Below, one piece after another: positions 1 through 64,000 of a stretch of 64,000 nt of DNA. Position 1 is the first letter of the stretch. Each line of letters opens with the position of its first letter. The position numbers and the translations under genes were made by a program. The stretch is from Streptomyces sp. H27-H1 (lineage in GTDB: Bacteria > Actinomycetota > Actinomycetes > Streptomycetales > Streptomycetaceae). The stretch is from NCBI RefSeq assembly GCF_026627445.1, contig NZ_JAPNLJ010000038.1, forward strand, positions 1-64,000, in the 5' to 3' direction. The notes below the pieces were generated by a model that was not told the DNA's origin, ran no database searches, and worked only from the letters and a program-made list of their open reading frames with translations.

Positions 1-522
1 GGAGAAGGCCACCGCGCAGGTGATCCACACCCTGGCGAAGGAGGTGATGGGCCTCAACGAGCAGATCGCCGAGATCGACAAGCTCATTGCGGCCCGGTTT
101 CGCGACCACGAGCTCGCCGAAGTGATCGCCAGCATGCCCGGCATTGGCCCGCTTCTGGGGGCGGAGTTCCTGGCTGCCACCGCCGGCGACATGAGCCGAT
201 ACGGCAGTTCCGACCGCCTGGCCAGCTTCGCCGGAGTGGCCCCGGTGCCCCGGGACTCCGGCAACGTCAGCGGCAACCTGCACCGGCCCCGGCGCTACCA
301 CCGCGGGCTGCAACGCGTCTTCTACACCTCCGCACTCATCAGCATCCGCAACTGCGACGAGTCCCGCCGCTACTACGAACGCAAGCGCGCCGAAGGCAAG
401 CGACACACCCAGGCCGTCCTCGCCCTGGCCCGCCGACGCGTCAACGTCCTGTGGGCCCTCATCCGCGACGGAAAGTGCTTCCAACGTGAACTCCCTGTCA
501 CTGCCGCTGCTTGACAACAGCA
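1..522 (+). mobile_element. Right part of an IS110-family insertion sequence (left part outside window)
   Basis: The window opens inside an IS110-type transposase gene, and the bases just after its stop (TTGACAACA...ATTAGG) resemble the short trailer usual for this family. IS110 elements lack long terminal inverted repeats and DDE chemistry, so the exact right end cannot be fixed from one end. The next gene's stop codon is at 523-525, so the element lies immediately beyond the 3' end of the amidohydrolase gene. Confidence 0.6.
2..514 (+). CDS. IS110 family transposase, C-terminal part (5' truncated by window edge)
   Basis: The reading frame is open from base 2, so the gene starts upstream of the window. 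The 171 visible residues contain the C-terminal transposase_20 region. It begins with the helix-hairpin-like SMPGIGPLLGAEFLA segment, followed by RLASFAGVAPVPRDSG and the basic HRPRRYHRGLQRVFYTSAL stretch, and ends with the YYERKRAEGKRHTQAVLALARRRVNVLWALIRDG helix typical of IS110/IS116/IS902 transposases. In this family the N-terminal RuvC-like DEDD domain is catalytic; it is not visible here. Whether the element is intact cannot be judged. Confidence 0.88.
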   Translation, partial: EKATAQVIHTLAKEVMGLNEQIAEIDKLIAARFRDHELAEVIASMPGIGPLLGAEFLAATAGDMSRYGSSDRLASFAGVAPVPRDSGNVSGNLHRPRRYHRGLQRVFYTSALISIRNCDESRRYYERKRAEGKRHTQAVLALARRRVNVLWALIRDGKCFQRELPVTAAA

Positions 523-1422
523 TTAGGAGGTGAGCAGGCCGAGCAGCCGGGCGGCGTTCTCCTTGAGGATCTTCGGCCGGACTTCGGGCTTGATGCCGAG
601 CGTTTCGAAGTCGGCGAGCCAGCGGTCGGGGGTGATGACCGGGTAGTCGGAGCCGAACAGGACCTTGTCCTTGAGGAGGGTGTTGGCGTACCGCACGAGC
701 TGGGGCGGGAAGTACTTCGGGGACCAGCCGGACAGGTCGATGTGGACGTGCGGCTTGTGGGTGGCCACCGCCAGGGCCTCGTCCTGCCAGGGGAAGGAGG
801 GGTGGGCGAGGATGATCCGCAGGTGCGGGAAGTCGACGGCGACGTCGTCGACCAGCATCGGGTTGGAGTACTTCAGCCGGATGCCGCCGCCGCCCGGGAC
901 TCCGGCGCCGATTCCGGTCTGGCCGGTGTGGAACAGGGCGGGAACGCCGAGCTCCTCGATGGCCTCGTACAGCGGGTAGGCGAGGCGGTCGTCCGGGGCG
1001 AAGGCCTGGAGGCTGGGGTGGAACTTGAACCCCCGCACGCCGTACTCCTCCACCAGGCGCCGCGCCTGAAGCACTCCGGCGCGGCCCTTGTGCGGGTCGA
1101 TGCTCGCGAACGGGATCAGCACGTCGGCATGGGCGGCGCAGTTCTCCGCGATCTCTTCGTTGGAGATCCGCGGATGCCCTGTGGCGTGTTCGGCGTCGAC
1201 GGTGAACACGACGGCGGCCATGCGCCGTTCGCGGTAGTGGTCGGCCATCTCATCGATGGTGGGCTGCCGGTGTCCGTGGGCCTTGAAGTACTTCTCGGAG
1301 GCGCCCAGCAGTTCAGGGCCGAGTGCCGTGCGGCCGTCCTTGGCGACCTCGGCGTGCGTGTGCATGTCGATGGCGGTCAGCCGGTCGAGGTCGAGCGCGG
1401 GTTCGTAGGCACGGTCGCCCAT
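523..1422 (-). CDS. Amidohydrolase-2 family metal-dependent hydrolase
   Basis: A TIM-barrel amidohydrolase of about 299 residues. The start chosen is the ATG at 1422, one base past the stop of the upstream SDR gene; a longer frame to 1485 only reads through the SDR gene. Visible metal-site features are IDMHTHAEV near the N terminus, the FKFHPSLQAF and ALFHTG strands (a central His), ILAHPSFPW, and the C-terminal LFGSDYPVITPDRW motif carrying the conserved Asp. Relatives include ACMSD-like decarboxylases and hydrolases of aromatic ring-cleavage products; the substrate is not evident. It is the second gene of a MarR-controlled pair with the SDR. An IS110 element sits right at its 3' end but the C terminus looks complete. 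Confidence 0.8.
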   Translation of the reverse strand: MGDRAYEPALDLDRLTAIDMHTHAEVAKDGRTALGPELLGASEKYFKAHGHRQPTIDEMADHYRERRMAAVVFTVDAEHATGHPRISNEEIAENCAAHADVLIPFASIDPHKGRAGVLQARRLVEEYGVRGFKFHPSLQAFAPDDRLAYPLYEAIEELGVPALFHTGQTGIGAGVPGGGGIRLKYSNPMLVDDVAVDFPHLRIILAHPSFPWQDEALAVATHKPHVHIDLSGWSPKYFPPQLVRYANTLLKDKVLFGSDYPVITPDRWLADFETLGIKPEVRPKILKENAARLLGLLTS

Positions 1423-1423
1423 G

Positions 1424-2335
1424 TCATGCCTCCGGGGCCTGGGGCGCGGGAATTCCGTACGTCTCGGGTTCGGCTCCGACACCACCGGGCCATTGCGCTG
1501 CGATCGCCTCCGCGCTCCACCCGCCGTCGGCGAAGGCGGTCGCCTTCTCCTTGGGGTGCGCCCACAGGGCGAGCCGGTCGCCGCCTACGCCGATGGCCTG
1601 TCCGGTCACGTCCTTCGCGGCGTCGGAGGCGAGGAAGGTGACGAGCCCGGTGACGTCCTCGACGGTGCCGAGGCCCTCGCCCTTGCGCAGCCAGTCCGGC
1701 AGCGGACTACCGGTGCGCTCGGACTCCTCGATGACGGGGGCGAAGGCCGGGATGGTCCTGGTCATCTCGGTGGCGGCGACCGGGACGACCGCGTTGACGG
1801 TGATGCCGGAGCGGCCCAGTTCCATGGCCCAGGTGCGGGCCATGGCTACGATGCCGGCCTTGGCGGCGGCGTAGTTGGTCTGACCGAAGTTGCCCCGCTG
1901 TCCGGCGGGCGAGGAGATCAGGACGAGACTGCCGCCGGTCCCCTGCTCCCGCATCCGGACGGCGGCCGCCCGGGCGCAGGTGAAGGTGCCGCGCAGGTGG
2001 ACGCGGACGACGTCGTCGAAGTCGTCGTCGGTCATCTTCCACAGCACGCGGTCGCGCAGGATGCCGGCGTTGGTGACGAGCACGTCCAGGCGGCCGAATT
2101 CCCGTACCGCGGCGTCCACGAGCTCCTGGGCCGCCGCGCTGTCTCCGACGGCCGCGACGACTCCGGCCGCCGTGCCGCCCTCGGACCGGATCGCGGCGAG
2201 GGCGGCGTCGACCGTGTCCTGGTCGACGTCGTTGACGATGACCGCGGCGCCGGCGGCGGCGAGGGCCCTGGCGTATCCGAGGCCGAGGCCGCGTCCGCTG
2301 CCGGTGACGACGGCGACCTTCCCGTGCAGATCCAT
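1424..2335 (-). CDS. Short-chain dehydrogenase/reductase (SDR) family oxidoreductase
   Basis: A classical SDR of 303 residues. The start ATG at 2335 gives MDLHGKVAVVTG, preceded by a GAGAGG ribosome-binding site; longer frames would run through the operator region. The NAD(P)-binding TGSGRGLG motif lies near residue 12, VTNAGILRD near residue 90, and the catalytic YAAAK near residue 155. The sequence resembles 3-oxoacyl reductase and multifunctional-enzyme-2 dehydrogenase modules. It is the first gene of a two-gene operon with the amidohydrolase and is divergent from a MarR regulator; tandem palindromes between them suggest repression lifted by the pathway substrate (inference). Confidence 0.88.
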   Translation of the reverse strand: MDLHGKVAVVTGSGRGLGLGYARALAAAGAAVIVNDVDQDTVDAALAAIRSEGGTAAGVVAAVGDSAAAQELVDAAVREFGRLDVLVTNAGILRDRVLWKMTDDDFDDVVRVHLRGTFTCARAAAVRMREQGTGGSLVLISSPAGQRGNFGQTNYAAAKAGIVAMARTWAMELGRSGITVNAVVPVAATEMTRTIPAFAPVIEESERTGSPLPDWLRKGEGLGTVEDVTGLVTFLASDAAKDVTGQAIGVGGDRLALWAHPKEKATAFADGGWSAEAIAAQWPGGVGAEPETYGIPAPQAPEA

Positions 2336-2394
2336 GAGGTGCCTCTCTGAGGGGTGGGGGATGCCGGAGCACCGGCGGACGGCCGGGCTCGATC

Positions 2395-2444
2395 GACAGG
2401 AATCCTGTTGAATGACAGTCTCGTCAATCAACAGGATTCCTGTC
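2395..2444. promoter_or_regulatory. Tandem MarR-type operator between SDR and marR-like gene
   Basis: Two copies of a 13-bp odd palindrome, ACAGGAATCCTGT (2396-2408) and its complement-equivalent ACAGGATTCCTGT (2430-2442), lie 34 bp centre to centre. They are embedded in perfect 18-bp inverted arms (2395-2412 and 2427-2444). The site covers the gap between the divergent SDR and MarR starts, as expected for an autoregulated MarR system. Binding by the adjacent regulator is inferred. Confidence 0.75.
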
Positions 2445-2498
2445 AATGCTTTAGGGTGTACCTGCCATCCACCCGGGCACCACCACAGGAGGACGAAC

Positions 2499-2912
2499 GT
2501 GAGCACCTCGCTGCTCTACCTGGTCAAGCGGACGGAACTCGCGGTGCGGGCCCGTCTCGAAGAGCTGGTCAGGCCTGCGGGCATCACCGCCCTGCAGTAC
2601 ACCGCCCTCACCGTCCTGGACCGGCACGACGGGATCTCCGCCGCCCAGCTTGCCCGCGACTCATTCGTCACCGCCCAGACCATGGCCGACATGGTCCGCG
2701 CCCTGGAGAGCCGCGGCCTGATCCGCCGCGAGCCGAACCCCGACAACCGCCGGGAACGCCTCGTCCTGCTGACCGGGGCGGGGAAGGGGCTCCTGGACGA
2801 GTACGCCGGACCGGCCCGCGCGCTGGAGGAGCGCATGGTCGCCGACCTGACCCCGGAGGAAGTCGACGGGTTCCGGCAGGCACTGCAGCGCACGTGGCGC
2901 TCCCTGACCTGA
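2499..2912 (+). CDS. MarR family transcriptional regulator
   Basis: A 137-residue protein beginning at GTG 2499 (VSTSLLYLVKRTEL), with a strong AGGAGGA site 6 bases upstream. An ATG at 2412 is in frame but lies inside the operator and is rejected. The winged helix-turn-helix is clear: ITALQYTALTVLDRHDGISAAQLARDSFVTAQTMADMVRALESRGLIRREPNPDNRRERLVLLT, with the usual D-x-R-x wing. MarR dimers typically repress divergent neighbours and release DNA when binding aromatic ligands. The target here is probably the SDR/amidohydrolase pair plus its own gene. Confidence 0.9.
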   Translation: MSTSLLYLVKRTELAVRARLEELVRPAGITALQYTALTVLDRHDGISAAQLARDSFVTAQTMADMVRALESRGLIRREPNPDNRRERLVLLTGAGKGLLDEYAGPARALEERMVADLTPEEVDGFRQALQRTWRSLT

Positions 2913-2957
2913 CCGCGCGGGGCGCCGCCCGATGGTTTTCTGCCCGTCGTCCGGCCC

Positions 2958-3740
2958 TCAGCCACCTCCACCCAGCAGACTGCCGCGCCGTGGCACCGAG
3001 CTGAGCAGGAGTCGGGTGTACGGGTGCTCCGGGGCGTCGAGCACCCGGTCCGCGGGGCCCGACTCCATCACCCTGCCCGATTTGAGGACGAGCACCTCGT
3101 CCGCGATGTGGCGTACGACGGCCAGGTCGTGGGTCACGAACAGGAAGCCGACCCCCGCCTCGCGGCGGATCTCACGCAGCAGTTCGAGGATCTGGGCCTG
3201 GATGGAAACGTCCAGCGCGGCGACCGCCTCGTCCAGGACCAGCACCCGGGGCTCCACCGCGAGGGCGCGCGCGATCGCCACGCGCTGGCGCTGCCCGCCG
3301 GACAGGTCGCGCGGCAAGGCCGCCGCCTCTCGGGTCCCGAGGCCGACCTGATCCAGGTGTCCGGCGACACGGACCGCGCGCGCCGCGGCGTCCAGGTCGG
3401 TGTGCAGCCGCAGTACCTCGTCCAGGCAGCCGCTCACCGTCACCCGCGGATCGAGCGACAGGTAGGGATCCTGGAAGACCATCTGGATCTCCCGCGCCCG
3501 GGAGAGCCGTTCGGCGCGGCCGCGGGCCCGGGCCGAACGGTCCCGGCCGTCGAGCCGGACCGTACCGCCGTCCGCTCGCTCCAGGCCCACGAGCATCCGG
3601 ACCGTCGTCGTCTTGCCGCTGCCGGACTCGCCGACGATCGCGAGCGAACCGCCGGCCGGCAGCGAGAACGACACCCCGTCGACCGCCGTGTGCTCCCCGT
3701 ACCGCTTGTGCAGCCCCTCGACCACCAGACCCTTCGTCAC
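2958..3740 (-). CDS. ABC transporter ATP-binding protein, OppF/DppF type
   Basis: An ATPase of 260 residues for a peptide/nickel-type importer. It starts at GTG 3740, which overlaps the upstream ATPase stop as GTGA. Walker A is GESGSGKTTTVRML, the signature is LSGGQRQRVAIARAL, Walker B is VLVLDEAVAALD, and the switch His is in FVTHDLAVV; it ends with PEHPYTRLLLSS. Note DEAVAALD in place of the usual DEPTSALD. It is the last gene of a five-gene operon (binding protein, two permeases, two ATPases) transcribed leftwards. It should pair with the preceding ATPase on the cytoplasmic face of the permease dimer. Confidence 0.92.
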   Translation of the reverse strand: MTKGLVVEGLHKRYGEHTAVDGVSFSLPAGGSLAIVGESGSGKTTTVRMLVGLERADGGTVRLDGRDRSARARGRAERLSRAREIQMVFQDPYLSLDPRVTVSGCLDEVLRLHTDLDAAARAVRVAGHLDQVGLGTREAAALPRDLSGGQRQRVAIARALAVEPRVLVLDEAVAALDVSIQAQILELLREIRREAGVGFLFVTHDLAVVRHIADEVLVLKSGRVMESGPADRVLDAPEHPYTRLLLSSVPRRGSLLGGGG

Positions 3741-4729
3741 AGCGTGATTCCTTCCTCGGCGCGCAGGCACGCGGCCAGGCCCCCGCCGTGCGGTGCCAGT
3801 ACGGGCGTCTCCACCGCACAGCGCGGCAACGCGTGCGGACAGCGGGCCGCGAACGCGCAGCCGGGCGGGGCCTCGGACAGTGAGACGGGCCGGCCCTGGA
3901 TGGGCCGGGGCGGGGGCGCGCCCGCTTCGATGCGCGGAGTGGAGGCGAGGAGCCCCGCCGTGTAGGGGTGGCGGGGCCGGTCGAAGAGCTCGTCGGTGGA
4001 GCGGGTCTCGACGATCCGGCCGGCGTACATCACGTACACCCGGTCGCAGATCGCCGAGGCCAGCTCCAGGTCGTGGGTGACGAAGAGCATTCCGGTACCG
4101 CGCTCGGCCCGCAGCCGGGCCAGGATCGCGATCACCTCCGCCTGGGTGGTGACGTCCAGCGCGGTGGTCGGTTCGTCGGCCAGGAGCAGGGCCGGCTCGG
4201 CGGCGAGGGCGGCGGCGATGACGACCCGCTGGAGCATGCCGCCGGAGAACTGGTGCGGGAAGCGGCGCAGGGCGCCGCGCGGATCGCGGATGCCGACGGC
4301 GTCGAGGAGTTCCTCGGCACGTGCGGCGGCCCGGTCGGCGGGGGTACCGGAGGCGCGCAGCCCCTCGGTGAGGAAGTCGCCCACTCTGCGCAGCGGGTTG
4401 ACGGAGGCACGCGGGTCCTGGAAGACCATGGCGACCTCGCGGGCCCGCAGCCCGGCGAGCTCCCGCGGGCGCATGCTCAGCACGTCCCGCCCGGAGACCC
4501 GGACCCGACCGGTGGCCCGGGCGCCCGGGGGCAGCAGTCCGAGGACGCTGCGGCAGGCGACCGACTTGCCCGAGCCGGACTCGCCGACCAGGCCGACGGT
4601 CTCCCCGGGCCGTACGGTCAGGCTGACCCCGTCCAGGATGGGCCGGGCGGCCCGGTCGTCCGGGAGCCGTACTCCGAGCCCGTCGATCTCCAGGACGGGC
4701 GTGGTCGATGGCGTGGTCATGGCGTTCAT
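3737..4729 (-). CDS. ABC transporter ATP-binding protein, OppD/DppD type
   Basis: 330 residues from ATG 4729, which overlaps the upstream permease stop as ATGA (an internal ATG at 4720 is an alternative). Walker A GESGSGKSVACRSVLGLLP, signature FSGGMLQRVVIAAAL, Walker B LLLADEPTTALD and FVTHDLELAS are all present. The C-terminal oligopeptide-transporter extension contains CAFAARCPHALPRCAVETP, the cysteine pattern that in this subfamily can bind an iron-sulfur cluster. The frame is open far upstream, but that part is a GC-rich shadow of the permease gene. It energises import together with the DppF-type partner. Confidence 0.93.
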   Translation of the reverse strand: MNAMTTPSTTPVLEIDGLGVRLPDDRAARPILDGVSLTVRPGETVGLVGESGSGKSVACRSVLGLLPPGARATGRVRVSGRDVLSMRPRELAGLRAREVAMVFQDPRASVNPLRRVGDFLTEGLRASGTPADRAAARAEELLDAVGIRDPRGALRRFPHQFSGGMLQRVVIAAALAAEPALLLADEPTTALDVTTQAEVIAILARLRAERGTGMLFVTHDLELASAICDRVYVMYAGRIVETRSTDELFDRPRHPYTAGLLASTPRIEAGAPPPRPIQGRPVSLSEAPPGCAFAARCPHALPRCAVETPVLAPHGGGLAACLRAEEGITL

Positions 4730-5595
4730 CTCTCCCGCCTCGCGATCCGGTCGGCGAGTCCCTCGCCGACGATTCCGAACGCCACGACCGCGAGCACGAC
4801 GCACGCGGACGGCGCGAGCGTCGGGAGCATCGCCCCTTGCATGACGGCCCCCTGACCCTCGTTGATCATGGCGCCCCAGTCGGCCGTCGGCGGCTGGACG
4901 CCGAAGCCGAGGAAGGACAGGGCCGCCAGGTCCATCAGCGCGTACCCGAAGTTCATCGCGGACTGGGCGAGAACGGTCGGCGCGATGTTCGGCAGGAGGT
5001 GACGGGCACAGACCGTCCAGCCGGACCATCCCTGCACCACGTAGGCCTCGATGTAAGGCCGTTGTTTCTCCTGCCGGGCGATGCCGCGCACGAGCCGGCC
5101 CACGTACGGGGTGTAGGCGACGGACATGGCGATGACGGGTGCGGTCATGCCGGAACCGAGGACGGAGACGAGCAGGATCGCCAGCAGCAGTCCCGGGATC
5201 GCGAAGACCAGGTCCATCGAGCGGGACAGAAGAGTGTCCGCCCAGCCGCCCCGCCAGGCCGCCACCACACCGAGCAGCAGGCCGAGCAGGGTGGAGACGG
5301 CGACGACGAGCAGCGGCCCCAGGAGCCCGGTGCGGGCGCCGTGGATCAGCCGGGACAGGATGTCCCGCCCCGACTGGTCGGTCCCGAGCAAGTGGTCGCC
5401 GCTGGAGCCGGCGAGGCTCGCGGCGAGGTCGAGCGCCTCGGGGTCGTACGGGGCGAGGACGGGTGCGAGGACGGCGACGAGGACGAGCACGGCGAGCACC
5501 GCGACCGAGACCGCGAACAGTGGCCCCTGGCCCAAGAAGCGCAGTCCGCGCAGGCCCGGTCTGCGGTACGCCGCCGTGGTGAGGGTGGAGGTCAT
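4726..5595 (-). CDS. ABC transporter permease, DppC/OppC type
   Basis: An inner-membrane permease of 289 residues, starting MTSTLTTAAYRRPGLRG at ATG 5595 and overlapping the preceding permease by ATGA. After the N-terminal helix (PLFAVSVAVLAVLVLVAVLAPVLAPYDP) comes the OppC signature HLLGTDQSGRDILSRLIHGARTGL, and about six membrane segments follow. The EAA loop is IEAYVVQGWSGWTVCARHLLPNIAPTVLAQSA. It forms the heterodimeric channel with the DppB-type neighbour. The substrate could be a small peptide, metal chelate or other solute; the sequence does not settle this. Confidence 0.93.
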   Translation of the reverse strand: MTSTLTTAAYRRPGLRGLRFLGQGPLFAVSVAVLAVLVLVAVLAPVLAPYDPEALDLAASLAGSSGDHLLGTDQSGRDILSRLIHGARTGLLGPLLVVAVSTLLGLLLGVVAAWRGGWADTLLSRSMDLVFAIPGLLLAILLVSVLGSGMTAPVIAMSVAYTPYVGRLVRGIARQEKQRPYIEAYVVQGWSGWTVCARHLLPNIAPTVLAQSAMNFGYALMDLAALSFLGFGVQPPTADWGAMINEGQGAVMQGAMLPTLAPSACVVLAVVAFGIVGEGLADRIARRER

Positions 5596-6545
5596 GGAGA
5601 GCCTTCCCCGGGGGAGAGACGGGGGTCGATGAGCGGGGCGAGCAGGTCGACCGCGAGGTTGACGAGGACGAAGGCCGCCACGCTGAGCAGGGTGACGGCC
5701 TGGACCACGGCGAAGTCCTGCGCGGTGACCGACTGTACGAGCAGTGAGCCGAGCCCCGGCACGTCGAAGGCGGTCTCCACGATCGAGGTGCTGATGAGCA
5801 GGCCGGCGAGCATGGTGCCGCCGACGGTGACGACGGGGCCCAGCGCGTTGCGCAGCACGTGCCGACGCACCACCGTCCGCCCAGCGACGCCCCGGGCCCG
5901 CGCGACCTCGACGTGCTCGCGGCCGAGTTCGTCGAGCATCGCGGAGCGCGTGACCCGGGCCAGCAGGCCCGCGAACGTCAGGGCGAGGGCGACGGCCGGC
6001 AGGGTGAGCTGGTGGACCCGGGCGCCGAAGCCCTCCGCGGCGCCGCCGCCCGGGCCGGGGAACCAGCCGAGCCCGACCGAGAACACCGAGACGAGCACGA
6101 TCGCGGTGACGAAGGACGGGGTGGCGGTGGCCACGCCCGTGCCGATGAGCACCGCCCGGTCGAGGAGCCCGGGGCGCAGCGCCGCGAGGATGCCGACGCT
6201 CACCCCCAGGACGGCGACGAGCAGGGCCGCGTAGCCGACGAGGAGGGCGGTGCCGGGCAGCCGGGAGCCGAGGAGTGCGGTGACGTCCTGGTGGTACTGG
6301 GCCGAACGGCCGAGGTCGCCGCTCAGGACGGCGCCGAGCCACTTGCCGTACTGCACCACCACGGGGTCGTTCAGGTGGTGCTCGGCGCGCAGGGCGGCCA
6401 CGGCCTCGGGGGTCGCGGGGCGGCCGTGCAGCAGGAAGGTCACCGGGTCGCCGGGGGCCAGGTGGATCGTGCCGAAGACCACGACGGAGGTCACGAACAG
6501 CACGGCCACCAGGCCCAGGAGCCGTCCGACGAGGAAGCGGGTCAT
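5592..6545 (-). CDS. ABC transporter permease, DppB/OppB type
   Basis: 317 residues from ATG 6545 (MTRFLVGRLLGLVAVLFVTS), overlapping the binding-protein stop as ATGA. It shows the DppB layout: an N-terminal helix, a periplasmic segment with HLAPGDPVTFLLHGRPATPEAVAALR, then five membrane helices. The EAA-like loop is EHVEVARARGVAGRTVVRRHVLRNALGPVVTVGG, and the C-terminal AVDLLAPLIDPRLSP is typical of the family. It partners with the DppC-type permease. Confidence 0.93.
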   Translation of the reverse strand: MTRFLVGRLLGLVAVLFVTSVVVFGTIHLAPGDPVTFLLHGRPATPEAVAALRAEHHLNDPVVVQYGKWLGAVLSGDLGRSAQYHQDVTALLGSRLPGTALLVGYAALLVAVLGVSVGILAALRPGLLDRAVLIGTGVATATPSFVTAIVLVSVFSVGLGWFPGPGGGAAEGFGARVHQLTLPAVALALTFAGLLARVTRSAMLDELGREHVEVARARGVAGRTVVRRHVLRNALGPVVTVGGTMLAGLLISTSIVETAFDVPGLGSLLVQSVTAQDFAVVQAVTLLSVAAFVLVNLAVDLLAPLIDPRLSPGEGSP

Positions 6546-8188
6546 TTCTGTGCGGCCCCGATCGTCGCGGCCCACGGGTAGTAGAGCTGGGTGATGCCGG
6601 TGGGGGCGCCGGTGATCCGCTTGCCGAGGAAGACCGAGTACGGCGCCTCGTACAGGGGGATGACGGGCAACTCGCGCAGGGCGATCGCCTGGAGCTTCGC
6701 GGTGAGGTCGGCGCGCTTGGCCGGGTCCGGCTCGGAGTTGGCCCGGTCGAAGACGACGTCGAATTCGGTGTCGGACCAGGAGCCGTAGTTCCCGAAGTCG
6801 CCGGCGCGCAGGTACTGGTAGAACTCCAGCGGGTCCGGCGTGTTGTCGTAGCCGTTGGTGATGACGAGGTCGAGCCCGTCGCGGGCCTTCGGGTCGACGA
6901 AGATGCTGCTGTACGCGTCGGGGGAGACGGTCTTCAGCTTGACGTCGAGGCCGATCTGGCGTCCGGCCGCCTGCACCGCGTTGGCGACCACGCTGATCTC
7001 GGGGGCGAGCGAGCTCGTCACGAGGGTGATCGAGCGGCCGGTGGCACCGGCCTCCTGGACCAGCTTCTTGGCGGCCGCGAGGTCATGGGGCAGGTCGGGC
7101 AGCGTGTCGTAGTGCGTGGCGGCCTTCTCCGGGAGGAGCGCCCAGGCACCGCGCGCCGCGGGGGCCTTGGCCGGGACCCCGACGCCGCCGGCCGCCGCGT
7201 TGATGATGTTCTTCCGGTCGAGCGCCATGGACAGGGCCTTGCGGACCCTGAGGCTGCCGAGCGGGCCGTCGAAGTTGAGGACCGCGAGGTTCGCAGCCGC
7301 GGTGTTGGGGCCGAAGAGGACCGCTCCGTTGCCGCCCGCCCGCAGTTGGGCGAGGGAGGAGGACGGCACCATGTAGCCGCCGTCGGCCGTGCCGGACAGG
7401 AAGGCGTTGGAGCGGGCGGCCGCGTCCTCGATGAAGGTGAACTTCACGGACCGGGACTTCGGAGCGAGCGCCTTGTCCCAGTACGCCGGGTTCTCGCGCA
7501 GGGTGATGCTGTCGCCCTGCGCCCACTTCTCCAGGGAGAAGGGGCCGGTGCAGTTCAGGGCGCCCTTCGGGGTGCCGTAGTCCGGGCCTTCCTTGGCCAG
7601 GGAGGCCGCGCTCACGACGGTGCCGGGAGAGGCGGCCATGAGTTCGTGGAAGAGGACGTCGGCCTTCATGAGGCGGATCGTCACCTCCAGCGGGCCGGTC
7701 GTCTCGACGGAGTGGACGTTCTTGAAGGCCGAAGCCCACGGGGAGCCGGTGGCCGGGTCCATCTGGCGCTTGAGGGAGGCGACGACGTCGTCCGCGGTCA
7801 GCGTCGTGCCGTCGTGGAACTTCACGCCCGGCCGCAGGGTGTAGACGAGCGTGCGCGGGTCGGGCTGCGCCCACTTGACCGCGAGACCGGGCTCGACCTT
7901 CAGGTCGGGGGTGACGCGGAGCAGCTGCTCGCAGACGTTGGCGAGCACGGTGTTCGGCGGGTAGTCGTACGCGAGGGCGTAGTCGAGGGTGTACGGCTCG
8001 GCGTACAGCGACCACGTGAAGGAGTCCAGGGGGCCCTGGGCGGGCGGTGAGGTCGGGGTGACCTCGAAGGCGGCACCGCCACCGCCAGTGGTGCCGGTCT
8101 GGGGCCGGGTGGCGCCGGAGCAGGCGGTGAGAGAGGAGGCCGCGAGCACGGCGGTACAGGCGAATGCGATGAATCTGGGGACACGCAT
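6542..8188 (-). CDS. ABC transporter substrate-binding lipoprotein, family 5 (DppA-like)
   Basis: 548 residues from ATG 8188. A lipoprotein signal peptide (MRVPRFIAFACTAVLAASS) ends in the lipobox LTAC, so the mature protein is anchored outside the membrane. Family SBP_bac_5 features follow: LYAEPYTLDYALAYDYP, the LRPGVKFHDGTTLTADDVVASLKRQMDP block, and PLGSLRVRKALSMALDRKNI. It leads the importer operon and is divergent from a LacI regulator whose operators lie just upstream. The ligand is not deducible; the LacI partner hints at a sugar or glycoside-like inducer (inference). Confidence 0.93.
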   Translation of the reverse strand: MRVPRFIAFACTAVLAASSLTACSGATRPQTGTTGGGGAAFEVTPTSPPAQGPLDSFTWSLYAEPYTLDYALAYDYPPNTVLANVCEQLLRVTPDLKVEPGLAVKWAQPDPRTLVYTLRPGVKFHDGTTLTADDVVASLKRQMDPATGSPWASAFKNVHSVETTGPLEVTIRLMKADVLFHELMAASPGTVVSAASLAKEGPDYGTPKGALNCTGPFSLEKWAQGDSITLRENPAYWDKALAPKSRSVKFTFIEDAAARSNAFLSGTADGGYMVPSSSLAQLRAGGNGAVLFGPNTAAANLAVLNFDGPLGSLRVRKALSMALDRKNIINAAAGGVGVPAKAPAARGAWALLPEKAATHYDTLPDLPHDLAAAKKLVQEAGATGRSITLVTSSLAPEISVVANAVQAAGRQIGLDVKLKTVSPDAYSSIFVDPKARDGLDLVITNGYDNTPDPLEFYQYLRAGDFGNYGSWSDTEFDVVFDRANSEPDPAKRADLTAKLQAIALRELPVIPLYEAPYSVFLGKRITGAPTGITQLYYPWAATIGAAQK

Positions 8189-8246
8189 GCAGATCCACCC
8201 CTTTACGGGTGTTGTGAGGGGCACGGGGGGATGGAGCGAGTATTGA

Positions 8247-8300
8247 TGCGGGAACGTTCCCGCACAAGAGTTCGGCCAGGATTGCGGGAACGGTTTTGCA
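8247..8300. promoter_or_regulatory. Twin LacI-type operators in the divergent promoter region
   Basis: A perfect 18-bp palindrome with the central CG typical of LacI-family sites, TGCGGGAACGTTCCCGCA, occupies 8247-8264. A degraded second copy sharing its left half (TGCGGGAACG) and outer bases spans 8283-8300, 36 bp away centre to centre. They lie between the transporter operon start and the LacI gene, so the adjacent regulator probably controls both. Confidence 0.75.
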
Positions 8301-8329
8301 GAGGCCGGGAGGATGGCAGCATCCCTCTC

Positions 8330-9400
8330 ATGACCGAAGATTCAAGGCTCGGCGAGCAGCCCGCCCCACGCGTGCGGCTCGTGGACGTCGCCCGCGAGGC
8401 GGGCTTGTCCAAGACGACCGTCTCGGCGGCGCTCAACGGCACCGGCCGGCTCTCCCCCGACGTACGGGAGCGGGCCCGCGAGACCGCGCGCACAATGGGC
8501 TACCGGCCCAACGCCTCCGCACGCCAGCTGCGCGCGGGACGGGCCCGGCTGATCGGATATGTGGTCGGCGAGCTGGCCGACGCCCCCTGGACCTTCCTGG
8601 AGTCGCCGTACTTCGCCCGGCTCACCGGGGCCACCGCCGCCACCGCGCTCGGACGCGGCTACGCGATCGTGCTGCTGCCCGCAGGCTCCCTGCAGAGCGA
8701 GTGGTCCACGCTGCCCCTCGACGCCGTGATCGTCGCCGACCCCGTCGCCGACGACCGGATCGTCGAGGACCTGCTCGCCGCCCGCATCCCGGTCTTCAGC
8801 GACCGGTCGGTGGAAGGCCGACCGGAGGCCCACTGGGTGGACGTCGACGCGGTCGACGCGGTCCACCGGACCCTGGACCACTTCGCGGCCCAGGGCGCCC
8901 GGAGGCCCGCACTGGTCGTCCCGGACAGCACCACCCGCTTCCACCGCGAAGTGTTCGCCGCGCACCATGACTGGTGCACGGCGCACGGGCTGCCGGAGCT
9001 GGCCGTACGGGCCGCGGAGCCCGGCAACGGGCCGGTGGTCCGGGCCGTCGAGACCGCTTTGGGGGCCGGGCCGGAACGCCCCGATGCCCTTTTCGTGGTC
9101 GCCGAGGCCAGCCCGCCCCTCGTCCTGGACGCGGCACGGCGGCACGGCTACGACGTTCCTGGCGACCTGCTCGTCGCGTGTATCAGCGAGGACGAGGCCG
9201 CCGTGCACACCGAACCGCCGGTGACCACGCTCAGCCTGCGCCCCGGCGCCGTCGCCGAAGCCGGGATCGAGCTGGTGGTGGCCGTTCTGGAGCACGGGCG
9301 GAGGGAGACCAGCGGGGTTCTCGTGCCGGTCCGCCTCGACGTCCGCGCCTCCTCGGTACGGCATCCTCAGCCTCCGAACACGAGCTCGCCGCCCACATAG
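8330..9400 (+). CDS. LacI family transcriptional regulator
   Basis: 356 residues. The start taken is ATG 8330 (MTEDSRLGEQ); the frame is open back to 8231 but that stretch contains the operators. The N-terminal LacI headpiece is VRLVDVAREAGLSKTTVSAALNGTGRLSPDVRERARETARTMGYRPNASARQLRAGR, followed by a periplasmic-binding-protein-like sensor domain (LIGYVVGEL... to LVPVRLDVRASS). The hinge region and ligand pocket look complete. It is divergent from the five-gene importer and probably represses it. Its 3' end overlaps the convergent amidohydrolase gene by 34 bases. Confidence 0.92.
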   Translation: MTEDSRLGEQPAPRVRLVDVAREAGLSKTTVSAALNGTGRLSPDVRERARETARTMGYRPNASARQLRAGRARLIGYVVGELADAPWTFLESPYFARLTGATAATALGRGYAIVLLPAGSLQSEWSTLPLDAVIVADPVADDRIVEDLLAARIPVFSDRSVEGRPEAHWVDVDAVDAVHRTLDHFAAQGARRPALVVPDSTTRFHREVFAAHHDWCTAHGLPELAVRAAEPGNGPVVRAVETALGAGPERPDALFVVAEASPPLVLDAARRHGYDVPGDLLVACISEDEAAVHTEPPVTTLSLRPGAVAEAGIELVVAVLEHGRRETSGVLVPVRLDVRASSVRHPQPPNTSSPPT

Positions 9401-11001
9401 GTCCGCTCCACCCGCGCCTCGGCGATCTCCTCCGGGGGCGCGGCCAGGATGTCCCGATCGAGCACCACGAGGTCGGCCAGATGGCCGGGGAGGAGGCTGC
9501 CGGCGTCGTCGAGCCGGCTCACGTGCGCGGAACCGGCGGTGTAGGCGGCGATCGCCGAGAGGAGGTCAATGCGCTGCTCGGGCAGGAACACCCGCTCGTC
9601 GTCGGTCCCCGGCTCCCGGCGGTTCACGGCCACGTGGATGCCCGCGAGCGGGTCCGGGCTGGAGACCGGCCAGTCACTGCCCGCCGCCAGGGTGGCCCCC
9701 GACCGCAGCAGACCTCCGAACGGGTACTGCCAGGCGGCGCGCTCCGGGCCCAGGAACGGGATGGTCAGCGCGTCCATCTGCGGCTCGTGCGCCGCCCACA
9801 GCGGCTGGATGTTCGCGATGGCGCCGAGCGCGGCGAACCGGGGCAGGTCGTCGGGGTGGACGACCTGGAGGTGTGCCAGGTGGTGCCGGTTGCCGCGCCG
9901 CCCGTTGGCCACCACGGCGGCCTCGACCGCGTCGAGCGCCTCGCGTACCGCACGGTCGCCGAGCGCGTGGAAGTGGACCTGGAAGTCCAGCGCGTCCAGC
10001 GCGGTCACGTGACCGCGCAGGGCCTGCGGATCGATGAAGCTCAGCCCGCTGTTGGCCGTGGCACAGCCGCAGCCGTCCAGGTACGGGGCGGTCAGCGCGG
10101 CCGTGAAGTTCTCCGCGATCCCGTCCTGCATGATCTTCACCGACCCGGCCCGGAACCGCCCGTACGCCAGCTCCTTGCGGCGCTCGACCAGTTCGGGGAT
10201 CTGCTCGGCACCGCGCTCACGGTCCCACCACAGCGCGCCCGACACGCGGGCGGTCAGCGAACCGTCCCGCGCGGCGGTCAGATAGGCCTCCGAGGGGTCC
10301 CCCATCCCGTTGAAGCCGCCGAGCAGCGCGTCCTGCCAGCCGGTGATGCCGAGTGAGTGCAGCAGCTCCTGCGCCCGCAACAGGCCCGCGATCCGGTCCT
10401 GCGGCGTACTCGGCGGCACCAGCCGCGAGACCAGAGCCGTCGCGCCCTCCTGGAGCATTCCGCTGGGCGTGCCGTCCGGCTCGCGCTCGATCCGACCGTC
10501 GGCCGGATCCGGGGTGGCGGCGGTCAACCCCGCCCGTTCGAGGGCCCGGGTGTTGGCCCAGGCCCCGTGGTGGTCGCGGTTCGAGAGCAGCACCGGCCGG
10601 TCGGGCACCACCGAGTCCAGCAGCTGCCGGGTCGGCAGTCCGCCCGCGAAGCTCTCCATCGACCAGCCGCCGCCGGTGATCCACTCATGCTCCGGGTTGG
10701 CCTCCGCGTACGCCCGGATCCGCTCCAGGTACGCGGCGACGTCGACGATCTCGGTCAGATCGCATTGCGCCAGCTCACTGCCCCCGCCCACCGCGTGGAC
10801 GTGAGCGTCCTGGAAGCCGGGCATCAGGAGCCTGCCCGCGAGGTCGACCACCTCCGTACGGGGCCCGATCAGCTCCCGCACCGCGTCATGTCCGACGGCG
10901 GTGATCCGCTCCCCCGTGACCGCGAGCGAACTCGCCCGGGTGCGGGCCGGATCCATGGTGAGGACTGGACCTCCGGTGAAGACCAGATCGGCGTGAGACA
11001 T
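9367..11001 (-). CDS. YtcJ-like amidohydrolase (Amidohydro_3 family)
   Basis: A cytoplasmic amidohydrolase of 544 residues starting at ATG 11001 (MSHADLVFTGGPVLTMDP). The metal-binding GFQDAHVHAVGGG motif is near residue 70, further ligands are in LSNRDHHGAWANT and FHALGDRAVREALD, and the Asp is in AAGSDWPVSSPDP. YtcJ-type enzymes hydrolyse N-acyl or N-formyl amides and related compounds; the substrate is unknown. It shares its upstream region with a divergent TetR regulator, and the same operator also precedes an FAD amine oxidase. The three therefore probably form an amine or amide utilisation unit (inference). Confidence 0.88.
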   Translation of the reverse strand: MSHADLVFTGGPVLTMDPARTRASSLAVTGERITAVGHDAVRELIGPRTEVVDLAGRLLMPGFQDAHVHAVGGGSELAQCDLTEIVDVAAYLERIRAYAEANPEHEWITGGGWSMESFAGGLPTRQLLDSVVPDRPVLLSNRDHHGAWANTRALERAGLTAATPDPADGRIEREPDGTPSGMLQEGATALVSRLVPPSTPQDRIAGLLRAQELLHSLGITGWQDALLGGFNGMGDPSEAYLTAARDGSLTARVSGALWWDRERGAEQIPELVERRKELAYGRFRAGSVKIMQDGIAENFTAALTAPYLDGCGCATANSGLSFIDPQALRGHVTALDALDFQVHFHALGDRAVREALDAVEAAVVANGRRGNRHHLAHLQVVHPDDLPRFAALGAIANIQPLWAAHEPQMDALTIPFLGPERAAWQYPFGGLLRSGATLAAGSDWPVSSPDPLAGIHVAVNRREPGTDDERVFLPEQRIDLLSAIAAYTAGSAHVSRLDDAGSLLPGHLADLVVLDRDILAAPPEEIAEARVERTYVGGELVFGG

Positions 11002-11013
11002 GCGGCGGCTCCC

Positions 11014-11085
11014 TTGCGTGCGGATGCGCTGGACAGACTGCGTACGGATGGTCTGGACGGCTTGCGTACGAATGCGCGGAACGGG
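11014..11085. repeat. Three imperfect 24-bp tandem repeats in the amidohydrolase leader
   Basis: Copies at 11014-11037, 11038-11061 and 11062-11085 share the core TGCGTACGGATG followed by a GGAC-type tail. They lie between the amidohydrolase start and the TetR operator, on the untranslated side of both genes. The function is unknown; they could be replication-slippage copies or a DNA-binding array. Confidence 0.6.
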
Positions 11086-11119
11086 TGACGGGCGCCATCG
11101 AAGCCCGCGAGCCGTTTAC

Positions 11120-11138
11120 ACGTCAATGGTGTTGACGT
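11120..11138. promoter_or_regulatory. TetR-type operator, copy 1
   Basis: ACGTCAATGGTGTTGACGT is an interrupted palindrome with 7-bp arms (ACGTCAA/TTGACGT) and a 5-bp centre. It sits 12 bp before the TetR start and in the promoter region of the divergent amidohydrolase. The exact reverse complement, extended to 22 identical bases, recurs at 11941-11962 in front of the FAD oxidoreductase. Confidence 0.8.
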
Positions 11139-11150
11139 AAGGTCCCGGCC

Positions 11151-11858
11151 ATGTCCGAACGCGTGGTACCCGAGGGCAGGCGGCAGCGCAGCCGTCCGAC
11201 CAAACACGGCGCCGTCCTCTCCGAACGCCTCATCGTCGACACCGCACTGCGTCTCGTCGAACAGCACGGCGCGAAAGCACTCTCGGTACGCAGGCTCGGG
11301 GCCGCGCTCGGCGCCGACCCCACCGCCCTCTACCGCTACTTCCGCAACACCGACGCCCTGCTCCTCGCCCTCGCCGACGAGCTCATCGGCCGCGCCCAGG
11401 AGGGTTGGACGGCCACCGGCAACTGGCGGGAGGACCTGCGCTCGATGGGCCGACGCATCCACGCCTCGTACCTCGCCCAGCCCCAGGCCGCGCTACTCGC
11501 CGCCCACCGCACCACCGGCCGCCCGCACGAGACCCGGGCCGTCGAGACCATCCTCGGCATCCTCCGTGACGGCGGGTTCCCCGACGCCCTGGCGGTACGG
11601 ATCTACCACGCCTTCGTCGACCAGTCGCTCGCCTTCGCCGCCCAGGACGCCGCGGCGGCGGCCCTGCCACCCTCGGCAGCGGCGACCGACGCCGAGGTCT
11701 GGCATGCCGCGTACAGCCGCCTCCCCTCCGACACCCACCCGCACATCGCGGCGGCGTACCCCCTCCTGGCCGTCGACATGCGCGACAGCGGCTACCCCTT
11801 CGCCCTGGAACTGATGCTCATCGCCGTCGCCGCGCTGCACCCGGACGCGGGGCGGTAG
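11151..11858 (+). CDS. TetR/AcrR family transcriptional regulator
   Basis: 235 residues from ATG 11151. The N-terminal TetR helix-turn-helix reads LIVDTALRLVEQHGAKALSVRRLGAALGADPTALYRYFRNTDALLLALADELIG. The rest is an all-helical ligand-binding domain with TetR_C-like features (WREDLRSMGRRIHASYLAQPQAALLAA). An operator directly upstream suggests autoregulation. Identical sites before the flanking amidohydrolase and FAD oxidoreductase suggest that it controls all three genes. Confidence 0.92.
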   Translation: MSERVVPEGRRQRSRPTKHGAVLSERLIVDTALRLVEQHGAKALSVRRLGAALGADPTALYRYFRNTDALLLALADELIGRAQEGWTATGNWREDLRSMGRRIHASYLAQPQAALLAAHRTTGRPHETRAVETILGILRDGGFPDALAVRIYHAFVDQSLAFAAQDAAAAALPPSAAATDAEVWHAAYSRLPSDTHPHIAAAYPLLAVDMRDSGYPFALELMLIAVAALHPDAGR

Positions 11859-11943
11859 CGGCCCCGAGCCGCGGCCGCTGCCTGCCCGTGGAGCCCGGCC
11901 GGCACCGCGGACCGCAGCCCCCGCAATCCACCCGAAGGCGCTT

Positions 11944-11962
11944 ACGTCAACACCATTGACGT
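11944..11962. promoter_or_regulatory. TetR-type operator, copy 2, upstream of FAD oxidoreductase
   Basis: ACGTCAACACCATTGACGT is identical, on the opposite strand, to the site at 11120-11138; with the preceding CTT the shared block is 22 bases. Such asymmetric-centre identity between two promoters is unlikely by chance and links the downstream oxidoreductase to the adjacent TetR regulator. Confidence 0.8.
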
Positions 11963-12047
11963 TGCTGTGTCCGACCGGGTCTCATGGGCGGCACCTCGGA
12001 GGGAAGTCCCCGCGCCCGGGCTCCTCCGCCACCCGAAGGAAGCCACC

Positions 12048-13436
12048 ATGGACCCCCTGCTCTCGCTCCGGGACGCCGATCCGACCCCGTTCTGGCTCGA
12101 CGATCCGCGCCGCCCCCGGGCCACCCCCGCCCTCATCGGCGGCACCACCTGCGACCTGCTGGTCGTCGGCGGCGGCTACACCGGTCTGTGGACCGCCCTC
12201 GCCGCCAAGGAGCGCGACCCCTCCGCCGATGTCGTCCTGGTCGAGGGCGACGAGGTCGGCGGCGCCGCCTCCGGCCGCAACGGCGGCTTCTGCGAGTCGA
12301 GCCTCACCCACGGTCTCGCCAACGGCCTCGCCCGCTGGCCCGACGAGATCGGCGTCCTCGAACAGCTCGGCCGCGCGAACCTCCAGGCCATGGAGGACAC
12401 CCTCGCCCGCCACTCCATCGACTGCGACTGGGAGCGCACCGGATCCCTGGTCGTCGCCACCGAACCCCACCAGGTCGACTGGCTCGCCGAGGAGGCCGAG
12501 GCGGCCGCCCGGTACGGCGCCACTGCCACCGTCCTCGACGCCGACGCCGTCCGCGCCGAGATCGACTCCCCCACCTTCCTCGGCGCCGTCTGGAACAAGA
12601 GCGACACCGCCATGGTCAACCCCGCACGGCTCGCCTGGGGCCTCAAGCGCGCCTGCCTCGACCTCGGTGTCCGCATCCACGAGCACAGCCCGGCCCTTTC
12701 CCTCGACGAGCAAGGCGCCGTCGTCTCCGTCCGCACCCCCTACGGCCGGATCACCGCCGGGCGGGTGGCGCTCGCCACCAACGCGTACCCCTCCCTGGTC
12801 CGCCGCCACCGCCTTTACACCGTCCCCGTGTACGACTACGCCCTCATGACCGAACCGCTCGGCGAGCAACAGCTCGCCTCGGTCGGCTGGCACAACCGGC
12901 AAGGCTGGGCGGACCCCGCCAACGCCTTCCACTACGTGCGGATCTCCGCCGACAACCGGATCCTGTGGGGCGGCTACGACGTCGTGCACCAGCGCCGGGT
13001 CCGCGCCGAGCACGACCAGCGCCCCAAGACCTACGCGACGCTCGCGCGCCAGTTCTTCCGCACCTTCCCGCAGCTGGAGGGCATCCGCTTCAGTCACGCG
13101 TGGGGCGGCGCCATCGACACCAGCACCCGCTTCTGCGTCTTCTTCGACACCAGCCATCACGGCAAGGTCGCCTACGCCGCCGGCTTCACCGGACTCGGCG
13201 TCGGCGCCAGCCGGTTCGGCGCCGAGGTCATGCTGGATCTCCTGGCGGGCGAGCGCACCGAGCGGACCGCCCTCGATCTCGTACGCCGCAAGCCGCTGCC
13301 CTTCCCGCCCGAGCCCGTCCGCTCCCTCGGCATCGGCATCACCCAGCGCTCCCTCGCCCGCGCCGACCGCAACGAGGGCCGCCGCGACCTGTGGCTGCGG
13401 TCCCTGGACCGCCTCGGCCTCGGCTTCGGCAGCTGA
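12048..13436 (+). CDS. FAD-dependent amine/amino-acid oxidoreductase (DAO family)
   Basis: 462 residues from ATG 12048, preceded by a GAAGGA site; a longer frame back to 11967 is unsupported. The ADP-binding fold is CDLLVVGGGYTGLWTALAAKERDP, followed by EGDEVGGAASGRNGGFCESSLTHG, the pattern of gamma-glutamylputrescine oxidase and related DAO enzymes. The C-terminal FAD contact is AYAAGFTGLGVGASRFGAEVMLDL. It probably oxidises a secondary or primary amine, releasing peroxide. The TetR operator upstream ties it to the YtcJ-like amidohydrolase, a sensible partner for handling acylated amines (inference). Confidence 0.87.
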   Translation: MDPLLSLRDADPTPFWLDDPRRPRATPALIGGTTCDLLVVGGGYTGLWTALAAKERDPSADVVLVEGDEVGGAASGRNGGFCESSLTHGLANGLARWPDEIGVLEQLGRANLQAMEDTLARHSIDCDWERTGSLVVATEPHQVDWLAEEAEAAARYGATATVLDADAVRAEIDSPTFLGAVWNKSDTAMVNPARLAWGLKRACLDLGVRIHEHSPALSLDEQGAVVSVRTPYGRITAGRVALATNAYPSLVRRHRLYTVPVYDYALMTEPLGEQQLASVGWHNRQGWADPANAFHYVRISADNRILWGGYDVVHQRRVRAEHDQRPKTYATLARQFFRTFPQLEGIRFSHAWGGAIDTSTRFCVFFDTSHHGKVAYAAGFTGLGVGASRFGAEVMLDLLAGERTERTALDLVRRKPLPFPPEPVRSLGIGITQRSLARADRNEGRRDLWLRSLDRLGLGFGS

Positions 13437-13475
13437 CCGAACCAGCATCGGGAGGCCCGGTCGCGCGGCCTTTCG

Positions 13476-13494
13476 TGCCGCCGTCCGCGGCACA
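13476..13494. terminator. Hairpin between convergent oxidoreductase and binding-protein genes
   Basis: GTGCCGC-CGTCC-GCGGCAC forms a perfect 7-bp stem with a 5-base loop in the 93-base gap between two convergent genes. There is no strong T-tract on either strand, as is common for terminators in high-GC actinobacteria. Confidence 0.45.
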
Positions 13495-13529
13495 CGGTCA
13501 CCGTTGCCCGGGCTGCTGCCGACGCACCC

Positions 13530-14231
13530 TCAGCCCCGGTCCCCGGGGGCCCGCATGCCCCTGGCGCGGGCGGTCTTCGACGCCGCGTCGGAGGCGAGGA
13601 GACCGAGGATTTCGCAGGCTCGGCCCGGTTGGGTGGAGGCGGCCAGTACGCCTCCGCTGAACGTCGAGGTGATTTCGGTGTCGCCCGGCAGCGGGCCGAC
13701 GATGACGACGCCCTGCAAGTCCATCAGTTCGCTGTGCTGCTGGAAGGCCAGGTCGGCTTCGCCGGACGCCAGCAGGCTGCCGGCAGGCACCCCCGGTGAT
13801 GCTTGGACAAGCCGGTCCCGGAGCGTGTCGGCAAGGTCCAGCCGGGTGATGAGATCGAGCAGGGCCGTGCCGCTGGGGCCCGTCGAGTAGGCGATCTTCA
13901 TCGCGGACAGGAGAGCGGTCCGCAGGTCGGACTTCGAGCGGAGTGCCGGCACCGGTGTTCCTTCCGGCACGGCGGCGACGACCTGGGAGACCCACAGCGG
14001 GCGCACCGTGTCCCCGAGGAGGTGTCCTTCGGCCGCGAGCTCGGCCATTGCTCCGTCGGCCAGCACGAGAAGGTCGGCCTCGACTCCCTGGCGCACCCGT
14101 TGGGCGATCTTGACGCCGCCTGCGGATTCGAACCGCACCGGAATCCCGTGAGCGAGGCGGATCTGTTCGGAAAGCTCGGTCAGTATCAGCCGCGTCGCCA
14201 TCGAGGACAGCCCGGAGGTGTCTCGGTCCAT
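13530..14231 (-). CDS. ModA-like substrate-binding domain protein, no signal peptide
   Basis: 233 residues starting at ATG 14231 with an ideal AGGAGG site. The fold resembles the molybdate-binding protein ModA (PBP2): VRFESAGGVKIAQRVRQGVEADLLVLADGAMAELAAEGHL, then IAYSTGPSGTALLDLITRLDL and LASGEADLAFQQHSELMDLQGV. There is no signal peptide or lipobox and no adjacent permease or ATPase, so molybdate import is unlikely. Similar orphan ModA-like proteins occur beside aromatic-acid degradation genes. Here it is divergent from the IclR regulator of the protocatechuate operon, so a cytoplasmic sensing or accessory role is possible (inference). Confidence 0.75.
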   Translation of the reverse strand: MDRDTSGLSSMATRLILTELSEQIRLAHGIPVRFESAGGVKIAQRVRQGVEADLLVLADGAMAELAAEGHLLGDTVRPLWVSQVVAAVPEGTPVPALRSKSDLRTALLSAMKIAYSTGPSGTALLDLITRLDLADTLRDRLVQASPGVPAGSLLASGEADLAFQQHSELMDLQGVVIVGPLPGDTEITSTFSGGVLAASTQPGRACEILGLLASDAASKTARARGMRAPGDRG

Positions 14232-14242
14232 GTCGCCTCCTT

Positions 14243-14284
14243 GTGTCCGGCAGGTGGTACGGCGTGTCCGCCAGATGGTACGGC
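14243..14284. promoter_or_regulatory. Two 21-bp tandem direct repeats, candidate IclR operator
   Basis: Positions 14243-14263 and 14264-14284 carry the same 21-bp unit with two mismatches; the shared core is TGGTACGGC, preceded by GTGTCCG. The 21-bp period equals two helical turns, placing the copies on one DNA face. They fill the divergent gap between the ModA-like and IclR genes. Direct-repeat sites are known for IclR-family regulators of aromatic catabolism such as PcaU; binding here is inferred. Confidence 0.55.
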
Positions 14285-14326
14285 GCACGGCCGGGCGCTT
14301 CAACGCCGGTCTGCGAGACTGAGCGT

Positions 14327-15094
14327 GTGAGCAGAACCCGGAGCACGGCGGCTGGGAAGGTCCTCGAGGTCCTCTCGGCCTTCGATCGCGACCACCCCTC
14401 GCGAACACTGTCGGAGATCGCACAGTGCACGGGCCTGGCTTTGAGCACCGCACACCGAGTGGTCGCGGAGCTGGCGGAATGGGGCGCGCTGGAGCGCACG
14501 GAGGACGGGTCGTGGCATGTCGGGCTGAGGCTCTGGGAGATCGTCTCCGGATGCCCCCGCACGCAGATTCTGCGCGATGCGGCCCTGCCGTTCATGCAGG
14601 ACCTCTACGAGGCGACCCACGAGAACATCCAGCTCGCGGTGCGCGAGGGCACCGATCTCGTGTTCGTCGAACGGATCGCCGGGCATCGCTCGGTGGAGCT
14701 GTTGACGATGGTCGGGTCCCGGTTCCCCATCGGCTCCACCGGGATGGGCCGGGTGCTGCTGGCACACGCACCGCTGGACATCCAGGAGGAGGTGCTCGAC
14801 TCGCCGCTGCGCGCCTGGACCCCGCACACCGTCACCGACCAGCGAACGCTGCGCGCGCAGTTGGACCTCATCCGCCGCGAGCAGGTCTTCGTCAGTGACC
14901 GGCAACTCTCCGAGAGCACGGTCGCGGTGGCCGCACCGGTACGGATCGGCCCGGCCGGACCGGTCAGCGCCGCGCTGGGAGTCGTCATCGCGGCGAGCAG
15001 CGCGAGCCGTGCGCGCGGGCTGCGCGAGCCGCTCCTGAGAGCTGCGTACGGGATCTCCGACGAGCTCGGTCGGCGGACCCGTACGACGGTCTGA
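14327..15094 (+). CDS. IclR family transcriptional regulator of the protocatechuate operon
   Basis: 255 residues from GTG 14327. The N-terminal winged helix is AAGKVLEVLSAFDRDHPSRTLSEIAQCTGLALSTAHRVVAELAEWGALER, followed by the GAF-like effector domain with VFVERIAGHRSVELLTMVGSRFPIGSTGMGRVLLA, the usual IclR ligand pocket. Regulators of this family (PcaR, PcaU, PobR) often activate aromatic degradation genes in response to 4-hydroxybenzoate or protocatechuate. It lies directly upstream of pobA-lig and divergent from the ModA-like gene. Confidence 0.9.
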   Translation: MSRTRSTAAGKVLEVLSAFDRDHPSRTLSEIAQCTGLALSTAHRVVAELAEWGALERTEDGSWHVGLRLWEIVSGCPRTQILRDAALPFMQDLYEATHENIQLAVREGTDLVFVERIAGHRSVELLTMVGSRFPIGSTGMGRVLLAHAPLDIQEEVLDSPLRAWTPHTVTDQRTLRAQLDLIRREQVFVSDRQLSESTVAVAAPVRIGPAGPVSAALGVVIAASSASRARGLREPLLRAAYGISDELGRRTRTTV

Positions 15095-15108
15095 AATCCG
15101 AGCAGGGC

Positions 15109-15123
15109 TTCCGCCTGGCGGAA
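15109..15123. promoter_or_regulatory. 15-bp palindrome between iclR-type gene and pobA
   Basis: TTCCGCCTGGCGGAA is a perfect odd palindrome 14 bases after the regulator's stop and 77 bases before pobA. It may be an operator for the IclR protein or the regulator's terminator stem. A further inverted pair (GTGACTG at 15130-15136 and CAGTCAC at 15181-15187) brackets the rest of the pobA leader, ending just before the ribosome-binding site. Confidence 0.5.
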
Positions 15124-15199
15124 ACAGCGGTGACTGGTCGCGGTCGTGGATGTCAGCGTTCGGGGTGTTCGAGACGCTCGCAGTCACTCAGGAGATGCC

Positions 15200-16411
15200 A
15201 TGGCTGACGCCATCATCGACACCGTTGCCTCGGTTCCGGTCGCTGTCATCGGTGCCGGTCCAGCCGGCTTGATGCTGGCCCACCTACTCGGGCGCGCAGG
15301 GGTCGAAACGATCGTGGTCGACACCCGCACCCGGCGGGAGATCGAGACCACACAGCGGGCCGGCATCCTGGAGGCCGACGCGGCCCGGGACCTGGTCGAG
15401 ACCGGCGTCAGCGACCGGATCCTGCGCGAGGGCCACGAACACGAAGGCACCGAGCTGCGGTTCGGCGGCCGGGCGCACCGCCTCGACTTCAAGGAGCTGG
15501 TCGGCGAGTCGGTGTGGCTCTACCCGCAGACCGACGTGTTCATCGACCTGGCCGACGCCCGGGAGCGCGACGGCGGCACGGTCCGCTTCGGCGTCAGTGA
15601 CACCGAAGTCCTCGACATCACCACCGACGCCCCCCGGGTCCGCTACACCGCGCCCGACGGGTCCCGCCACGAGATCCGGGCCAAGTACGTGGTCGGCGCG
15701 GACGGTTCGCGCAGCATGTGCCGCGATCTGGTGCCGGAGGATCAGCGGGTGCGCTACGGCAGGGAGTACCCCTTCGCGTGGTTCGGCATCATGGCCGAGG
15801 CTCCGATGAGCGCGCCCGAGCTGGTCTACGCCCACTCCGAGCACGGGTTCGCGCTGATCAGCCAGCGCACCCGGACCGTGCAGCGGATGTACTTCCAGTG
15901 CAGCCCCGACGAGTCCGTCGACGCCTGGCCGGACCACCGCATCTGGGAGACGCTCCAGGCCCGGGTGGCCGGAGAGGACGGCTTCCGACTCAAGGAGGGG
16001 CCGATCTCCGAGAAGACGGTGCTGCGGTTCCGCTCGTTCGTGCAGGAGCCGATGCGGTGGGGCTCGATGCTGCTCGCGGGCGACGCCGCGCACACCGTGC
16101 CGCCGACCGGCGCCCGCGGGCTGAACCTGGCGCTGCACGACGTGAAGGTGCTCTCCGACGTCCTGTTGCGGGCACTCGGTGGTGCAGGCGAGGCCGTGCT
16201 GGACGAGTACCAGCCGCGCGCCCTGCAGCGGGTCTGGCGGGCCCAGAACTTCTCCTACTGGATGACCCAGCTGCTGCACACCGCGCCCGGCGGCACACCG
16301 TTCGACCTGAGGCGTCAGCTCGGCGAGCTCGACAACGTGGTCGGCACGCGCGCCGGCCGCAGCTACCTCGCCGAGCAGTACACCGGCTGGCCCGCCCGCA
16401 GCCGGGGCTGA
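15200..16411 (+). CDS. pobA: 4-hydroxybenzoate 3-monooxygenase (PobA-like flavoprotein)
   Basis: 403 residues from ATG 15200 (MADAIIDTVASVPVAVIG), with GGAGA upstream. It is a class A FAD monooxygenase: GAGPAGLMLAHLLGRAG near the N terminus, the arginine segment RTRREIETTQRAGILE characteristic of PobA, the DG fingerprint VVGADGSRSMCR, and the GD motif LLAGDAAHTVPPTGARGLNLALHDVKVL. PobA hydroxylates 4-hydroxybenzoate to protocatechuate using NAD(P)H and oxygen. It heads a six-gene operon whose remaining genes degrade protocatechuate by 4,5-cleavage, which fits its product. Confidence 0.9.
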   Translation: MADAIIDTVASVPVAVIGAGPAGLMLAHLLGRAGVETIVVDTRTRREIETTQRAGILEADAARDLVETGVSDRILREGHEHEGTELRFGGRAHRLDFKELVGESVWLYPQTDVFIDLADARERDGGTVRFGVSDTEVLDITTDAPRVRYTAPDGSRHEIRAKYVVGADGSRSMCRDLVPEDQRVRYGREYPFAWFGIMAEAPMSAPELVYAHSEHGFALISQRTRTVQRMYFQCSPDESVDAWPDHRIWETLQARVAGEDGFRLKEGPISEKTVLRFRSFVQEPMRWGSMLLAGDAAHTVPPTGARGLNLALHDVKVLSDVLLRALGGAGEAVLDEYQPRALQRVWRAQNFSYWMTQLLHTAPGGTPFDLRRQLGELDNVVGTRAGRSYLAEQYTGWPARSRG

Positions 16412-16439
16412 CCCCAGCACGACCACCAGGAGAGAGCAC

Positions 16440-17465
16440 ATGATCATCGACTGCCACGGTCACTTCACCACCGCACCGCCCCAGTTGGCTCAGTGGCGCG
16501 ACCGGCAGACAGCGGCGGTCGGCGCCCCCGGGGAAGCGCCCGACCCCGACGAGTTGGTCATCACCGACGACGACCTGCGCCGGGCGATCGAGGGCAACCA
16601 GCTGCGGCTCATGGACGAACGCGGAACCGACCTGACGGTCTTCTCCCCGCGGGCCAGCTTCATGGCCCACCACATCGGCGACTTCGAGGTCTCCTCGGTC
16701 TGGGCCCGGATCTGCAACGACCTGGTCCACCGCGTCAGCACGCTCTACCCCGACCGCTTCGCGATGGGCGCAATGCTGCCGCAGTCGCCGGGCGTCGATC
16801 CCGCGACCTGCCTGCCCGAGCTGCGGCGCGCGGTCGAGGAGCTCGGCGCGGTGACGATCAACCTCAACCCTGATCCCTCGGGCGGCAGGTGGACCGCGCC
16901 ACCGCTGACCGACCGCAGCTGGTACCCGGTCTACGAGGCGATGGCCGAGTACGACATCCCCGCCATGATCCACGTCAGCACGTCCTGCAACCCGGCCTTC
17001 CACACCACCGGTGCCCACTACCTCAACGCCGATACCACGGCGTTCATGCAGCTGATCCAGGGCGACCTGTTCGCCGACTTCCCGACGCTGCGGTTCGTGA
17101 TCCCGCACGGCGGCGGCGCGGTGCCCTACCACTGGGGCCGGTTCCGTGGCCTGGCGATGGCGCTGGGCAAGCCGGATCCCGAGTCGCTCCTGGACAACGT
17201 CTTCTTCGACACCTGCGTCTACCACCAGCCCGGCATCGACCTGCTCACCCGGGTGATCCCCAGCCGGTCCGTCCTGTTCGCCAGCGAAATGATCGGCGCG
17301 GTCCGCGACCTCGATCCGCGCACCGGCCACCACTTCGACGACACGAAGCGGTACGTCGAGGACACCACACACCTCTCCGACGAGGAGCGGGCCGCCGTCT
17401 ACTCCGGCAACGCCCTGCGCGTCTACCCCCGACTCGCCGGCCGCCTCGCCGCAGCCGGCTACTGA
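16440..17465 (+). CDS. ligJ: 4-oxalomesaconate hydratase (LigJ-like, amidohydrolase fold)
   Basis: 341 residues starting MIIDCHGHFTTAPPQL at ATG 16440 behind an AGGAGAGAG site. Family hallmarks are DCHGHF, TVFSPRASFMAHHIGDF, MIHVSTSCNPAFHTTGAHYLN, VIPHGGGAVPYHWGRFRG and FASEMIGAVRDLDPRTG. The Glu of the SEM segment corresponds to the proposed general acid in LigJ of the protocatechuate 4,5-pathway. The enzyme hydrates 4-oxalomesaconate to 4-carboxy-4-hydroxy-2-oxoadipate, the substrate of the next gene's aldolase. Confidence 0.88.
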   Translation: MIIDCHGHFTTAPPQLAQWRDRQTAAVGAPGEAPDPDELVITDDDLRRAIEGNQLRLMDERGTDLTVFSPRASFMAHHIGDFEVSSVWARICNDLVHRVSTLYPDRFAMGAMLPQSPGVDPATCLPELRRAVEELGAVTINLNPDPSGGRWTAPPLTDRSWYPVYEAMAEYDIPAMIHVSTSCNPAFHTTGAHYLNADTTAFMQLIQGDLFADFPTLRFVIPHGGGAVPYHWGRFRGLAMALGKPDPESLLDNVFFDTCVYHQPGIDLLTRVIPSRSVLFASEMIGAVRDLDPRTGHHFDDTKRYVEDTTHLSDEERAAVYSGNALRVYPRLAGRLAAAGY

Positions 17466-17482
17466 CCCCAGGAGAAGAACCC

Positions 17483-18172
17483 ATGGAGCACACCGAGATC
17501 GGTGTAGTCCACACGTCGATCGACCGCGCCGATCCCGAGGCCGTCGCCGCGCTGTCGGCGTTCGGCGTGGCGACCATCCACGAGGCCATGGGCCGAGTGG
17601 GGCTGATGCGCCCTTACCTGCGCCCGGTCTACCCGAAGGCCCGCCTGTGCGGCACCGCGGTGACCGTGCTGCTGCAGCCCGGCGACAACTGGATGCTCCA
17701 CGTCGCCGCCGAGCAGATCCGGGAGGGCGACGTCGTGGTCGCGGCCTGCACGACCGAGACCGAGGACGGCTTCTTCGGCGACCTGCTCGCCACCTCGTTC
17801 CGCTCCCGGGGAGGCCAGGGCCTGGTCATCGACGGCGGTGTGCGCGACGTGGCCGACCTGGCGGAGATGGACTTCCCGGTGTTCGCACGGGCGGTCAACG
17901 CCAAGGGCACGGTCAAGGCCACGCTCGGCTCGGTCAACGTGCCGGTGGTCTGCGCCAACGCCCTGGTCAGGCCCGGCGACGTCGTCGTGGCCGACGGCGA
18001 CGGCGTGGTCGTGGTGCCGCGTGAGCGGGCCGCCGAGGTCGCCGCGGCGTCGGCCGCGCGCGAGGCCGGCGAGGCGGGCAAGCGTGCGCGGTTCCGCGCG
18101 GGCGAGCTCGGCCTGGACCTGTACGGCATGCGCGGCCCGCTGGCCGAGCGTGGGCTGCGCTACGAGGACTGA
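17483..18172 (+). CDS. ligK: 4-carboxy-4-hydroxy-2-oxoadipate aldolase (LigK/RraA-like)
   Basis: 229 residues from ATG 17483 with AGGAGAA upstream. It shows the RraA/HMG-aldolase fold: FGVATIHEAMGRVGLMRPYLRPVYPKARLCGTAVTV, GDNWMLHVAAEQIREGDVVV, and the metal/pyruvate site GDLLATSFRSRGGQGLVIDGGVRDV (G-x2-LA...R...D-x3-RD). LigK-type class II aldolases split the hydroxy-oxoadipate into pyruvate and oxaloacetate, the last step of the pathway. It lies between ligJ and ligI, 17 bases after the former. Confidence 0.9.
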   Translation: MEHTEIGVVHTSIDRADPEAVAALSAFGVATIHEAMGRVGLMRPYLRPVYPKARLCGTAVTVLLQPGDNWMLHVAAEQIREGDVVVAACTTETEDGFFGDLLATSFRSRGGQGLVIDGGVRDVADLAEMDFPVFARAVNAKGTVKATLGSVNVPVVCANALVRPGDVVVADGDGVVVVPRERAAEVAAASAAREAGEAGKRARFRAGELGLDLYGMRGPLAERGLRYED

Positions 18173-18183
18173 GGAGGACGACC

Positions 18184-19095
18184 ATGTTCGAGAAAGACCC
18201 CGAGTGGCTCGACTGGTACACCGGTCCGAGCCGGCCGCGGTTCCGGCTGCCCGGAGGCGCCGTCGACGCGCACTGCCACGTCTTCGGCCCGGGGGCGGAG
18301 TTCCCGTTCGCACCCGAGCGGAAGTACACCCCCTGCGACGCGTCCAAGGACCAGCTCTTCGAGCTGCGCGACCACCTGGGCTTCGCCCGCAACGTCGTGG
18401 TCCAGGCAACCTGCCACGGCGCCGACAACAGCGCCTTGGTCGACGCCCTGCGGGACTCGCAGGGCCTGGCCCGCGGCGTCGCGACGCTTCGGTCCGGGGT
18501 CTCGGACGCGCAGGTGCGGGAACTGCACGAGGCCGGCGTTCGCGGCGTGCGGTTCAACTTCGTCAAGCGGCTCGTGGACGCGGCGCCGCGGCAGGACCTG
18601 TGGGACGTCGTCGAGCGGATCGCGCCGTACGGCTGGCACGTCGTCGTCTACTTCGAGGCAGCCGACCTTGCCGGGCTGCGCGACTTCCTGCTCTCGGTCC
18701 CGGTGCCGTTGGTCGTCGACCACATGGGCCGGCCCGATGTCGCCAAGGACCCGTACGGTCCGGAGTTCGAGGCGTTCCTGGACTTCATGCGGGCGAGGCC
18801 GGACATCTGGTGCAAGGTGACCTGCCCGGAGCGACTGTCGGCGGCTGGCCCGCCGGCCCTCGACGGGCAGCAAAACGCCTACCGTGACGTCGTCCCGTTC
18901 GCCCGGCGCGTGGTCGAGGAGTTCCCGGACCGGGTGCTGTGGGGCACCGACTGGCCGCATCCGAATCTCACCGACCACGTGCCCGACGACGGTCTGCTCG
19001 TCGACTTCATCCCGCACATCGCACCGACGCCGCGGCTTCAGCACAAGCTCCTCGTGGACAACCCGATGCGCCTGTACTGGCCGGACGCCGACTGA
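18184..19095 (+). CDS. ligI: 2-pyrone-4,6-dicarboxylate hydrolase (LigI-like)
   Basis: 303 residues from ATG 18184 behind GAGGAGGA. Diagnostic LigI sequence is VDAHCHVFGPGAEFPFAPERKYTPCDASKDQL, including the HxH pair; later VVDHMGRPD and the catalytic Asp in LWGTDWPHPNL. LigI opens the lactone 2-pyrone-4,6-dicarboxylate to 4-oxalomesaconate and, unlike most of the amidohydrolase superfamily, needs no metal. It stands next to the gene that makes its substrate's precursor (ligAB) and the dehydrogenase (ligC). Confidence 0.92.
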   Translation: MFEKDPEWLDWYTGPSRPRFRLPGGAVDAHCHVFGPGAEFPFAPERKYTPCDASKDQLFELRDHLGFARNVVVQATCHGADNSALVDALRDSQGLARGVATLRSGVSDAQVRELHEAGVRGVRFNFVKRLVDAAPRQDLWDVVERIAPYGWHVVVYFEAADLAGLRDFLLSVPVPLVVDHMGRPDVAKDPYGPEFEAFLDFMRARPDIWCKVTCPERLSAAGPPALDGQQNAYRDVVPFARRVVEEFPDRVLWGTDWPHPNLTDHVPDDGLLVDFIPHIAPTPRLQHKLLVDNPMRLYWPDAD

Positions 19096-19120
19096 CCACC
19101 GCACGATTGGAGCTCCCGCA

Positions 19121-20428
19121 GTGTCGCTGGACAAGACCTACAAGCTGGTGCCGGGGACGACCCTCTTCGACGCCGAGCAGTCCGCCAGGGGTTACCACCT
19201 CAACCAGTTCTGCATGTCGCTGATGACGGTGGACAATCGTGAGAGCTACCTCGCCGACGAGCGCGCCTACCTCGACGCGTGGCCGCTGCGGGAGGAGCAG
19301 AAGCAGGCGCTTCTCGACCGCGACCTCAACGCCGCGATGCGCGAGGGCGGCAATATCTACTTCCTCGCCAAGTGGGGTGCGGCGCTGGGACTGTCGTTCC
19401 AGCAGATGGCGGGCTCCATGACCGGCATGACCGAGCAGGAGTACCGGGACATGATGGTCGGCGGGGGCCGCTCCGTCGAGGGCAACCGGATAGACCGCGC
19501 CGTCCTGGAGGCGGCACACGCCGCCCCGGAACCGTCGGCCGAGCACGCCACGATCACCGGCGCGGTGTTCACCTCGCACGTGCCGGCGATCGGCGCGGCG
19601 ATGGACCACCACAAGACCGACGAGCCCTACTGGAGGCCGGTCTTCGAGGGCTACGAGTTCTCCAAGCGGTGGGAGCGCGAGAACGTCCCCGACGTGGTCT
19701 TCCTGGTCTACAACGACCACGCCACCGCGTTCGACCTGTCGATGATCCCGACCTTCGTGCTCGGCACCGGCGCGGCCTACGACACCGCTGACGAGGGCTA
19801 CGGGCCCCGGCCCGTCCCCGGCATCGAGGGCGACCCGGAGCTGGCCGCACACATCGCGCACTCGCTCATCAGGGACGACTTCGACCTCACCCTCGTCAAC
19901 GAGATGGTCGTGGACCACGGCCTGACCGTACCGCTGTCGCTGATGTTCGGGGACGTCGAGAAGTGGCCGTGCAAGGTGATCCCGTTCCACGTCAACGTGG
20001 TGCAGTACCCCGTGCCCTCGGGCGCCAGGTGCTTCAAGCTCGGCCAGGCGCTGCGCAGGGCGATCGAGTCCTACGACAAGCCGTTGAAGGTCCAGGTGTG
20101 GGGCACCGGCGGTATGAGCCACCAGTTGCAGGGCCCCCGCGCCGGCCTCATCAACCGGGAGTGGGACAACGCCTTCCTGGACCGGCTGGTCGAGGATCCG
20201 GTCGCCCTGTCGCAGGTGCCGCACCTGGAGTACGTCGAGGAGGCGGGCTCGGAGGGCATCGAGCTGGTCATGTGGCTGATCGCCCGCGGGGCGATGAGCG
20301 ACCTCGACGACTCCGGGCAGGTCGAGGTCAAGCACCGCTTCTACCACGTGCCGGCGTCCAACACCGCCGTCGGCCACCTGATCCTCGAGAACCACCCGCG
20401 GGCCGAGGCGCCCGCCGTTAAGGAGTGA
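19121..20428 (+). CDS. ligAB: Protocatechuate 4,5-dioxygenase, alpha and beta parts fused (LigAB)
   Basis: 435 residues from GTG 19121 (VSLDKTYKLVPGTTLFD), with TGGAG nine bases upstream. Residues about 1-125 match the small LigA subunit (SARGYHLNQFCMSLMT, NIYFLAKWGAALGLSFQQMAGSMTGMTEQEYRDMMVGGG). Residues about 140-435 match the catalytic LigB subunit, with iron ligands expected in TSHVPAIG and YNDHATAFD and a Glu near EEAGSEGIELVMWLIARGAM. In Sphingobium the two subunits are separate genes. The type II extradiol enzyme cleaves protocatechuate between C4 and C5. Confidence 0.9.
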   Translation: MSLDKTYKLVPGTTLFDAEQSARGYHLNQFCMSLMTVDNRESYLADERAYLDAWPLREEQKQALLDRDLNAAMREGGNIYFLAKWGAALGLSFQQMAGSMTGMTEQEYRDMMVGGGRSVEGNRIDRAVLEAAHAAPEPSAEHATITGAVFTSHVPAIGAAMDHHKTDEPYWRPVFEGYEFSKRWERENVPDVVFLVYNDHATAFDLSMIPTFVLGTGAAYDTADEGYGPRPVPGIEGDPELAAHIAHSLIRDDFDLTLVNEMVVDHGLTVPLSLMFGDVEKWPCKVIPFHVNVVQYPVPSGARCFKLGQALRRAIESYDKPLKVQVWGTGGMSHQLQGPRAGLINREWDNAFLDRLVEDPVALSQVPHLEYVEEAGSEGIELVMWLIARGAMSDLDDSGQVEVKHRFYHVPASNTAVGHLILENHPRAEAPAVKE

Positions 20429-20429
20429 C

Positions 20430-21404
20430 ATGACTGACGAGCAGACCGTCCGGATCGCCCTGGTCGGGGGCGGTGCCTTCGGCGCCAAGCACGCGGCCGC
20501 CCTCAAGCGGATCGAAGGCGTCGAGGTTGCCGCCGTGGTGAGCAGCACCCTCGACAGCGCCCGGAGGTTCGCGGAGGAGCAGGGCACCGGCCGCGGCGTC
20601 GCGACCTTGGAGGAGGTGCTGGCGATGGACGACATCGACGCCGTCATCCTCGCCACGCCCACGCAGATGCACGCCGCGCAGACGCTGGCCTGCCTGGAGG
20701 CGGGCAAGCACGTCCAGGTCGAGATCCCGCTGGCTTCCTCGCTCGGCGACGCCGAGGCGTGCCTGGCGGCACAGCAGCGCACCGGCCTCGTTGCGATGGT
20801 GGGGCACACGCGGCGCTTCAACCCAAGCCACCAGTGGGTGCGTCAGCAGATCCGGGCCGGGGAGTACCGCATCCAGCAGATGGATGTGCAGACCTACTTC
20901 TTCCGCCGCACCAACGTCAACGCCCTCGGTCGGCCACGCTCTTGGACCGACCACCTGCTGTGGCACCACGCCGCGCACACCGTCGACCTCTTCGCCCACC
21001 AGACCGGCTCGCCGATCGTGCAGGCCAACGCGATCCAGGGCCCGATCCACCCCGACCTCGACATCGCCATGGACATGTCGATCCAGCTGCGCGCGGAGAA
21101 CGGCGCCATCTGCACCCTGTCGCTGTCGTTCAACAACGACGGGCCGCTCGGCACGGTCTTCCGCTACATCGGCGACAACGGCACCTACATCGCGCGATAC
21201 GACGACCTGGCCACCGGCAAGGACGAGCCGATCGACGTGAGCGGGATCGACGTCTCGATGGACGGCATCGAACTGCAGGACCGCGAGTTCGTCGCCGCCA
21301 TCCGCGAGGGCCGCGAACCGAACTCCTCCATCGCCCAGGTGATGGCCTGCTACCGGACGCTGGCCGCCCTCGAGGAACAGCTCGACGCCGCCTCGGCCTC
21401 GTGA
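20430..21404 (+). CDS. ligC: 4-carboxy-2-hydroxymuconate-6-semialdehyde dehydrogenase (LigC-like, Gfo/Idh/MocA)
   Basis: 324 residues from ATG 20430, one base after the ligAB stop. The N-terminal Rossmann motif is IALVGGGAFGAKHAAALKRI, then ILATPTQMHAAQTLACLEAGKHVQVEIP (a variant of the Gfo/Idh EKP motif) and LLWHHAAHTVDLFAHQTG in the C-terminal domain. LigC oxidises the ring-cleavage semialdehyde, as its hemiacetal, to 2-pyrone-4,6-dicarboxylate with NADP+. It is the last intact gene of the operon; the following bases contain only degraded reading frames. Confidence 0.88.
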   Translation: MTDEQTVRIALVGGGAFGAKHAAALKRIEGVEVAAVVSSTLDSARRFAEEQGTGRGVATLEEVLAMDDIDAVILATPTQMHAAQTLACLEAGKHVQVEIPLASSLGDAEACLAAQQRTGLVAMVGHTRRFNPSHQWVRQQIRAGEYRIQQMDVQTYFFRRTNVNALGRPRSWTDHLLWHHAAHTVDLFAHQTGSPIVQANAIQGPIHPDLDIAMDMSIQLRAENGAICTLSLSFNNDGPLGTVFRYIGDNGTYIARYDDLATGKDEPIDVSGIDVSMDGIELQDREFVAAIREGREPNSSIAQVMACYRTLAALEEQLDAASAS

Positions 21405-21674
21405 CCGAGGCGCCGAAGGCCGGCCCCGAGCCGCGCGCCGCGCCGACTCGGTCCGCGTTCGAGGCCCCGGCGATCGGCCTGGGCCGCATGAACCTCAGCC
21501 ACGCCTAGGGTGCGGCGCCCACGCCGCAGGCCGCCGAGCACCTGCCGCGGACGGCCCGGGGGGAGGGCGTCCCCCCTTCGACACCGCCGCTCTCGCGTCG
21601 GAGCGACGGCCGGACTCGTCGAGTCAGGAAAGGTGCGCGCGCTCGGGCTGTCCGAGGCGTCCGCGCGGCACGGA
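21401..21674 (+). pseudogene. Aldo/keto reductase remnant (stop, frameshift and internal deletion)
   Basis: From GTG 21401 the translation AFEAPAIGLGRMNLSHA is the start of an aldo/keto reductase but meets TAG at 21506-21508, where the family has a Tyr. The same frame continues GAAPTPQAAEHLPRTARGEGV, then needs a shift in a C-run near 21571-21576 to reach FDTAALAS. The next recognisable piece, GATAGLVESGKVRALGLSEASA (from 21600), is a block that in intact enzymes lies well over fifty residues later, so an internal deletion is implied. No function is expected. Confidence 0.75.
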
Positions 21675-21681
21675 CAGCCCG

Positions 21682-21987
21682 AGCGTCACCCCCGTCGACA
21701 CCGTCAGGCTTGCGCTGCGGGCCGCCCTGACGGCCAAGGCCGGCTGGGCCCAGGGCCTCGGCCTGGTGGTCACCGGCATCAACTCCGGTCCCAACGTCAG
21801 CGCGCAGGTGAACGACTCGGGCGCCCGTCGGCGCCGCCCTGGCCGCCGTCGAGGAGGGCGTCCCCGCCCTCGCCTTCTCCACCGTCGGCGACAACAGCGG
21901 CGTCAACTTCCCGATCACCAACTACCGGGCCACCGCCGCCGACTACGCTGCCCGCCTGGTGGCCGGCCTGCGCGTTCGCGGCCTCTC
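21682..21987 (+). pseudogene. SurE-like 5'/3'-nucleotidase fragment with frameshift
   Basis: The translation SVTPVDTVRLALRAALTA followed by LGLVVTGINSGPNVSAQVNDSG matches the SurE core (P-x-D-x-V-x-L-A-L and V-x-G-I-N-x-G-x-N). One extra C in the run near 21824-21826 shifts the frame, after which VGAALAAVEEGVPALAFSTVG and NSGVNFPITNYRATAADYAARLVAGL resume the same protein. The SurE N terminus with its catalytic DD motif is missing. It directly follows the aldo/keto reductase remnant. Confidence 0.75.
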
Positions 21988-22082
21988 AGCACCCGCGCCG
22001 CGCTCAGGGTCGACCATGCCGGAGGCGTCGGTGACGGCTGCGGCCGGGATGCGCTCTTCGCGGCCGTCCCATATTGGTCCCT

Positions 22083-22126
22083 AAAAACGACCAAGGGGCT
22101 GTTTCAGATTGCTCTGAAACAGCCCC
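22083..22126 (-). terminator. Rho-independent terminator of tRNA-Pro
   Basis: On the minus strand, 20 bases after the tRNA 3' end, a perfect 14-bp stem (arms 22095-22108 and 22113-22126, loop of four) is followed by TTGGTCGTTTTT. This is a textbook intrinsic terminator for the tRNA. Confidence 0.9.
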
Positions 22127-22146
22127 TGATCTGCGACTTCGAAAAG

Positions 22147-22220
<74 letters not shown>

Positions 22221-22329
22221 ATGCCCGTTGACCTGGGGTTTTCCCGGGTTGAACGTGCAGGAGAACAATACCGCACTTCTGGAGGTGGTCGTGCACACCT
22301 CTCTTGACCGCGGCGGCGCGAGACGGTCC

Positions 22330-22360
22330 TTGACCTCAACCGGACTTGAGGTTGCACGAT
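22330..22360 (+). promoter_or_regulatory. SoxR/MerR-type promoter box with 19-bp spacer, leaderless start
   Basis: CCTCAACCGGACTTGAGG (22334-22351) has the same outer 6-bp arms and spacing as the classical SoxR box. It is embedded in a promoter with -35 TTGACC (22330-22335) and -10 CACGAT (22355-22360), separated by 19 bp, the stretched spacer characteristic of MerR-family-activated promoters. Transcription would begin near 22367, which is the ATG of the transketolase gene, so the mRNA may be leaderless. Confidence 0.65.
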
Positions 22361-22366
22361 CGATGC

Positions 22367-23071
22367 ATGACACAGACAGCAGCCGCGGACACCGGATTCC
22401 GCTACGAGGACCTGGGCGCGCTCATCGCCCTCATGACCGGGGCCGAGAAGCACGGTCCCGCCGCGACCTCCACGCTCGACGCCCTCTGGGTGCTCTACGA
22501 CCGGATCCTGCGGGTCGGGCCCGGCACCGCCGAGGATCCGGGGCGGGACAGGTTCCTGCTGTCGAAGGGGCACGGGCCGATGGCCTACTACGCCGTGCTC
22601 GCCGCCAAGGGGTTCTTCCCCGTCGACTGGCTCAGCGGGTTCGGCGCGTACGACTCGCCCCTCGGGCACCACCCGGACCGCACGCTGATCCCCGGCGTGG
22701 AGATCGGCAGCGGCTCGCTCGGGCACGGGCTGCCCCTCGCCGTCGGGAGCACGCTCGGACTGCGGGCCCAGGGGCTCGCCGACGCGGACGTGTGGGTGCT
22801 GATCGGGGACGCCGAACTGGACGAGGGGAGCAACCACGAGGCGATCGCGTACGCCGGCTCGGCCGGTCTGGAGCGGTTGCACACGATCGTGATCGACAAC
22901 GACTCCGCGACCCACGGCTGGCGGGGTGGCATCGCCTCGCGTTTCGAGGCGGCCGGCTGGTCGGCCGTGACGGTGGACGGCCGGGACCATGCGGCGCTGC
23001 ACGCGGCGTACACCGCGCCTCATCCGGGGCGTCCGCTCGCCGTGGTCGCGCGGGTGGAGAAGAAGCGGTAG
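22367..23071 (+). CDS. Transketolase, N-terminal (thiamine-diphosphate-binding) subunit
   Basis: 234 residues from ATG 22367 (MTQTAAADTGFRYEDLG). It corresponds to the first domain of transketolase: LIALMTGAEKHGPAATSTLDALWVLYDRILR, FLLSKGHGPMAYYAVLAAKG, the SLGHGLPLAVGSTLG loop and the ThDP/Mg motif IGDAELDEGSNHEAI (G-D-x-E-x-x-E-G-x-N). The pyrimidine-binding and C-terminal domains are in the next gene, so the enzyme is split in two. Such split transketolases serve both sugar-phosphate metabolism and specialised pathways; the substrate is not evident. The SoxR/MerR-like promoter suggests induction by redox-active compounds or another MerR effector (inference). Confidence 0.88.
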   Translation: MTQTAAADTGFRYEDLGALIALMTGAEKHGPAATSTLDALWVLYDRILRVGPGTAEDPGRDRFLLSKGHGPMAYYAVLAAKGFFPVDWLSGFGAYDSPLGHHPDRTLIPGVEIGSGSLGHGLPLAVGSTLGLRAQGLADADVWVLIGDAELDEGSNHEAIAYAGSAGLERLHTIVIDNDSATHGWRGGIASRFEAAGWSAVTVDGRDHAALHAAYTAPHPGRPLAVVARVEKKR

Positions 23072-23098
23072 CGGAGCGAAGCAGCTCTGCGGGTTCGA

Positions 23099-23128
23099 AC
23101 GAGTTCACACGAGTTCACACGAGTTCGA
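23099..23128. repeat. Three 10-bp tandem repeats between the transketolase halves
   Basis: ACGAGTTCAC occurs twice exactly and a third time with altered last bases in the 66-base gap between the two transketolase genes, ending ten bases before the second start codon and just before its GGGGGA site. The period of one helical turn is notable; the function is unknown. Confidence 0.6.
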
Positions 23129-23137
23129 GGGGGAGAC

Positions 23138-24037
23138 ATGGACACCATGCGCGAACGGTTCGTTTCGGTCACAGCGCGGGCACTCGACGAGGATTCCCGG
23201 CTGGCCCTCGTGCTGGCCGAGATCACCATGGACGGCTTCCGGCCGGCCCAGGACCGGCATCCGGACCGGGTGATCAACGTCGGCATCCGGGAGCAGCTGC
23301 TGATCGGCGTGGGCGGCGGGCTCGCACTCACCGGGCTGCGGCCCGTCGTGCACACCTTCGCCAGCTTCCTCGTGGAGCGGCCCTTCGAGCAGGTCAAGCT
23401 CGACTTCGGGCACCAGGGCACAGGCGGTGTACTCGTCAGCGCCAGCGCGAGCTACGACTGGCCGACCGGCGGATTCACCCACATGGCGCCCGGCGACGTG
23501 GCTCTGCTGGACACCCTGGACGGCTGGACCGTGCACGTCCCGGGCCATCCGGACGAAGCCGAGGCGCTGCTGCGCCAGGCCTACGCCGCCGGGAACGACA
23601 AGGTCTACGTCCGGCTCTCCGCGCAGTCGAACACGGCGGCCCGCCCCGTCACCGGCCTGGGCTTCCAGACCGTACGCGAGGGACGTACGGGCGTCGTCGT
23701 CGCCGTCGGGCCCCTGCTCGACAACGTCCTCGACGCGACCGAGGGCATGGACGTGAGCGTGTTGTACGCGCCGACCGTGCGGCCCTTCGACGACGCGGCA
23801 CTGCGCGCCGCGGTGGGGCACGGCCCGGCCGACGTGGTGCTGGTCGAGCCCTACCTCGCCGGGACCTCCACCGCCGCCGCCAACGACGCACTCGAACCTC
23901 TCCCGCACCGGGTGCTCGGTCTGGGTGTCGGCCGCGCCGAGCTGCGCCGCTACGGCACGATCGACGAGCACACGGCGGCGCACCGGCTCGACCCTGCTGC
24001 CCTGCGTGCCCGGATCGCCGCCTTCACCCCTCGGTGA
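23138..24037 (+). CDS. Transketolase, C-terminal subunit (pyrimidine-binding and C domains)
   Basis: 299 residues from ATG 23138 with GGGGGAG upstream. It carries the second and third transketolase domains: DRVINVGIREQLLIGVGGGLALTGLRPVVHTF (with the conserved cofactor-activating Glu in REQ), ASASYDWPTGGFTHMAPGDVALLDTL and the C-terminal VVVAVGPLLDNVLDAT...VDVVLVEPYLAGTS-type region. It should assemble with the preceding subunit. Its 3' end overlaps the convergent YjbR gene by 14 bases. Confidence 0.88.
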   Translation: MDTMRERFVSVTARALDEDSRLALVLAEITMDGFRPAQDRHPDRVINVGIREQLLIGVGGGLALTGLRPVVHTFASFLVERPFEQVKLDFGHQGTGGVLVSASASYDWPTGGFTHMAPGDVALLDTLDGWTVHVPGHPDEAEALLRQAYAAGNDKVYVRLSAQSNTAARPVTGLGFQTVREGRTGVVVAVGPLLDNVLDATEGMDVSVLYAPTVRPFDDAALRAAVGHGPADVVLVEPYLAGTSTAAANDALEPLPHRVLGLGVGRAELRRYGTIDEHTAAHRLDPAALRARIAAFTPR

Positions 24038-24425
24038 CCCGCCCGCTCCACCCGGGGCCGGCCAGCTCCGGGTGGGCCGCGGCCAGCCGCTTGGGGGCCG
24101 CCTGGCACCAGGAGTCGGTCAGGATCGAGCGCAGCTCCGCCGCGCCCTCGACCGCCGCCAGCCGGACCCGGAGCCACGCGTAGTTGTCGTCGTGGCCCGG
24201 CCGTATGAAGAACTTCTCCGGTTCCGCCGCGATCAGTTCGTCGCGGTCCTCCTTGGGGCACTTCACCCCGATGGAGGTGTCGTCGTCGGCGAGCGCCGCG
24301 AAGATCTTCCCGTTCTTCCCGTTCGCTCCGCCGACCCTGAAGGTCGGCATGCCCCAGGCGAGCTTCTCGCTGCTGTCCGGGAGCGACAGCGCGATCTGCC
24401 GGACGTCCTCCGCCGTCGTGGCCAT
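24024..24425 (-). CDS. MmcQ/YjbR family protein
   Basis: 133 residues from ATG 24425 (MATTAEDVRQIALSLPDSSEKLAWGMPTFRV). The family is a small CyaY-like fold with DNA-binding features; VKCPKEDRDELIAAEPEKFFIRPGHDDNYAWLRVRLAAV is typical. The biological role of this family is undefined. A longer frame to 24644 is a low-complexity shadow. It converges on the transketolase pair. Confidence 0.85.
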   Translation of the reverse strand: MATTAEDVRQIALSLPDSSEKLAWGMPTFRVGGANGKNGKIFAALADDDTSIGVKCPKEDRDELIAAEPEKFFIRPGHDDNYAWLRVRLAAVEGAAELRSILTDSWCQAAPKRLAAAHPELAGPGWSGRVTEG

Positions 24426-24523
24426 CCCCCGACTCCTCTCCAGTGCGCTCCGCTCCGGTCCGCTCCGGTCCGCGCCGGACACGGTGGTGCCTCGTCTTCG
24501 ACCGTAGCCCCGGGCACTGACAT

Positions 24524-25075
24524 TCACCCGCGGGCCGTTAGGTCCTCGCGCGCGTGCACCAGTTCCACCAGCTCCGCCGCCAGCGCCTTCAGCGTCGCGA
24601 GCCCCGCCAGTCCCCACCGCCTCGGCACCACGTCCACCGCGCACACCGTCCCCAGGACGATCCCGCGCCGGTCCGTCAGCGGGGCGCCCGCGTACGAGCG
24701 CACACCGCTCTCGTCCACGACGGCGTTGCCCGCGAAGCGCGCGAAGTCCCGTACGTCCTCCAGCACCAGCGCGCGCCGCCGTACCACCACGTGCGGGCAG
24801 TACCCGTGGTCCCGGGGCAGCGTCCGCGCCGGATAGCCGCTCGACGGGGCGTCGGCCGTGTGGTGCAGGCCGGCGAAGAACTGCCGTTCCTCGCTGATGA
24901 AGTTGACACCCGTGTACGGAGCGTCGAGTGCGTCCGCGACCCGCCGTGCGAACGCGTCCAGCTCAGCGTCCACCCGCTCCCCCAGGCCCAGTTCGCGCAG
25001 TCTCAGCACGCGCGCGGGCGCCTCCCGGTCCACCGGTGTGAGCAGCAGGTGCCCGGTCGATTCGTAGTAGGTCAT
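24524..25075 (-). CDS. GAF domain-containing protein
   Basis: 183 residues from ATG 25075 (MTYYESTGHLLLTP). Residues about 38-170 form a GAF domain: VADALDAPYTGVNFISEERQFFAGLHHT, LPRDHGYCPHVVVRRRALVLEDVRDFARFAGNAVVDESGVRSYAGAPLTDRRGIVLGTVCAVD. No output domain is attached. It lies 68 bases downstream of cvnD on the same strand and may be co-transcribed with the conservon as a sensor (inference). Confidence 0.85.
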   Translation of the reverse strand: MTYYESTGHLLLTPVDREAPARVLRLRELGLGERVDAELDAFARRVADALDAPYTGVNFISEERQFFAGLHHTADAPSSGYPARTLPRDHGYCPHVVVRRRALVLEDVRDFARFAGNAVVDESGVRSYAGAPLTDRRGIVLGTVCAVDVVPRRWGLAGLATLKALAAELVELVHAREDLTARG

Positions 25076-25143
25076 CGAGTCTCCCCCACATCACGTCACT
25101 CCGCGCGATTCGCGGACCTCGTGCACTTCGGGTGCTACGGGTT

Positions 25144-25728
25144 CTACGGGTACTTCGTGTCGAGCAAGTGGTGGACCAGGGCTGCCAGCGCCCCCGTTCC
25201 GGAGCTCGGCAGGCGGGCGTCGCAGCGCACGACGGGCACCTCCGGCCCGAGCCCCATGGCGTCCCGCACCTCGTCGGCGGCGTAGCGGTGGCCGTCGTCG
25301 AACTCGTTGACGGCGACGATGAAGCCGATCCCCCGCCGCTCGAAGAAGTCCACGGCGGGGAAGCAGTCGGCGAGGCGGCGCGTGTCGGCGAGCACCACCG
25401 CCCCCAGCGCCCCGGTGCACAACTCCTCCCAGAGGAACCAGAAGCGCTGCTGGCCCGGAGTACCGAAGAGGTAGAGCACGTGCCGCTCGTCCAGGGTGAT
25501 CCGGCCGAAGTCCAGTGCCACGGTCGTGGTCGTCTTCGCCTCGACCCCGTCCAGCGGGTCGGCGGCCTCGCTCAGCCCGCTCAGCAGCTCCTCCGTGCTC
25601 AGCGGTTCGATCTCGCTCACCGCGCCGACGAAGGTGGTCTTGCCCGCCCCGAACCCGCCCGCGACCAGGATCTTCAAGGTCGCGGAGGATTCGCGGACGG
25701 CCGGATCAGAGCCGTTTGCGCAGGCCAT
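25144..25728 (-). CDS. cvnD: Conservon GTP-binding protein CvnD
   Basis: 194 residues, a Ras-like small GTPase of the Streptomyces conservon. The P-loop is LVAGGFGAGKTTFVGAVSEIEPL, switch region TTTVALDFGRITLDERHVLYLFGTPGQQRFWFLWEEL (DxxG equivalent FGTPGQ), and VAVNEFDD stands for the NKxD guanine motif, altered as usual in this family. Its start overlaps cvnC by 23 bases. Conservons act as membrane-associated complexes resembling eukaryotic G-protein systems. Confidence 0.9.
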   Translation of the reverse strand: MACANGSDPAVRESSATLKILVAGGFGAGKTTFVGAVSEIEPLSTEELLSGLSEAADPLDGVEAKTTTTVALDFGRITLDERHVLYLFGTPGQQRFWFLWEELCTGALGAVVLADTRRLADCFPAVDFFERRGIGFIVAVNEFDDGHRYAADEVRDAMGLGPEVPVVRCDARLPSSGTGALAALVHHLLDTKYP

Positions 25729-26125
25729 CGAGCACCGCCCGGAGCAGGGACTGGTCGTCGTCGGCGAAGGAGCCGCCGGTCGGGAAGCACGGCGCCCGCA
25801 CCGTCACGGCCCCGTGTCCCATGAGGTCGCCGAGGACGACCTTGACCACCACCGCCGGCAGCCTCAGGTGTCCGGCCACCTCGGCGACGGTGACGGCCGC
25901 CGAGCCCGCGCACAGCCTGAGCGCGAGGGCGTGTTCGGCGCCGAGCGGTGCGCGCGGGCGCACTCCGGTCGCCGTCACCAGCGACAGCAGGTCGAGGGCT
26001 ACGGACGGTCGCGTCCGCCCGCCGCTCGCCGTGTACGGACGGATCACCCGGCCCGCCGAATCGTCCAGCCACGGCGCGTCACGCACTCCCCCCGGTGCCG
26101 TTGTCCCCCCGGCGCGGGCCCTCAT
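25706..26125 (-). CDS. cvnC: Conservon DUF742 protein CvnC
   Basis: 139 residues from ATG 26125, overlapping the cvnB stop as ATGA. The DUF742 pattern is WLDDSAGRVIRPYTASGGRTRPSVALDLLSLVTATG, then a winged-helix-like LRLCAGSAAVTVAEVAGHLRLPAVVVKVVLGDLMGHGAVTV. It sits between the roadblock protein and the GTPase in the fixed conservon order A-B-C-D. Confidence 0.9.
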   Translation of the reverse strand: MRARAGGTTAPGGVRDAPWLDDSAGRVIRPYTASGGRTRPSVALDLLSLVTATGVRPRAPLGAEHALALRLCAGSAAVTVAEVAGHLRLPAVVVKVVLGDLMGHGAVTVRAPCFPTGGSFADDDQSLLRAVLDGLRKRL

Positions 26126-26553
26126 CGCTCCACGTCGGCGGCGGGCCGCCTCGGCGGGGCCGCCAGGTACGGGCGAACGCTCTTGACCAGCATGGCCATC
26201 TCGTAGCCGAGGACGCCCGCGTCGGCCTCCCGGTCCGCCAGTACGGCCAGACAGGTGCCGGATCCGGCCGCCGAGACGAAGACGAGAGCGGTGTCGAGCT
26301 CGACCACCACCTGCCGGACCTCGGCGCCCTCCGCGAACCGGGACCCCGCGCTGCGGCCCAGCGCGTACAGCCCGGACGCCAGGGCCGCCAGGTGGTCGGC
26401 GCTGTCGGCGTCGAGTCCGTGCACACAGGTGACGAGTCCGTCGGCGGTCAGCAGGACCGCGCTGCGCGTGTACGGAACCCGCTGGACCAGGCCGCCGAGC
26501 AGCCAGTCGAGGTCCGAGAGCCTACTGGTCGTGATCGCCACTTCGCCGCCCAT
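26122..26553 (-). CDS. cvnB: Conservon roadblock/LC7 domain protein CvnB
   Basis: 143 residues from ATG 26553 (MGGEVAITTSRLSDLDWLLGGLVQRVP), start chosen by the GAAGGAG site upstream. The roadblock/LC7 fold is seen in YTRSAVLLTADGLVTCVHGLDADSADHLAALASGLYALGRSAG...VVVELDTALVFVSAAGSGTCLAVL. In conservons it is thought to modulate the CvnD GTPase, as roadblock proteins do for MglA-type GTPases. Confidence 0.9.
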   Translation of the reverse strand: MGGEVAITTSRLSDLDWLLGGLVQRVPYTRSAVLLTADGLVTCVHGLDADSADHLAALASGLYALGRSAGSRFAEGAEVRQVVVELDTALVFVSAAGSGTCLAVLADREADAGVLGYEMAMLVKSVRPYLAAPPRRPAADVER

Positions 26554-26591
26554 GGGGGTGTGCTCCTTCGCTGTCGGGTGAGAGGCCGGGG

Positions 26592-28325
26592 TCACGTCTG
26601 GTGCTCCGACTGGGCGAGGCCGAAGCCCCGTTGGAAGGCGGCCATCAGGCCGGGGTCGTGCACGGGCCGCTCCGCGCTTGCGGCTCCGACTGGCCGGGGT
26701 ACGGGGGCCTCGCGCAGTTGGGGCGCGAGGTGTTCCTGGGCCCGCCGCCGGGGGAGTGGCGGCCGTTCTCCGCCGTCCCGGGCGGCCGGTACGGTCAGCG
26801 GCGGCGCGACCGGCGCCACCACGCTCCCGGCCGGCGCCGCGAACGCGGGCGCCGCGACCGTGACCGCCGGCTCCGGGGCCACCGGCGCCGTGACCGACAG
26901 TCCGGTGACGGCCGGTACCGCGACCAATGTCTCCCGGGCCGCCGGCGCCGTACGGGACACCGTGCCCGGTACGCCGACGTCCCGGCCCGGCGGCACCGGC
27001 GGGGCGCCGGAGGGCTCCGGCCCGGGCAGGCTCACCCGCGCCGGCTCCAGCCGTGGAGCGCCCGCCCCCTCGCCGGTCCCCCAGGAGGTGGACCGGGAGC
27101 CGCCCAGGGAGCCGGCCGCGCTCGGCGCCTCCGCCCCCAACAGCTCCTGGGGCAGGACCAGTACGGCGAGCACGCCGCCGTAGATGTTCGACTTGAGCTC
27201 GACGGCGATCCCGTGCCGGCGGGCCAGCGCCGAGACGACGAACAGGCCGATCCGCCCGTCGGCCAACAGCTGCCGGACGCTGATCTGGTCCGGGTCGCCG
27301 AGCAGGGCGTTCATCCGGTGCGCTTCCTCGGCCGGCATGCCGAGGCCCCGGTCCTCCACCTCGACCGCGATCCCGGCGGTGACCCGCTCCGCGCGCACCA
27401 CGACATCGGTGCCGGGGGCGGAGAACACCGTGGCGTTCTCGACGAGTTCGGCCAGCAGGTGCACGACGTCGGCGACGGCGTGTCCGCGTACGGAGCCGCC
27501 CGCGGGGGGCACCACCTTGACCCGGGTGTACTGCTCGACCTCCGCGACCGAGGAGCGCAGTACCTCGCTCAGGTCGACCGGCCGGGTCCACTGACGGCGC
27601 GAGGCGGCTCCGCCGAGCACCGCGAGGTTCTCCGCGTGGCGCCGGATCCGAGTGGCGAGGTGGTCGACGTGGAAGAGCTCCCTGAGCAGGTCCGGGTCCT
27701 CGACCGTGTCCTCCAGGTCGTCCAGCAGCGAGATCTCGCGGTGTACGAGGGACTGGAGGCGGCGCGCGAGGTTGACGAAGACCTCGACCTTGCGGTCGCT
27801 GTCGGAGGGCGTGACGGGGGCGCCGACCCCGATCAGGGTCGCATGGGCCTGTTCGCGGGCACCGCGAAGCTCCTGGGAGAGCAGCCAGAACTCGTCCACC
27901 GCCGCCGTCTCGGGACCGAAGGGCGGTGTGTCCGGCCCGCCGCGCACGGGGCGGGCGGGCAGCTCACCGCGTTCCAGCCGGTCTGCGGTGGTGCGCAGCT
28001 CCTGGCGTCCGCGGACGCTGGAGCGGCGCAGTGCCTCGCAGCGGTCGCGCACGGTCTTTGCTGAGCGCTGGGCCCCGAGCAGGGCGGCCGCGAGGGCGGC
28101 CGCGAAGAGCAGGGAGCAACCGCTGAGCACCGGCCACAGCCGGGGGTCGCGGGAGCCCTCGCCGCCACCGAGCTGGAGCGTGAAGATGACCGCGGCGGCG
28201 CCGCTGAGCCCCGCGGCGAGCGTGGGCAGCAGCGCGGCGCGCATCAGCTGGGGCCGTATCTGCCGACTGGGACCGGTGACGGCATGTCTCGACGGGGAGT
28301 GGCGGGCGGCGCGGAGTCCGGACAT
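26592..28325 (-). CDS. cvnA: Conservon sensor histidine kinase-like protein CvnA
   Basis: 577 residues from ATG 28325 (MSGLRAARHSPSRH). Two membrane helices follow the N terminus (LLPTLAAGLSGAAAVIFTLQL and LWPVLSGCSLLFAAALAAALLGA). After a coiled segment comes a dimerisation region with HREISLLDDLEDTVEDPDLLRELFHVDHLATRIRRHAENLAVLGG and a HATPase domain (VHLLAELVENATVFSAPGTDVVV, VEDRGLGMPAEEAHRMN, GLFVVSALARRHGIAVELKSNIYGGVLAVLVLP). The remaining 170 residues are a Pro/Ala/Val-rich tail. No cvnE-type cytochrome P450 follows this conservon. Confidence 0.9.
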   Translation of the reverse strand: MSGLRAARHSPSRHAVTGPSRQIRPQLMRAALLPTLAAGLSGAAAVIFTLQLGGGEGSRDPRLWPVLSGCSLLFAAALAAALLGAQRSAKTVRDRCEALRRSSVRGRQELRTTADRLERGELPARPVRGGPDTPPFGPETAAVDEFWLLSQELRGAREQAHATLIGVGAPVTPSDSDRKVEVFVNLARRLQSLVHREISLLDDLEDTVEDPDLLRELFHVDHLATRIRRHAENLAVLGGAASRRQWTRPVDLSEVLRSSVAEVEQYTRVKVVPPAGGSVRGHAVADVVHLLAELVENATVFSAPGTDVVVRAERVTAGIAVEVEDRGLGMPAEEAHRMNALLGDPDQISVRQLLADGRIGLFVVSALARRHGIAVELKSNIYGGVLAVLVLPQELLGAEAPSAAGSLGGSRSTSWGTGEGAGAPRLEPARVSLPGPEPSGAPPVPPGRDVGVPGTVSRTAPAARETLVAVPAVTGLSVTAPVAPEPAVTVAAPAFAAPAGSVVAPVAPPLTVPAARDGGERPPLPRRRAQEHLAPQLREAPVPRPVGAASAERPVHDPGLMAAFQRGFGLAQSEHQT

Positions 28326-28624
28326 CGGCGTCCTCGGTATGTGGGGCCCGGCCCCCGGGCGTCCCGGGATCCGGTGTTGATCACCGGATACCCACGCTAG
28401 ACCGCACGCTCCGTCCCGGGGCGGCCAGTTGGGGAACTTCGCCCTGGTGCTTCCCGCTCCCGATGGAGCGCTCGTACGACAGCCCGAATACGCCGGGAGC
28501 GCGCACGCCCCGGCGCCTTGCCGGTTCGCGCCGCCCCCGGCCGCCCCCGCCGCCCCCGCGCCACTCACCCGCCCCACCGGCGGCGGGCCGGAGGGGCGGG
28601 GAGGGTGGGCTGCCCGGCGCGGCC
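28326..28624. other. Gap between hydrolase stop and cvnA start
   Basis: About 299 bases holding the cvnA leader and a very C-rich stretch (28528-28570). No convincing gene, hairpin with T-tract or -10/-35 pair stands out. Confidence 0.4.
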
Positions 28625-29827
28625 CTAGGAGCCGACGGCCTCCGGCTCCTCATGGGTGACGGGTTCCGGCCGCTCGGCCGCGGCGGTCCTGGCAGCGGTC
28701 ACCGGCGGCGGGGGTGAGCCCGCGGCCACGAAGGGCCGCCACCACGGTGCGCTCGGCGCGTCGGCGGCGCCCGGCTCGAACGGCTGCCCCGGCACGGGCA
28801 GGGCGATCGCCGCCCCGGCCCCCTCGGCGGCGGCGACGGTGCCCTCTCCCGGCTCGTCCCAGGGGTGCGGGGCCAGGTTGAAGGTGCCCCAGTGGATCGG
28901 CAGCATCGTGCCGCTCGGGGTACCGCCCTGCAGGTCGAGGTGGGCGCGCACGCCTTCCTCGGGCGTCATGTGGATGTCCGTCCAGAACTCCGAGTACGCC
29001 CCGATCTGGATCATCGTGGCGTCGAAGGGCCCGTGCGCCGCGCCGATCTCCTTGAAGCCGGGGAAGTAGCCGGTGTCCCCGCTGTGGTAGATCCGGTGCG
29101 TGTCGCCCGCCACGACCCAGGACGCCCACAGGGTGAACTGCTGGTTGCGCAGTCCGCGCCCGCAGAAGTGCTGGGCGGGGGTGGCGGTGAGCGCGAGTCC
29201 GGCGATCTCGGTGGTCTCGTTCCAGTCGAGCTCGCGCAGCCGGTCGGCCGGGACGCCCCAGCGCTCCAGGTGCGCGCCGACGCCCAGCGGAACGGCGAAG
29301 ACCGTGTCGGTACCGGCCAGGGCCTTGATCGTCGGCAGGTCGAGATGGTCGTAGTGGTCGTGCGAGATCACCACCACGTCCACTTCGCCGAGCGCGGCCA
29401 GGGGTACGGGCACCGGGTGCAGCCGTTTGGGTCCGGCAAAGGGGAAGGGGGAGCACCGGTCGCCCCAGACGGGATCGAAGAGCACCCGGCGCCCGTCGAT
29501 CTCGGCGAGCACGCTGGAGTGGCCCATCCAGGTCACCCGCAGGCCACTGGCCGGGGGCTTCGACAGCTCGGCCAGGGTCGTCGGATAGACCGGGATCGGG
29601 GCACCGGGGCTACGCCGGAGCCGCTGCTCCTTGTGGAAGTAGATCTTGGCGAACTCCGCCATGGATCCGGAGGGTCTGGTCCGGGTCCCGGCCGGGTTCT
29701 GGAAGACTCCGTCGGCGAAGTTCGGCGAACGCCGGATCCGCTCCAGCCGGGCACCGGACGGGTCCGCGCCGAAGGCTTCGGGCCGCAGCGCGCGCAGCCG
29801 TGGACGCAAGGGACGGGAGCCGGTCAA
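28625..29827 (-). CDS. Metallo-beta-lactamase-fold hydrolase (NAPE-PLD/UlaG-like)
   Basis: 400 residues from a TTG at 29827 with GGAGG seven bases upstream. Metal-binding motifs are VTWMGHSSVLAEIDGRRVLFDPVWGDRCSPF, VVVISHDHYDHLDLPTIKAL (HxHxDH), PAQHFCGRG, IYHSGDTGYFPGF and MLPIHWGTF. This arrangement matches the beta-lactamase_2 group that includes N-acyl-phosphatidylethanolamine phospholipase D-like proteins. The last 60 residues are Ala/Pro/Glu-rich. The substrate is unknown. Confidence 0.88.
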   Translation of the reverse strand: MTGSRPLRPRLRALRPEAFGADPSGARLERIRRSPNFADGVFQNPAGTRTRPSGSMAEFAKIYFHKEQRLRRSPGAPIPVYPTTLAELSKPPASGLRVTWMGHSSVLAEIDGRRVLFDPVWGDRCSPFPFAGPKRLHPVPVPLAALGEVDVVVISHDHYDHLDLPTIKALAGTDTVFAVPLGVGAHLERWGVPADRLRELDWNETTEIAGLALTATPAQHFCGRGLRNQQFTLWASWVVAGDTHRIYHSGDTGYFPGFKEIGAAHGPFDATMIQIGAYSEFWTDIHMTPEEGVRAHLDLQGGTPSGTMLPIHWGTFNLAPHPWDEPGEGTVAAAEGAGAAIALPVPGQPFEPGAADAPSAPWWRPFVAAGSPPPPVTAARTAAAERPEPVTHEEPEAVGS

Positions 29828-29963
29828 GGCGCCTCCAGTGTGGGGGGTGCGAGCAGGGCGTTCTCATGGTTACCACCATCCCAACGCGTGACAATCCCCA
29901 AGGATTCCGCTACGTGCCCGCGAACGCGCCCCGGCTCCCTCCCCGCCCGCCCCCGAACCACCT

Positions 29964-30809
29964 CTACAGCGGCAGCAGGTCCGGCCGCTTCGCCTCCATG
30001 TGGTCCCCGGAGGACTCCCCGCGCAGGCGCCGTCCGATCCACGGCACCAGGTGCTCGCGCGCCCACTGGATGTTGTCCCGGGTGGTGTCCACCGAGCCGC
30101 GCGGCCGCGTCGGCGGCCACGGCTGGTCCGGATCGGCCGGAGTGTCGAGGCCGAGCACCTGGGCGGCGCGCAGGGCGACCCGGGTGTGCCCCTCGGGCGA
30201 GAGGTGCAGCCGGTCGGCGTCCCAGGCCCGCCGGTCCTGTACGGATTTCAGTGACCAGAGGTCGAGTACGGGGCACTCGTACCGGTCGGCGATCGACCGG
30301 ACGTGCGCGCTGAACGTCGCGATCTTGCCTCGCATGTGCTTGAGGACCGGCATGTCCCGCGTGTCGAAGCCGGTGGTGATCACGACCAGGCCGACGGATC
30401 CGGCGAGGTCGCGCACGGCCGCCTCGTACCGTTCGGCCACGTCGTCCGGATCGCTGCCGGGCCGGATGATGTCGTTGCCGCCCGCGCAGAAGGTCACCAG
30501 GTCCGGCGCGAGCTCCTTGGCCCGGGGGACCTGCTCGGCCACGATCTGGTCCAGCAGCCGGCCGCGTACGGCCAGGTTCGCGTAGCGCAATCCGCCGGAC
30601 TCGCCGGACTCGCCCGCCTCTTCGTGCGCCTCGCGCTCGTCGGCCAGCAGGACGGCCAGCCGGTCCGCCCAGCCGAGGAACGCACCCCCGGGTCCCGGGT
30701 CCCCCACGCCCTCGGTGAAACTGTCCCCGAGCGCCGCGTACGAGCCAATGGTCTTGGTCTTGGATGTCGTCGTCGCTGCCACGGGAACCCATACTTCACC
30801 GCGGATCAT
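29964..30809 (-). CDS. SGNH/GDSL hydrolase family protein
   Basis: Up to 281 residues. The SGNH blocks are AALGDSFTEGVGDP (nucleophile Ser), NLAVRGRLLDQIV, VTFCAGGNDIIRPG and WDADRLHLSPEGHTRVA (Asp-x-x-His). No signal peptide is visible, so it is probably cytoplasmic, unlike many secreted Streptomyces lipases. ATG 30809 is used, but GTG 30782 is an equally plausible start because conserved sequence only begins at IGSYAALG. The substrate is unknown. Confidence 0.87.
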   Translation of the reverse strand: MIRGEVWVPVAATTTSKTKTIGSYAALGDSFTEGVGDPGPGGAFLGWADRLAVLLADEREAHEEAGESGESGGLRYANLAVRGRLLDQIVAEQVPRAKELAPDLVTFCAGGNDIIRPGSDPDDVAERYEAAVRDLAGSVGLVVITTGFDTRDMPVLKHMRGKIATFSAHVRSIADRYECPVLDLWSLKSVQDRRAWDADRLHLSPEGHTRVALRAAQVLGLDTPADPDQPWPPTRPRGSVDTTRDNIQWAREHLVPWIGRRLRGESSGDHMEAKRPDLLPL

Positions 30810-30918
30810 GACCTACGCGACCGTAGCCAGGGGTTCACGGACCGTGATCTTCACCACCCGCCGGGCGGGGAATAACGTGGGTGGGGCCGCGACCCCCCTC
30901 CGGTCCCGGCCCCACGGC

Positions 30919-32067
30919 TCAGACGAGCAGCCGGGTCTCGGCGCTCGGTAGTTTGCTCCACCAGTGGCCGTACCGCCGGTAGACCTCCGGTTCGCGGTCG
31001 GCGAGGAAGGCCGTCAGCGAACGGGCCTCGCCGGCGAGCTCCTCCCAGACCTCGTCCGGCAGGGGGTGGAAGGCGGTCGCCTCGATCCCGGCCCCGGCAG
31101 GCCGCCACACCCCGGCCACCTGGCCGTCGACCAGCAGGGTCGCCAGCGTGTCGCCGTTCATCCGGGCGACGAGCCTGCGGTACTGCGGCGGGACCACGCG
31201 GCTCCGGTCGGCGTAGGCGAGCAGGACGCTGTCCCACATGGCCATCAGCCGGGGCGGGGCCGGTGTTTCCTCCGGCGGGCGCGGTGCTCCCTGGACGTCG
31301 AACAGCTCCTCGCCGTCCGGCCCCGTCAGCCTCTCGAGCTTCCCGGCGAGCTCCAGTGCCCGCAGCGCCTCGCGGATCCTGGCCCGCTGGACCATGGAGA
31401 ACTGGGCCGCGTCCGCCACCGAGGCCGGCCCGAACCCCTCCAGGTAGCGCAGGACCAGCGTCCTGAGGGACTCCTGCGACACCTCCGGGTCGGCCGGTAC
31501 CGTCCGCGGCCGGTTCGGCGGCGCGACGTAGGACGGACGCTCGCCGAACGACCACGGCGCCGCGGTCGGCGCGTGCAGCAGCGGCGCGTACTGCCGCAGC
31601 CCCCACCATGCTCCGGGCTGCGGCGCCGCTCCCAGCCGGTGTCCGAGCCAGGCCTCGCACTCCGCGGTCGTACGGGGCCGGTCGGCGAAGTCCAGCAGCT
31701 CCGGCACGAGGACGTCGGCGTCCTCGGCCGTCAACCCCGACACCGTGAAACGGGTCCCGAGCCGGGCGGCCCGTACGGACGGCTGGACGGCCTCCCGGAA
31801 GGGCCGGTAGTCCTGCGCGTGCACGGCGTGCAGGGTGAGCCGCATCAGCGTCGACTTGACGACCTCCCGGCCCGCGAAGGCGGCGTCGAGGCCGGCGGGG
31901 TCGAAGCCGGCGATCCGGTTCCACAGGGCGACGTAGGGCGAGGCCGCGTGCTGCGCCTGGAGGGCGACCACCCGGCGGACAGCGTCACCGACGCCCAAGG
32001 CCTCGCGCCGCAGCAGCAACTGCCGCGCGAGGGTTGAGCGGTTGAGCTCCTTTGCGGTGATCTTCAT
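30919..32067 (-). CDS. Winged helix DNA-binding domain-containing protein (HTH_42/AlkZ-like)
   Basis: 382 residues from ATG 32067 (MKITAKELNRSTLARQLLLRRE). The layout matches the winged-helix DUF family that contains the interstrand-crosslink glycosylase AlkZ: VVALQAQHAASPYVALWNRIAGF near the N terminus (the QxQ-type QAQ motif), MRLTLHAVHAQDY, VLRYLEGFGPASVADAAQFSMV, and DSVLLAYADRSRVV. Members act on alkylated or crosslinked DNA; direct evidence for this protein is lacking. Confidence 0.8.
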   Translation of the reverse strand: MKITAKELNRSTLARQLLLRREALGVGDAVRRVVALQAQHAASPYVALWNRIAGFDPAGLDAAFAGREVVKSTLMRLTLHAVHAQDYRPFREAVQPSVRAARLGTRFTVSGLTAEDADVLVPELLDFADRPRTTAECEAWLGHRLGAAPQPGAWWGLRQYAPLLHAPTAAPWSFGERPSYVAPPNRPRTVPADPEVSQESLRTLVLRYLEGFGPASVADAAQFSMVQRARIREALRALELAGKLERLTGPDGEELFDVQGAPRPPEETPAPPRLMAMWDSVLLAYADRSRVVPPQYRRLVARMNGDTLATLLVDGQVAGVWRPAGAGIEATAFHPLPDEVWEELAGEARSLTAFLADREPEVYRRYGHWWSKLPSAETRLLV

Positions 32068-32127
32068 GCCGCGACCGTCCCGTCCCCTGTCGAAACGTGC
32101 AGCCTAACCCGCACGTCCGACACTGCC

Positions 32128-33129
32128 TCAGATGCTGACGCCCTTGGACCGGAGGTAGGCCAGCGGGTCGATGTCCGAGCCGTACGAGGGCCCGGTCCGG
32201 ATCTCGAAGTGCAGGTGCGGGCCGGTCACGTTGCCCGTGGCGCCGGAGAGGCCGAGGCTCTGCCCGGCGGTGACGCTCTGGCCCGTGGAGACCGAGAGCT
32301 GGGAGAAGTGCGCGTACTGGCTGTACTTGCCGTCGGCGTGCCGGATGACGACCTCGTTGCCGTACGCGCCGCCCCAGCCGGCGGAGACCACGGTGCCGGC
32401 GCCGACCGCCCTGACGGTGGTGCCGGTGCTCGCGGAGAAGTCCACACCGGTGTGGTAGCCGCTGGACCACATGGAACCGGCGAGCTTGTAGGCGGTGGAG
32501 GTGCCGCCGCCGACCGGGGCGACGAAGCCGGACGACGTGGCGGTGTTCTGCTGCTTGGCGGGCGCCTTGGGGGCGCGCGCGGCCGGAGCGGCGGCCTCGT
32601 CATCCGAGGAATCGGCGGAGTCCCCGGAATCCGACGAATCGCCGGAAGAGGAAGAATCGGAGGAAGCGGACTTCTTGGCGGACTTCGGCGCCTCGGCCGG
32701 CGCGGACTCCGCGGCCGCGGCGGGGGCCGAACCCCGCGCGTCGAGCGTCAGCTTCAGGCCCGGGTGGATCAGCGACGGGTCGGAGCCGACGGCCTCGCGG
32801 TTGTCCGCGTAGAGCCGCTCCCAGCCGCCGGTGAGGTGCTGTCGCTCGGCGATCTTGGAGAGGTAGTCGCCCGGCACCACGGTGTAGGTGGCGGGGGCGC
32901 CCTGCGTGGCGGCGGGCGCGGCCTGGAGCGCGGCCGGGACCTGGGCGGCCACGGTCCGCGGAGCCTGGACCGGAGCGGCGGCGGGTGCGGCGGCCGGGAC
33001 ACCGGCCGCGTGGGCGCCGGTGGCGCCGAGCAGCGGGAGCGCGAGGGCCGCGCCGCCGGTGCCGGCGGCGGCGAATCCGCGGGATATCGAGCGGGACTTG
33101 GGACGGCGGTGCTTACCCGTTCCGGACAT
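32128..33129 (-). CDS. Secreted LysM-M23 peptidoglycan hydrolase
   Basis: 333 residues from ATG 33129 with GAGAGGAA upstream. A basic N terminus (KHRRPKSRSISRGFAAAG) and hydrophobic stretch form a signal peptide. A LysM domain (TYTVVPGDYLSKIAERQHLTGGWERLYADN) is at about residues 85-135, then a Ser/Asp-rich linker, then an M23 peptidase domain with zinc motifs HTGVDFSA (HxxxD) and HLHFE (HxH). M23 enzymes cut peptidoglycan cross-bridges. Expression is likely gated by the c-di-AMP riboswitch in its leader, as for other Streptomyces cell-wall hydrolases. Confidence 0.93.
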   Translation of the reverse strand: MSGTGKHRRPKSRSISRGFAAAGTGGAALALPLLGATGAHAAGVPAAAPAAAPVQAPRTVAAQVPAALQAAPAATQGAPATYTVVPGDYLSKIAERQHLTGGWERLYADNREAVGSDPSLIHPGLKLTLDARGSAPAAAAESAPAEAPKSAKKSASSDSSSSGDSSDSGDSADSSDDEAAAPAARAPKAPAKQQNTATSSGFVAPVGGGTSTAYKLAGSMWSSGYHTGVDFSASTGTTVRAVGAGTVVSAGWGGAYGNEVVIRHADGKYSQYAHFSQLSVSTGQSVTAGQSLGLSGATGNVTGPHLHFEIRTGPSYGSDIDPLAYLRSKGVSI

Positions 33130-33145
33130 GGCGAATTCCTCTCCG

Positions 33146-33308
33146 ACGCCTGCGAGGTGAGCTGTCGGGTTCGGACTGGAGATGTCCGGCGGTGCGTGTG
33201 CCGGTGAACTGCACATGCACGGCTTCACCCCGAGCTGTCCCGTTGTAAAGATCCCGAAGGAACTCCGGAACAGCGGCTTACCTGGTTCCCCCGCTCCTGC
33301 CGCGCGCG
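33146..33308 (-). ncRNA. ydaO-type cyclic di-AMP riboswitch
   Basis: On the minus strand the leader of the cell-wall hydrolase contains the conserved blocks of the ydaO/yuaA class in order: GGAGCGGGGGAACC, then CTCGGGGTGAAGCC, then CCGAACCCGACAGCTCACCT followed by CGCAGGCGTC. It ends about 16 bases before the start codon. Binding of c-di-AMP to such riboswitches turns expression off. Boundaries are approximate. Confidence 0.88.
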
Positions 33309-33653
33309 TGAATAGTCGGGTGCGGTTTCCGGACGGCGGCAGGATTAGGCGGTCCATCCGGATCGATCGCGAAGGTAATCGAGCCCGGCCGCACCGAACA
33401 AGTCCCGAATTCCCCGATGGATTCGAAGGGATGATGGACCGACGGAATTCCGGTCACCCTCCGTCCATTCCCCGCCCCCAACAGCCGCCCCGCCAGGGGA
33501 ATTCGCCATTGTCGATCAGGCACTCACGGTCACCGTATGATCTGCCTCACGGGGTGATGCCCGATCTCGCCTCTCGCTATGGCAAGTTACCTAGAAGTAG
33601 CGTAATTCGGACACGAGCAACGACGACCGCACGGACGACACGGAGGACTCCCT
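33309..33653. other. Divergent promoter region between hydrolase riboswitch and phosphatase
   Basis: 345 bases without a gene. It must hold the minus-strand promoter for the riboswitch transcript and the plus-strand promoter of the phosphatase. TATGAT at 33536-33541 is a possible plus-strand -10. TTAC at 33587-33590 and GTAA at 33602-33605 form a small interrupted palindrome near the phosphatase. Neither is strong evidence. Confidence 0.35.
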
Positions 33654-34460
33654 GTGACCCAGCAGATACCCCAGAGCCCGTTCACGGAACCGGCGCTGAC
33701 CGGCGTACGCAACTTCCGCGACGTGGGCGGGTTGCCGACCACGGACGGCCGAAGGGTCAAGTCAGGACGACTGTTCCGAAGCGGACATCTGGCGCATGCC
33801 ACCGAAAGCGACGCAGAATTCCTCGGGTCGCTCGGGCTGCACACCGTCTTCGACTTCCGCAACGGCGCCGACCACACGCTGGAGGGCCAGGACGTGGAGC
33901 TGCCCGGCGTGCGCAACGTCGGCATTCCGCTGTCGGATCCGGCCGACGGCCGGGAGTTCTGGAAGATGGTCCGCGACGGGGACGTGGCGCAGCTCCGCGG
34001 GATCCTGGGCGACGGCAAGGGCGCCGCACGGATGTCCCGTTCGTACCGGGAGATGATCCGGACCCGTACCGCCGAGCACAGCCGGGTCGTGCACGCGCTC
34101 GCCGAGGACAGCGTCCCGGCCCTCATGCACTGCGCCGCCGGGAAGGACCGGGCCGGCGTGTCGATCGCCGTCACCCTGCTCGCGCTGGGCGTCGAGCGGG
34201 AGGCGATCATCGCGGACTACCTGGAGTCGAACGCCCCGCACAACCGCTACCGGGTCCGCCGGGGCACCGACACGCCCGAGGAGCGCGCCCCCGAGGTGGC
34301 GGAGCTGCTCGCCCCGCTCTTCGACGCCCGCGCCCCGTACCTGTCGGCGGCCCTCGAAACCATCGACGAGGAGTGGGGCGGTGTGGATCGCTACCTCGCC
34401 GAGGGCCTCGGGCTCGCCCCCGAGACCCTCGGCCGGCTCCGCGACCGGCTCCTGGACTGA
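33654..34460 (+). CDS. Tyrosine/serine protein phosphatase (PTP-fold)
   Basis: 268 residues from GTG 33654. The N-terminal block VRNFRDVGGLPTTDGRRVKSGRLFRSGHLAH and the P-loop HCAAGKDRAGVS (C-x5-R with the Lys-Asp insert) place it in the Y_phosphatase3/LipA-like family, which can act on phosphoproteins or phosphoinositides. DFRNGADHTLEGQDVELPGV precedes the catalytic site by about 80 residues. No signal peptide is seen. It converges on the hopanoid operon. Confidence 0.88.
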   Translation: MTQQIPQSPFTEPALTGVRNFRDVGGLPTTDGRRVKSGRLFRSGHLAHATESDAEFLGSLGLHTVFDFRNGADHTLEGQDVELPGVRNVGIPLSDPADGREFWKMVRDGDVAQLRGILGDGKGAARMSRSYREMIRTRTAEHSRVVHALAEDSVPALMHCAAGKDRAGVSIAVTLLALGVEREAIIADYLESNAPHNRYRVRRGTDTPEERAPEVAELLAPLFDARAPYLSAALETIDEEWGGVDRYLAEGLGLAPETLGRLRDRLLD

Positions 34461-34512
34461 CGCCCACGAGGCGGGCCGCCGCCTGCCGGGCCGGCCGCCC
34501 CGCCGCCACCGC

Positions 34513-35919
34513 TCAGCGGTTGGCGACGGCCTGCCTCACCAGCGTCCTGCCGAAGTCCCACATGAGCGAGCCGCCGTGCGCCTCGTCCATGACCGCGCGG
34601 AAGGCGCCGACGAACCGGTCGACGTCCGCCTCGTCCACGATCAGCGGCGGGATCAGCTTGATCACTTCCAGGTGGTCGCCGGAGACCTGCGTGAGGATCC
34701 GGTGCTTCTGCAGCAGCGGCACCACGACCATCTGCGCGAACAGCCCCTTGCGCGCCGCCTGCAGCATGCTCCAGCGGCTCCGCAGCCCCAGCGAGGACGG
34801 CCGGCCGAACTCGATGCCGATCATCAGCCCGCGGCCCCGTACCTCGTGGAGCAGTTCGTACTCGTCCACGAGCGCGGCGAGCCGCCCGCGCAGCAGGTCG
34901 CCCGTCGCGCGGGCGTTGACCATTACCCCTTCGTCCTCCATGACGGAGAGGACCGCGAGCCCGGCCGCCATCGCCTGGGCGTTGGAGCCGAAGCTCGCGG
35001 AGTGGACGAGGACCCGGTCCATGGAGGAGTAGACCTTCTTGAAGATCCAGTCCTTGCCCAGGGTCGCGCCGACGGGCACGTACCCCCCGGAGAGGGCCTT
35101 GGCCACGCACACCAGGTCCGGTTCGACTCCGGCCTCGTGCTGGTAGGCGTAGAAGTCGCCGGTACGTCCGAGGCCGGTCTGCACCTCGTCCGCGATCAGC
35201 AGTGCTCCCCGCCGGTGCAGCAGTTCCTGCGCGGCGAGCAGGAACCCGGGCGGGGCGGCGAGCACCCCCTTGCCCTGGATCGGCTCCACGACGAAGGCCG
35301 CCACGTCGCCCTTCTTCAGCTCCCGCTCCAGCGCGGCCAGGTCGCCGAGGGCGATCCGGGTGTCCGGCAGCAGCGGCGCGAAGCCCTCGCGGAACCCGCT
35401 CTCGCCGTTGACCGAGAGCGAGCCCGTGGTGAGCCCGTGGAAGGCGTGGTCGCAGTAGAGGACCCTGGGCCGCCCGGTGGCGTACCGGGCGAACTTCAGG
35501 GCCGTCTCCACGGCCTCGGTGCCGCTGTTGCCGAAGAAGACCCGGTCCAGGTGCGGGCTGTGGGCGAGCAGCTTCTCGGCCAGCAGCCCTGGCAGCGGCT
35601 GGCAGTCGAAGCGGGTGAGGTCGGCGAGCTGGGCGTCGAGCACGTCATGCAGGGCCTGTTTGACCACCGGGTGGTGGCGGCCCAGGCCCATCACTCCGAA
35701 GCCGGCCAGCATGTCGAGGTAGTCGTTGCCCTCGGCATCCCAGAAGTGGGCTCCCTCGGCCCGCTCGTAGACCTTGTCGAAGCCGATGGTGTGCAGCATC
35801 CGGGGCAGCTGGTGGTTGAGGTGGCGGGCGTGCAGTTCGTACCGCTCGCCACCCCGCTCGGCCAGCAGGGCGCCGAGGTCGAAACCCCGGCCGCCCTCCC
35901 CCGCCCGGCCCGCGCTCAT
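34513..35919 (-). CDS. Class III aminotransferase at end of hopanoid operon (HpnO-like)
   Basis: 468 residues from ATG 35919, overlapping the hpnH stop as ATGA. It belongs to the acetylornithine/4-aminobutyrate aminotransferase family: VFFGNSGTEAVETALKFARYATGR, FHGLTTGSLSVNG, LLIADEVQTGLGRTGDFYAYQHEAGVEPDLVCVAKALSGGYVPVGATL, with the PLP lysine in AKALSGG. Aminotransferases of this kind occur in hopanoid clusters and are assigned to aminobacteriohopanetriol formation (HpnO). The position here supports that role. Confidence 0.85.
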   Translation of the reverse strand: MSAGRAGEGGRGFDLGALLAERGGERYELHARHLNHQLPRMLHTIGFDKVYERAEGAHFWDAEGNDYLDMLAGFGVMGLGRHHPVVKQALHDVLDAQLADLTRFDCQPLPGLLAEKLLAHSPHLDRVFFGNSGTEAVETALKFARYATGRPRVLYCDHAFHGLTTGSLSVNGESGFREGFAPLLPDTRIALGDLAALERELKKGDVAAFVVEPIQGKGVLAAPPGFLLAAQELLHRRGALLIADEVQTGLGRTGDFYAYQHEAGVEPDLVCVAKALSGGYVPVGATLGKDWIFKKVYSSMDRVLVHSASFGSNAQAMAAGLAVLSVMEDEGVMVNARATGDLLRGRLAALVDEYELLHEVRGRGLMIGIEFGRPSSLGLRSRWSMLQAARKGLFAQMVVVPLLQKHRILTQVSGDHLEVIKLIPPLIVDEADVDRFVGAFRAVMDEAHGGSLMWDFGRTLVRQAVANR

Positions 35920-36947
35920 GCCGACTTGCCCCGGTTCCCGCCCACGGTCTCGCGGGCCGCCCGCAGCGACTCCTTCAGCGAACCCATGGTGGCCAGGACG
36001 GCCGTGGGCTCGTACCCGCAGTGCGCCATGCAGTTCGCGCAGCGCGGGTCCTTCCCGCGGCCGTACTTGCTCCAGTCGGTGTCCTCGATCAGTTCCCGGT
36101 ACGTGGGCACGTACCCGTCGCTCATCAGGTAGCAGGGGCGCTGCCAGCCGAAGAGCGAATAGTTCGGAATGGCCCAGGCGGTGCAGGGGAAATCGGCTTT
36201 TCCTTCCAGGAAGTCCAGGAAGAGCGGGGAGTGGTTGAGCCGCCAGCGCCCCCGGTTGCCGCCCGCGAACGCCTTCTTGAAGAGTGCGCGGGTCTGTTCG
36301 ACGCCGAGGAAGTGCTCCTGGTCGGGGGCCTTCTCGTAGGCGTAGGCCGGCGAGATCATCATCTCGTCCACCTGGAGATCGTCATTGAGGTAGTTGAGCA
36401 CCTCGATGATGGTCTGCGGGGTGTCGGTGTTGAAGAAGGTGGAGTTGGTGGTCACCCGGAATCCACGCCGCTTCGCCTCCTTGATGGCCGCGACCGCCTC
36501 GTCGAAGACTCCTTCCTTCGCCACCGACTCGTCGTGGCGCTCGCGCAGTCCGTCGATGTGCACGGCGAAGGCGAAGTAGGGGGAGGGCGTGAACTTCTCG
36601 ATCTTCTTGCGGAGCAGCATGGCGTTGGTGCAGAGGAATACGTACTTCCGCTTGGCCACCAACTGGCGCACGATCTCGTCGATCTGCGGGTGCATCAAGG
36701 GCTCACCGCCCGCGATGGACACCATCGGCGCACCGGACTCCAGCACGGCGCCCACCGCCTGGGCCACGGGCATGCGCTGCTTGAGCACCCCGGCCGGGTG
36801 CTGGATCTTCCCGCACCCCTCACAGGCCAGGTTGCACGCGTAGAGCGGTTCCAGCTCGACGATCAGCGGGAACTTCTCGCGCTTGCGGAGCTTCTGTTCG
36901 AGCAGGTACGTCCCGACCCTGATCGTCTGTCGCAGTGGCATGGCCAT
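35916..36947 (-). CDS. hpnH: Adenosyl-hopene transferase HpnH (radical SAM)
   Basis: 343 residues from ATG 36947. GTG 36956 is rejected because it abuts the AGGAGG, which is spaced 8 bases from ATG 36947. The radical SAM cluster motif is YACNLACEGCGKIQ (CxxxCxxC), followed by SIAGGEPLMHPQI and the HpnH-typical FPCTAWAIPNYSLFGWQRPCYLM. A C-terminal CANCMAHCGYEP may bind a second cluster. HpnH joins a 5'-deoxyadenosyl group to diploptene, the first step in side-chain elongation. Its stop overlaps the aminotransferase start. Confidence 0.95.
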   Translation of the reverse strand: MAMPLRQTIRVGTYLLEQKLRKREKFPLIVELEPLYACNLACEGCGKIQHPAGVLKQRMPVAQAVGAVLESGAPMVSIAGGEPLMHPQIDEIVRQLVAKRKYVFLCTNAMLLRKKIEKFTPSPYFAFAVHIDGLRERHDESVAKEGVFDEAVAAIKEAKRRGFRVTTNSTFFNTDTPQTIIEVLNYLNDDLQVDEMMISPAYAYEKAPDQEHFLGVEQTRALFKKAFAGGNRGRWRLNHSPLFLDFLEGKADFPCTAWAIPNYSLFGWQRPCYLMSDGYVPTYRELIEDTDWSKYGRGKDPRCANCMAHCGYEPTAVLATMGSLKESLRAARETVGGNRGKSA

Positions 36948-36952
36948 CTGGC

Positions 36953-37618
36953 TCACCTCCTGGGGAGCAGCAAAGAACGGTGCCAGTCATAAAACGCGGG
37001 CAGCACGGCACGCAGTACCCGAAAGGCCGATATTCCCCCGCGAACGGTGCCGATACGGACGAGCTCATGCTCCGGAGCGTCCACGATCACCCGGACGGCC
37101 GCAACCGGGCGGTCCGCGCCCCCCGGGGCGCTCCCGCCCCGGGTCGCGGTCCAGAGGGTCGCGGCCGATTCCATGTCGACCCCGATGGCGCCCTCGGCGC
37201 GCAGCCGGCCGCGCTCCTGGCCCCGGACGACGTGGTCGGACCCGGTCAGTGCGCCGAGGTGTACGGTCCGGCCGGGTACGGCCCGGGCCAGTGCCTCGGC
37301 GAGCAGGGCACTGCCGGCGCAGGCGACCGTGCCGCGCGGGTCCCGGGTCTCCTCGGCGACGATCAGGTCGCCGGGGCTCATGCCGGGCAGCAGCCCGGCG
37401 CAGAATCCGGTGGCGAGCACCGCGGCGCCGTGCAGCGCCGGCTCGGCCAGCTTCCGGCCCACGGCGCGTTCGGCCGCGCGGGGGCCCATCCCGGTGCGCA
37501 GGACCTCGTACCGCTCGGGCGCGCCCCGGTCCCGGCCGCTGCGCAGGGCCGTGCGCTCGATGCGCAGCGCGCAGGCGATCAGCAGCGGCGGCGGTGCCAC
37601 GGCCGGGCCGTCGCTCAT
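36953..37618 (-). CDS. hpnG: Hopanoid nucleoside phosphorylase HpnG
   Basis: 221 residues from ATG 37618, overlapping the shc stop as ATGA and ending five bases before hpnH. It is a purine nucleoside phosphorylase-fold protein: LLIACALRIERTALRSG, GFCAGLLPGMSPGDLIVAEET and the diagnostic GAIGVDMESAATLWTA. HpnG releases adenine from adenosylhopane, feeding bacteriohopanetetrol synthesis. Confidence 0.9.
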   Translation of the reverse strand: MSDGPAVAPPPLLIACALRIERTALRSGRDRGAPERYEVLRTGMGPRAAERAVGRKLAEPALHGAAVLATGFCAGLLPGMSPGDLIVAEETRDPRGTVACAGSALLAEALARAVPGRTVHLGALTGSDHVVRGQERGRLRAEGAIGVDMESAATLWTATRGGSAPGGADRPVAAVRVIVDAPEHELVRIGTVRGGISAFRVLRAVLPAFYDWHRSLLLPRR

Positions 37619-39651
37619 ACGGTCTCCCCGGGGGACGGGGCCGCGAACGGGAGGGCTGCCGGACCCGTGTACCGGCCGCCCGGGCCGAACGGTTCTCCGT
37701 ACAGGTAGCGGCCGAGGGCGGTGAGCGGGAAGACCTGCCGGTACAGGTGGTAGTTGATGGAGAAGTCCCAGGGGAAGCCGGTCCCGGTGAAGTACGGCTC
37801 GTCCCAGGTGCCGTCCGCGTGCTGGGTGGAGACGAGGTACTCGACCCCCCGTTCCACGGACCGCGCGTCGCGCTCCCCCGCCGACAGCAGGGCCATCAGC
37901 GCCCACGCCGTCTGCGAGGGCGTAGAGACGCCCTTCCCGGCCCAGGACGGGTCCTTGTAGGAACGCTGGTCCTCGCCCCATCCCCCGTCCTGGTTCTGTA
38001 CGGATTCCAGCCAGTGCACGGCCCGCCGGATCGAGGGGTGCGAGCGGGCGAAGCCGGCGGCAGTCAGGGCCGGGACCACCGAGCCGGTGCCGTAGACGTA
38101 GTTGGTGCCCCAGCGGCCGAACCAGCCGCCGTTAGGGTCCTGTTCGGCGAGGAGCCAGGCGATGCCGCGGCGGGTGCGCGCGTCGCCCGCCCGGCCCTCC
38201 ACGGCGAGCATCTCCACGACGTGGGCGGTGACATCGGCCGACGGCGGGTCGGTCACCTCGCCGAAGTCGCAGAAGGGCAGCTTGTTGGGATAGGGGCTGG
38301 TGTTGTCGGCGTCGAAGGCGCCCCAGGCGCCGTTCTTCGACTGCATGCCGAGGTTCCAGGACACTCCCCGGGCGATGGCGCCCTCCAAACGCGCCGGGTC
38401 GGGATGCTTGACGCGGCGCAGGGCGAGGACGACCTCGGCGGTGTCGTCGATATCGGGGTAGTTGTCGTTGTGGAACTCGAACGCCCAGCCGCCCGGGGCC
38501 AGTCCGGGGCGGCGCACGGCCCAGTCCCCGCTGCGGACGATCTCCTCGCCGAGCATCCAGTCGGCGGCCTTGACCAGGGCGGGGTGGTCGGGGCGCAGTC
38601 CCGCGTCGGCCAGCGCGATGGCCGCCAGGCAGGTGTCCCACACCGGGGACTGGCAGGCCTCGATCATGCGGGCACCGTCCGCGCGCCACACGGCGAACCG
38701 GTCCAGGGACTCCAGTCCGGCCTGCATCACCGGGTGATGGAGGTCGTAGCCGAGCAGGTGGAGGGCGATGACGGAGTACACGGCGGGCGGCTGGATGCCG
38801 CCCCAGCAGCCGTCGTTCTCCTGCCGGTCCACGATCCAGCGGCCGGCGCTCGCCATGGCCGCCGCGCGCAGCCGGCGCGGGGCGAACCGGCGGTAGACGT
38901 GCAGCGCCCTGTCCATCCGCTGGAAGGCGCCGTCCCAACTGGCCATCGGCGCGAGCCGCTTCGCCGGGTACGGGGTCCGCGCGTCGGTGTGCAGCTCGTC
39001 CAGGGCGAAGGGGGCCGGGCGGACCGGGCGCAGTGCGGAGACCACCGTGAGCGGGACGATCGTCTGCCGGGCCCAGCAGCCGAAGTCGTAGATGTTCAGC
39101 GGTACCCAGGGTGGCAGGAAGAGCAGTTCGGGCGGGAGTTCGGGCAGGTGGTCCCAGCTCCACCAGCCGAACAGCGCCAGCCAGATGCGGGTGAAGACGC
39201 GGGCGCCCGCGAGTCCCCCGTGGGCCCGGATCCACGCCGAGGCGCGGGCCATGTGCGGGGCGCCCGGATCGTCTCCGGCGAGGCGCAGGGCCACGTAGGC
39301 CTCGATGGTGGCGGACAGGTCGCAGGGGCCGCCGTGGAAGGTGGCCCAGGTGCCGTCGTCCTGCTGCTCTCCGCGGATGAACTGGGCCGCGGCCCGGGTG
39401 GTGGGCTCGTCCCGGATCCCGAGGAACTGGCGCAGCAGCAGGTCCTCGGCGTCCATGGTGACGTTGGTCTCCAGGTCGCCCTTCCACCAGCCGGCCTCGT
39501 CCTGCCGGTCCAGCAGGTCCCGGACCGCCCGGTCGACGGTCTCCCGCACCCCGCGCAGCCGGGCGGGGCCGGGGTCCGGCGGCCCGGCGGCCTCGGTGTC
39601 GTGGCGGTCGGCGCCGCAGGCATTGGCGCCGCCGTCGGTCGTCGCAGTCAT
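37615..39651 (-). CDS. shc: Squalene-hopene cyclase
   Basis: 678 residues from ATG 39651. The catalytic DxDDTA motif appears as NYPDIDDTAEVVLAL, and several QW repeats are visible (EDQRSYKDPSWAGKGVSTPSQTAWALMALL, NDGCWGGIQPPAVYSVIALHLL, NGAWGAFDADNT). The enzyme is a monotopic membrane class II terpene cyclase converting squalene to hopene and hopanol. The length matches bacterial SHCs with a somewhat extended N terminus. It lies behind an inverted repeat in the gap after the polyprenyl synthase. Confidence 0.96.
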   Translation of the reverse strand: MTATTDGGANACGADRHDTEAAGPPDPGPARLRGVRETVDRAVRDLLDRQDEAGWWKGDLETNVTMDAEDLLLRQFLGIRDEPTTRAAAQFIRGEQQDDGTWATFHGGPCDLSATIEAYVALRLAGDDPGAPHMARASAWIRAHGGLAGARVFTRIWLALFGWWSWDHLPELPPELLFLPPWVPLNIYDFGCWARQTIVPLTVVSALRPVRPAPFALDELHTDARTPYPAKRLAPMASWDGAFQRMDRALHVYRRFAPRRLRAAAMASAGRWIVDRQENDGCWGGIQPPAVYSVIALHLLGYDLHHPVMQAGLESLDRFAVWRADGARMIEACQSPVWDTCLAAIALADAGLRPDHPALVKAADWMLGEEIVRSGDWAVRRPGLAPGGWAFEFHNDNYPDIDDTAEVVLALRRVKHPDPARLEGAIARGVSWNLGMQSKNGAWGAFDADNTSPYPNKLPFCDFGEVTDPPSADVTAHVVEMLAVEGRAGDARTRRGIAWLLAEQDPNGGWFGRWGTNYVYGTGSVVPALTAAGFARSHPSIRRAVHWLESVQNQDGGWGEDQRSYKDPSWAGKGVSTPSQTAWALMALLSAGERDARSVERGVEYLVSTQHADGTWDEPYFTGTGFPWDFSINYHLYRQVFPLTALGRYLYGEPFGPGGRYTGPAALPFAAPSPGETV

Positions 39652-39699
39652 GGCTTCCCCTTCGCGTGCAGTGTCCTCTGCTGTCCTGGGGTTCGCCGT

Positions 39700-39731
39700 C
39701 GGCCGGTACTACTGGCAGGCAGTACCGGCCG
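39700..39731. promoter_or_regulatory. Perfect 11-bp inverted repeat between polyprenyl synthase and shc
   Basis: Arms 39700-39710 and 39721-39731 are perfectly complementary (GGCCGGTACT and AGTACCGGCC plus an outer C-G pair), separated by ten bases. The element is in the only sizeable gap (115 bases) between genes of the otherwise tightly packed hopanoid operon and lies about 50 bases before the shc start. It lacks a T-tract. It may be a partial terminator, an mRNA-stability hairpin or an operator. Confidence 0.55.
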
Positions 39732-39766
39732 GCGACTGGCGATTCATATGCGCGTACGGGTGGCGA

Positions 39767-40981
39767 TCACCTCTTGCGCACGACGACGAAGTCGGCGAGC
39801 GCCACGAGCTGGTCGCGCACCCGCTGGTCCATGTCCACGTCGTCGAGGGCCTTGATGGCGATCTCGTACTGGCGGCGCGCCTCGTCGGCGGTCCACCGGC
39901 GGCCGCCGGCGGCCTCGATCAGCGCCGCGCGGGCCGCGAACTCCTCCTCGGAGAAGTTCTCGAAGTCGTTGCTCTTGGCGTCGGCGGCGAGCAGTTCGGC
40001 GAGTTCCTCGCAGGCCGGTCCGCCGGCGGCGAGGGCGGCGACCACGGGCAGCGACTTCTTGCGCTGGCGCAGGTCGCTCCAGGTCTGCTTGCCGGTGGAC
40101 TCCGGGTCGCCCCAGATGCCGAGGAGGTCGTCGACGGCCTGGAAGGCGAGGCCGAGGTGGTAGCCGTACTCCTCCAGCTTGTCGGCCGTACGGTCGTCCG
40201 CGCCGCCGAGCACGGCGCCGATGGAGACCGCGCAGGCGAGGAGGGCGCCGGTCTTGTTGCCCTCCATCTCCAGGCATTCCTCGACGCTGACGCTCTCGCG
40301 GTGCTCGTAGGAGATGTCCTGGGCCTGGCCGTCGATGAGCTTGCGGCTCGCGGTGGTCAGCCGGCGGGCCGCGCGGCCCGCCTCGACCGTGCCGAGCTCG
40401 AGGAGCACCTCGTTGGCCAGGGCGAACAGGGCGTCGCCGACCAGGATCGCGAGGGCGGGTCCGTGGACCTTCCACACCGTGTCGCGGTGGCGGCGCTGCT
40501 CGTCGCCATCCATCAGGTCGTCGTGCAGCAGCGAGAAGTTGTGGACGAGCTCGACCGCGACGGCTCCCGGGATGCCGACCTCGGCGGTGGCGCCGGCGGC
40601 CTCCGCCGAGAGCAGGGCGAGGGCGGGGCGGACGGCTTTGCCGCCGTCGCCGTCCGCCTTGTTGCCGTGGGCGTCGATCCAGCCGAAGTGGTAGGCGGCG
40701 ACCGTGTTCATGGGCGCGGCGAGCCGGTCCACGGCGGCGCGGAGCACGGGCGTCGAGAGCGTACGGCCTCGTTCGAGGAGGGCGAGCGTGTCCGCCTTCT
40801 CCCCGCCGGCCGGGCCCGCACTGGCGTCCGTGTTCTCGACGGCCGGATTCCCCGGGTTCACTGGCTCTCCTCTGGTTCCTGTACGTACTGCGGTGCGTGG
40901 TGCTGCGGTGCGTGATGCTGCGCCGTTGGTACCGGTGGTGCCAGTGGTGCCCATGGCGCTGACATTGCCGGTGGTGGTCAT
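39767..40981 (-). CDS. Polyprenyl (farnesyl) diphosphate synthase of the hopanoid operon
   Basis: 404 residues from ATG 40981, overlapping the hpnE stop as ATGA and preceded by AGGAGG. The first 60 residues are low complexity (Thr/Gly/Ala-rich, from short DNA repeats). The catalytic domain begins near residue 65: the first aspartate motif is HNFSLLHDDLMDGDEQRRH, the second LAFQAVDDLLGIWGDPESTGK. It should condense isopentenyl diphosphate units to the C15 precursor used by HpnC/HpnD. An enormous open frame upstream in the same phase is a shadow of hpnE. Confidence 0.92.
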   Translation of the reverse strand: MTTTGNVSAMGTTGTTGTNGAASRTAAPRTAVRTGTRGEPVNPGNPAVENTDASAGPAGGEKADTLALLERGRTLSTPVLRAAVDRLAAPMNTVAAYHFGWIDAHGNKADGDGGKAVRPALALLSAEAAGATAEVGIPGAVAVELVHNFSLLHDDLMDGDEQRRHRDTVWKVHGPALAILVGDALFALANEVLLELGTVEAGRAARRLTTASRKLIDGQAQDISYEHRESVSVEECLEMEGNKTGALLACAVSIGAVLGGADDRTADKLEEYGYHLGLAFQAVDDLLGIWGDPESTGKQTWSDLRQRKKSLPVVAALAAGGPACEELAELLAADAKSNDFENFSEEEFAARAALIEAAGGRRWTADEARRQYEIAIKALDDVDMDQRVRDQLVALADFVVVRKR

Positions 40982-42351
40982 ACCGCCTCCTGCAAGGGGT
41001 GTTCGCGGTGGCGGCCCAGCGAGGCGAGCGCGGCATGGGCCGCGCTCAGTCCGCTGCGGACGGCGCCCTCCATGGTCGCGGGCCAACCCGTCGCGGTCCA
41101 CGCACCGGCGAGGTAGAGCCCCGGCGTGTCGGTCCGGGTTCCGGGCCGCAGCCGTCCGACGCCGGGGGTGGGGGCGAAGGTCGCGGTGCGCTCCCGGGTG
41201 ACGAAGAAGTCGCGCACCTTGGCTCCGCGGGCGGCGGGCAGCAGCCGTTCCAGCTCGGGCAGGTACTTCGCGCGCAGGACCGAGACGGGTTCGTCGATGT
41301 CCTCGTGGGCGGCCGACTGGGACAGCGCCAGGTACTGGCCGCCGTCGGGGAGTCCGGAGGAGTCGGTACGGTCGAAGACCCACTGGACCGGTGAGCCGAG
41401 GGCGGCGAAGAAGGGCTGCTTGAGCACCTTGGTGTCGTAGACGACGTGCACGTTGAGGATCGGCGCGGTGCCGATGTCGAGCAGTTTGTCGGGGTCGGCG
41501 AGGGCTCCGGCGGGCAGCAGCCCGTGCGCCTCGCGCTGCGGTACGGCGAGGACGACGGTGCCGGCGTCGAGTGACTCGCCCTCGGTGTCCACCCGCCAAC
41601 CGCCTTCCGGCGTACGGGTGATGTCCGTGACCCGGGTGCGCAGTTCGGTGCGCACCCCGGCGGCGTCCAGGGCCTTGCGGGCGAGGGAGTCGTGCAGGTC
41701 GCCGAGCGGTACCCGGGCCCAGCCGATGTCGGACGCGCCGTTCTCGGAGAGCAGGCCCGTCTTGAAGACCATGGCGGCCAGGCCCAGCGAGGACTGCCCG
41801 GCGGTGGCGTTGAGGGTGGCGATGCCGATGAGGTCCCACAGCGCCTCGATGGTGCGCGGGGACTGGCCGTACCGGCCGAGCCAGGTCCCGAAGTCCAGAC
41901 CGTCGAGCGCCGGGTCGGCGGGGTCGAGGCGGCGCAGCGCGAGAGCGGCGCGCCCGACGGACGCGCGTTCGGCGAGGGAGAGGTGCGGGTAGCGGGCCAG
42001 GGAGCCGGCCAGGTGCAGCGGCACGGGCAGGGCGCTGCGGCGCAGCCGGCCGAGCCGGGGGCCGCCGGGGTGGGCGACGTCGAGGACCGGTACGTCGAGG
42101 CGGTCCTGCAGGGGTGCCAGGTCCGCGCCTTCGACGCGGTCGAGGAACCACCGGTAGGCGGTGCAGCAGCGCAGGTAGACGTGCTGGCCGTTGTCGACGG
42201 TCAGCTCGCCGCGCTTGAAGGAGAACGCCAGGCCGCCGAGGCGGGGCCGGCCCTCCAGCAGGGTCACCCGCAGGCCCGCGTCGGCGAGTTCCAGCGCGGT
42301 GGTGACCCCGGCGAGCCCCCCGCCGACGACCACGGCGTGGTGCGCGCTCAT
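40978..42351 (-). CDS. hpnE: Squalene-forming FAD-dependent desaturase/amine oxidase HpnE
   Basis: 457 residues from ATG 42351. The N-terminal FAD motif is AVVVGGGLAGVTTALELADAGLRVTLLEGRPRLGGLAFS, then DNGQHVYLRCCTAYRWFLDRV, and the C-terminal LYLAGAWTATGWPATMEGAVRSGLSAA. HpnE reduces hydroxysqualene to squalene in the HpnC-D-E route. It lies in order after hpnD, with a 91-base gap that contains a GC-rich palindromic stretch. Confidence 0.92.
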   Translation of the reverse strand: MSAHHAVVVGGGLAGVTTALELADAGLRVTLLEGRPRLGGLAFSFKRGELTVDNGQHVYLRCCTAYRWFLDRVEGADLAPLQDRLDVPVLDVAHPGGPRLGRLRRSALPVPLHLAGSLARYPHLSLAERASVGRAALALRRLDPADPALDGLDFGTWLGRYGQSPRTIEALWDLIGIATLNATAGQSSLGLAAMVFKTGLLSENGASDIGWARVPLGDLHDSLARKALDAAGVRTELRTRVTDITRTPEGGWRVDTEGESLDAGTVVLAVPQREAHGLLPAGALADPDKLLDIGTAPILNVHVVYDTKVLKQPFFAALGSPVQWVFDRTDSSGLPDGGQYLALSQSAAHEDIDEPVSVLRAKYLPELERLLPAARGAKVRDFFVTRERTATFAPTPGVGRLRPGTRTDTPGLYLAGAWTATGWPATMEGAVRSGLSAAHAALASLGRHREHPLQEAV

Positions 42352-42442
42352 GCGTCCTCCTCTGTCGCTCCCACAGACGCCTCCGGGCGCCCCGGGGTTG
42401 CTCCCGTTCGCCCGGCCGGCACGGTTCGCCGGCCCGCCGTCA

Positions 42443-43432
42443 TCAGAGCCGCCTCCTGGCACGCTGGCGCGAGATGGTCCGCGCGTCCAGGCCGGAGAGG
42501 CCGCGGACGGCCACGTACGCCTTCTCGTGCGGCGGCAGCGAGACCCGGCCTCGGAGCACGGCCTGCGGCTCGCGCTCGATGCGGTCGAGGAGGCGCCGGT
42601 AGATGCCGGCCATGGCCGCGACGCAGGCGCCGCTGCGCCGGTCGAGCAGCGGCAGCAGCCGGTAGCCCTCCACGAACAGGGCGCGGGCGCGCCGGACTTC
42701 ATGGTGGACCAGGCCTGCGAAGTCGGCGCCCGGGGACATCCGTTCGCTGTTGAAGCCTTCGGAGCAGCCGAACTTGGCGAGGTCCTCGGCGGGCAGGTAG
42801 GTGCGTCCGTTGCCCGCGTCCTCGCGAACGTCCCGCAGGATGTTGGTGAGTTGCAGGGCGAGGCCGAGGGTGTCGGCGTACTCGCCGGCCCGCTCCGCAT
42901 CGCGTGCGTCGAGCCCGCCGGAGTGGGGGGCCGCGAACACTCCGAGCGAGAGCCGGCCGATGGCTCCGGCCACGCAGCGGCAGTAGACCTTGAGGTCGTC
43001 CCAGGTCTCGTAGGTTTCGCCGCGGACGTCCATCAGGACGCCGTCGATGAGTTCGTCGAGCCCTTCGAGCGGGATCGGGAAGCGGCGCGAGGCGTGTGCG
43101 AGGGCGACCGCGACCGGGTCGGTGTCGTCCTCGTCGATCTCCTCGGCGCGGATCCGGCCGAGCAGGGTGCGGGTCTCCTCCAGCCGGGTCGTCTTGACCT
43201 CGGGCGGCAGTGTGCCGTCGCCGATGTCGTCGACCCGCCGGGAAAAGGCGTACAGCGCGGACATCGCCTGCCGCTTGTCGGCGGGCAGTAGACGGATGCC
43301 GTAGGCGAAGTTGCGCGCCTGCGAGCCGGTCACGGCCTCGCAGTAGCTGTAGGCCGCGGAAATCGGTGCGGACATCGCAGCGGGCGCGCCCGGTGCGGAC
43401 GCGTGTGTGGGGCCCTCCACGGTGGGGCTCAC
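42443..43432 (-). CDS. hpnD: Presqualene diphosphate synthase HpnD
   Basis: 329 residues if the GTG at 43432 is used, which overlaps the hpnC stop as GTGA; ATG 43375 (MSAPISAAYSYCEAV) is an alternative giving 310 residues. The squalene/phytoene synthase signatures are ALYAFSRRVDDIGDGTLP, MDVRGETYETWDDLKVYCRCVAGAIGRL and LTNILRDVREDAGNGRTYLPAEDL. HpnD condenses two farnesyl diphosphates to presqualene diphosphate, which HpnC converts to hydroxysqualene. Confidence 0.92.
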   Translation of the reverse strand: MSPTVEGPTHASAPGAPAAMSAPISAAYSYCEAVTGSQARNFAYGIRLLPADKRQAMSALYAFSRRVDDIGDGTLPPEVKTTRLEETRTLLGRIRAEEIDEDDTDPVAVALAHASRRFPIPLEGLDELIDGVLMDVRGETYETWDDLKVYCRCVAGAIGRLSLGVFAAPHSGGLDARDAERAGEYADTLGLALQLTNILRDVREDAGNGRTYLPAEDLAKFGCSEGFNSERMSPGADFAGLVHHEVRRARALFVEGYRLLPLLDRRSGACVAAMAGIYRRLLDRIEREPQAVLRGRVSLPPHEKAYVAVRGLSGLDARTISRQRARRRL

Positions 43433-44382
43433 CCCTTTCTCGGCGCTGTGCGCAGGACGGCGGCCACCTCGCGGAGCAGGCCGCTCTTGGTGGGCTTGGG
43501 CGGGCCGGGAAGGACGTCGAAGCCGGCGGCGGTGACGGCTCGCAGGGCGGCGCGCCCTCCTCCCACGAAGCCCGCGAGGAGCAGTCGGAGCCTTCCGTGG
43601 ACACTGCCCACGAGCGGCGTGCCTTCGTCGAGGAGCTCCCGCGCCCGTTCGGCTTCGAAGGCGATCAGGGCGCGTACGGACGCTCCCGCCGACGGGGCCT
43701 TCAGGTCGGCCTCGCTCACGTGGAAGCGGCGCATGTCCTCGCCCGGGAGGTAGATCCGGTCCCGGGCGAGGTCCTCGGTGACGTCCTGGAGGTGTTCGGC
43801 GATCTGCAGGGCGGTGCAGACGGCGTCGGAGCGGCGGATCCGCTCGGGGGTGCTGGTGCCGGTGAGGCCGAGTACGAGCCGGCCCACCGGGTTGGCGGAG
43901 AGCTCGCAGTAGCCGACGAGGTCGCCGTACGTGGCGTAGCGCGAGACCCGCTGGTCCTGGCGGTTGGCTTCGATGAGCCCGAGGAAGGGCTCGGGGGTCA
44001 GCGCGTGGGCGCGCACCACGGGCTGCAGAGCCAGCATCAGGGGGTGGCGCGGGGGGCCGTCGGTGCCGCCGAAGACGCGCCTGAGGTCCGCTTCGAAGGC
44101 GTCGAGCATCGCGGTCCGGTCGTCCGCGGCGGCGGGGTCCAGACCGAGCAGCACGGCGTCGTGGCCGCCGGGGGCGAGGTCTCCGTCGCCGATGTCGTCG
44201 ACCAGGCGGGCGTACCCGTAGACCGCCATCAGGCCCTCGCGCCACGCGCGGGGCAGGAAGGCGGGGGCGACGGGGAAGTTCTCGGAGCTCGCCTTGCCGA
44301 GGGTGGCGGCGGCCGGTCGGGAGAGGGCGGAGGCGTCGGGCAGCTCGCGGGGCCGGGGACTGGTGCCGTGCCCCGGGGTCAC
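43429..44382 (-). CDS. hpnC: Hydroxysqualene synthase HpnC
   Basis: 317 residues from GTG 44382. Squalene synthase-fold motifs are VYGYARLVDDIGDGDLAP, RYATYGDLVGYCELSANPVGRLVL and AEHLQDVTEDLARDRIYLPGEDM. It converts presqualene diphosphate to hydroxysqualene. It is the first large gene of the hopanoid operon. Its start overlaps the stop of a 21-codon upstream ORF as GTGA, so translation may be coupled. Confidence 0.92.
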   Translation of the reverse strand: MTPGHGTSPRPRELPDASALSRPAAATLGKASSENFPVAPAFLPRAWREGLMAVYGYARLVDDIGDGDLAPGGHDAVLLGLDPAAADDRTAMLDAFEADLRRVFGGTDGPPRHPLMLALQPVVRAHALTPEPFLGLIEANRQDQRVSRYATYGDLVGYCELSANPVGRLVLGLTGTSTPERIRRSDAVCTALQIAEHLQDVTEDLARDRIYLPGEDMRRFHVSEADLKAPSAGASVRALIAFEAERARELLDEGTPLVGSVHGRLRLLLAGFVGGGRAALRAVTAAGFDVLPGPPKPTKSGLLREVAAVLRTAPRKG

Positions 44383-44444
44383 CGCCCGCCGCCCGCGGCG
44401 GGGACGGCCGTCGTGCGTGGGGGCCGGAGAATTCCCGTAGCCAT
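44379..44444 (-). CDS. 21-codon ORF overlapping the hpnC start
   Basis: ATG 44444 (MATGILRPPRTTAV...) follows a GGGAG site and ends at a TGA that overlaps the hpnC GTG start (GTGA). The arrangement matches translational coupling seen elsewhere in this operon. No homology is recognised; it may be a leader peptide or only the means by which ribosomes reach hpnC. Confidence 0.45.
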   Translation of the reverse strand: MATGILRPPRTTAVPAAGGGR

Positions 44445-44750
44445 TGCCGTCACATCTCCCGTTCTACACTGCCAACCCAATACATCCCATTTCGGACACG
44501 CCGCCGGGTTTTCCCCGGGGCGTTCTGGGCCATTCACCTATGGGGGGAATCGCCCCCTCTTGCCCGCGATTGAGGACTGGCCCAGCTTACGCTGTACAAC
44601 GGCACGGAGGCTCGACGGGTATTCACTCCGCCACCCCATGTCGCCCGCACGCCACCCGTGCGAATAACGGCCGCCGAGCACGGCGGGCATCCGTACGGCA
44701 TGCGTCGGCCCCCGCCGCCGGACGCGGTGGGGGCCGTCGGTGGAAATCCG
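44445..44750. other. Region between exporter ATPase and hopanoid operon, with a terminator
   Basis: 306 bases. A GC-rich hairpin at 44707-44735 (7-bp perfect outer stem GGCCCCC/GGGGGCC, extended with one mismatch) lies 16 bases after the ATPase stop on the minus strand and probably terminates that operon. The rest should contain the hopanoid promoter; no pair of -35/-10 hexamers is convincing. Confidence 0.5.
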
Positions 44751-45527
44751 TCAGCCGGTCGCCTTCTCGTACGCCGCGACGACTTCCGCGGTGGGACCGT
44801 CCATCAGGAGTTCTCCGCGCTCCAGCCACAGCACCCGGTCACAGGTGTCGCGGATGGAGTTGTTGTTGTGGCTCACCAGGAAAACGGTGCCGGCCTTCTT
44901 GCGCAGTTCGCGGATGCGCGCCTCGGAACGCACCTGGAACTTCCGGTCACCGGTGGCGAGGGCCTCGTCGATCATCAGGACGTCGTGGTCCTTCGACGCC
45001 GCGATGGAGAAACGCAGGCGCGCCGCCATACCGGAGGAGTAGGTGCGCATCGGCAGTGAGATGAAGTCGCCCTTCTCGTTGATGCCGGAGAACTCGACGA
45101 TGTCCTGGTAGCGCTCCCTGATCTGCTCGCGGCTCATGCCCATCGCGAGACCGCCGAGGACCACGTTGCGCTCGCCGGTGAGGTCGTTCATCAGCGCCGC
45201 GTTGACACCCAGCAGCGAGGGCTGGCCGTCGGTGTAGACCTTGCCCGACTCGCAGGGCAGAAGGCCCGCGATGGCGCGCAGCAGGGTGGACTTGCCGGAG
45301 CCGTTGGAGCCGATGACACCGATGGCCTCGCCCCGGTACGCCGTGAAGGAGACCCCGCGCACTGCGTGGACCCGGCGGACACCGGGTGAGTCGCCGCCCC
45401 GGCGGACGATCTTGCTGAGCGCCGCCGTGGCGCTGCCCTTGCCGGAGCTGCCGGTGTTGACGCGGTAGACGATGTGCACGTCGTCGGCGATGACGGTGGG
45501 GATATGCCCCTGGTTGTTCTCAGCCAC
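44751..45527 (-). CDS. Polysaccharide/teichoic-acid-type ABC exporter ATPase (TagH-like)
   Basis: 258 residues from ATG 45527, overlapping the permease gene by 8 bases. Walker A is GVIGSNGSGKSTLLRAIAGLLP, then VNAALMNDLTGERNVVLGGLAMGMS, the specific signature LPMRTYSSGMAARLRFSIAAS (YSSGM), and HDVLMIDEALATGDRKF. These are hallmarks of Wzt/TagH ATPases that export undecaprenyl- or lipid-linked polymers. It ends the operon that begins with the DUF5941 protein. Confidence 0.93.
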   Translation of the reverse strand: MAENNQGHIPTVIADDVHIVYRVNTGSSGKGSATAALSKIVRRGGDSPGVRRVHAVRGVSFTAYRGEAIGVIGSNGSGKSTLLRAIAGLLPCESGKVYTDGQPSLLGVNAALMNDLTGERNVVLGGLAMGMSREQIRERYQDIVEFSGINEKGDFISLPMRTYSSGMAARLRFSIAASKDHDVLMIDEALATGDRKFQVRSEARIRELRKKAGTVFLVSHNNNSIRDTCDRVLWLERGELLMDGPTAEVVAAYEKATG

Positions 45528-46449
45528 GGCCGTAACGCTCCTCAGCCTTCCAGAAGTACACGAATCCGCCGAGGCCGATCAGGACCGCCCAGGCGACGGC
45601 GAAGGCCCAGACGTGCGGCGGCAGGTTCTCCCGGCCGTACCCGTCGATGAGTGCGAACCGGATCAGGTCCATGTAGATCGCGGCGGGGTTCCACTGCAGT
45701 GCGTCCGCGATCCACGAGGGCCTGCCCTTGAGCTGCTCGGTGATCGAGAACATGACGCCGGAGGCGTACATCCACGTACGCGTGACGAACGGCATGAGCT
45801 GCGCGAGGTCGGGGGTCTTGGAACCCATCCGGCCGAAGACCAGGGCGAGGCCGGTGTTGAAGGCGAACTGGAGGATCAGCGCCGGCACCACGAGCAGCCA
45901 GGACAGGCTCGGGTAATTACCGAAGGCGATCGTGACCACGAACACGACGACCATCGAGAACAGCAGCTGCTGGAGCTGCTGGAGCGAGAAGGAGATCGGC
46001 AGCGAGGCACGTGGGAAGTGCAGGGCGCGGACCAGGCCGATATTGGCCGGGATCGCCCTGACGCCCGCCATCAGCGAGCTCTGCGTGAAGGTGAAGACGA
46101 AGACACCGATCACGAGGAAGGGGATGTAGTCCTGCTTGTTGATGCCCTTGCCGGCGTCCAGGATCAGGCCGAAGATCAAGTAGTAGACCAGCGCGTTCAG
46201 CAGGGGGGTGGCCACCTGCCAGATCTGGCCGAGCTTCGCCTGGCTGTACTGGGCCATCAGTTTGGCCCGGGAGAACGCGATGATGAAGTGGCGTCGGTCC
46301 CAGAGCTGCCGTACGTATTCGGCCAGGCCCGGCCGGGCTCCGCTGACGGTCAGGCCGTACTTCCTGGCCAGGTCCGCGGAACTCAGCCCGGCGTCTTCGG
46401 ACGGCGGGTTGCTCGTGGCGAGGGCGCCGTCCTGGGTTGTGTCACTCAC
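45520..46449 (-). CDS. Polysaccharide/teichoic-acid-type ABC exporter permease (TagG-like)
   Basis: 309 residues with a hydrophilic N terminus and six membrane segments of the ABC2 type: LAEYVRQLWDRRHFIIAFSRAKLMAQYSQAKLGQIWQVATPLLNALVYYLIFGLIL, ALHFPRASLPISFSLQQLQQLLFS, ...RTWMYASGVMFSITEQL... and PPHVWAFAVAWAVLIGLGGFVYFWKAEERYGRG. It pairs with the TagH-like ATPase and should move a lipid-linked glycan or phosphopolyol polymer across the membrane. Confidence 0.93.
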   Translation of the reverse strand: MSDTTQDGALATSNPPSEDAGLSSADLARKYGLTVSGARPGLAEYVRQLWDRRHFIIAFSRAKLMAQYSQAKLGQIWQVATPLLNALVYYLIFGLILDAGKGINKQDYIPFLVIGVFVFTFTQSSLMAGVRAIPANIGLVRALHFPRASLPISFSLQQLQQLLFSMVVVFVVTIAFGNYPSLSWLLVVPALILQFAFNTGLALVFGRMGSKTPDLAQLMPFVTRTWMYASGVMFSITEQLKGRPSWIADALQWNPAAIYMDLIRFALIDGYGRENLPPHVWAFAVAWAVLIGLGGFVYFWKAEERYGRG

Positions 46450-46545
46450 AAGATGAAACTTTCCGTCTTCATGATGCGGCAGAAGGTGGCATCGGGCCTG
46501 AGTCGATCGGATCGTGATCGCGCCATGGTCTCAGACCCGGACGTG

Positions 46546-47448
46546 TCAGATGACAGGCGGTCTTCCCAGCCGGGTCAGCCGCCAGACCGTACGCCACTTC
46601 ATGGGGCGCCGGGGACCGCAGGAGGTCGTCCAGCCCTCCTTGAACCCCCCGAACCAGGCCTTGAGCGCGGGTCCCGAAGGCTTGCGCAAGAGCGTCAGCA
46701 CAAGCCAGACGCCCACGTAGACCGGGACCAGCGGTGCGGGCAGGTTGCGGCGGGCGAGCCACACCCGGTTGCGAGCCACCATACGGTGGTAGACCGCGTG
46801 CCGGGAGGGAGCGGTGGCGGGGTGCAGAAGCACCATGTCCGCGCGGTAGTCGATCAGCCACCCGGCGTCGAGCGCCCGCCAGGCCAGGTCGGTCTCCTCG
46901 TGCGCGTAGAAGAACTGCCCCGGCAGGTCGCCGACCTGCTCGAACACCTTCGTGCGGACGGCGTTGGCGCCGCCCAGGAAGGTGGTGACGCGCGAGGAGC
47001 GCATCGGGTCGGAGGCCCTCAGCCGGGGTACGTGCCGGCGCTGGGTCTCGCCGGTCTGCGGATCGGCGATCCGGAAGCTGACGATGCCCAGCTCCGGGTC
47101 CTCGGCGAAGGCCTGGCGGCACAGCTCGGCGGTGTCGGTGCGCTCCAGCAGCCCGTCGTCGTCCAGGAAGAGGAGGACGTCCACGTCGAAACCGTCGGCG
47201 CCCGGGGTACGGAACGCTTCGATGCCCACGTTGCGGCCGCCGGGGATGCCCAGGTTCTCGGGCAGCTCCACGGTGCGCACGCCGGCCGCCGGGTCCGCCA
47301 GGCCGGTGAGCCGCACGCCCTGGCCCACGACGACCACCTCGACCGGGGCCCCGACCTGCCGGGCCACGGAGTCGAGGAGCGCCTTGAGCTCGTCCGGGCG
47401 GTTGCCCATGGTGATGATGACGGCGCCCAGCCGCAGGGGCGCAGTCAC
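46546..47448 (-). CDS. Family 2 glycosyltransferase
   Basis: 300 residues from GTG 47448, overlapping the upstream stop as GTGA. The GT-A fold is seen in LGAVIITMGNRPDELKALLDSVARQ, the GGRNVGIEA block, VDVLLFLDDDGLLER (DxD metal site), FLGGANAVRTKVFEQVG and FFYAHEETDLAWRALDAGW (the ED catalytic region). A C-terminal hydrophobic segment (LVPVYVGVWLVLTLLRK) may associate with the membrane. It probably adds a sugar to the polymer or lipid made by this operon. Confidence 0.9.
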   Translation of the reverse strand: MTAPLRLGAVIITMGNRPDELKALLDSVARQVGAPVEVVVVGQGVRLTGLADPAAGVRTVELPENLGIPGGRNVGIEAFRTPGADGFDVDVLLFLDDDGLLERTDTAELCRQAFAEDPELGIVSFRIADPQTGETQRRHVPRLRASDPMRSSRVTTFLGGANAVRTKVFEQVGDLPGQFFYAHEETDLAWRALDAGWLIDYRADMVLLHPATAPSRHAVYHRMVARNRVWLARRNLPAPLVPVYVGVWLVLTLLRKPSGPALKAWFGGFKEGWTTSCGPRRPMKWRTVWRLTRLGRPPVI

Positions 47449-48224
47449 TTGAGCCTGCTGGAGGCCAGGACCGACACCAGGTGCAGCACCGTCTGCAGCA
47501 GTGCGATGCCGGCGAGCACCGCGACGCCGAGGCGGGAGAAGTACAGGTCGCCGCGGACCTGGTCCAGGACGGCCAGCACCAGGATGAGCATCGAGGCCTC
47601 GATGCCGAGGACCAGGCGGTGGAACTTGAATGCGGCGGCGGCCCGGCGGGCGAGCGCCATGCCGGACGAGCGGGGCGTGGCCGCCGCGTCCTGGACCACG
47701 GGCTTGCCGGCCTGGTGGCGGGCGACGCCGACCAGGTCGGTCTCGGCCTTGATCAGGATCGCGCCGAGCGCCGCGAGGGTGCCCAGGAAGGCCCACAGCC
47801 AGTCGATGCGCCCGGTGCCCCACAGGTCGGAGGCGCGCAGGCCGAAGCCGACCAGCACCGCCGCGTCGCACAGGTAGGCGCCGACCCGGTCCAGGTAGAC
47901 CCCGGACAGCGAGAACTGCTTCTTCCAGCGGGCGACCTCGCCGTCGACGCAGTCGAGCAGCAGGTACATCTGTACCGCCACCACGCCGAGGACGGCGCCC
48001 CAGATGCCCGGCACCAGCAGGGCCGGGGCGGCGAGGACGCCGGCGAGGGTCATCACGTAGGTCAGCTGGTTCGGCGTGACCTTGGTGGTGACCAGGAAGC
48101 GGGTGATGCGCAGGGAGATCTCGCGCATGTAGAGGCGCCCGCCCCAGTGCTCACCGCTGACCCTGTCCTTGACCCCTGCGGGGTGAACGACGGGGCGGAG
48201 TTCAGCTACGGATGGTCTTGGCAT
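47445..48224 (-). CDS. CDP-alcohol phosphatidyltransferase family protein with altered last Asp
   Basis: 259 residues from ATG 48224, with several membrane helices. The CDP-AP motif reads DCVDGEVARWKKQFSLSGVYLDRVGAYLCD: D-x2-DG-x2-AR-x8-G-x3-D are intact, but the final position (normally Asp, the proposed catalytic base) is Ala; an Asp occurs four residues later. The enzyme would join a CDP-activated alcohol to a hydroxyl acceptor at the membrane, if active. Its start overlaps the dehydrogenase gene by 23 bases. Confidence 0.85.
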   Translation of the reverse strand: MPRPSVAELRPVVHPAGVKDRVSGEHWGGRLYMREISLRITRFLVTTKVTPNQLTYVMTLAGVLAAPALLVPGIWGAVLGVVAVQMYLLLDCVDGEVARWKKQFSLSGVYLDRVGAYLCDAAVLVGFGLRASDLWGTGRIDWLWAFLGTLAALGAILIKAETDLVGVARHQAGKPVVQDAAATPRSSGMALARRAAAAFKFHRLVLGIEASMLILVLAVLDQVRGDLYFSRLGVAVLAGIALLQTVLHLVSVLASSRLK

Positions 48225-49263
48225 AGTCGGAGTAAGCGTCCCTGATCTCGACTGCGGACAGGTTGAGGTGCTCCAGGATCGTGAACCGTCCCGGACGGGT
48301 CTGGGGGGCGTACTCGACGGCCGCGACGAACTCGTCCACGCTGAACCCGATCTCCTCGGGCAGCACGGGCAGGCCGTGACCGCGCAGCACCCGGACGAAG
48401 AGCTCGGACTGCTCCTTGGCCCCCCGCAGGTGCATGGCGAAGGCCGCGCCGATGCCCACCTGCTCGCCGTGGAGCGCGGAGCGTCCCGGGTAGAGCAGGT
48501 CGAAGGCGTGGCTGATCTCGTGGCAGGCGCCGGACGAGGGGCGGGTGTCCCCGCTGATCGCCATGGCGATGCCCGAGAGGACGAGCGCCTCGGACAGCAC
48601 GGTGAGGAACTCGTCGTCGCCGACCCCGCCGGGGTGGCGCAGTACGGACTCTCCGGCGGTACGGGCCATGGCGGCGGCCAGGCCGTCGACGGGCTCGCCG
48701 TTGAGGCGGTGCGAGAGCTCCCAGTCGGCGATGGCCGAGATGTTGGAGATCACGTCGCCGACGCCCGCGCGGACGAACCGCACCGGGGCCTCGCGGATCA
48801 CGTCGAGGTCGACGACCATCGCGATCGGCATGGGCACTCCGTAGGAGCCCCGGCCGTTGTCGTTGTCCAGGATGGACACCGGCGAGCAGATGCCGTCGTG
48901 GGAGAGGTTGGTCGCGACGGCCACCATGGCCAGCCCGACCCGCGCCGCGGCGTACTTCGCCACGTCGATGATCTTGCCTCCGCCCAGGCCCACGACGGCG
49001 TCGTAGCGGCGGCCCTTTATGTCGTCGGCCAGCTTGACCGCGGAGTCGATGGTCCCGTCCACGACGGGGTACCAGTCGGCGTGCGGCAGCACGGACTCCA
49101 GCTTGGCGCGCAGCACCGCGCCGGAGCCGCCGCTGATGGCGATCGCGAGCTTGCCGGACGAGGAGACGCGCTGGTCGGCCAGGAGGCCGGCCAGATCGTC
49201 CATCGCGCCGCGGCTGATGTCGACGACGACGGGCGAGGGGATGAGCCTCGTCAGTACTGGCAT
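48202..49263 (-). CDS. sn-Glycerol-1-phosphate dehydrogenase-like iron/zinc alcohol dehydrogenase
   Basis: 353 residues from ATG 49263. It belongs to the EgsA/AraM group of metal-dependent dehydrogenases: YDAVVGLGGGKIIDVAKYAAARVGLAMVAVATNLSHDGICSPVSIL (nucleotide loop and first metal Asp), GACHEISHAFDLLYPG and SALHGEQVGIGAAFAMHL (metal His residues). Relatives reduce dihydroxyacetone phosphate to glycerol-1-phosphate, the archaeal-type enantiomer. It lies between a cytidylyltransferase-like gene and a CDP-alcohol transferase, as if supplying the alcohol phosphate to be activated. Confidence 0.85.
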   Translation of the reverse strand: MPVLTRLIPSPVVVDISRGAMDDLAGLLADQRVSSSGKLAIAISGGSGAVLRAKLESVLPHADWYPVVDGTIDSAVKLADDIKGRRYDAVVGLGGGKIIDVAKYAAARVGLAMVAVATNLSHDGICSPVSILDNDNGRGSYGVPMPIAMVVDLDVIREAPVRFVRAGVGDVISNISAIADWELSHRLNGEPVDGLAAAMARTAGESVLRHPGGVGDDEFLTVLSEALVLSGIAMAISGDTRPSSGACHEISHAFDLLYPGRSALHGEQVGIGAAFAMHLRGAKEQSELFVRVLRGHGLPVLPEEIGFSVDEFVAAVEYAPQTRPGRFTILEHLNLSAVEIRDAYSDYAKTIRS

Positions 49264-50003
49264 GCGATCGTCCGGCCCTTGGCGAGGTCGTCGTGGTTGT
49301 CGATCTCGACCCACTTGATGTCACCGATGGGGGCCACGTCGATGGTGAAGCCGTCGTTGACGAGCTGCTGGTAGCCGTCCTCGTAGTAGAGGTCGGGGTC
49401 GCGCTCGAACGTGGTCTTCAGGGCCTCGGCCAGCGCCTCCGCGGCCTCCGGCTCGATGAGGGTGACGCCGATGTACTCGCCGGTCGCGGTGGCGGGGTCC
49501 ATCAGCTTGGTGATCCGCTGGACGCCCTTGTCGCCGTCGGTGATGACCTTCATCTCCTCGTCGGCCAGGTTCTTGACCGTGTCGAGGGCGAGGATGATCT
49601 TCTGGCCGTTGCCGCGGGCGGCGAGCAGGGTCTTCTCGACGGAGACCGGGTGGACGGTGTCGCCGTTGGCGAGGATCACGCCCTGCTTGAGGACGTCACG
49701 AGCGCACCACAGGGAGTAGGCGTTGTTCCACTCCTCGGCCTTGTCGTTGTCGATCAGCGTGATCTTGACGCCGTACTTGGCCTCCAGGGCCTCCCGGCGC
49801 TCGTACACGGCTTCCTTGCGGTAGCCGACGACGATGGCGACCTCGGTGAGGCCGACCTCGGCGAAGTTGCCGAGCGTCAGGTCGAGGACCGTGATGCTTT
49901 CCTCGGCGCCTTCGGGGCCGACTGGCACGAGGGCCTTGGGCAGGGTGTCGGTGTACGGACGCAGCCGGCGTCCGGCTCCGGCAGCGAGGACGAGGCCGAT
50001 CAT
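49251..50003 (-). CDS. Nucleotidyltransferase (sugar/alcohol-phosphate cytidylyltransferase-like)
   Basis: 250 residues from ATG 50003, overlapping the upstream stop as ATGA. The NTP_transferase signature is MIGLVLAAGAGRRLRPYTDTLPKALVPVG; later VILANGDTVHP (metal Asp), IILALDT and KWVEIDNHDDLAKG. The closest-looking proteins are phosphocholine and sugar-phosphate cytidylyltransferases. In this operon it may activate glycerol-1-phosphate or a related polyol phosphate with CTP, providing substrate for the two CDP-alcohol transferases (inference). Confidence 0.87.
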   Translation of the reverse strand: MIGLVLAAGAGRRLRPYTDTLPKALVPVGPEGAEESITVLDLTLGNFAEVGLTEVAIVVGYRKEAVYERREALEAKYGVKITLIDNDKAEEWNNAYSLWCARDVLKQGVILANGDTVHPVSVEKTLLAARGNGQKIILALDTVKNLADEEMKVITDGDKGVQRITKLMDPATATGEYIGVTLIEPEAAEALAEALKTTFERDPDLYYEDGYQQLVNDGFTIDVAPIGDIKWVEIDNHDDLAKGRTIACQY

Positions 50004-51775
50004 GCTGGTTCTCCTTCGTCATGTACGGCGGGTGCCCCGGAGGACACCCAGAAGCGGATGCTCTCCAGGAGCACCACGAGTGCCACGAACACGGCGAGGG
50101 CCGTGAGCGCGACGGGGAAGTCCACGGCGCGCGACGCCAGGACGGAGGCCAGGACCGTGATCAACAGAACCCGGCCCTCGTGCCCGCCGATCGTCCGCAC
50201 CAGCCAGTGCGGGGGCGCGCCGGTGCCACCGCGGATGCGGTAGACGGTGTCGTAGTGATGGTAGGCGACCGCCGCGACCAGTCCGAATGCCGCCGGAAGG
50301 GCCCCGGGGACGTCCGCCTTGGCCGCGAGGATCAGGACGGTGGTGTACTCGGCGGCCCGGAAGACGGGCGGCACGAGCCAGTCGAGCGCTCCCTTGAGGG
50401 GCCGGGCGACGGCCGCGCCGGCGAGTACGGCGTAGAACACGGCGGCGACGATCACCTGGCGGGCCCCGAACCCGTAGGCCCAGGCCGCCCACAGCAGCGC
50501 CGCCGAGCCGATCAGGGCGGCGACGATCCCGGCGCCGGGGGCCATCCGCCCCACCAGGCGGCCCGCGAGCTCGGCGACCGGGCCCGAATCCGCCAGGTCC
50601 GCCAGGGCCCGGGCGGCCCGGTCGGTCCGCTTCGCCTTGCGGGTCAGCGAGCGCAGGACCCGGCCGGCGGTGGTGTAGAGCGCTCCGAAGGCGCAGCCGA
50701 CGAGCAGGGCGTAGAAGACGATCCGGGGGGTGGTCACGGCGGTCAGCACCGCGATCATGGCCCAGCGCTCGCCGATCGGGAGGATGATCATCCGCCGGAC
50801 CCAGACCGTCCAGCCGACGCTGTCGAGCTTGACCGACAGGGCGGCGGTGGGGCTCCCGGAAGGAGAGGCCGCAGCGGCCGCTGCGTCGTGGTTGGCCTCG
50901 TTGAAGGCGAAGTCCACGACGTGCCGGCAGGTCATCAGGATCATGGCGCCGAGGGCCAGGGCCCATACGTCGTCGCCGTTCCTGGCCGCGCCGAGGGCGA
51001 GGCCCGCGTAGAAGGAGTACTCCTTCGCGCGGTCGAACGTGGCGTCGAGCCAGGCGCCCATCGTCGAGTACTGGAGCGAGTAGCGGGCGAGCTGCCCGTC
51101 CGTGCAGTCCAGGACGAAGGAGACGAGGAGCAGCACGCCGGCCGCCACGTAGCCCCAGCGGTCGCCGGTGGCGGCGCAGCCGGCCGCGATCAGCGCGGTG
51201 ATCAGCGAGGCGGTGGTGACCTGGTTGGGGGTCAGTCCGCGGCGCGCGCACCAGCGGGCGATGTAGCGCGAGTACGGGCTGATGAAGAAGGTGGTGAAGA
51301 ACCCGTCGCGGGACTTCACGGCGGTGCGCAGCCGCACGGCCTCGTCGTCGACGGCCGCGACGGCGGCGGCCGCCGCCGCGCGCTCGGCGGTGGTGGCGGG
51401 CACTGCGGCGACGAGGGTGCCCAGCTCGGGGCGGTGCACGGGGGTGCCGGCGGCCTCGACGGCGGCGGCGAGCCGGTCGGGGTACGGTCCGTTGCCCACG
51501 GGCGCGGACGCGTCGAGGGCGGCGGCCCGGTCCAGGTCGGCGCGGGCGCCGGGCTGGACGGCGAGGGCGCCGGTGACGGCGCAGACGTCGAACCGCGGGT
51601 CGGTCAGCGCGAGGCGCAGCGCGTGCACGTGCCCGACGAACTCTCCGTCCACGACGGCCACCCGCTGGTCGGCGGGTACGAGCGCCAGCGCGGCGGCGGT
51701 GTCCGACGGGGTGGCCGCGGGTCGGACCTCGAAGCCGAGCGAGCGCAGCTCGTCGGCGAGCGCTGATCCGGGCAC
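50000..51775 (-). CDS. DUF5941 / CDP-alcohol phosphatidyltransferase fusion membrane protein
   Basis: 591 residues from GTG 51775. An N-terminal Rossmann-like region (about 1-145) precedes an intact CDP-AP motif, VLDCTDGQLARYSLQYSTMGAWLDATFDRAKEYSFY, where all aspartates including the last are present. Multiple membrane helices and the DUF5941 region follow. Conserved-looking sequence continues upstream of the GTG (LPTVILTGLP), and an AAGGAG site is placed ideally for a CTG at 51805, so the true start may be CTG 51805. It is the first gene of the seven-gene operon. Confidence 0.85.
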   Translation of the reverse strand: MPGSALADELRSLGFEVRPAATPSDTAAALALVPADQRVAVVDGEFVGHVHALRLALTDPRFDVCAVTGALAVQPGARADLDRAAALDASAPVGNGPYPDRLAAAVEAAGTPVHRPELGTLVAAVPATTAERAAAAAAVAAVDDEAVRLRTAVKSRDGFFTTFFISPYSRYIARWCARRGLTPNQVTTASLITALIAAGCAATGDRWGYVAAGVLLLVSFVLDCTDGQLARYSLQYSTMGAWLDATFDRAKEYSFYAGLALGAARNGDDVWALALGAMILMTCRHVVDFAFNEANHDAAAAAASPSGSPTAALSVKLDSVGWTVWVRRMIILPIGERWAMIAVLTAVTTPRIVFYALLVGCAFGALYTTAGRVLRSLTRKAKRTDRAARALADLADSGPVAELAGRLVGRMAPGAGIVAALIGSAALLWAAWAYGFGARQVIVAAVFYAVLAGAAVARPLKGALDWLVPPVFRAAEYTTVLILAAKADVPGALPAAFGLVAAVAYHHYDTVYRIRGGTGAPPHWLVRTIGGHEGRVLLITVLASVLASRAVDFPVALTALAVFVALVVLLESIRFWVSSGAPAVHDEGEPA

Positions 51776-51835
51776 CGGCAGGCCGGTAAGGATGACGGTC
51801 GGCAGACGAACTCACTCCTTGCACGCACACGGGTA

Positions 51836-52106
51836 ACGCGCGCCGGGTGGGCCGGCGGCGCGTCGGCAGAGGCTATCGGATGAACGGAATCGGGGGTTCA
51901 CCCCCTGTTTACGCCCCGATAAGCCGAAAATCACGGGCGCATGGGCCCTGTGCCGATCATCATTGACGATCGGCGGGAGCGATCACAAACCGCCCCTGGC
52001 GCAGCCGCTGTTAAAGTGGCCGCAGACGCGTACGAGTGCCGTCAAAGCGTCCTAATCGCCCGAATGTCACGCCGGACGTGACGAACGAAGGAAAGAGGTG
52101 GGGTTG
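51836..52106. other. Divergent intergenic region with inverted repeat
   Basis: 271 bases between the DUF5941 operon and a 26-codon ORF. GCCGATC (51952-51958) and GATCGGC (51968-51974) form an inverted repeat with a 9-base spacer. The region is comparatively AT-rich for this genome (TTTACG, TTAAAG), as expected for promoters in both directions. No further gene is supported. Confidence 0.4.
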
Positions 52107-52187
52107 ATGACCGTCGCAGTCGTCGCCGCCCAGCGCAGCGGACTCCGGTTCATCCCTCTCTCCTTCCGGGCGTCCGGCCGGGTCTGA
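52107..52187 (+). CDS. 26-codon leader ORF upstream of methyltransferase-GNAT gene
   Basis: ATG 52107 has a good GAGGTGGGG site and encodes MTVAVVAAQRSGLRFIPLSF followed by a short basic tail, ending at TGA 52185-52187, 48 bases before the next gene. It is isolated from any shadow of a larger gene and has a purposeful ribosome-binding site. It may be a regulatory leader peptide; no homology is recognised. Confidence 0.5.
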   Translation: MTVAVVAAQRSGLRFIPLSFRASGRV

Positions 52188-52235
52188 TCACACCGATCAC
52201 CCCCGTCGGCCGGAGCCCCCGTTCAAGGGTTCACG

Positions 52236-53555
52236 TTGACCGACCACACCGGTAACACCAACAACTCCCACACCACCGATTTCGACACCCAGAGCGACCT
52301 CTTTTTCGAGGCGTTCCTGGAGCTGCACCGCGGCCTGCCCCGGCAGTCCCCCGGCTCCGAGGCCACCACCCGCCACCTGCTGTCCCTGTGCGGACCGCTG
52401 CCCGAGCGGCCCCGCGTCCTGGACCTGGGCTGCGGCCCCGGCCCCAGCGCCCTGCTGCTCGCCGCCGAGGCGGGCGGCGGCGGGGCCGATGTCACCGCCG
52501 TCGATCTCCAGGACGGCTTCCTCGAGGAGCTCCGTGCGGCCGCCGCGGCCCGCGGGCTCACCGGCCGGGTCCGCGCCGTCAAGGCGGACATGGGCGACCT
52601 CACATGTCCGGACGGTTCCTTCGACCTCGTATGGGCCGAGGGCTCCGCCTACAACATCGGCTTCGCCACCGCGCTCGCACGGTGGAAGCGACTGCTCGCC
52701 CCCGGCGGCACCCTGGTGCTGAGCGAGTGCGAATGGACCGTCGAGGAACCCTCCGCCGGGGTCCGCGCCTTCTGGGACCCGCACTACGCGCTGCGCTCCA
52801 CCGCCCGCAACCTGGCCGCCGTCCAGGCCGCCGGCTACCAGGTGCTCGGCGTCCACCGGCAGCCCGAGTCCGACTGGGCCGCCTACTACGGCCCCCTCGG
52901 CGAGCGGGCCGCCGGGGCGCCGGAACCCGCCGGGCCCGAGGCCGCGGCCGCGCTGGGCTTCGTACGCGAGGAGATCGACGTACGGGAGCGGTACGGGCAC
53001 GAGTACGGATACACCGCCTACGTCCTGCGGCCGGTGACGGCCGGGGACGGCGGCGCCTGGCACGTGCGCCCCGAGGCGGCCGGGGACGCGGCCGCCGTGC
53101 ACGCGGTGAACTCGGCGGCCTTCGAGACCCCGGCCGAGGCCGACCTCGTGGACGCACTGCGCGGGGACGGCTCCTGGCTGCCCGGCCTCTCCTACGTGGC
53201 CGAGGGCCCGGACGGGTCGGTCGCGGCGTACGCCCTGCTGACCCGGTGCGAGGTGGACGGGGTGGCGGCGCTCGCCCTCGCCCCGGTGGCCACCACTCCC
53301 GCGCTCCAGCGCTCGGGCGCCGGAAGCGCGGTCGTACGGGCGCTGCTCGCGGCGGCCGCGGCGCGCGGGGAGGGGCTGGTGCTCGTCCTCGGGCATCCCG
53401 CGTACTACCGGCGCTTCGGGTTCGCACCGGCTTCGCGCTTCGGGATCCGGGCACCCTTCGAGGTGCCCGACGAGGCGATGATGGCTCTGGTGCTCGACGA
53501 CGCGGTGCCGGTTCCGACGGGCACGATCAAGTACCCCGCGCCGTTCGGGATCTGA
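52236..53555 (+). CDS. Fusion of class I SAM methyltransferase and GNAT acetyltransferase
   Basis: 439 residues from TTG 52236 with AAGGG upstream. Residues about 35-185 are a SAM-dependent methyltransferase: RPRVLDLGCGPGPSALLLAAEAG (motif I), VTAVDLQDGFLEELR, GSFDLVWAEGSAYNIGF, LLAPGGTLVLSECEW. Residues about 273-439 are a YhbS-like N-acetyltransferase: WHVRPEAAGDAAAVHAVNSAAF, LSYVAEGPDGSVAAYALLTRCEVDG, LAPVATTPALQRSGAGSAVVRALLAAA, VLVLGHPAYYRRFGFAPAS. The two enzymes are normally separate. The substrate is unknown. Confidence 0.88.
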   Translation: MTDHTGNTNNSHTTDFDTQSDLFFEAFLELHRGLPRQSPGSEATTRHLLSLCGPLPERPRVLDLGCGPGPSALLLAAEAGGGGADVTAVDLQDGFLEELRAAAAARGLTGRVRAVKADMGDLTCPDGSFDLVWAEGSAYNIGFATALARWKRLLAPGGTLVLSECEWTVEEPSAGVRAFWDPHYALRSTARNLAAVQAAGYQVLGVHRQPESDWAAYYGPLGERAAGAPEPAGPEAAAALGFVREEIDVRERYGHEYGYTAYVLRPVTAGDGGAWHVRPEAAGDAAAVHAVNSAAFETPAEADLVDALRGDGSWLPGLSYVAEGPDGSVAAYALLTRCEVDGVAALALAPVATTPALQRSGAGSAVVRALLAAAAARGEGLVLVLGHPAYYRRFGFAPASRFGIRAPFEVPDEAMMALVLDDAVPVPTGTIKYPAPFGI

Positions 53556-53561
53556 TGCACT

Positions 53562-53580
53562 GTCCGGTCCCAGGCCGGAC
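53562..53580. terminator. Hairpin after the methyltransferase-GNAT gene
   Basis: GTCCGG and CCGGAC flank a 7-base loop, six bases after the stop codon. The stem is short and lacks a T-tract; a weak terminator is the best reading. Confidence 0.4.
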
Positions 53581-53716
53581 GAACCGAACGCCCGGGACGG
53601 TCCGCTCCTCGTCGCTTATCACGCGGCGGGGGGCGGACATGCGCGGATCACCGAAGTGCGGGCAATCACCTTTTGTACGGCAGACTGAAAGCTGAAGTCC
53701 GAAGCGAAGGATGGGT

Positions 53717-54316
53717 ATGCCGACCACACCAGCCACCGCCGCGAACAGTGCGACCACGGGCACCAGCGCTCAAGAACCGATCATGCTCGAACTGGTCGAC
53801 GAGTCCGGCACCACCATCGGCACCGCGGAGAAACTCGCCGCTCATCAGGCGCCGGGTCAGCTGCACCGGGCGTTCTCCGTGTTCCTCTTCGACGAGCAGG
53901 GCCGGATGCTGCTCCAGCAGCGCGCCCTCGGGAAGTACCACTCCCCCGGCGTCTGGTCGAACACGTGCTGCGGCCACCCCTATCCCGGAGAGTCGCCGTT
54001 CGCGGCCGCGGCCCGGCGGACCCACGAGGAGCTGGGCCTCTCGCCCTCGCTGCTCGCGGAGGCGGGGACGGTGCGCTACAACCATCCGGACCCCGCGTCG
54101 GGGCTCGTGGAGCAGGAGTACAACCACCTGTTCGTGGGACTCGCGCAGGCTTCCGCGCGGCCGGATCCCGAAGAGATCTCGGACACCGCCTTCGTGACCG
54201 CCGAGGAACTCGCGAAGCGGCACGCCGAGGCCCCGTTCTCGGCCTGGTTCATGACCGTGCTGGACGCGGCCCGGCCCGCGATCCGCGAGCTGACGGGCGA
54301 CGCGGCGGGCTGGTAG
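53717..54316 (+). CDS. idi: Isopentenyl-diphosphate delta-isomerase, type 1
   Basis: 199 residues. ATG 53717 is chosen because GAAGG abuts ATG 53711 but is six bases from 53717. The Nudix-like IDI fold shows FSVFLFDEQGRMLLQQRALGKYHSPGVWSNTCCGHPYPGE (catalytic Cys in the CGHP motif), AAARRTHEELGL and EQEYNHLFVG (catalytic Glu). It interconverts isopentenyl and dimethylallyl diphosphate. Precursor supply for hopanoids is a plausible role although the gene is some 9 kb from that operon. Confidence 0.93.
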   Translation: MPTTPATAANSATTGTSAQEPIMLELVDESGTTIGTAEKLAAHQAPGQLHRAFSVFLFDEQGRMLLQQRALGKYHSPGVWSNTCCGHPYPGESPFAAAARRTHEELGLSPSLLAEAGTVRYNHPDPASGLVEQEYNHLFVGLAQASARPDPEEISDTAFVTAEELAKRHAEAPFSAWFMTVLDAARPAIRELTGDAAGW

Positions 54317-54330
54317 CGGCCCCCGCGGGC

Positions 54331-54849
54331 TCAGACCGCCGAGGTCGGGATGGCGGCGGGTGACGCGAGCGCCGCGTTGAGCGGCAGGGCCGCCCAGATC
54401 ACCTTGCCGCCCGTAGAGGTGTGCTCCACGTCGCAGACCCCGCCTGCCTCCAGCGTGATCTCCCTGACGAGGAGGAGGCCCCGGCCGCCGGTCTGGCCGA
54501 AGTCGGCCTCCAGCGCCTTGGGGCGGTACGGGTGGTTGTCCTCGACCGCCACCCGTACCCACTCCCGGCCGATGGCCACTTCCACCGCGACCTCCGGCGA
54601 GAGCAGGGCCGCGTGGCGGACCGAGTTCGTCACCAGTTCGGAGACGATCAGCAGCAGGGAGTAGACCAGGTCCAGGTCGGCCGGCACCCCCTGGCGGCCG
54701 AGCAGGTCACGCACCGCGCGGCGGGCCTGCGGAACGGATTCTTCTACTGCGGGTGCCGTGAATCGCCACACCCCCTCGTACGCGAGGGGGGAGGCCTCGA
54801 CCTCTGGCTCCTCCGCCTTGACTGGCGGGACGCTCCCGCTCACATCCAT
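54331..54849 (-). CDS. ATP-binding anti-sigma-regulator-type protein (HATPase_c)
   Basis: 172 residues from ATG 54849, preceded by GGGGGCCGGGAA; GTG 54885 is an alternative. A single RsbW/SpoIIAB-type HATPase domain is present: RRAVRDLLGRQGVPADLDLVYSLLLIVSELVTNSVRHA (N box), VEDNHPYRPKAL (G1-like) and GGRGLLLVREI. Streptomyces has many such orphan proteins; targets are usually sigma factors or anti-anti-sigma partners, none of which is encoded nearby. It converges on idi. Confidence 0.85.
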   Translation of the reverse strand: MDVSGSVPPVKAEEPEVEASPLAYEGVWRFTAPAVEESVPQARRAVRDLLGRQGVPADLDLVYSLLLIVSELVTNSVRHAALLSPEVAVEVAIGREWVRVAVEDNHPYRPKALEADFGQTGGRGLLLVREITLEAGGVCDVEHTSTGGKVIWAALPLNAALASPAAIPTSAV

Positions 54850-54979
54850 TTCCCGGCCCCCGTCTTCACGCTCGATCGTCTGCACACGTCAAGAGTGGGG
54901 ACCGGACCGCTCCGGGCTGGACCGCTGACCAGAAGTCAGCATCAATCGGACACTTTCTGACCGCTGGCGTATGACAGAG

Positions 54980-55681
54980 TCAGTTGTTCGACCGTTCCTG
55001 ATCTTCTGAGGGAAGCTTCTCGGCCGCCCGGGGCGTTTCGGCCACACCGACCCCCGCCCCCGCCGGCGTCACAGGAACCTCGTCGTCCCTGACCAAGCCC
55101 AGGATGCGGCGGGCTCCCATGCCCACGGCGATCAGACTCAGACCGTCGAACAGCAGCGCGAGGGAGAAGAACGCTCCGATCACGTACAGGCTGCTGCTGG
55201 GCCAATTGGAGAGGATCAGCAGGCCCAGCAGGATGCCGAAGGCGCCCTGGACCAGGGTCAGCCCGAGGTGCGCGCCGCGCACCACCACGGCGCCCGCCAG
55301 CCGGAACACCCCGCCGGTGAGGAACAGCAGCGCGGCGAACATGGTCAGTGCCTCCGCGCTCGCCTCCGGGCGGCGCAGGATCACGAAGCCGGCCGCCATG
55401 TTGATCGCGGCGACGATGACGGCGAGCCAGAAATAGTTGCTCTTGCGGGACTGGATCGCCTGGAGCAGCCCCACCACGCCGCCGGCCAGCAGCAGCCAGC
55501 CGAAGAGGAACATCGTGGTCAGGGTGGCGACGCCGGTGTAGACGAGGCCCACCAGCCCGGCCACCACCAAGAGCGCGCCTAGCAGTGCCATCAGCGCGAA
55601 ACTGCGGCTGACCTTCTTCTTGTCGTCCTTCATGCCCTCGGGACCCTTGCGGTCCGCATGCTCGGCACTGTCTGCGCCCAT
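54980..55681 (-). CDS. HdeD family (DUF308) membrane protein
   Basis: 233 residues from ATG 55681 (MGADSAEHADRKGPEGMKDDKKK) with AAGGTGG upstream. Six membrane helices in three pairs form the HdeD/DUF308 pattern, for example ALMALLGALLVVAGLVGLVYTG, FLFGWLLLAGGVVGLLQAI, YFWLAVIVAAINMAAGFVIL and GAFGILLGLLILSNWP. The C terminus is hydrophilic. HdeD relates to acid-stress tolerance in enterobacteria; no role is established here. The much longer open frame in this phase is a shadow. Confidence 0.85.
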   Translation of the reverse strand: MGADSAEHADRKGPEGMKDDKKKVSRSFALMALLGALLVVAGLVGLVYTGVATLTTMFLFGWLLLAGGVVGLLQAIQSRKSNYFWLAVIVAAINMAAGFVILRRPEASAEALTMFAALLFLTGGVFRLAGAVVVRGAHLGLTLVQGAFGILLGLLILSNWPSSSLYVIGAFFSLALLFDGLSLIAVGMGARRILGLVRDDEVPVTPAGAGVGVAETPRAAEKLPSEDQERSNN

Positions 55682-55757
55682 GGACGCGCCACCTTTCAGC
55701 ACCCCCCGCACGGCCCCCACTGCCTGCCGGTCCACCGATCTGCCGGGTACCGGTCTC

Positions 55758-55789
55758 TTGATCATAGGTTTCACCGCCCGGGATAGCAT
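55758..55789 (+). promoter_or_regulatory. Candidate promoter giving a leaderless enoyl-CoA hydratase mRNA
   Basis: TTGATC (55758-55763) and TAGCAT (55784-55789) resemble -35 and -10 hexamers, with a rather long 20-bp spacer. The ATG at 55797 is eight bases beyond the -10 and no ribosome-binding site precedes it, so transcription and translation may start together. Confidence 0.45.
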
Positions 55790-55796
55790 CCGGCGC

Positions 55797-56582
55797 ATGG
55801 ACGCAGCCCACGCCGCCGAGGCAACGCAGGCACCCCGCGGAGCCCTCCTCACCGACGTCTCCGACGGGGTCGCCACCGTCGTGATCTCGCACCCCGCCAA
55901 GCGCAACGCCATGACGGCCGCGATGTGGCGCGGGCTGCCGGAGCTGCTCGCCGGGCTCGCGGCGGATCCCGCCGTACGGGTACTGGTCCTCACGGGGGCC
56001 GGCGAGACCTTCTGCGCGGGGGCCGACATCTCCTCGCTGACCGGGGCCGAGGACCCGCAGGCCCTGGCCGTGGCAGCGGAGGAGGCGCTCGCCGCCTTCC
56101 CCAAGCCCACCCTGGCCGCGATCCGCGGGTTCTGCGTGGGCGGGGGCAGCCAGCTGGCCGCCGCCTGCGATCTGCGCTTCGCGGAGGAGGGGGCTTCCTT
56201 CGGGGTGACGCCGGCGAAGCTGGGCATCGTGTACCCGGCCTCGTCCACCCGGCGGCTCGCCTCCCTGGTGGGTCCGGCAGCCGCCAAGTACCTGCTCTTC
56301 TCCGCCCAGTTGATCGACGCGGAGCGGGCGCTGCGTACGGGACTGCTGGACGAGCTGCTGCCGGCGGGGCAGCTGTCGAAGCGGGTGGCCGAGTTCGCTC
56401 GGATCCTGGCCACGCGCTCACAGCTCACGCAGGCTTCGGCGAAGGAGTTCGCGGACGGCCGCACGGACCGGGACGCGTACTGGGCGGCGCAGGCGGCCGG
56501 AAGCGGAGACACCGCCGAGGGGGTCGCCGCCTTCCTGGAACGGCGCGCGCCCGCCTTCACCTGGACTCCGCCGACGGGGTGA
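55797..56582 (+). CDS. Enoyl-CoA hydratase/isomerase family protein
   Basis: 261 residues from ATG 55797 (MDAAHAAEATQAPRGALL). Crotonase-fold motifs are ISHPAKRNAMTAAMWRGLPELL, LVLTGAGETFCAGADISSLTG (oxyanion region), FPKPTLAAIRGFCVGGGSQLAAACDLRFA and FGVTPAKLGIVYPASSTRRLASLVG. One of the two catalytic Glu positions is replaced by Pro/Ala around VYPASS, so the reaction may be isomerisation or another crotonase activity rather than hydration. Confidence 0.85.
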   Translation: MDAAHAAEATQAPRGALLTDVSDGVATVVISHPAKRNAMTAAMWRGLPELLAGLAADPAVRVLVLTGAGETFCAGADISSLTGAEDPQALAVAAEEALAAFPKPTLAAIRGFCVGGGSQLAAACDLRFAEEGASFGVTPAKLGIVYPASSTRRLASLVGPAAAKYLLFSAQLIDAERALRTGLLDELLPAGQLSKRVAEFARILATRSQLTQASAKEFADGRTDRDAYWAAQAAGSGDTAEGVAAFLERRAPAFTWTPPTG

Positions 56583-56749
56583 GCGGGCCGAGCCGCGCGG
56601 CCTGCGAGCTCCCGCTGGCCCGGCCCGCGCCGGCCTTGCCCGCGCCGCCCCTCCCGTAAGCCCGGCGCCGTGCGCCCGCCCTCCCCGCTCCGGAGCCCGT
56701 CCTGTACCCCGTCGCCGCCGCATGCCTGTCCGTCGCCCTCCTCCTCGGG

Positions 56750-57973
56750 GTGCTGGCCTTCGCCGTACTGCGCCCGCGCGGACTGCCGGAGGCCGCGGCG
56801 GCCGTGCCCGCCGCCGGGGTGCTCGTCGAACTGGGCGTCGTACCGCCCGCCGACGCGTGGGCGCAGACCCGCGAGCTGCTGCCGGTGGTCGGCTTCCTCG
56901 CTGTCATCCTGGCGCTGGCCCGGCTCTGCGCCGACGAGGGGCTTTTCCAGGCCGCCGGGGCCGCGGTGGCCCGGCGGGCGGCGGGGCGCGGCCCGGTGGC
57001 GCTGCTCGGCGGGGTGTTCGCCGTCGCCTCCGTCGTCACCGCCGCGCTGAGCCTGGACGCGACCGTGGTGCTGCTGACCCCGGTGGTGCTGGCGACCGCC
57101 TCCCGGCTGGGGGCCCGGCCGCGCCCGCACGTCTACGCCACCGCGCACCTGGCGAACTCCGCCTCGCTCCTCCTGCCGGTCTCCAACCTCACCAATCTGC
57201 TCGCCTTCGCCGCGAGCGGGCTGTCCTTCACCCGGTTCGCGGCGCTGATGGCCTTGCCGTGGCTGGCGGCGATCGCAGTGGAGTACGCGGTGTTCCGCCG
57301 CTACTTCCGGACCGACCTGGCGGCCGCCCCGGAGCACGTCCCGGAAGCCGCGGAGCCGGCGCCGATGCCCTGGTTCGCGGCCGGTGTGCTCGCGCTGACC
57401 CTGGCCGGCTTCGCGCTCGCCTCCTTCGCGGGGGCCAGCCCCGCCTGGGCGGCGCTGGCGGGCACGCTGGTCCTCGCCGTACGGGCGCTGCGGCGCCGGG
57501 AAACCACTGCGGTGCGGATCCTGCGCTCGGCGGCGCCCGCCTTCTGCCTGTTCGTGCTGGCGCTGGGGGTGGTGGTGCGGGCGGTCGTGGACCACGGGCT
57601 CGGGGACGCACTGCAGCGGGTGACCCCGGCCGGGGATTCGCTGCCCGCGCTGCTCGCGGTGGCGGCGGTGGCCGCCGTGCTGGCCAACCTGATCAACAAT
57701 CTGCCCGCGGTACTGGCCCTGCTCCCGGTGGCCTCGGCGGGTGGCGCGGGGCCGGTGCTGGCGGTGCTGATCGGGGTGAACATCGGGCCGAACCTGACCT
57801 ACGCGGGCTCGCTGGCCACGCTGCTCTGGCGGCGGATCCTGCACGGCGACGGCGTCGGCGCGGATCTGGTGACGCTCCGGGACTTCACCCGGCTCGGGCT
57901 GCTGACCACCGTCCCGGCGCTCGCGGCGGCGGTGACGGCGCTGTGGGCGGCCCTTGGCCTCCTCGGTGCATGA
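56750..57973 (+). CDS. ArsB/SLC13-type membrane permease
   Basis: 407 residues as annotated from GTG 56750, with about ten membrane helices. Family features include LLPVVGFLAVILALARLCADEGLFQ, ALSLDATVVLLTPVVLATA, NSASLLLPVSNLTNLLAF and LANLINNLPAVLALLP, which match the arsenite/citrate permease superfamily. The frame continues upstream through a hydrophobic stretch (YPVAAACLSVALLLGVLAF) that would be the first helix. A CTG at 56702 lies six bases after GGAG, so the true start may be CTG 56702. The transported ion is unknown. Confidence 0.82.
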   Translation: MLAFAVLRPRGLPEAAAAVPAAGVLVELGVVPPADAWAQTRELLPVVGFLAVILALARLCADEGLFQAAGAAVARRAAGRGPVALLGGVFAVASVVTAALSLDATVVLLTPVVLATASRLGARPRPHVYATAHLANSASLLLPVSNLTNLLAFAASGLSFTRFAALMALPWLAAIAVEYAVFRRYFRTDLAAAPEHVPEAAEPAPMPWFAAGVLALTLAGFALASFAGASPAWAALAGTLVLAVRALRRRETTAVRILRSAAPAFCLFVLALGVVVRAVVDHGLGDALQRVTPAGDSLPALLAVAAVAAVLANLINNLPAVLALLPVASAGGAGPVLAVLIGVNIGPNLTYAGSLATLLWRRILHGDGVGADLVTLRDFTRLGLLTTVPALAAAVTALWAALGLLGA

Positions 57974-58040
57974 CCCGCCGCCTCGGTGCGTGACCGGCCG
58001 CCTCGGTGCGTGACCGGCCTCCTCGGTACGTGACCGGCCG
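57961..58040. repeat. Four exact-period 20-bp tandem repeats
   Basis: Units at 57961, 57981, 58001 and 58021 follow the consensus CCTCGGTGCGTGACCGGCCG with one or two changes each. The first unit contains the stop codon of the permease gene. Downstream, 58041-58092 is G-rich with runs of three to five G. Origin by slippage is likely; each unit can form a small ACCG/CGGT stem with its neighbour, so a terminator role is possible. Confidence 0.85.
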
Positions 58041-58107
58041 CCCGGAACGCGGGGCGGGCGCCGGGGCGGGGCGGCGAGGGCGGGGGCGCGGATAGGATCG
58101 GCAGATC

Positions 58108-59745
58108 ATGACTGCAACCCTCGTCGCCAAGAAGCTCACCGCCGCGCACGGTGAGCGCACGCTCTTCGCCGATCTCGACCTCGTCGTCGCGCCCGGCGAC
58201 GTCATCGGCCTCGTCGGCGTCAACGGCGCCGGGAAGTCCACGCTGCTGCGGATGCTCGCCGGGCTGGACGCCCCCGAGACCGGTGAGGTGCGGCTCTCCC
58301 CGCCCACCGCCGCCGTCGGTCACCTCCCCCAGGAGCCGGAGCGGCGCCCCGGGGAGTCGGTCCGCGAGTTCCTGGCCCGGCGTACCGGGGTGGCCACGGC
58401 GCAGGCCGAACTCGACGCGGCGACGCAGGGCCTCGTGGACGGCGCGGCGGGCGCGGACGACGCGTACGCGGACGCCCTCGACCGGTGGCTGAACCTCGGC
58501 GGCGCCGACCTCGACGAGCGGGCCCAGGAGGTCGCCGACGACCTCGGGCTCGCGGTGGGACTCGACCTGCCGATGACCGCGCTGTCCGGCGGCCAGGCCG
58601 CCCGCGCCGGACTGGCCTCGCTCCTGCTGTCCCGCTACGACGTCTTCCTGCTCGACGAGCCGACCAACGACCTCGACCTCGACGGTCTGGAGCGCCTGGA
58701 GCAGTTCGTGAAGGGGCTGCGCGCCGGCACCGTCGTGATCAGCCACGACCGCGAGTTCCTCACGCGCACTGTCACCAAGGTCCTCGAACTCGACCTGGCC
58801 CAGCAGCAGATCAACCTCTACGGCGGCGGCTACGACGCCTACCTGGAGGAGCGCGAGCGGTCCCGCAGCCACGCCCGCGAGGAGTACGACGAGTACGCCG
58901 ACAAGCGGTCCGCCCTGGAGGGCCGGGCCGCGATGCAGCGGGGCTGGATGGACAAGGGCGTCAAGAACGCCCGCCGCAAGGCCACCGACAACGACAAGAT
59001 CGGCAAGAAGTTCCGCAGCGAGGCGAGCGAGAAGCAGGCCTCCAAGGCCCGCCAGACGCAGCGCGCGATCGAGCGGCTCGACGTGGTCGACGAACCGCGC
59101 AAGGAGTGGGATCTGCGCATGGAGATCGCCGCGGCCCCGCGCTCCGGCTCGGTGGTCGCCACCCTGCGCGAAGCCGCGGTCCAGCGCGGGGACTTCGGCT
59201 TCGGACCGGCGAGCCTGCAGATCGACTGGGCGGACCGGGTCGCCATCACCGGAGCCAACGGGGCCGGGAAGTCGACCCTGTTGGCCGTGCTCCTGGGCCG
59301 GCTCGCCCCGGACTCCGGCGCGGCCACCCTCGGTTCGGGTGTGCTGGTCGGCGAAGTGGACCAGGCTCGCGGCCTGTTCCTCGGCGACGAGCCGCTCATC
59401 GAGGCCTTCTGCGCCGCGGTGCCCGACACCGAGCCGGCCGACGTCCGCACCCTGCTCGCCAAGTTCGGCCTGAAGGCGGCGCACGTGACCCGTCCGGCGG
59501 CCACCCTCTCCCCCGGCGAGCGCACCCGGGCGGCCCTGGCGCTCCTCCAGGGGCGCGGGGTGAACCTGCTGGTGCTGGACGAGCCGACGAACCACCTCGA
59601 CCTGCCGGCGATCGAGCAGCTGGAGTCCGCTCTGGAGGCCTACGAGGGCACCCTGCTGCTGGTCACCCACGACCGCCGGATGCTCGACGCGGTCCAGGTG
59701 ACCCGCAGGCTGCACGTCGCCGGCGGCAAGGTCACCGAGCTCTGA
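58108..59745 (+). CDS. ABC-F family ATP-binding protein
   Basis: 545 residues from ATG 58108; TAGGAT at 58093-58098 may be the -10 of a nearly leaderless transcript. Two ATPase domains are present without membrane segments. The first has GLVGVNGAGKSTLLRML, ALSGGQAARAGLASLLL and VFLLDEPTNDLDL; the second has AITGANGAGKSTLLAVL, LSPGERTRAALALLQ and LLVLDEPTNHLDL. The charged linker RSRSHAREEYDEYADKRSALEGRAAMQRGWMDKGVKNARRK is the ABC-F interdomain arm. Members act on ribosomes, in translation rescue or antibiotic protection. Confidence 0.94.
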   Translation: MTATLVAKKLTAAHGERTLFADLDLVVAPGDVIGLVGVNGAGKSTLLRMLAGLDAPETGEVRLSPPTAAVGHLPQEPERRPGESVREFLARRTGVATAQAELDAATQGLVDGAAGADDAYADALDRWLNLGGADLDERAQEVADDLGLAVGLDLPMTALSGGQAARAGLASLLLSRYDVFLLDEPTNDLDLDGLERLEQFVKGLRAGTVVISHDREFLTRTVTKVLELDLAQQQINLYGGGYDAYLEERERSRSHAREEYDEYADKRSALEGRAAMQRGWMDKGVKNARRKATDNDKIGKKFRSEASEKQASKARQTQRAIERLDVVDEPRKEWDLRMEIAAAPRSGSVVATLREAAVQRGDFGFGPASLQIDWADRVAITGANGAGKSTLLAVLLGRLAPDSGAATLGSGVLVGEVDQARGLFLGDEPLIEAFCAAVPDTEPADVRTLLAKFGLKAAHVTRPAATLSPGERTRAALALLQGRGVNLLVLDEPTNHLDLPAIEQLESALEAYEGTLLLVTHDRRMLDAVQVTRRLHVAGGKVTEL

Positions 59746-59828
59746 GGCCCCCGCCCTGAGCCGACGGGGCACGCCCCGCACGGCGCGCCCGGAGCCCGCC
59801 GGCATGGACGAACGGGGGCCGGACCGGA

Positions 59829-60608
59829 TCAGCCCACGTCCGCCGGGGGGCGCCGCTTGCGGGCCATCTTCCGGGCCACGAAGGTGCGCGGGAGGTGGCG
59901 GGCCGCGAAGGCGTACGCCTGGTAGCGCCGGCCGGTGATGCTCACGGGGCGGCGCCGGGCAAGGTCCTTCAGTGCCTGGGCCACGACGTCGCGCGGCTCG
60001 AGCCACACCGCGTCGCTCAGGGCGCTGACGTCCATCCCGGCGCGCTCCTGGAACTCGGTGCGGGTGAATCCCGGCACCACCGCCAGCACGCGGACCCCGT
60101 ACGGCTCCATGTCCACGCGCAGCGACTCGCTGAAGGCCGTGATCCAGGCCTTCGCGGCGCCGTACGTCCCGGTCGGCAGCAGTCCGGCCACCGAGGAGAT
60201 GTTGAGCACCGCGCCGCGGCGGCGCTCGCGCAGGCCCGGGAGCAGTGCGTGGGTGAGCCGGAGCGGCACCTTGACCAGCAGGTCGAGCATCCGCTCCTCG
60301 TCCTCGACCGGGCTGTACGGGAACGGCGCGGGGAGCCCGAAGCCCGCGTTGTTGACCAGGATGTCGACGGGCCGGGCCCGGTCGGCGAGCCGCTCGGCGA
60401 CGGATCCGAGCCCGCCCGTGTCGAGCAGGTCGGCGGGCAACACCTCGCAGACGGCGCCGAATTCACGGCCGAGGTCCGCGGCGACCGCTTCGAGGCGGTC
60501 CTTGTCGCGGGCTACGAGGACGAGGTCGCAGCCCTTGGCGGCGAAGCCGCGGGCGAAGGCCGCGCCGAGTCCGGCGCTGGCCCCTGTGATCAGTACGGTG
60601 GTGGTCAA
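59829..60608 (-). CDS. SDR family oxidoreductase (DltE-like)
   Basis: 259 residues from ATG 60608, overlapping the upstream stop as ATGA. Motifs are VLITGASAGLGAAFARGFAAKG (TGxxxGxG), DILVNNAGFGLPAPF, LNISSVAGLLPTGTYGAAKAWITAFSESL (catalytic Ser, Tyr, Lys). The C terminus is basic. It is the last gene of an operon with an ImmA/IrrE peptidase and a membrane protein. Confidence 0.9.
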   Translation of the reverse strand: MTTTVLITGASAGLGAAFARGFAAKGCDLVLVARDKDRLEAVAADLGREFGAVCEVLPADLLDTGGLGSVAERLADRARPVDILVNNAGFGLPAPFPYSPVEDEERMLDLLVKVPLRLTHALLPGLRERRRGAVLNISSVAGLLPTGTYGAAKAWITAFSESLRVDMEPYGVRVLAVVPGFTRTEFQERAGMDVSALSDAVWLEPRDVVAQALKDLARRRPVSITGRRYQAYAFAARHLPRTFVARKMARKRRPPADVG

Positions 60609-61813
60609 GAGACTTTCGCTTCCTGGCTGTCGAGCGGGGTGAAGCCTGTGATGGCCGGTGAGGTGTAGGCCCGGGCGACATCCACGAGGAAGCGGGCCTC
60701 GCCTTCCAGGTCACCACCCTCGGCCGAGGTCTGGAGGGCCGCGGGCAGTTCCAAGGCGCTCTCCTCGCTGCGCTGTTGCGGTCCCCCGGCCAGCTTCGCC
60801 TGCCGCGCCTCCTTCAGTACGCAGGCCAGCGCGGCGGCACTGGCCCGCGGTTCGGGGACTCCGCTGCCCGCCACGTGGCTGCGCGCGAGCTCCGGCACGC
60901 CCGGGGCTACGTACTCCCCCAGGATCAGGATGGCGTCGCGGGTCTCGATGACCTTGCGGTAGACGAGCAGGTTGCGCGGGACCGGCGGCCACAGCAGCTC
61001 CAGCACCCGGCCGGCGCGCGGCTTGTTGAGGGCGACGTGCGGGACGGCGTGCACCAGGTCGCGCCAGAGCGGCCACAGCCGCCAGGCGGTGGCGATGTCG
61101 GAGGCCGTACGGCGGAAGGTGAAGAGCGTCGGGACGAGGATCGCGGCGGCGCGGAGCAGGCCGTGCACGTTCATCAGCAGCGGGTTCGCGGGCATCGCCC
61201 AGGTGAATCCGAACAGCGCCTTGAGCAGGTACACGAACCAGAACACCCCGGCGAGCCCGGTGCCGAGGCCGAACAGCAGCAGTCCGGCGGCGAGGCCCCG
61301 GCTCTCGGCGCGGCGGCTGTAGCGCCAGCAGACGTACACGCAGATGGTGTTGGCGAGCAGGTGGGCGGAGATCAGCACCAGCCAGTACGCGAGGGAGGGC
61401 ACCGGGTCGCCGACGGGCGGGATGGTGTGCGTGCCGTGGGCGGGCGCCGCCGTGTCCAGTACGACGAGGACACTCAGCCACAGGACCGTGCCTGCGCCGG
61501 AGGCGATCTGGAGCCGGCGGCCCCGGGTGGCGGCGGCCACGAAGTAGAGAACGGCGCCCGCCGAGAGGACGCCGATGAGGTTGCGCACCAGCCCGATGGT
61601 GTGTGCGTAGCCCGGATCGCGGCCCATGGCGTAGGCGACGACGTCGGGGAGGTTCAGGGTCATCGCAGCCGCGGCGGTGGCCACGGCGAGCCACAGGCCC
61701 CGCTGGTGCGGGGCACGCAGGGCGCCGGGCGCACGGAGCAGGACCGCGATCCAGAGGCCTATGACACTGGGGACGGCGAGCGCGTCGCCGAAGGCGATCA
61801 GATCAGAAGCCAC
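60605..61813 (-). CDS. MAB_1171c-like putative membrane transporter/sensor
   Basis: 402 residues from GTG 61813 (VASDLIAFGDALAVPSVIG). About seven membrane helices fill the first 240 residues, followed by a cytoplasmic domain containing VYRKVIETRDAILILGEYV. This architecture matches the MAB_1171c/DUF6545 family, which is repeatedly found next to ImmA/IrrE peptidases in actinobacteria. The function is unknown. It overlaps both neighbours, which implies tight co-expression. Confidence 0.78.
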   Translation of the reverse strand: MASDLIAFGDALAVPSVIGLWIAVLLRAPGALRAPHQRGLWLAVATAAAAMTLNLPDVVAYAMGRDPGYAHTIGLVRNLIGVLSAGAVLYFVAAATRGRRLQIASGAGTVLWLSVLVVLDTAAPAHGTHTIPPVGDPVPSLAYWLVLISAHLLANTICVYVCWRYSRRAESRGLAAGLLLFGLGTGLAGVFWFVYLLKALFGFTWAMPANPLLMNVHGLLRAAAILVPTLFTFRRTASDIATAWRLWPLWRDLVHAVPHVALNKPRAGRVLELLWPPVPRNLLVYRKVIETRDAILILGEYVAPGVPELARSHVAGSGVPEPRASAAALACVLKEARQAKLAGGPQQRSEESALELPAALQTSAEGGDLEGEARFLVDVARAYTSPAITGFTPLDSQEAKVS

Positions 61814-62348
61814 GGTGGACCGGCCCCCGCCCACGGCGCTCGTAGCCCATCGCGGACTCCAGCCGGGCGAGCGTGTCCCGGCCCCCGGCTCCGTGGCCCA
61901 GGTGCGGGCCGCGGGTGCCCGTGCGGATGCGGATCATGCTGGCGAGCATCTCCGCCTCCCGCTCCTGGCGGGTGGTGTAGTTGGTGCGCCCGAGCACTGT
62001 GGGGACGGGCCCGTGCGCCCCGCCGGCGCCCAGGGGGGTCTCGTCGGGGGCTTCCAGGGAGTGGTGCCCGAAGAGGATGTGGCCGATCTCGTGGAGCACG
62101 ATGTGCTCCCGGTGCAGCGGGGTGGTCTGGGCCTCGTAGAAGACGAAGTCCACGCTGGCGGTCCCGACCCACAGCCCGCACACTCCGGACTCGGCGGCCT
62201 CCTTGGGCAGCGGGTGGAGCCGGATGGGGCGGCCCCGTTGCTCGGCTATCCGCTCGCACAGTCCGTCCAGGGAGAACGGGTGCGTCAGTTCGAGACGGCC
62301 GAGAATCGCCTCGCACCGCTTGCGCAGACTGGGTTGAGGGTGGCGCAT
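61803..62348 (-). CDS. ImmA/IrrE family metallopeptidase
   Basis: 181 residues from ATG 62348 with AGGGAAA upstream. The zinc-peptidase motif is REHIVLHEIGHILFGH (HExxH with a third ligand in REREAEMLASMI). ImmA of ICEBs1 and IrrE of Deinococcus cleave HTH repressors in response to DNA damage. No Xre-type repressor is adjacent here, so the target is unknown. It leads the operon ImmA-membrane protein-SDR. Confidence 0.87.
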   Translation of the reverse strand: MRHPQPSLRKRCEAILGRLELTHPFSLDGLCERIAEQRGRPIRLHPLPKEAAESGVCGLWVGTASVDFVFYEAQTTPLHREHIVLHEIGHILFGHHSLEAPDETPLGAGGAHGPVPTVLGRTNYTTRQEREAEMLASMIRIRTGTRGPHLGHGAGGRDTLARLESAMGYERRGRGPVHRGF

Positions 62349-62461
62349 ATTTTCCCTCTTCGGACCCTTTCTCGGGCAGCGATGATAGGCGTGCGTGGGC
62401 ATGGGCATGACGTCCTTAAGCCTTCAAAGCGGCCCCGGGAGCGCGGTCCTGAGGGAAACAC

Positions 62462-62496
62462 GGAAGCCCGCTCGCCGAGTAACGAACGGGCGTTCC
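62462..62496 (-). terminator. Hairpin downstream of tex
   Basis: Arms around GGAAGCCCGCTCG (62462-62474) and CGAACGGGCGTTCC (62483-62496) pair with one mismatch and one bulge around an 8-base loop. The element follows the tex stop by about 90 bases and precedes the ImmA promoter (TATCAT near 62378-62383 on the minus strand). Confidence 0.6.
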
Positions 62497-62588
62497 GTCA
62501 TGCCTACATATCATCCGGATGAGTTGGCAAGGTATGTCCCCATGTCGGGTGCCTATTCGGCCAATCCGTCACGGGCTGCCACGAACGG

Positions 62589-64000
62589 CTAGCGCTTGCG
62601 GCTGCCCCGCTCGTCGGGGCCGCTGAGCCCCGCACGGCGCAGGGCGTCGGCCATCGCGCTGTTGGCGGGGGCCGGAGCACCGCCGCCGCCCTGACGTTGA
62701 CCGCCGCCCTGCCCGCCTTGACCTCCCTGACCTCCCTGCCCGCCTTGGCGGCGGCCCTTGCCGCCGTCGCGGGAACCGCCCTGACCGCCCTGACCGCCTT
62801 GGGCGCCTTGGGTGCGCTCACCGCCGCCCTCGCCGCCGCCCTGACCGCCCTGGCCCCCCGCCGAGCCGCGCTGCTGCGGAGGCCGGCCGCCACCGCGCCG
62901 CTCGCCCCGCTCCTCGCGCTGCCTCGGCGCGCCGCCGCCGGCGGCGCTGCGCTCCGCCTCGTCCTCCAGCCGCAGCGTCAGCGAGATCCGCTTGCGCGGG
63001 ATGTCCACGTCCATGACCTTGACCCGGACGATGTCGCCCGGCTTCACCACGTCCCGCGGGTCCTTGACGAAGGTCTTCGACAGCGCCGAGACGTGCGCCA
63101 GCCCGTCCTGGTGGACGCCGATGTCGATGAAGGCGCCGAAGGCGGCCACATTGGTGACCACGCCCTCCAGGATCATCCCGGGGGCCAGGTCGCCGATCTT
63201 CTCGACGCCCTCCTTGAAGGTCGCCGTCTTGAACGCGGGCCGCGGGTCACGGCCCGGCTTCTCCAGCTCGCGCAGGATGTCCGTGACCGTCGGCAGACCG
63301 AAGGCCTCGGTGACGAACTGCTCCGGCCGCAGCGAGCGCAGTACGCCGGTGTTGCCGATCAGGGCCGCCACCTCGCTGCCCGCCGTCTTGCCCATGGTGC
63401 GGACCACCGGGTAGGCCTCGGGGTGCACGCTGGAGGAGTCCAGCGGGTCGTCCCCGTCGCGGATCCGCAGGAAGCCCGCGCACTGCTCGTACGCCTTCGG
63501 GCCGAGCCGGGCCACGTCCTTGAGCCCCTTGCGGTTGCGGAAGGGGCCGTTGGCGTCGCGGTGCGCCACGATGTTCTCGGCAAGTCCGCCGCTGATGCCC
63601 GACACGCGCGAAAGCAGCGGCGCGGAGGCGGTGTTGACGTCGACGCCGACGCCGTTCACACAGTCCTCGACCACGGCGTCGAGCGAGCGCGAGAGCTTCA
63701 TCTCGGACAGGTCGTGCTGGTACTGGCCGACACCGATCGACTTCGGGTCGATCTTCACCAGTTCGGCGAGCGGGTCCTGCAGGCGCCGGGCGATGGAGAC
63801 CGCGCCGCGCAACGACACGTCCATGTCCGGGAGTTCCTGGGAGGCGAAGGCGGACGCCGAGTACACGGAGGCGCCGGCCTCCGAGACCATCACCTTGGTG
63901 AGCTTCAGCTCGGGGTGGCGGGTGATGAGGTCCGCGGCGAGCTTGTCGGTCTCCCGGGAGGCGGTGCCGTTGCCGATGGCGACGAGGTCGACCGCGTGCT
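62589..64000 (-). CDS. tex: Tex family S1 RNA-binding transcription accessory protein, C-terminal part (5' end outside window)
   Basis: 470 codons are visible; the frame is open at the window edge. It begins inside the YqgF/RuvC-like domain ([41 protein letters not shown]). Helix-hairpin-helix repeats follow ([42 protein letters not shown]), then an S1 domain ([33 protein letters not shown]). The last roughly 120 residues are a disordered Gly/Gln/Arg tail with tandem GGQGGQ units. Tex binds nucleic acid and influences transcription; the long tail is an actinobacterial extension. Confidence 0.93.

What the first reader, a model, noticed from the sequence alone, without database searches (positions are those of the whole stretch)
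59829..62348. ImmA/IrrE peptidase - MAB_1171c-like membrane protein - SDR operon
Three overlapping genes pair a stress-type metalloprotease with a multi-helix membrane protein and an oxidoreductase, without the HTH repressor that ImmA peptidases usually cleave. The membrane protein may be the protease regulator or target. The arrangement looks like a signalling or defence-type module with no described function that I know of.
Basis: inference. Interest (0 to 1): 0.5.

Follow-up and report, generated by a model that had tools for sequence, protein, structure and literature searches.

The report
Receptor-protease module that lost its regulator
Three overlapping Streptomyces genes (a repressor-cutting type of protease, a seven-helix membrane protein and a small oxidoreductase) look like a stripped-down copy of a recurrent module whose usual fourth part is a relative of the mycobacterial regulator EspR, which suggests how a membrane signal could control that class of regulator.

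Summary
Observation confirmed, with corrected starts. On the minus strand lie an ImmA/IrrE-type peptidase (62408-61803, HEIGH site intact), a DUF6545/MAB_1171c-family membrane protein (61813-60605) and an SDR (60608-59829), with 11-nt and 4-nt overlaps. The trio recurs through a 42-row clade, mostly beside tex.

The missing repressor is a local loss. In 101 congeneric genomes, 137 of the 150 best-listed DUF6545 hits lie within 4 kb of a listed peptidase, and 93 of 112 listed EspR-like HTH hit rows within 4 kb of a listed DUF6545. The common order is HTH, peptidase, DUF6545, then a variable enzyme. SDR-type loci that keep the HTH exist, e.g. in S. fulvorobeus. The HTH is of the EspR family. In Mycobacterium-type genomes EspR itself sits beside a homologous peptidase and, where loci were fetched, a DUF6545-type protein: 64 of 68 peptidase hits have EspR within 4 kb.

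DUF6545 is predicted as a 7-TM protein of receptor-like topology with a cytosolic helical domain.

Best reading: a 7-TM sensor gates an ImmA-type protease that inactivates an EspR-like regulator; the window copy has lost the regulator. The arrangement is shown; gating and cleavage are inferred. A defence role is not supported.

The parts
61803..62408 (-). ImmA/IrrE-type (M78-like) metallopeptidase, 201 aa from ATG 62408; alternative inner ATG at 62348 (181 aa)
   Evidence: HEIGH plus QEREAE conserved; model matches IrrE Z 10.4 and CapP Z 10.2; N-terminal extension conserved as coding
60605..61813 (-). DUF6545 / MAB_1171c-family membrane protein, about 402 aa from GTG 61813 (frame open to 61834); predicted 7 TM helices, N outside, long TM7 stalk, helical cytosolic domain
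   Evidence: PF20182 E 9e-30, NF042915 142 bits; model pLDDT 91.4; overlaps the peptidase by 11 nt
59829..60608 (-). classical short-chain dehydrogenase/reductase (SDR), 259 aa, TTG start in a 4-nt TTGA overlap with the DUF6545 stop
   Evidence: PF00106 E 1.4e-40; ortholog directly downstream of DUF6545 through the window's clade
62500..62530 (-). probable operon promoter: TTGCCA (62530-62525), 18 nt, TAGGCAT (62506-62500)
   Evidence: consensus of 47 orthologous upstream regions, letters shared by 70-90% or more of rows; inference from conservation only
62462..62496 (.). inverted repeat just downstream of the putative -10 (operator or leader hairpin)
   Evidence: visible in the same alignment; function unknown

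Best explanation
The operon is an HTH-less member of a recurrent actinobacterial signalling module: EspR-like HTH + ImmA/IrrE-type peptidase + 7-TM DUF6545 protein, often with a variable co-transcribed enzyme. In the complete module, the 7-TM protein senses something at or in the membrane; its cytosolic helical domain holds or releases the peptidase encoded by the overlapping gene; the active peptidase cuts or otherwise inactivates the EspR-like regulator, derepressing the operon and its enzyme. In the window's lineage the HTH gene was lost while the receptor-protease pair and its SDR stayed together, now read from their own conserved promoter; the protease must then act on another target (an EspR-like protein from another module, the DUF6545 cytosolic domain, or something else). 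SHOWN: gene order, overlaps, conserved active site, family membership, EspR homology of the HTH, co-occurrence, phylogenetic loss of the HTH. PREDICTED: 7-TM topology. INFERRED: sensing, gating, cleavage, and that the SDR makes or removes a related, probably hydrophobic, small molecule.
For: Co-occurrence in 101 congeneric genomes: 137 of the 150 best-listed DUF6545 hits have a listed peptidase within 4 kb and 137 of 150 the reverse; 93 of 112 EspR-like HTH hit rows (E <= 1e-10) have a listed DUF6545 within 4 kb, about 0.2 expected by a crude uniform estimate. In 115 fetched loci 89 of 108 DUF6545 genes have the peptidase directly upstream; of 75 with a same-strand gene within 500 bp before the peptidase, 52 fall in one HTH cluster. 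The HTH of L054 matches solved EspR over nearly its whole length (E 7.6e-12). SDR-type loci that keep the HTH: L054, L225, L240, L216, L059 (HTH found). Tree: the window lies in a 42-row clade (SH-aLRT 100) with the SDR in every row and no HTH called in any. Peptidase active site invariant in 34 of 34; fold like IrrE/CapP, families that act on HTH regulators (ImmA: passage in PMC2701414; others recalled). DUF6545: 7-TM, long TM7 stalk, cytosolic domain; the 50 best re-aligned structures shown are all 7-TM receptors, Z 14.2-15.6 over about 220 residues. Mycobacterium-type genomes pair EspR with homologous partners.
Against: No cleavage, binding or ligand evidence exists. The window copy lacks the supposed substrate, and genome G030 carries the trio but is not among the 50 of 101 genomes with an EspR-like HTH at E <= 1e-10 (which scored only the best 38 candidates per genome), so the trio may work without one. 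In the fetched Mycobacterium-type loci L157, L160 and L252-L255 peptidase and DUF6545 genes are convergent to EspR, not in its operon, and about half of the genomes of that genus lack the peptidase (62 of 118 have it). DUF6545 is not universal: 18 of 396 genomes in a phylum-wide sample. The downstream gene is extremely variable, and 41 of 108 DUF6545 genes have none of another family on the same strand within 150 bp (two of these are followed by a second DUF6545). Helical bundles match each other readily (the tool warns below about Z 13), so receptor likeness is topology, not homology; hydropathy alone gave 5 strong TM segments. NCBI names the family a putative transporter, which I could not exclude.
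Confidence: 0.45

Rival explanations
1. DUF6545 is a transporter or exporter, as its NCBI name says: the enzyme makes or modifies a small hydrophobic product, DUF6545 exports it, and the peptidase with its HTH only regulates this little pathway.
For: NCBIfam name 'putative transporter'; variable metabolic enzymes directly downstream, several of types that handle hydrophobic substrates: P450, PAP2, squalene/phytoene synthase, acyl-CoA ligase type. A M. abscessus MAB_1171c mutant had about half the biofilm mass and lower clarithromycin and cefoxitin MICs (PMC8707978, passages), which its authors read as export.
Against: The model is a 7-TM bundle with a long cytosolic stalk and domain; all 50 re-aligned rows shown are receptors. 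Ten of the 15 invariant columns lie from residue 246 on, in the cytosolic part. The partner kept most faithfully is a protease, not the enzyme.
Confidence: 0.2
2. Toxin-antitoxin or stress-suicide type module (COG2856-Xre), here decayed: HTH as antitoxin/repressor, peptidase as toxin or activator.
For: COG2856-Xre pairs were listed as TA-like by Makarova 2009 (PMC2701414, passages); the peptidase of one plasmid relative is annotated 'toxin'; multi-copy distribution, 11 DUF6545 copies in the own genome.
Against: The window copy is a stable locus kept across a clade without a called HTH; no toxin gene was recognised beside it; the constant partner is a membrane protein.
Confidence: 0.08
3. In the window's lineage the module has changed purpose: the peptidase cleaves the DUF6545 cytosolic domain or the SDR itself (regulated processing of receptor or enzyme), with no transcription factor involved.
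For: HTH-less trio kept in a 42-row clade, and a second group of 15 rows, 14 of them without HTH and all without SDR, in the same tree; no orphan EspR-like HTH in the own genome; none listed in G030; the motif GTTGAC, enriched upstream of the HTH genes, is absent upstream of the trio (55 of 104 vs 0 of 47).
Against: 11 of the 12 sampled genomes with the trio still carry EspR-like HTH genes elsewhere (checked), so action in trans is possible; no cleavage site was identified.
Confidence: 0.2

Closest known systems
ImmA-ImmR (ICEBs1) and IrrE/PprI-DdrO (Deinococcus) protease-repressor pairs
   Same: M78-type zinc peptidase with HExxH, fold Z 10.4 to IrrE; in this family often encoded beside an HTH regulator
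   Different: a membrane partner whose gene overlaps the peptidase gene; EspR-type HTH; often a co-transcribed enzyme; the window copy has no HTH
CapP-CapH of CBASS
   Same: peptidase fold, Z 10.2 to CapP; weak PADLOC capP match (E 0.0068)
   Different: no CapH-like HTH at this locus; PADLOC named nothing for the other two proteins; 7-TM partner
EspR (Rv3849), nucleoid-associated regulator of ESX-1 genes
   Same: the module's HTH is of this family (E 7.6e-12 for L054); Mycobacterium-type espR loci carry homologous partners
   Different: in the window lineage no EspR-like gene; the solved EspR is about 81% identical to L157's by my own count on the alignment, inside the 76-86% range in which none of the survey's EspR genes has the peptidase nearby
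BlaR1/MecR1-BlaI sensor-protease systems
   Same: works like: membrane sensor leading to proteolytic loss of a repressor (recalled)
   Different: sensor and protease are separate proteins here; the peptidase is only remotely like BlaR1's (Z about 4)
MAB_1171c (M. abscessus), name-giver of NF042915
   Same: same membrane protein family by NCBI's model
   Different: its gene neighbourhood was not examined here; the one paper found reports a mutant with biofilm and MIC phenotypes

Membership tests
ImmA/IrrE (Peptidase M78) | HExxH zinc site and downstream glutamate | tested here: met
   H86, E87, H90, E129, E131 invariant in 34 of 34 (numbers from the inner start)
ImmA/IrrE (Peptidase M78) | score above Pfam PF06114 gathering cut-off | tested here: not met
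   16.7 vs 22 bits; called ImmA/IrrE-type by fold and active site, not filed as a curated Pfam member
ImmA/IrrE (Peptidase M78) | fold like IrrE/CapP | tested here: met
   Z 10.4 (3dti, 3dte, 102-103 residues, rmsd about 3) and 10.2 (7t5t); Foldseek alone gave IrrE at E 0.12
ImmA-ImmR type protease-repressor system | HTH repressor encoded beside the peptidase | tested here: not met
   none in the window; all six EspR-like HTH genes of the genome lie by other DUF6545 copies; present in many relatives
ImmA-ImmR type protease-repressor system | peptidase-dependent cleavage of the repressor | not testable with these tools
   needs biochemistry
MAB_1171c family / DUF6545 | curated model cut-offs NF042915 and PF20182 | tested here: met
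   142 vs 100 bits and 104 vs 24.4 bits
MAB_1171c family as transporter | transport activity | not testable with these tools
   name only
7-TM (GPCR-like) receptors | seven-helix bundle with N outside | tested here: inconclusive
   model pLDDT 91.4, best Z 15.6 over 223 residues, Foldseek E 0.013 at best; topology matches, homology not shown
Classical SDR | PF00106 above cut-off; TGxxxGxG and YxxxK | tested here: met
   139 vs 26.6 bits; TGASAGLG and YGAAK in the translation
CBASS CapP/CapH | CapP model match with CBASS neighbours | tested here: inconclusive
   PADLOC capP E 0.0068 for the peptidase and nothing for the other two; the other window genes were not scanned against PADLOC
EspR family (the module's HTH; not in the window) | full-length similarity to EspR including the C-terminal part | tested here: met
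   L054 HTH to 3r1f, residues 4-131, E 7.6e-12; L157 HTH, 1-131, E 2e-67

The most novel reading that the evidence does not exclude
A bacterial seven-helix receptor signals by gating a separate cytosolic ImmA-type metalloprotease that controls EspR-family nucleoid regulators. Mycobacterial EspR would be the surviving regulator of such a receptor-protease module, still paired with it in about half of the sampled Mycobacterium-type genomes and orphaned in the rest; the Streptomyces trio in the window would be the mirror case, receptor and protease surviving without the regulator.
Probability: 0.35. Interest if true: 0.85.

Novelty: new variant of a known kind. Interest (0 to 1): 0.66.

Why it matters
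EspR is a virulence regulator whose transcription is reported to be under PhoP (PMC4038636, passages); I found no report of a dedicated protein partner or sensor acting on EspR itself (listings, in an open-licence library only). Placing EspR in a conserved receptor-protease neighbourhood makes that question testable in harmless relatives. It also proposes a function for DUF6545, a family of unknown function with 11 copies in this genome, and a membrane-to-regulator route other than two-component systems. No paper in that library holds both 'EspR' and 'IrrE', none holds 'DUF6545', and one holds 'MAB_1171c'.

Tried and rejected
Defence module: PADLOC only capP at E 0.0068, no phage record hit for the DUF6545 protein, stable chromosomal place beside tex; rejected as the main reading. 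Orphan Xre partner elsewhere in the own genome: the EspR-family profile finds six HTH genes at E <= 0.01, each within 4 kb of another DUF6545 copy; no orphan found (assembly in 176 contigs; only EspR-like HTH were sought). EspR's published motif TTTGC[TC][GA] (PMC3315491, passages): its core TTTGC is not enriched upstream of the Streptomyces HTH genes, 15 of 104 against 18.2 expected. Instead GTTGAC/GTCAAC: 55 of 104 HTH upstream regions, 142 of 2110 other genes, 0 of 47 window-type upstream regions; related sequences, so not independent, and no half-site spacing stands out. Plasmids: 7 of 72,556 records match the window's DUF6545 protein at E <= 1e-5, all Streptomyces; six were opened, of which H6 shows no annotation in the stretch; H5, a 1.1-kb record, was not opened. 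Structure: no Foldseek match reaches E 0.001 for either model. Hydropathy alone found 5 strong TM segments in the window protein against 7 in L157's, so the 7-TM count rests on the model. My own gene caller was used throughout; it missed HTH genes (e.g. in L059), peptidases (L240) and whole modules (L053/L216, L218, L220), so locus counts are lower bounds. A profile of 30 diverse DUF6545 proteins was too diverse for the search for related loci. Papers: PMC8707978, PMC2701414, PMC3315491, PMC11942623 and PMC4038636 were seen as passages only; all others as search listings. Recalled, from no call: IrrE-DdrO, CapP-CapH and BlaR1 mechanisms, and the Rv3848-Rv3850 gene order.
Full report
THE LOCUS. 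The window is about 72% G+C and is part of an 8.9-Mb genome, handle G000; its close relatives are Streptomyces. On the minus strand, between the C-terminal part of tex (62589 onwards) and a convergent ABC-F gene (58108-59745, + strand), lie three genes: peptidase 62408-61803, DUF6545/MAB_1171c-family membrane protein 61813-60605, and SDR 60608-59829. Peptidase and membrane-protein genes overlap by 11 nt; the membrane-protein stop and SDR start overlap by 4 nt (TTGA). The 20-codon extension from 62408 is open and begins with ATG in all 47 readable orthologous upstream regions (39 at exactly 60 nt), and its variability by codon position (1.06/0.45/2.17) is that of coding sequence. Upstream is a conserved promoter-like pair, TTGCCA-18-TAGGCAT, followed by an inverted repeat.

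CO-CONSERVATION. Of 20 loci fetched from among the best peptidase matches in 101 congeneric genomes, the trio with an SDR 72-95% identical to the window's is seen in twelve, L042-L052 and L054; L059 has DUF6545 with an SDR piece at 75% identity. Among 75 named loci the order tex-peptidase-DUF6545-SDR recurs through the closest relatives, for example in S. cirratus, S. virginiae, S. lavendulae and S. avidinii. In a tree of 83 DUF6545 rows the window falls in a 42-row clade (SH-aLRT 100): every row has the SDR and none has a called HTH; 39 of the 42 lie beside tex. Of the other three, L209 and L210 are cut by contig ends a few hundred bases upstream, so neither tex nor HTH can be judged there, and L222 is not beside tex.

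THE MISSING REGULATOR. The module is usually larger. DUF6545 occurs in 83 of 101 congeneric genomes and the peptidase in 80 of 101, with 11 and 7 copies in the window's own genome. Of the 150 best-listed hits of each, 137 lie within 4 kb of a listed hit of the other; of 112 EspR-like HTH hit rows at E <= 1e-10 (a few are two rows of one gene), 93 lie within 4 kb of a listed DUF6545, with roughly 0.2 expected by a crude uniform estimate. Thirteen rows of each 150, and 17 HTH rows with neither partner listed nearby, do not pair; since the lists are capped some of these may be missed pairs. In 115 fetched loci 108 DUF6545 genes were called: 89 have the peptidase directly upstream on the same strand; of 75 with a further same-strand gene within 500 bp, 52 form one cluster represented by L054's HTH and 11 are tex. 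These loci were chosen for DUF6545 or the peptidase, so only the genome-wide counts are unbiased by that choice. Annotated plasmids show the same order: HTH, a peptidase labelled ImmA/IrrE, hypothetical or toxin, MAB_1171c, then P450 or methyltransferase. The module is not universal: 18 of 396 genomes phylum-wide have DUF6545.

LOSS IN THE WINDOW'S LINEAGE. SDR-type loci that keep the HTH exist: L216 (S. fulvorobeus, all four genes in order), L054, L225 (S. piniterrae) and L240 (Streptantibioticus rubrisoli; peptidase not called by my caller), and L059, whose HTH my caller missed but one search places beside its peptidase. The simplest history is one loss at the base of the 42-row clade; a second group of 15 rows, 14 without HTH and all without SDR, lies in the same tree (some deep branches are long and unsure). 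All six EspR-like HTH genes of the window's genome (E <= 0.01) lie within 4 kb of other DUF6545 copies. Of 12 sampled genomes with the trio, 11 have an EspR-like HTH somewhere and one, G030, is not listed with any (only the best 38 candidates per genome were scored). GTTGAC/GTCAAC is found upstream of 55 of 104 Streptomyces HTH genes, 142 of 2110 other genes and 0 of 47 window-type operons: a possible operator, lost with its regulator. The published EspR motif core TTTGC is not enriched there (15 of 104, 18.2 expected).

THE HTH IS AN EspR RELATIVE. The HTH of L054 matches solved EspR over residues 4-131 (E 7.6e-12), including the part beyond the HTH. In another family of the same class the HTH of L157 is an EspR ortholog (3r1f, E 2e-67). 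There EspR stands between a GDT1-family gene and a DUF6474 gene, with a convergent DUF6545-type gene and peptidase beside it. Homology of these partners to the window's rests on profile comparison (DUF6545 96% probability over 320 columns; peptidase 98%); the plain Pfam match of L157's DUF6545 is borderline (23.9 vs 24.4 bits; 26.3).

HOW FIRM IS THE EspR LINK. In 118 genomes of that genus EspR is found in 117 and the peptidase in 62. Of 68 peptidase hits, 64 have an EspR-like gene within 4 kb; of the other four, two are in fragmented drafts whose EspR is on another contig and two are extra copies. Of 126 EspR-like hits, 64 have the peptidase within 4 kb and 62 do not. The split follows EspR identity to L157: all 48 hits at 76-86% lack the peptidase; 61 of the 64 that have it are at 87% or more and three are divergent copies (46-48%); 11 at 87% or more lack it (two of these in the fragmented drafts just named); three at 65-67% lack it. 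The solved EspR, about 81% identical to L157's by my own count of the alignment, falls in the range without. In a family-wide sample of 201 genomes all 74 listed peptidase rows have an EspR-like row within 4 kb, while 52 of the 85 best EspR rows have the peptidase. Seven loci fetched for EspR (L253-L259) all have the peptidase beside it and six a DUF6545-type protein, weakly recognised in L257-L259 (E 6e-6 to 4e-5). In sister genera the same GDT1-DUF6474 place holds an HTH-peptidase-DUF6545 run (L260-L264, L269, L270; L271 shows one flank).

THE PROTEINS. Peptidase: HExxH and ExEAE invariant in 34 of 34; model pLDDT 80.5; best re-aligned structures IrrE Z 10.4, CapP Z 10.2, PprI Z 9.8. DUF6545: model pLDDT 91.4, seven long helices, the seventh running 50 residues into a stalk, then an all-helical cytosolic domain. 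The positive-inside rule places the N-terminus outside (read by eye). Foldseek's best matches are 7-TM receptors at weak E (0.013); re-alignment gives Z 14.2-15.6 over about 220 residues, all 50 rows shown being receptors. This is shared topology, and the tool's own warning for helical bundles applies. Ten of 15 invariant columns lie from residue 246 on; PLWxxL and YRxxIExRDA stand out in the wider sets. SDR: classical motifs; nearest solved sequences are various SDRs.

THE VARIABLE GENE. Of 108 DUF6545 genes, 67 have a same-strand gene of another family within 150 bp. By BLAST clusters, with one representative of each larger cluster named by Pfam: SDR 14, PAP2-type 11, P450 11, aldo/keto reductase 5, thiamine-binding 4, amidase 4, FAD enzyme 3, no Pfam match 3, amidohydrolase 2, AMP-binding (acyl-CoA ligase type) 2, and eight singles, among them squalene/phytoene synthase, NUDIX, methyltransferase and gamma-glutamyltranspeptidase. 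Several of these types handle hydrophobic small molecules, which would suit a ligand or product for a membrane receptor. This is inference.

MECHANISM. The best reading is a receptor-gated protease switch, with the window copy lacking its regulator. The overlaps and the close pairing of peptidase with the 7-TM protein argue that they act together; the EspR-like HTH in many copies and the known habit of this peptidase family (ImmA needed for proteolytic inactivation of ImmR: passage in PMC2701414) argue for regulator inactivation. I found no bench test of any of it. For this window, the SDR and an unknown peptidase target are the live questions.

NOVELTY. Protease-repressor pairs are known; a 7-TM partner, an EspR-type regulator and the EspR locus itself as a member were not found in print, in an open-licence library that lacks most subscription journals. 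EspR's transcription is reported to be under PhoP (PMC4038636, passages), which this does not contradict. I call it a new variant of a known kind.

Noticed in passing
L232, L234-L239, L242-L245, L249: A second Streptomyces group of peptidase-DUF6545 pairs without adjacent called HTH or SDR, often beside a divergent gene of about 499 aa.
   Followed up: partly
L073-L079, L085: A rearranged form: a gene of about 240 aa in most, DUF6545, then a gene of about 150 aa and the peptidase downstream, in most beside a large opposite-strand gene of over 1000 aa.
   Followed up: no
L063:8606-9199 and ten other loci: A membrane protein of about 200 aa, PAP2 superfamily by its representative, is a recurrent last gene of the module, often with a 4-nt overlap.
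   Followed up: partly
L067, L069, L070 (own genome copies on C77, C66, C147): DUF6545 copies next to FAD-type oxidoreductase genes; C66 and C147 hold tandem DUF6545 pairs.
   Followed up: no
G721, G753, G757: Three genomes carry a second, divergent EspR-like gene (46-48% identity) with its own peptidase nearby.
   Followed up: no
window 62462-62496: Inverted repeat just after the putative -10 of the operon; could be an operator, a leader hairpin, or the tex terminator.
   Followed up: partly
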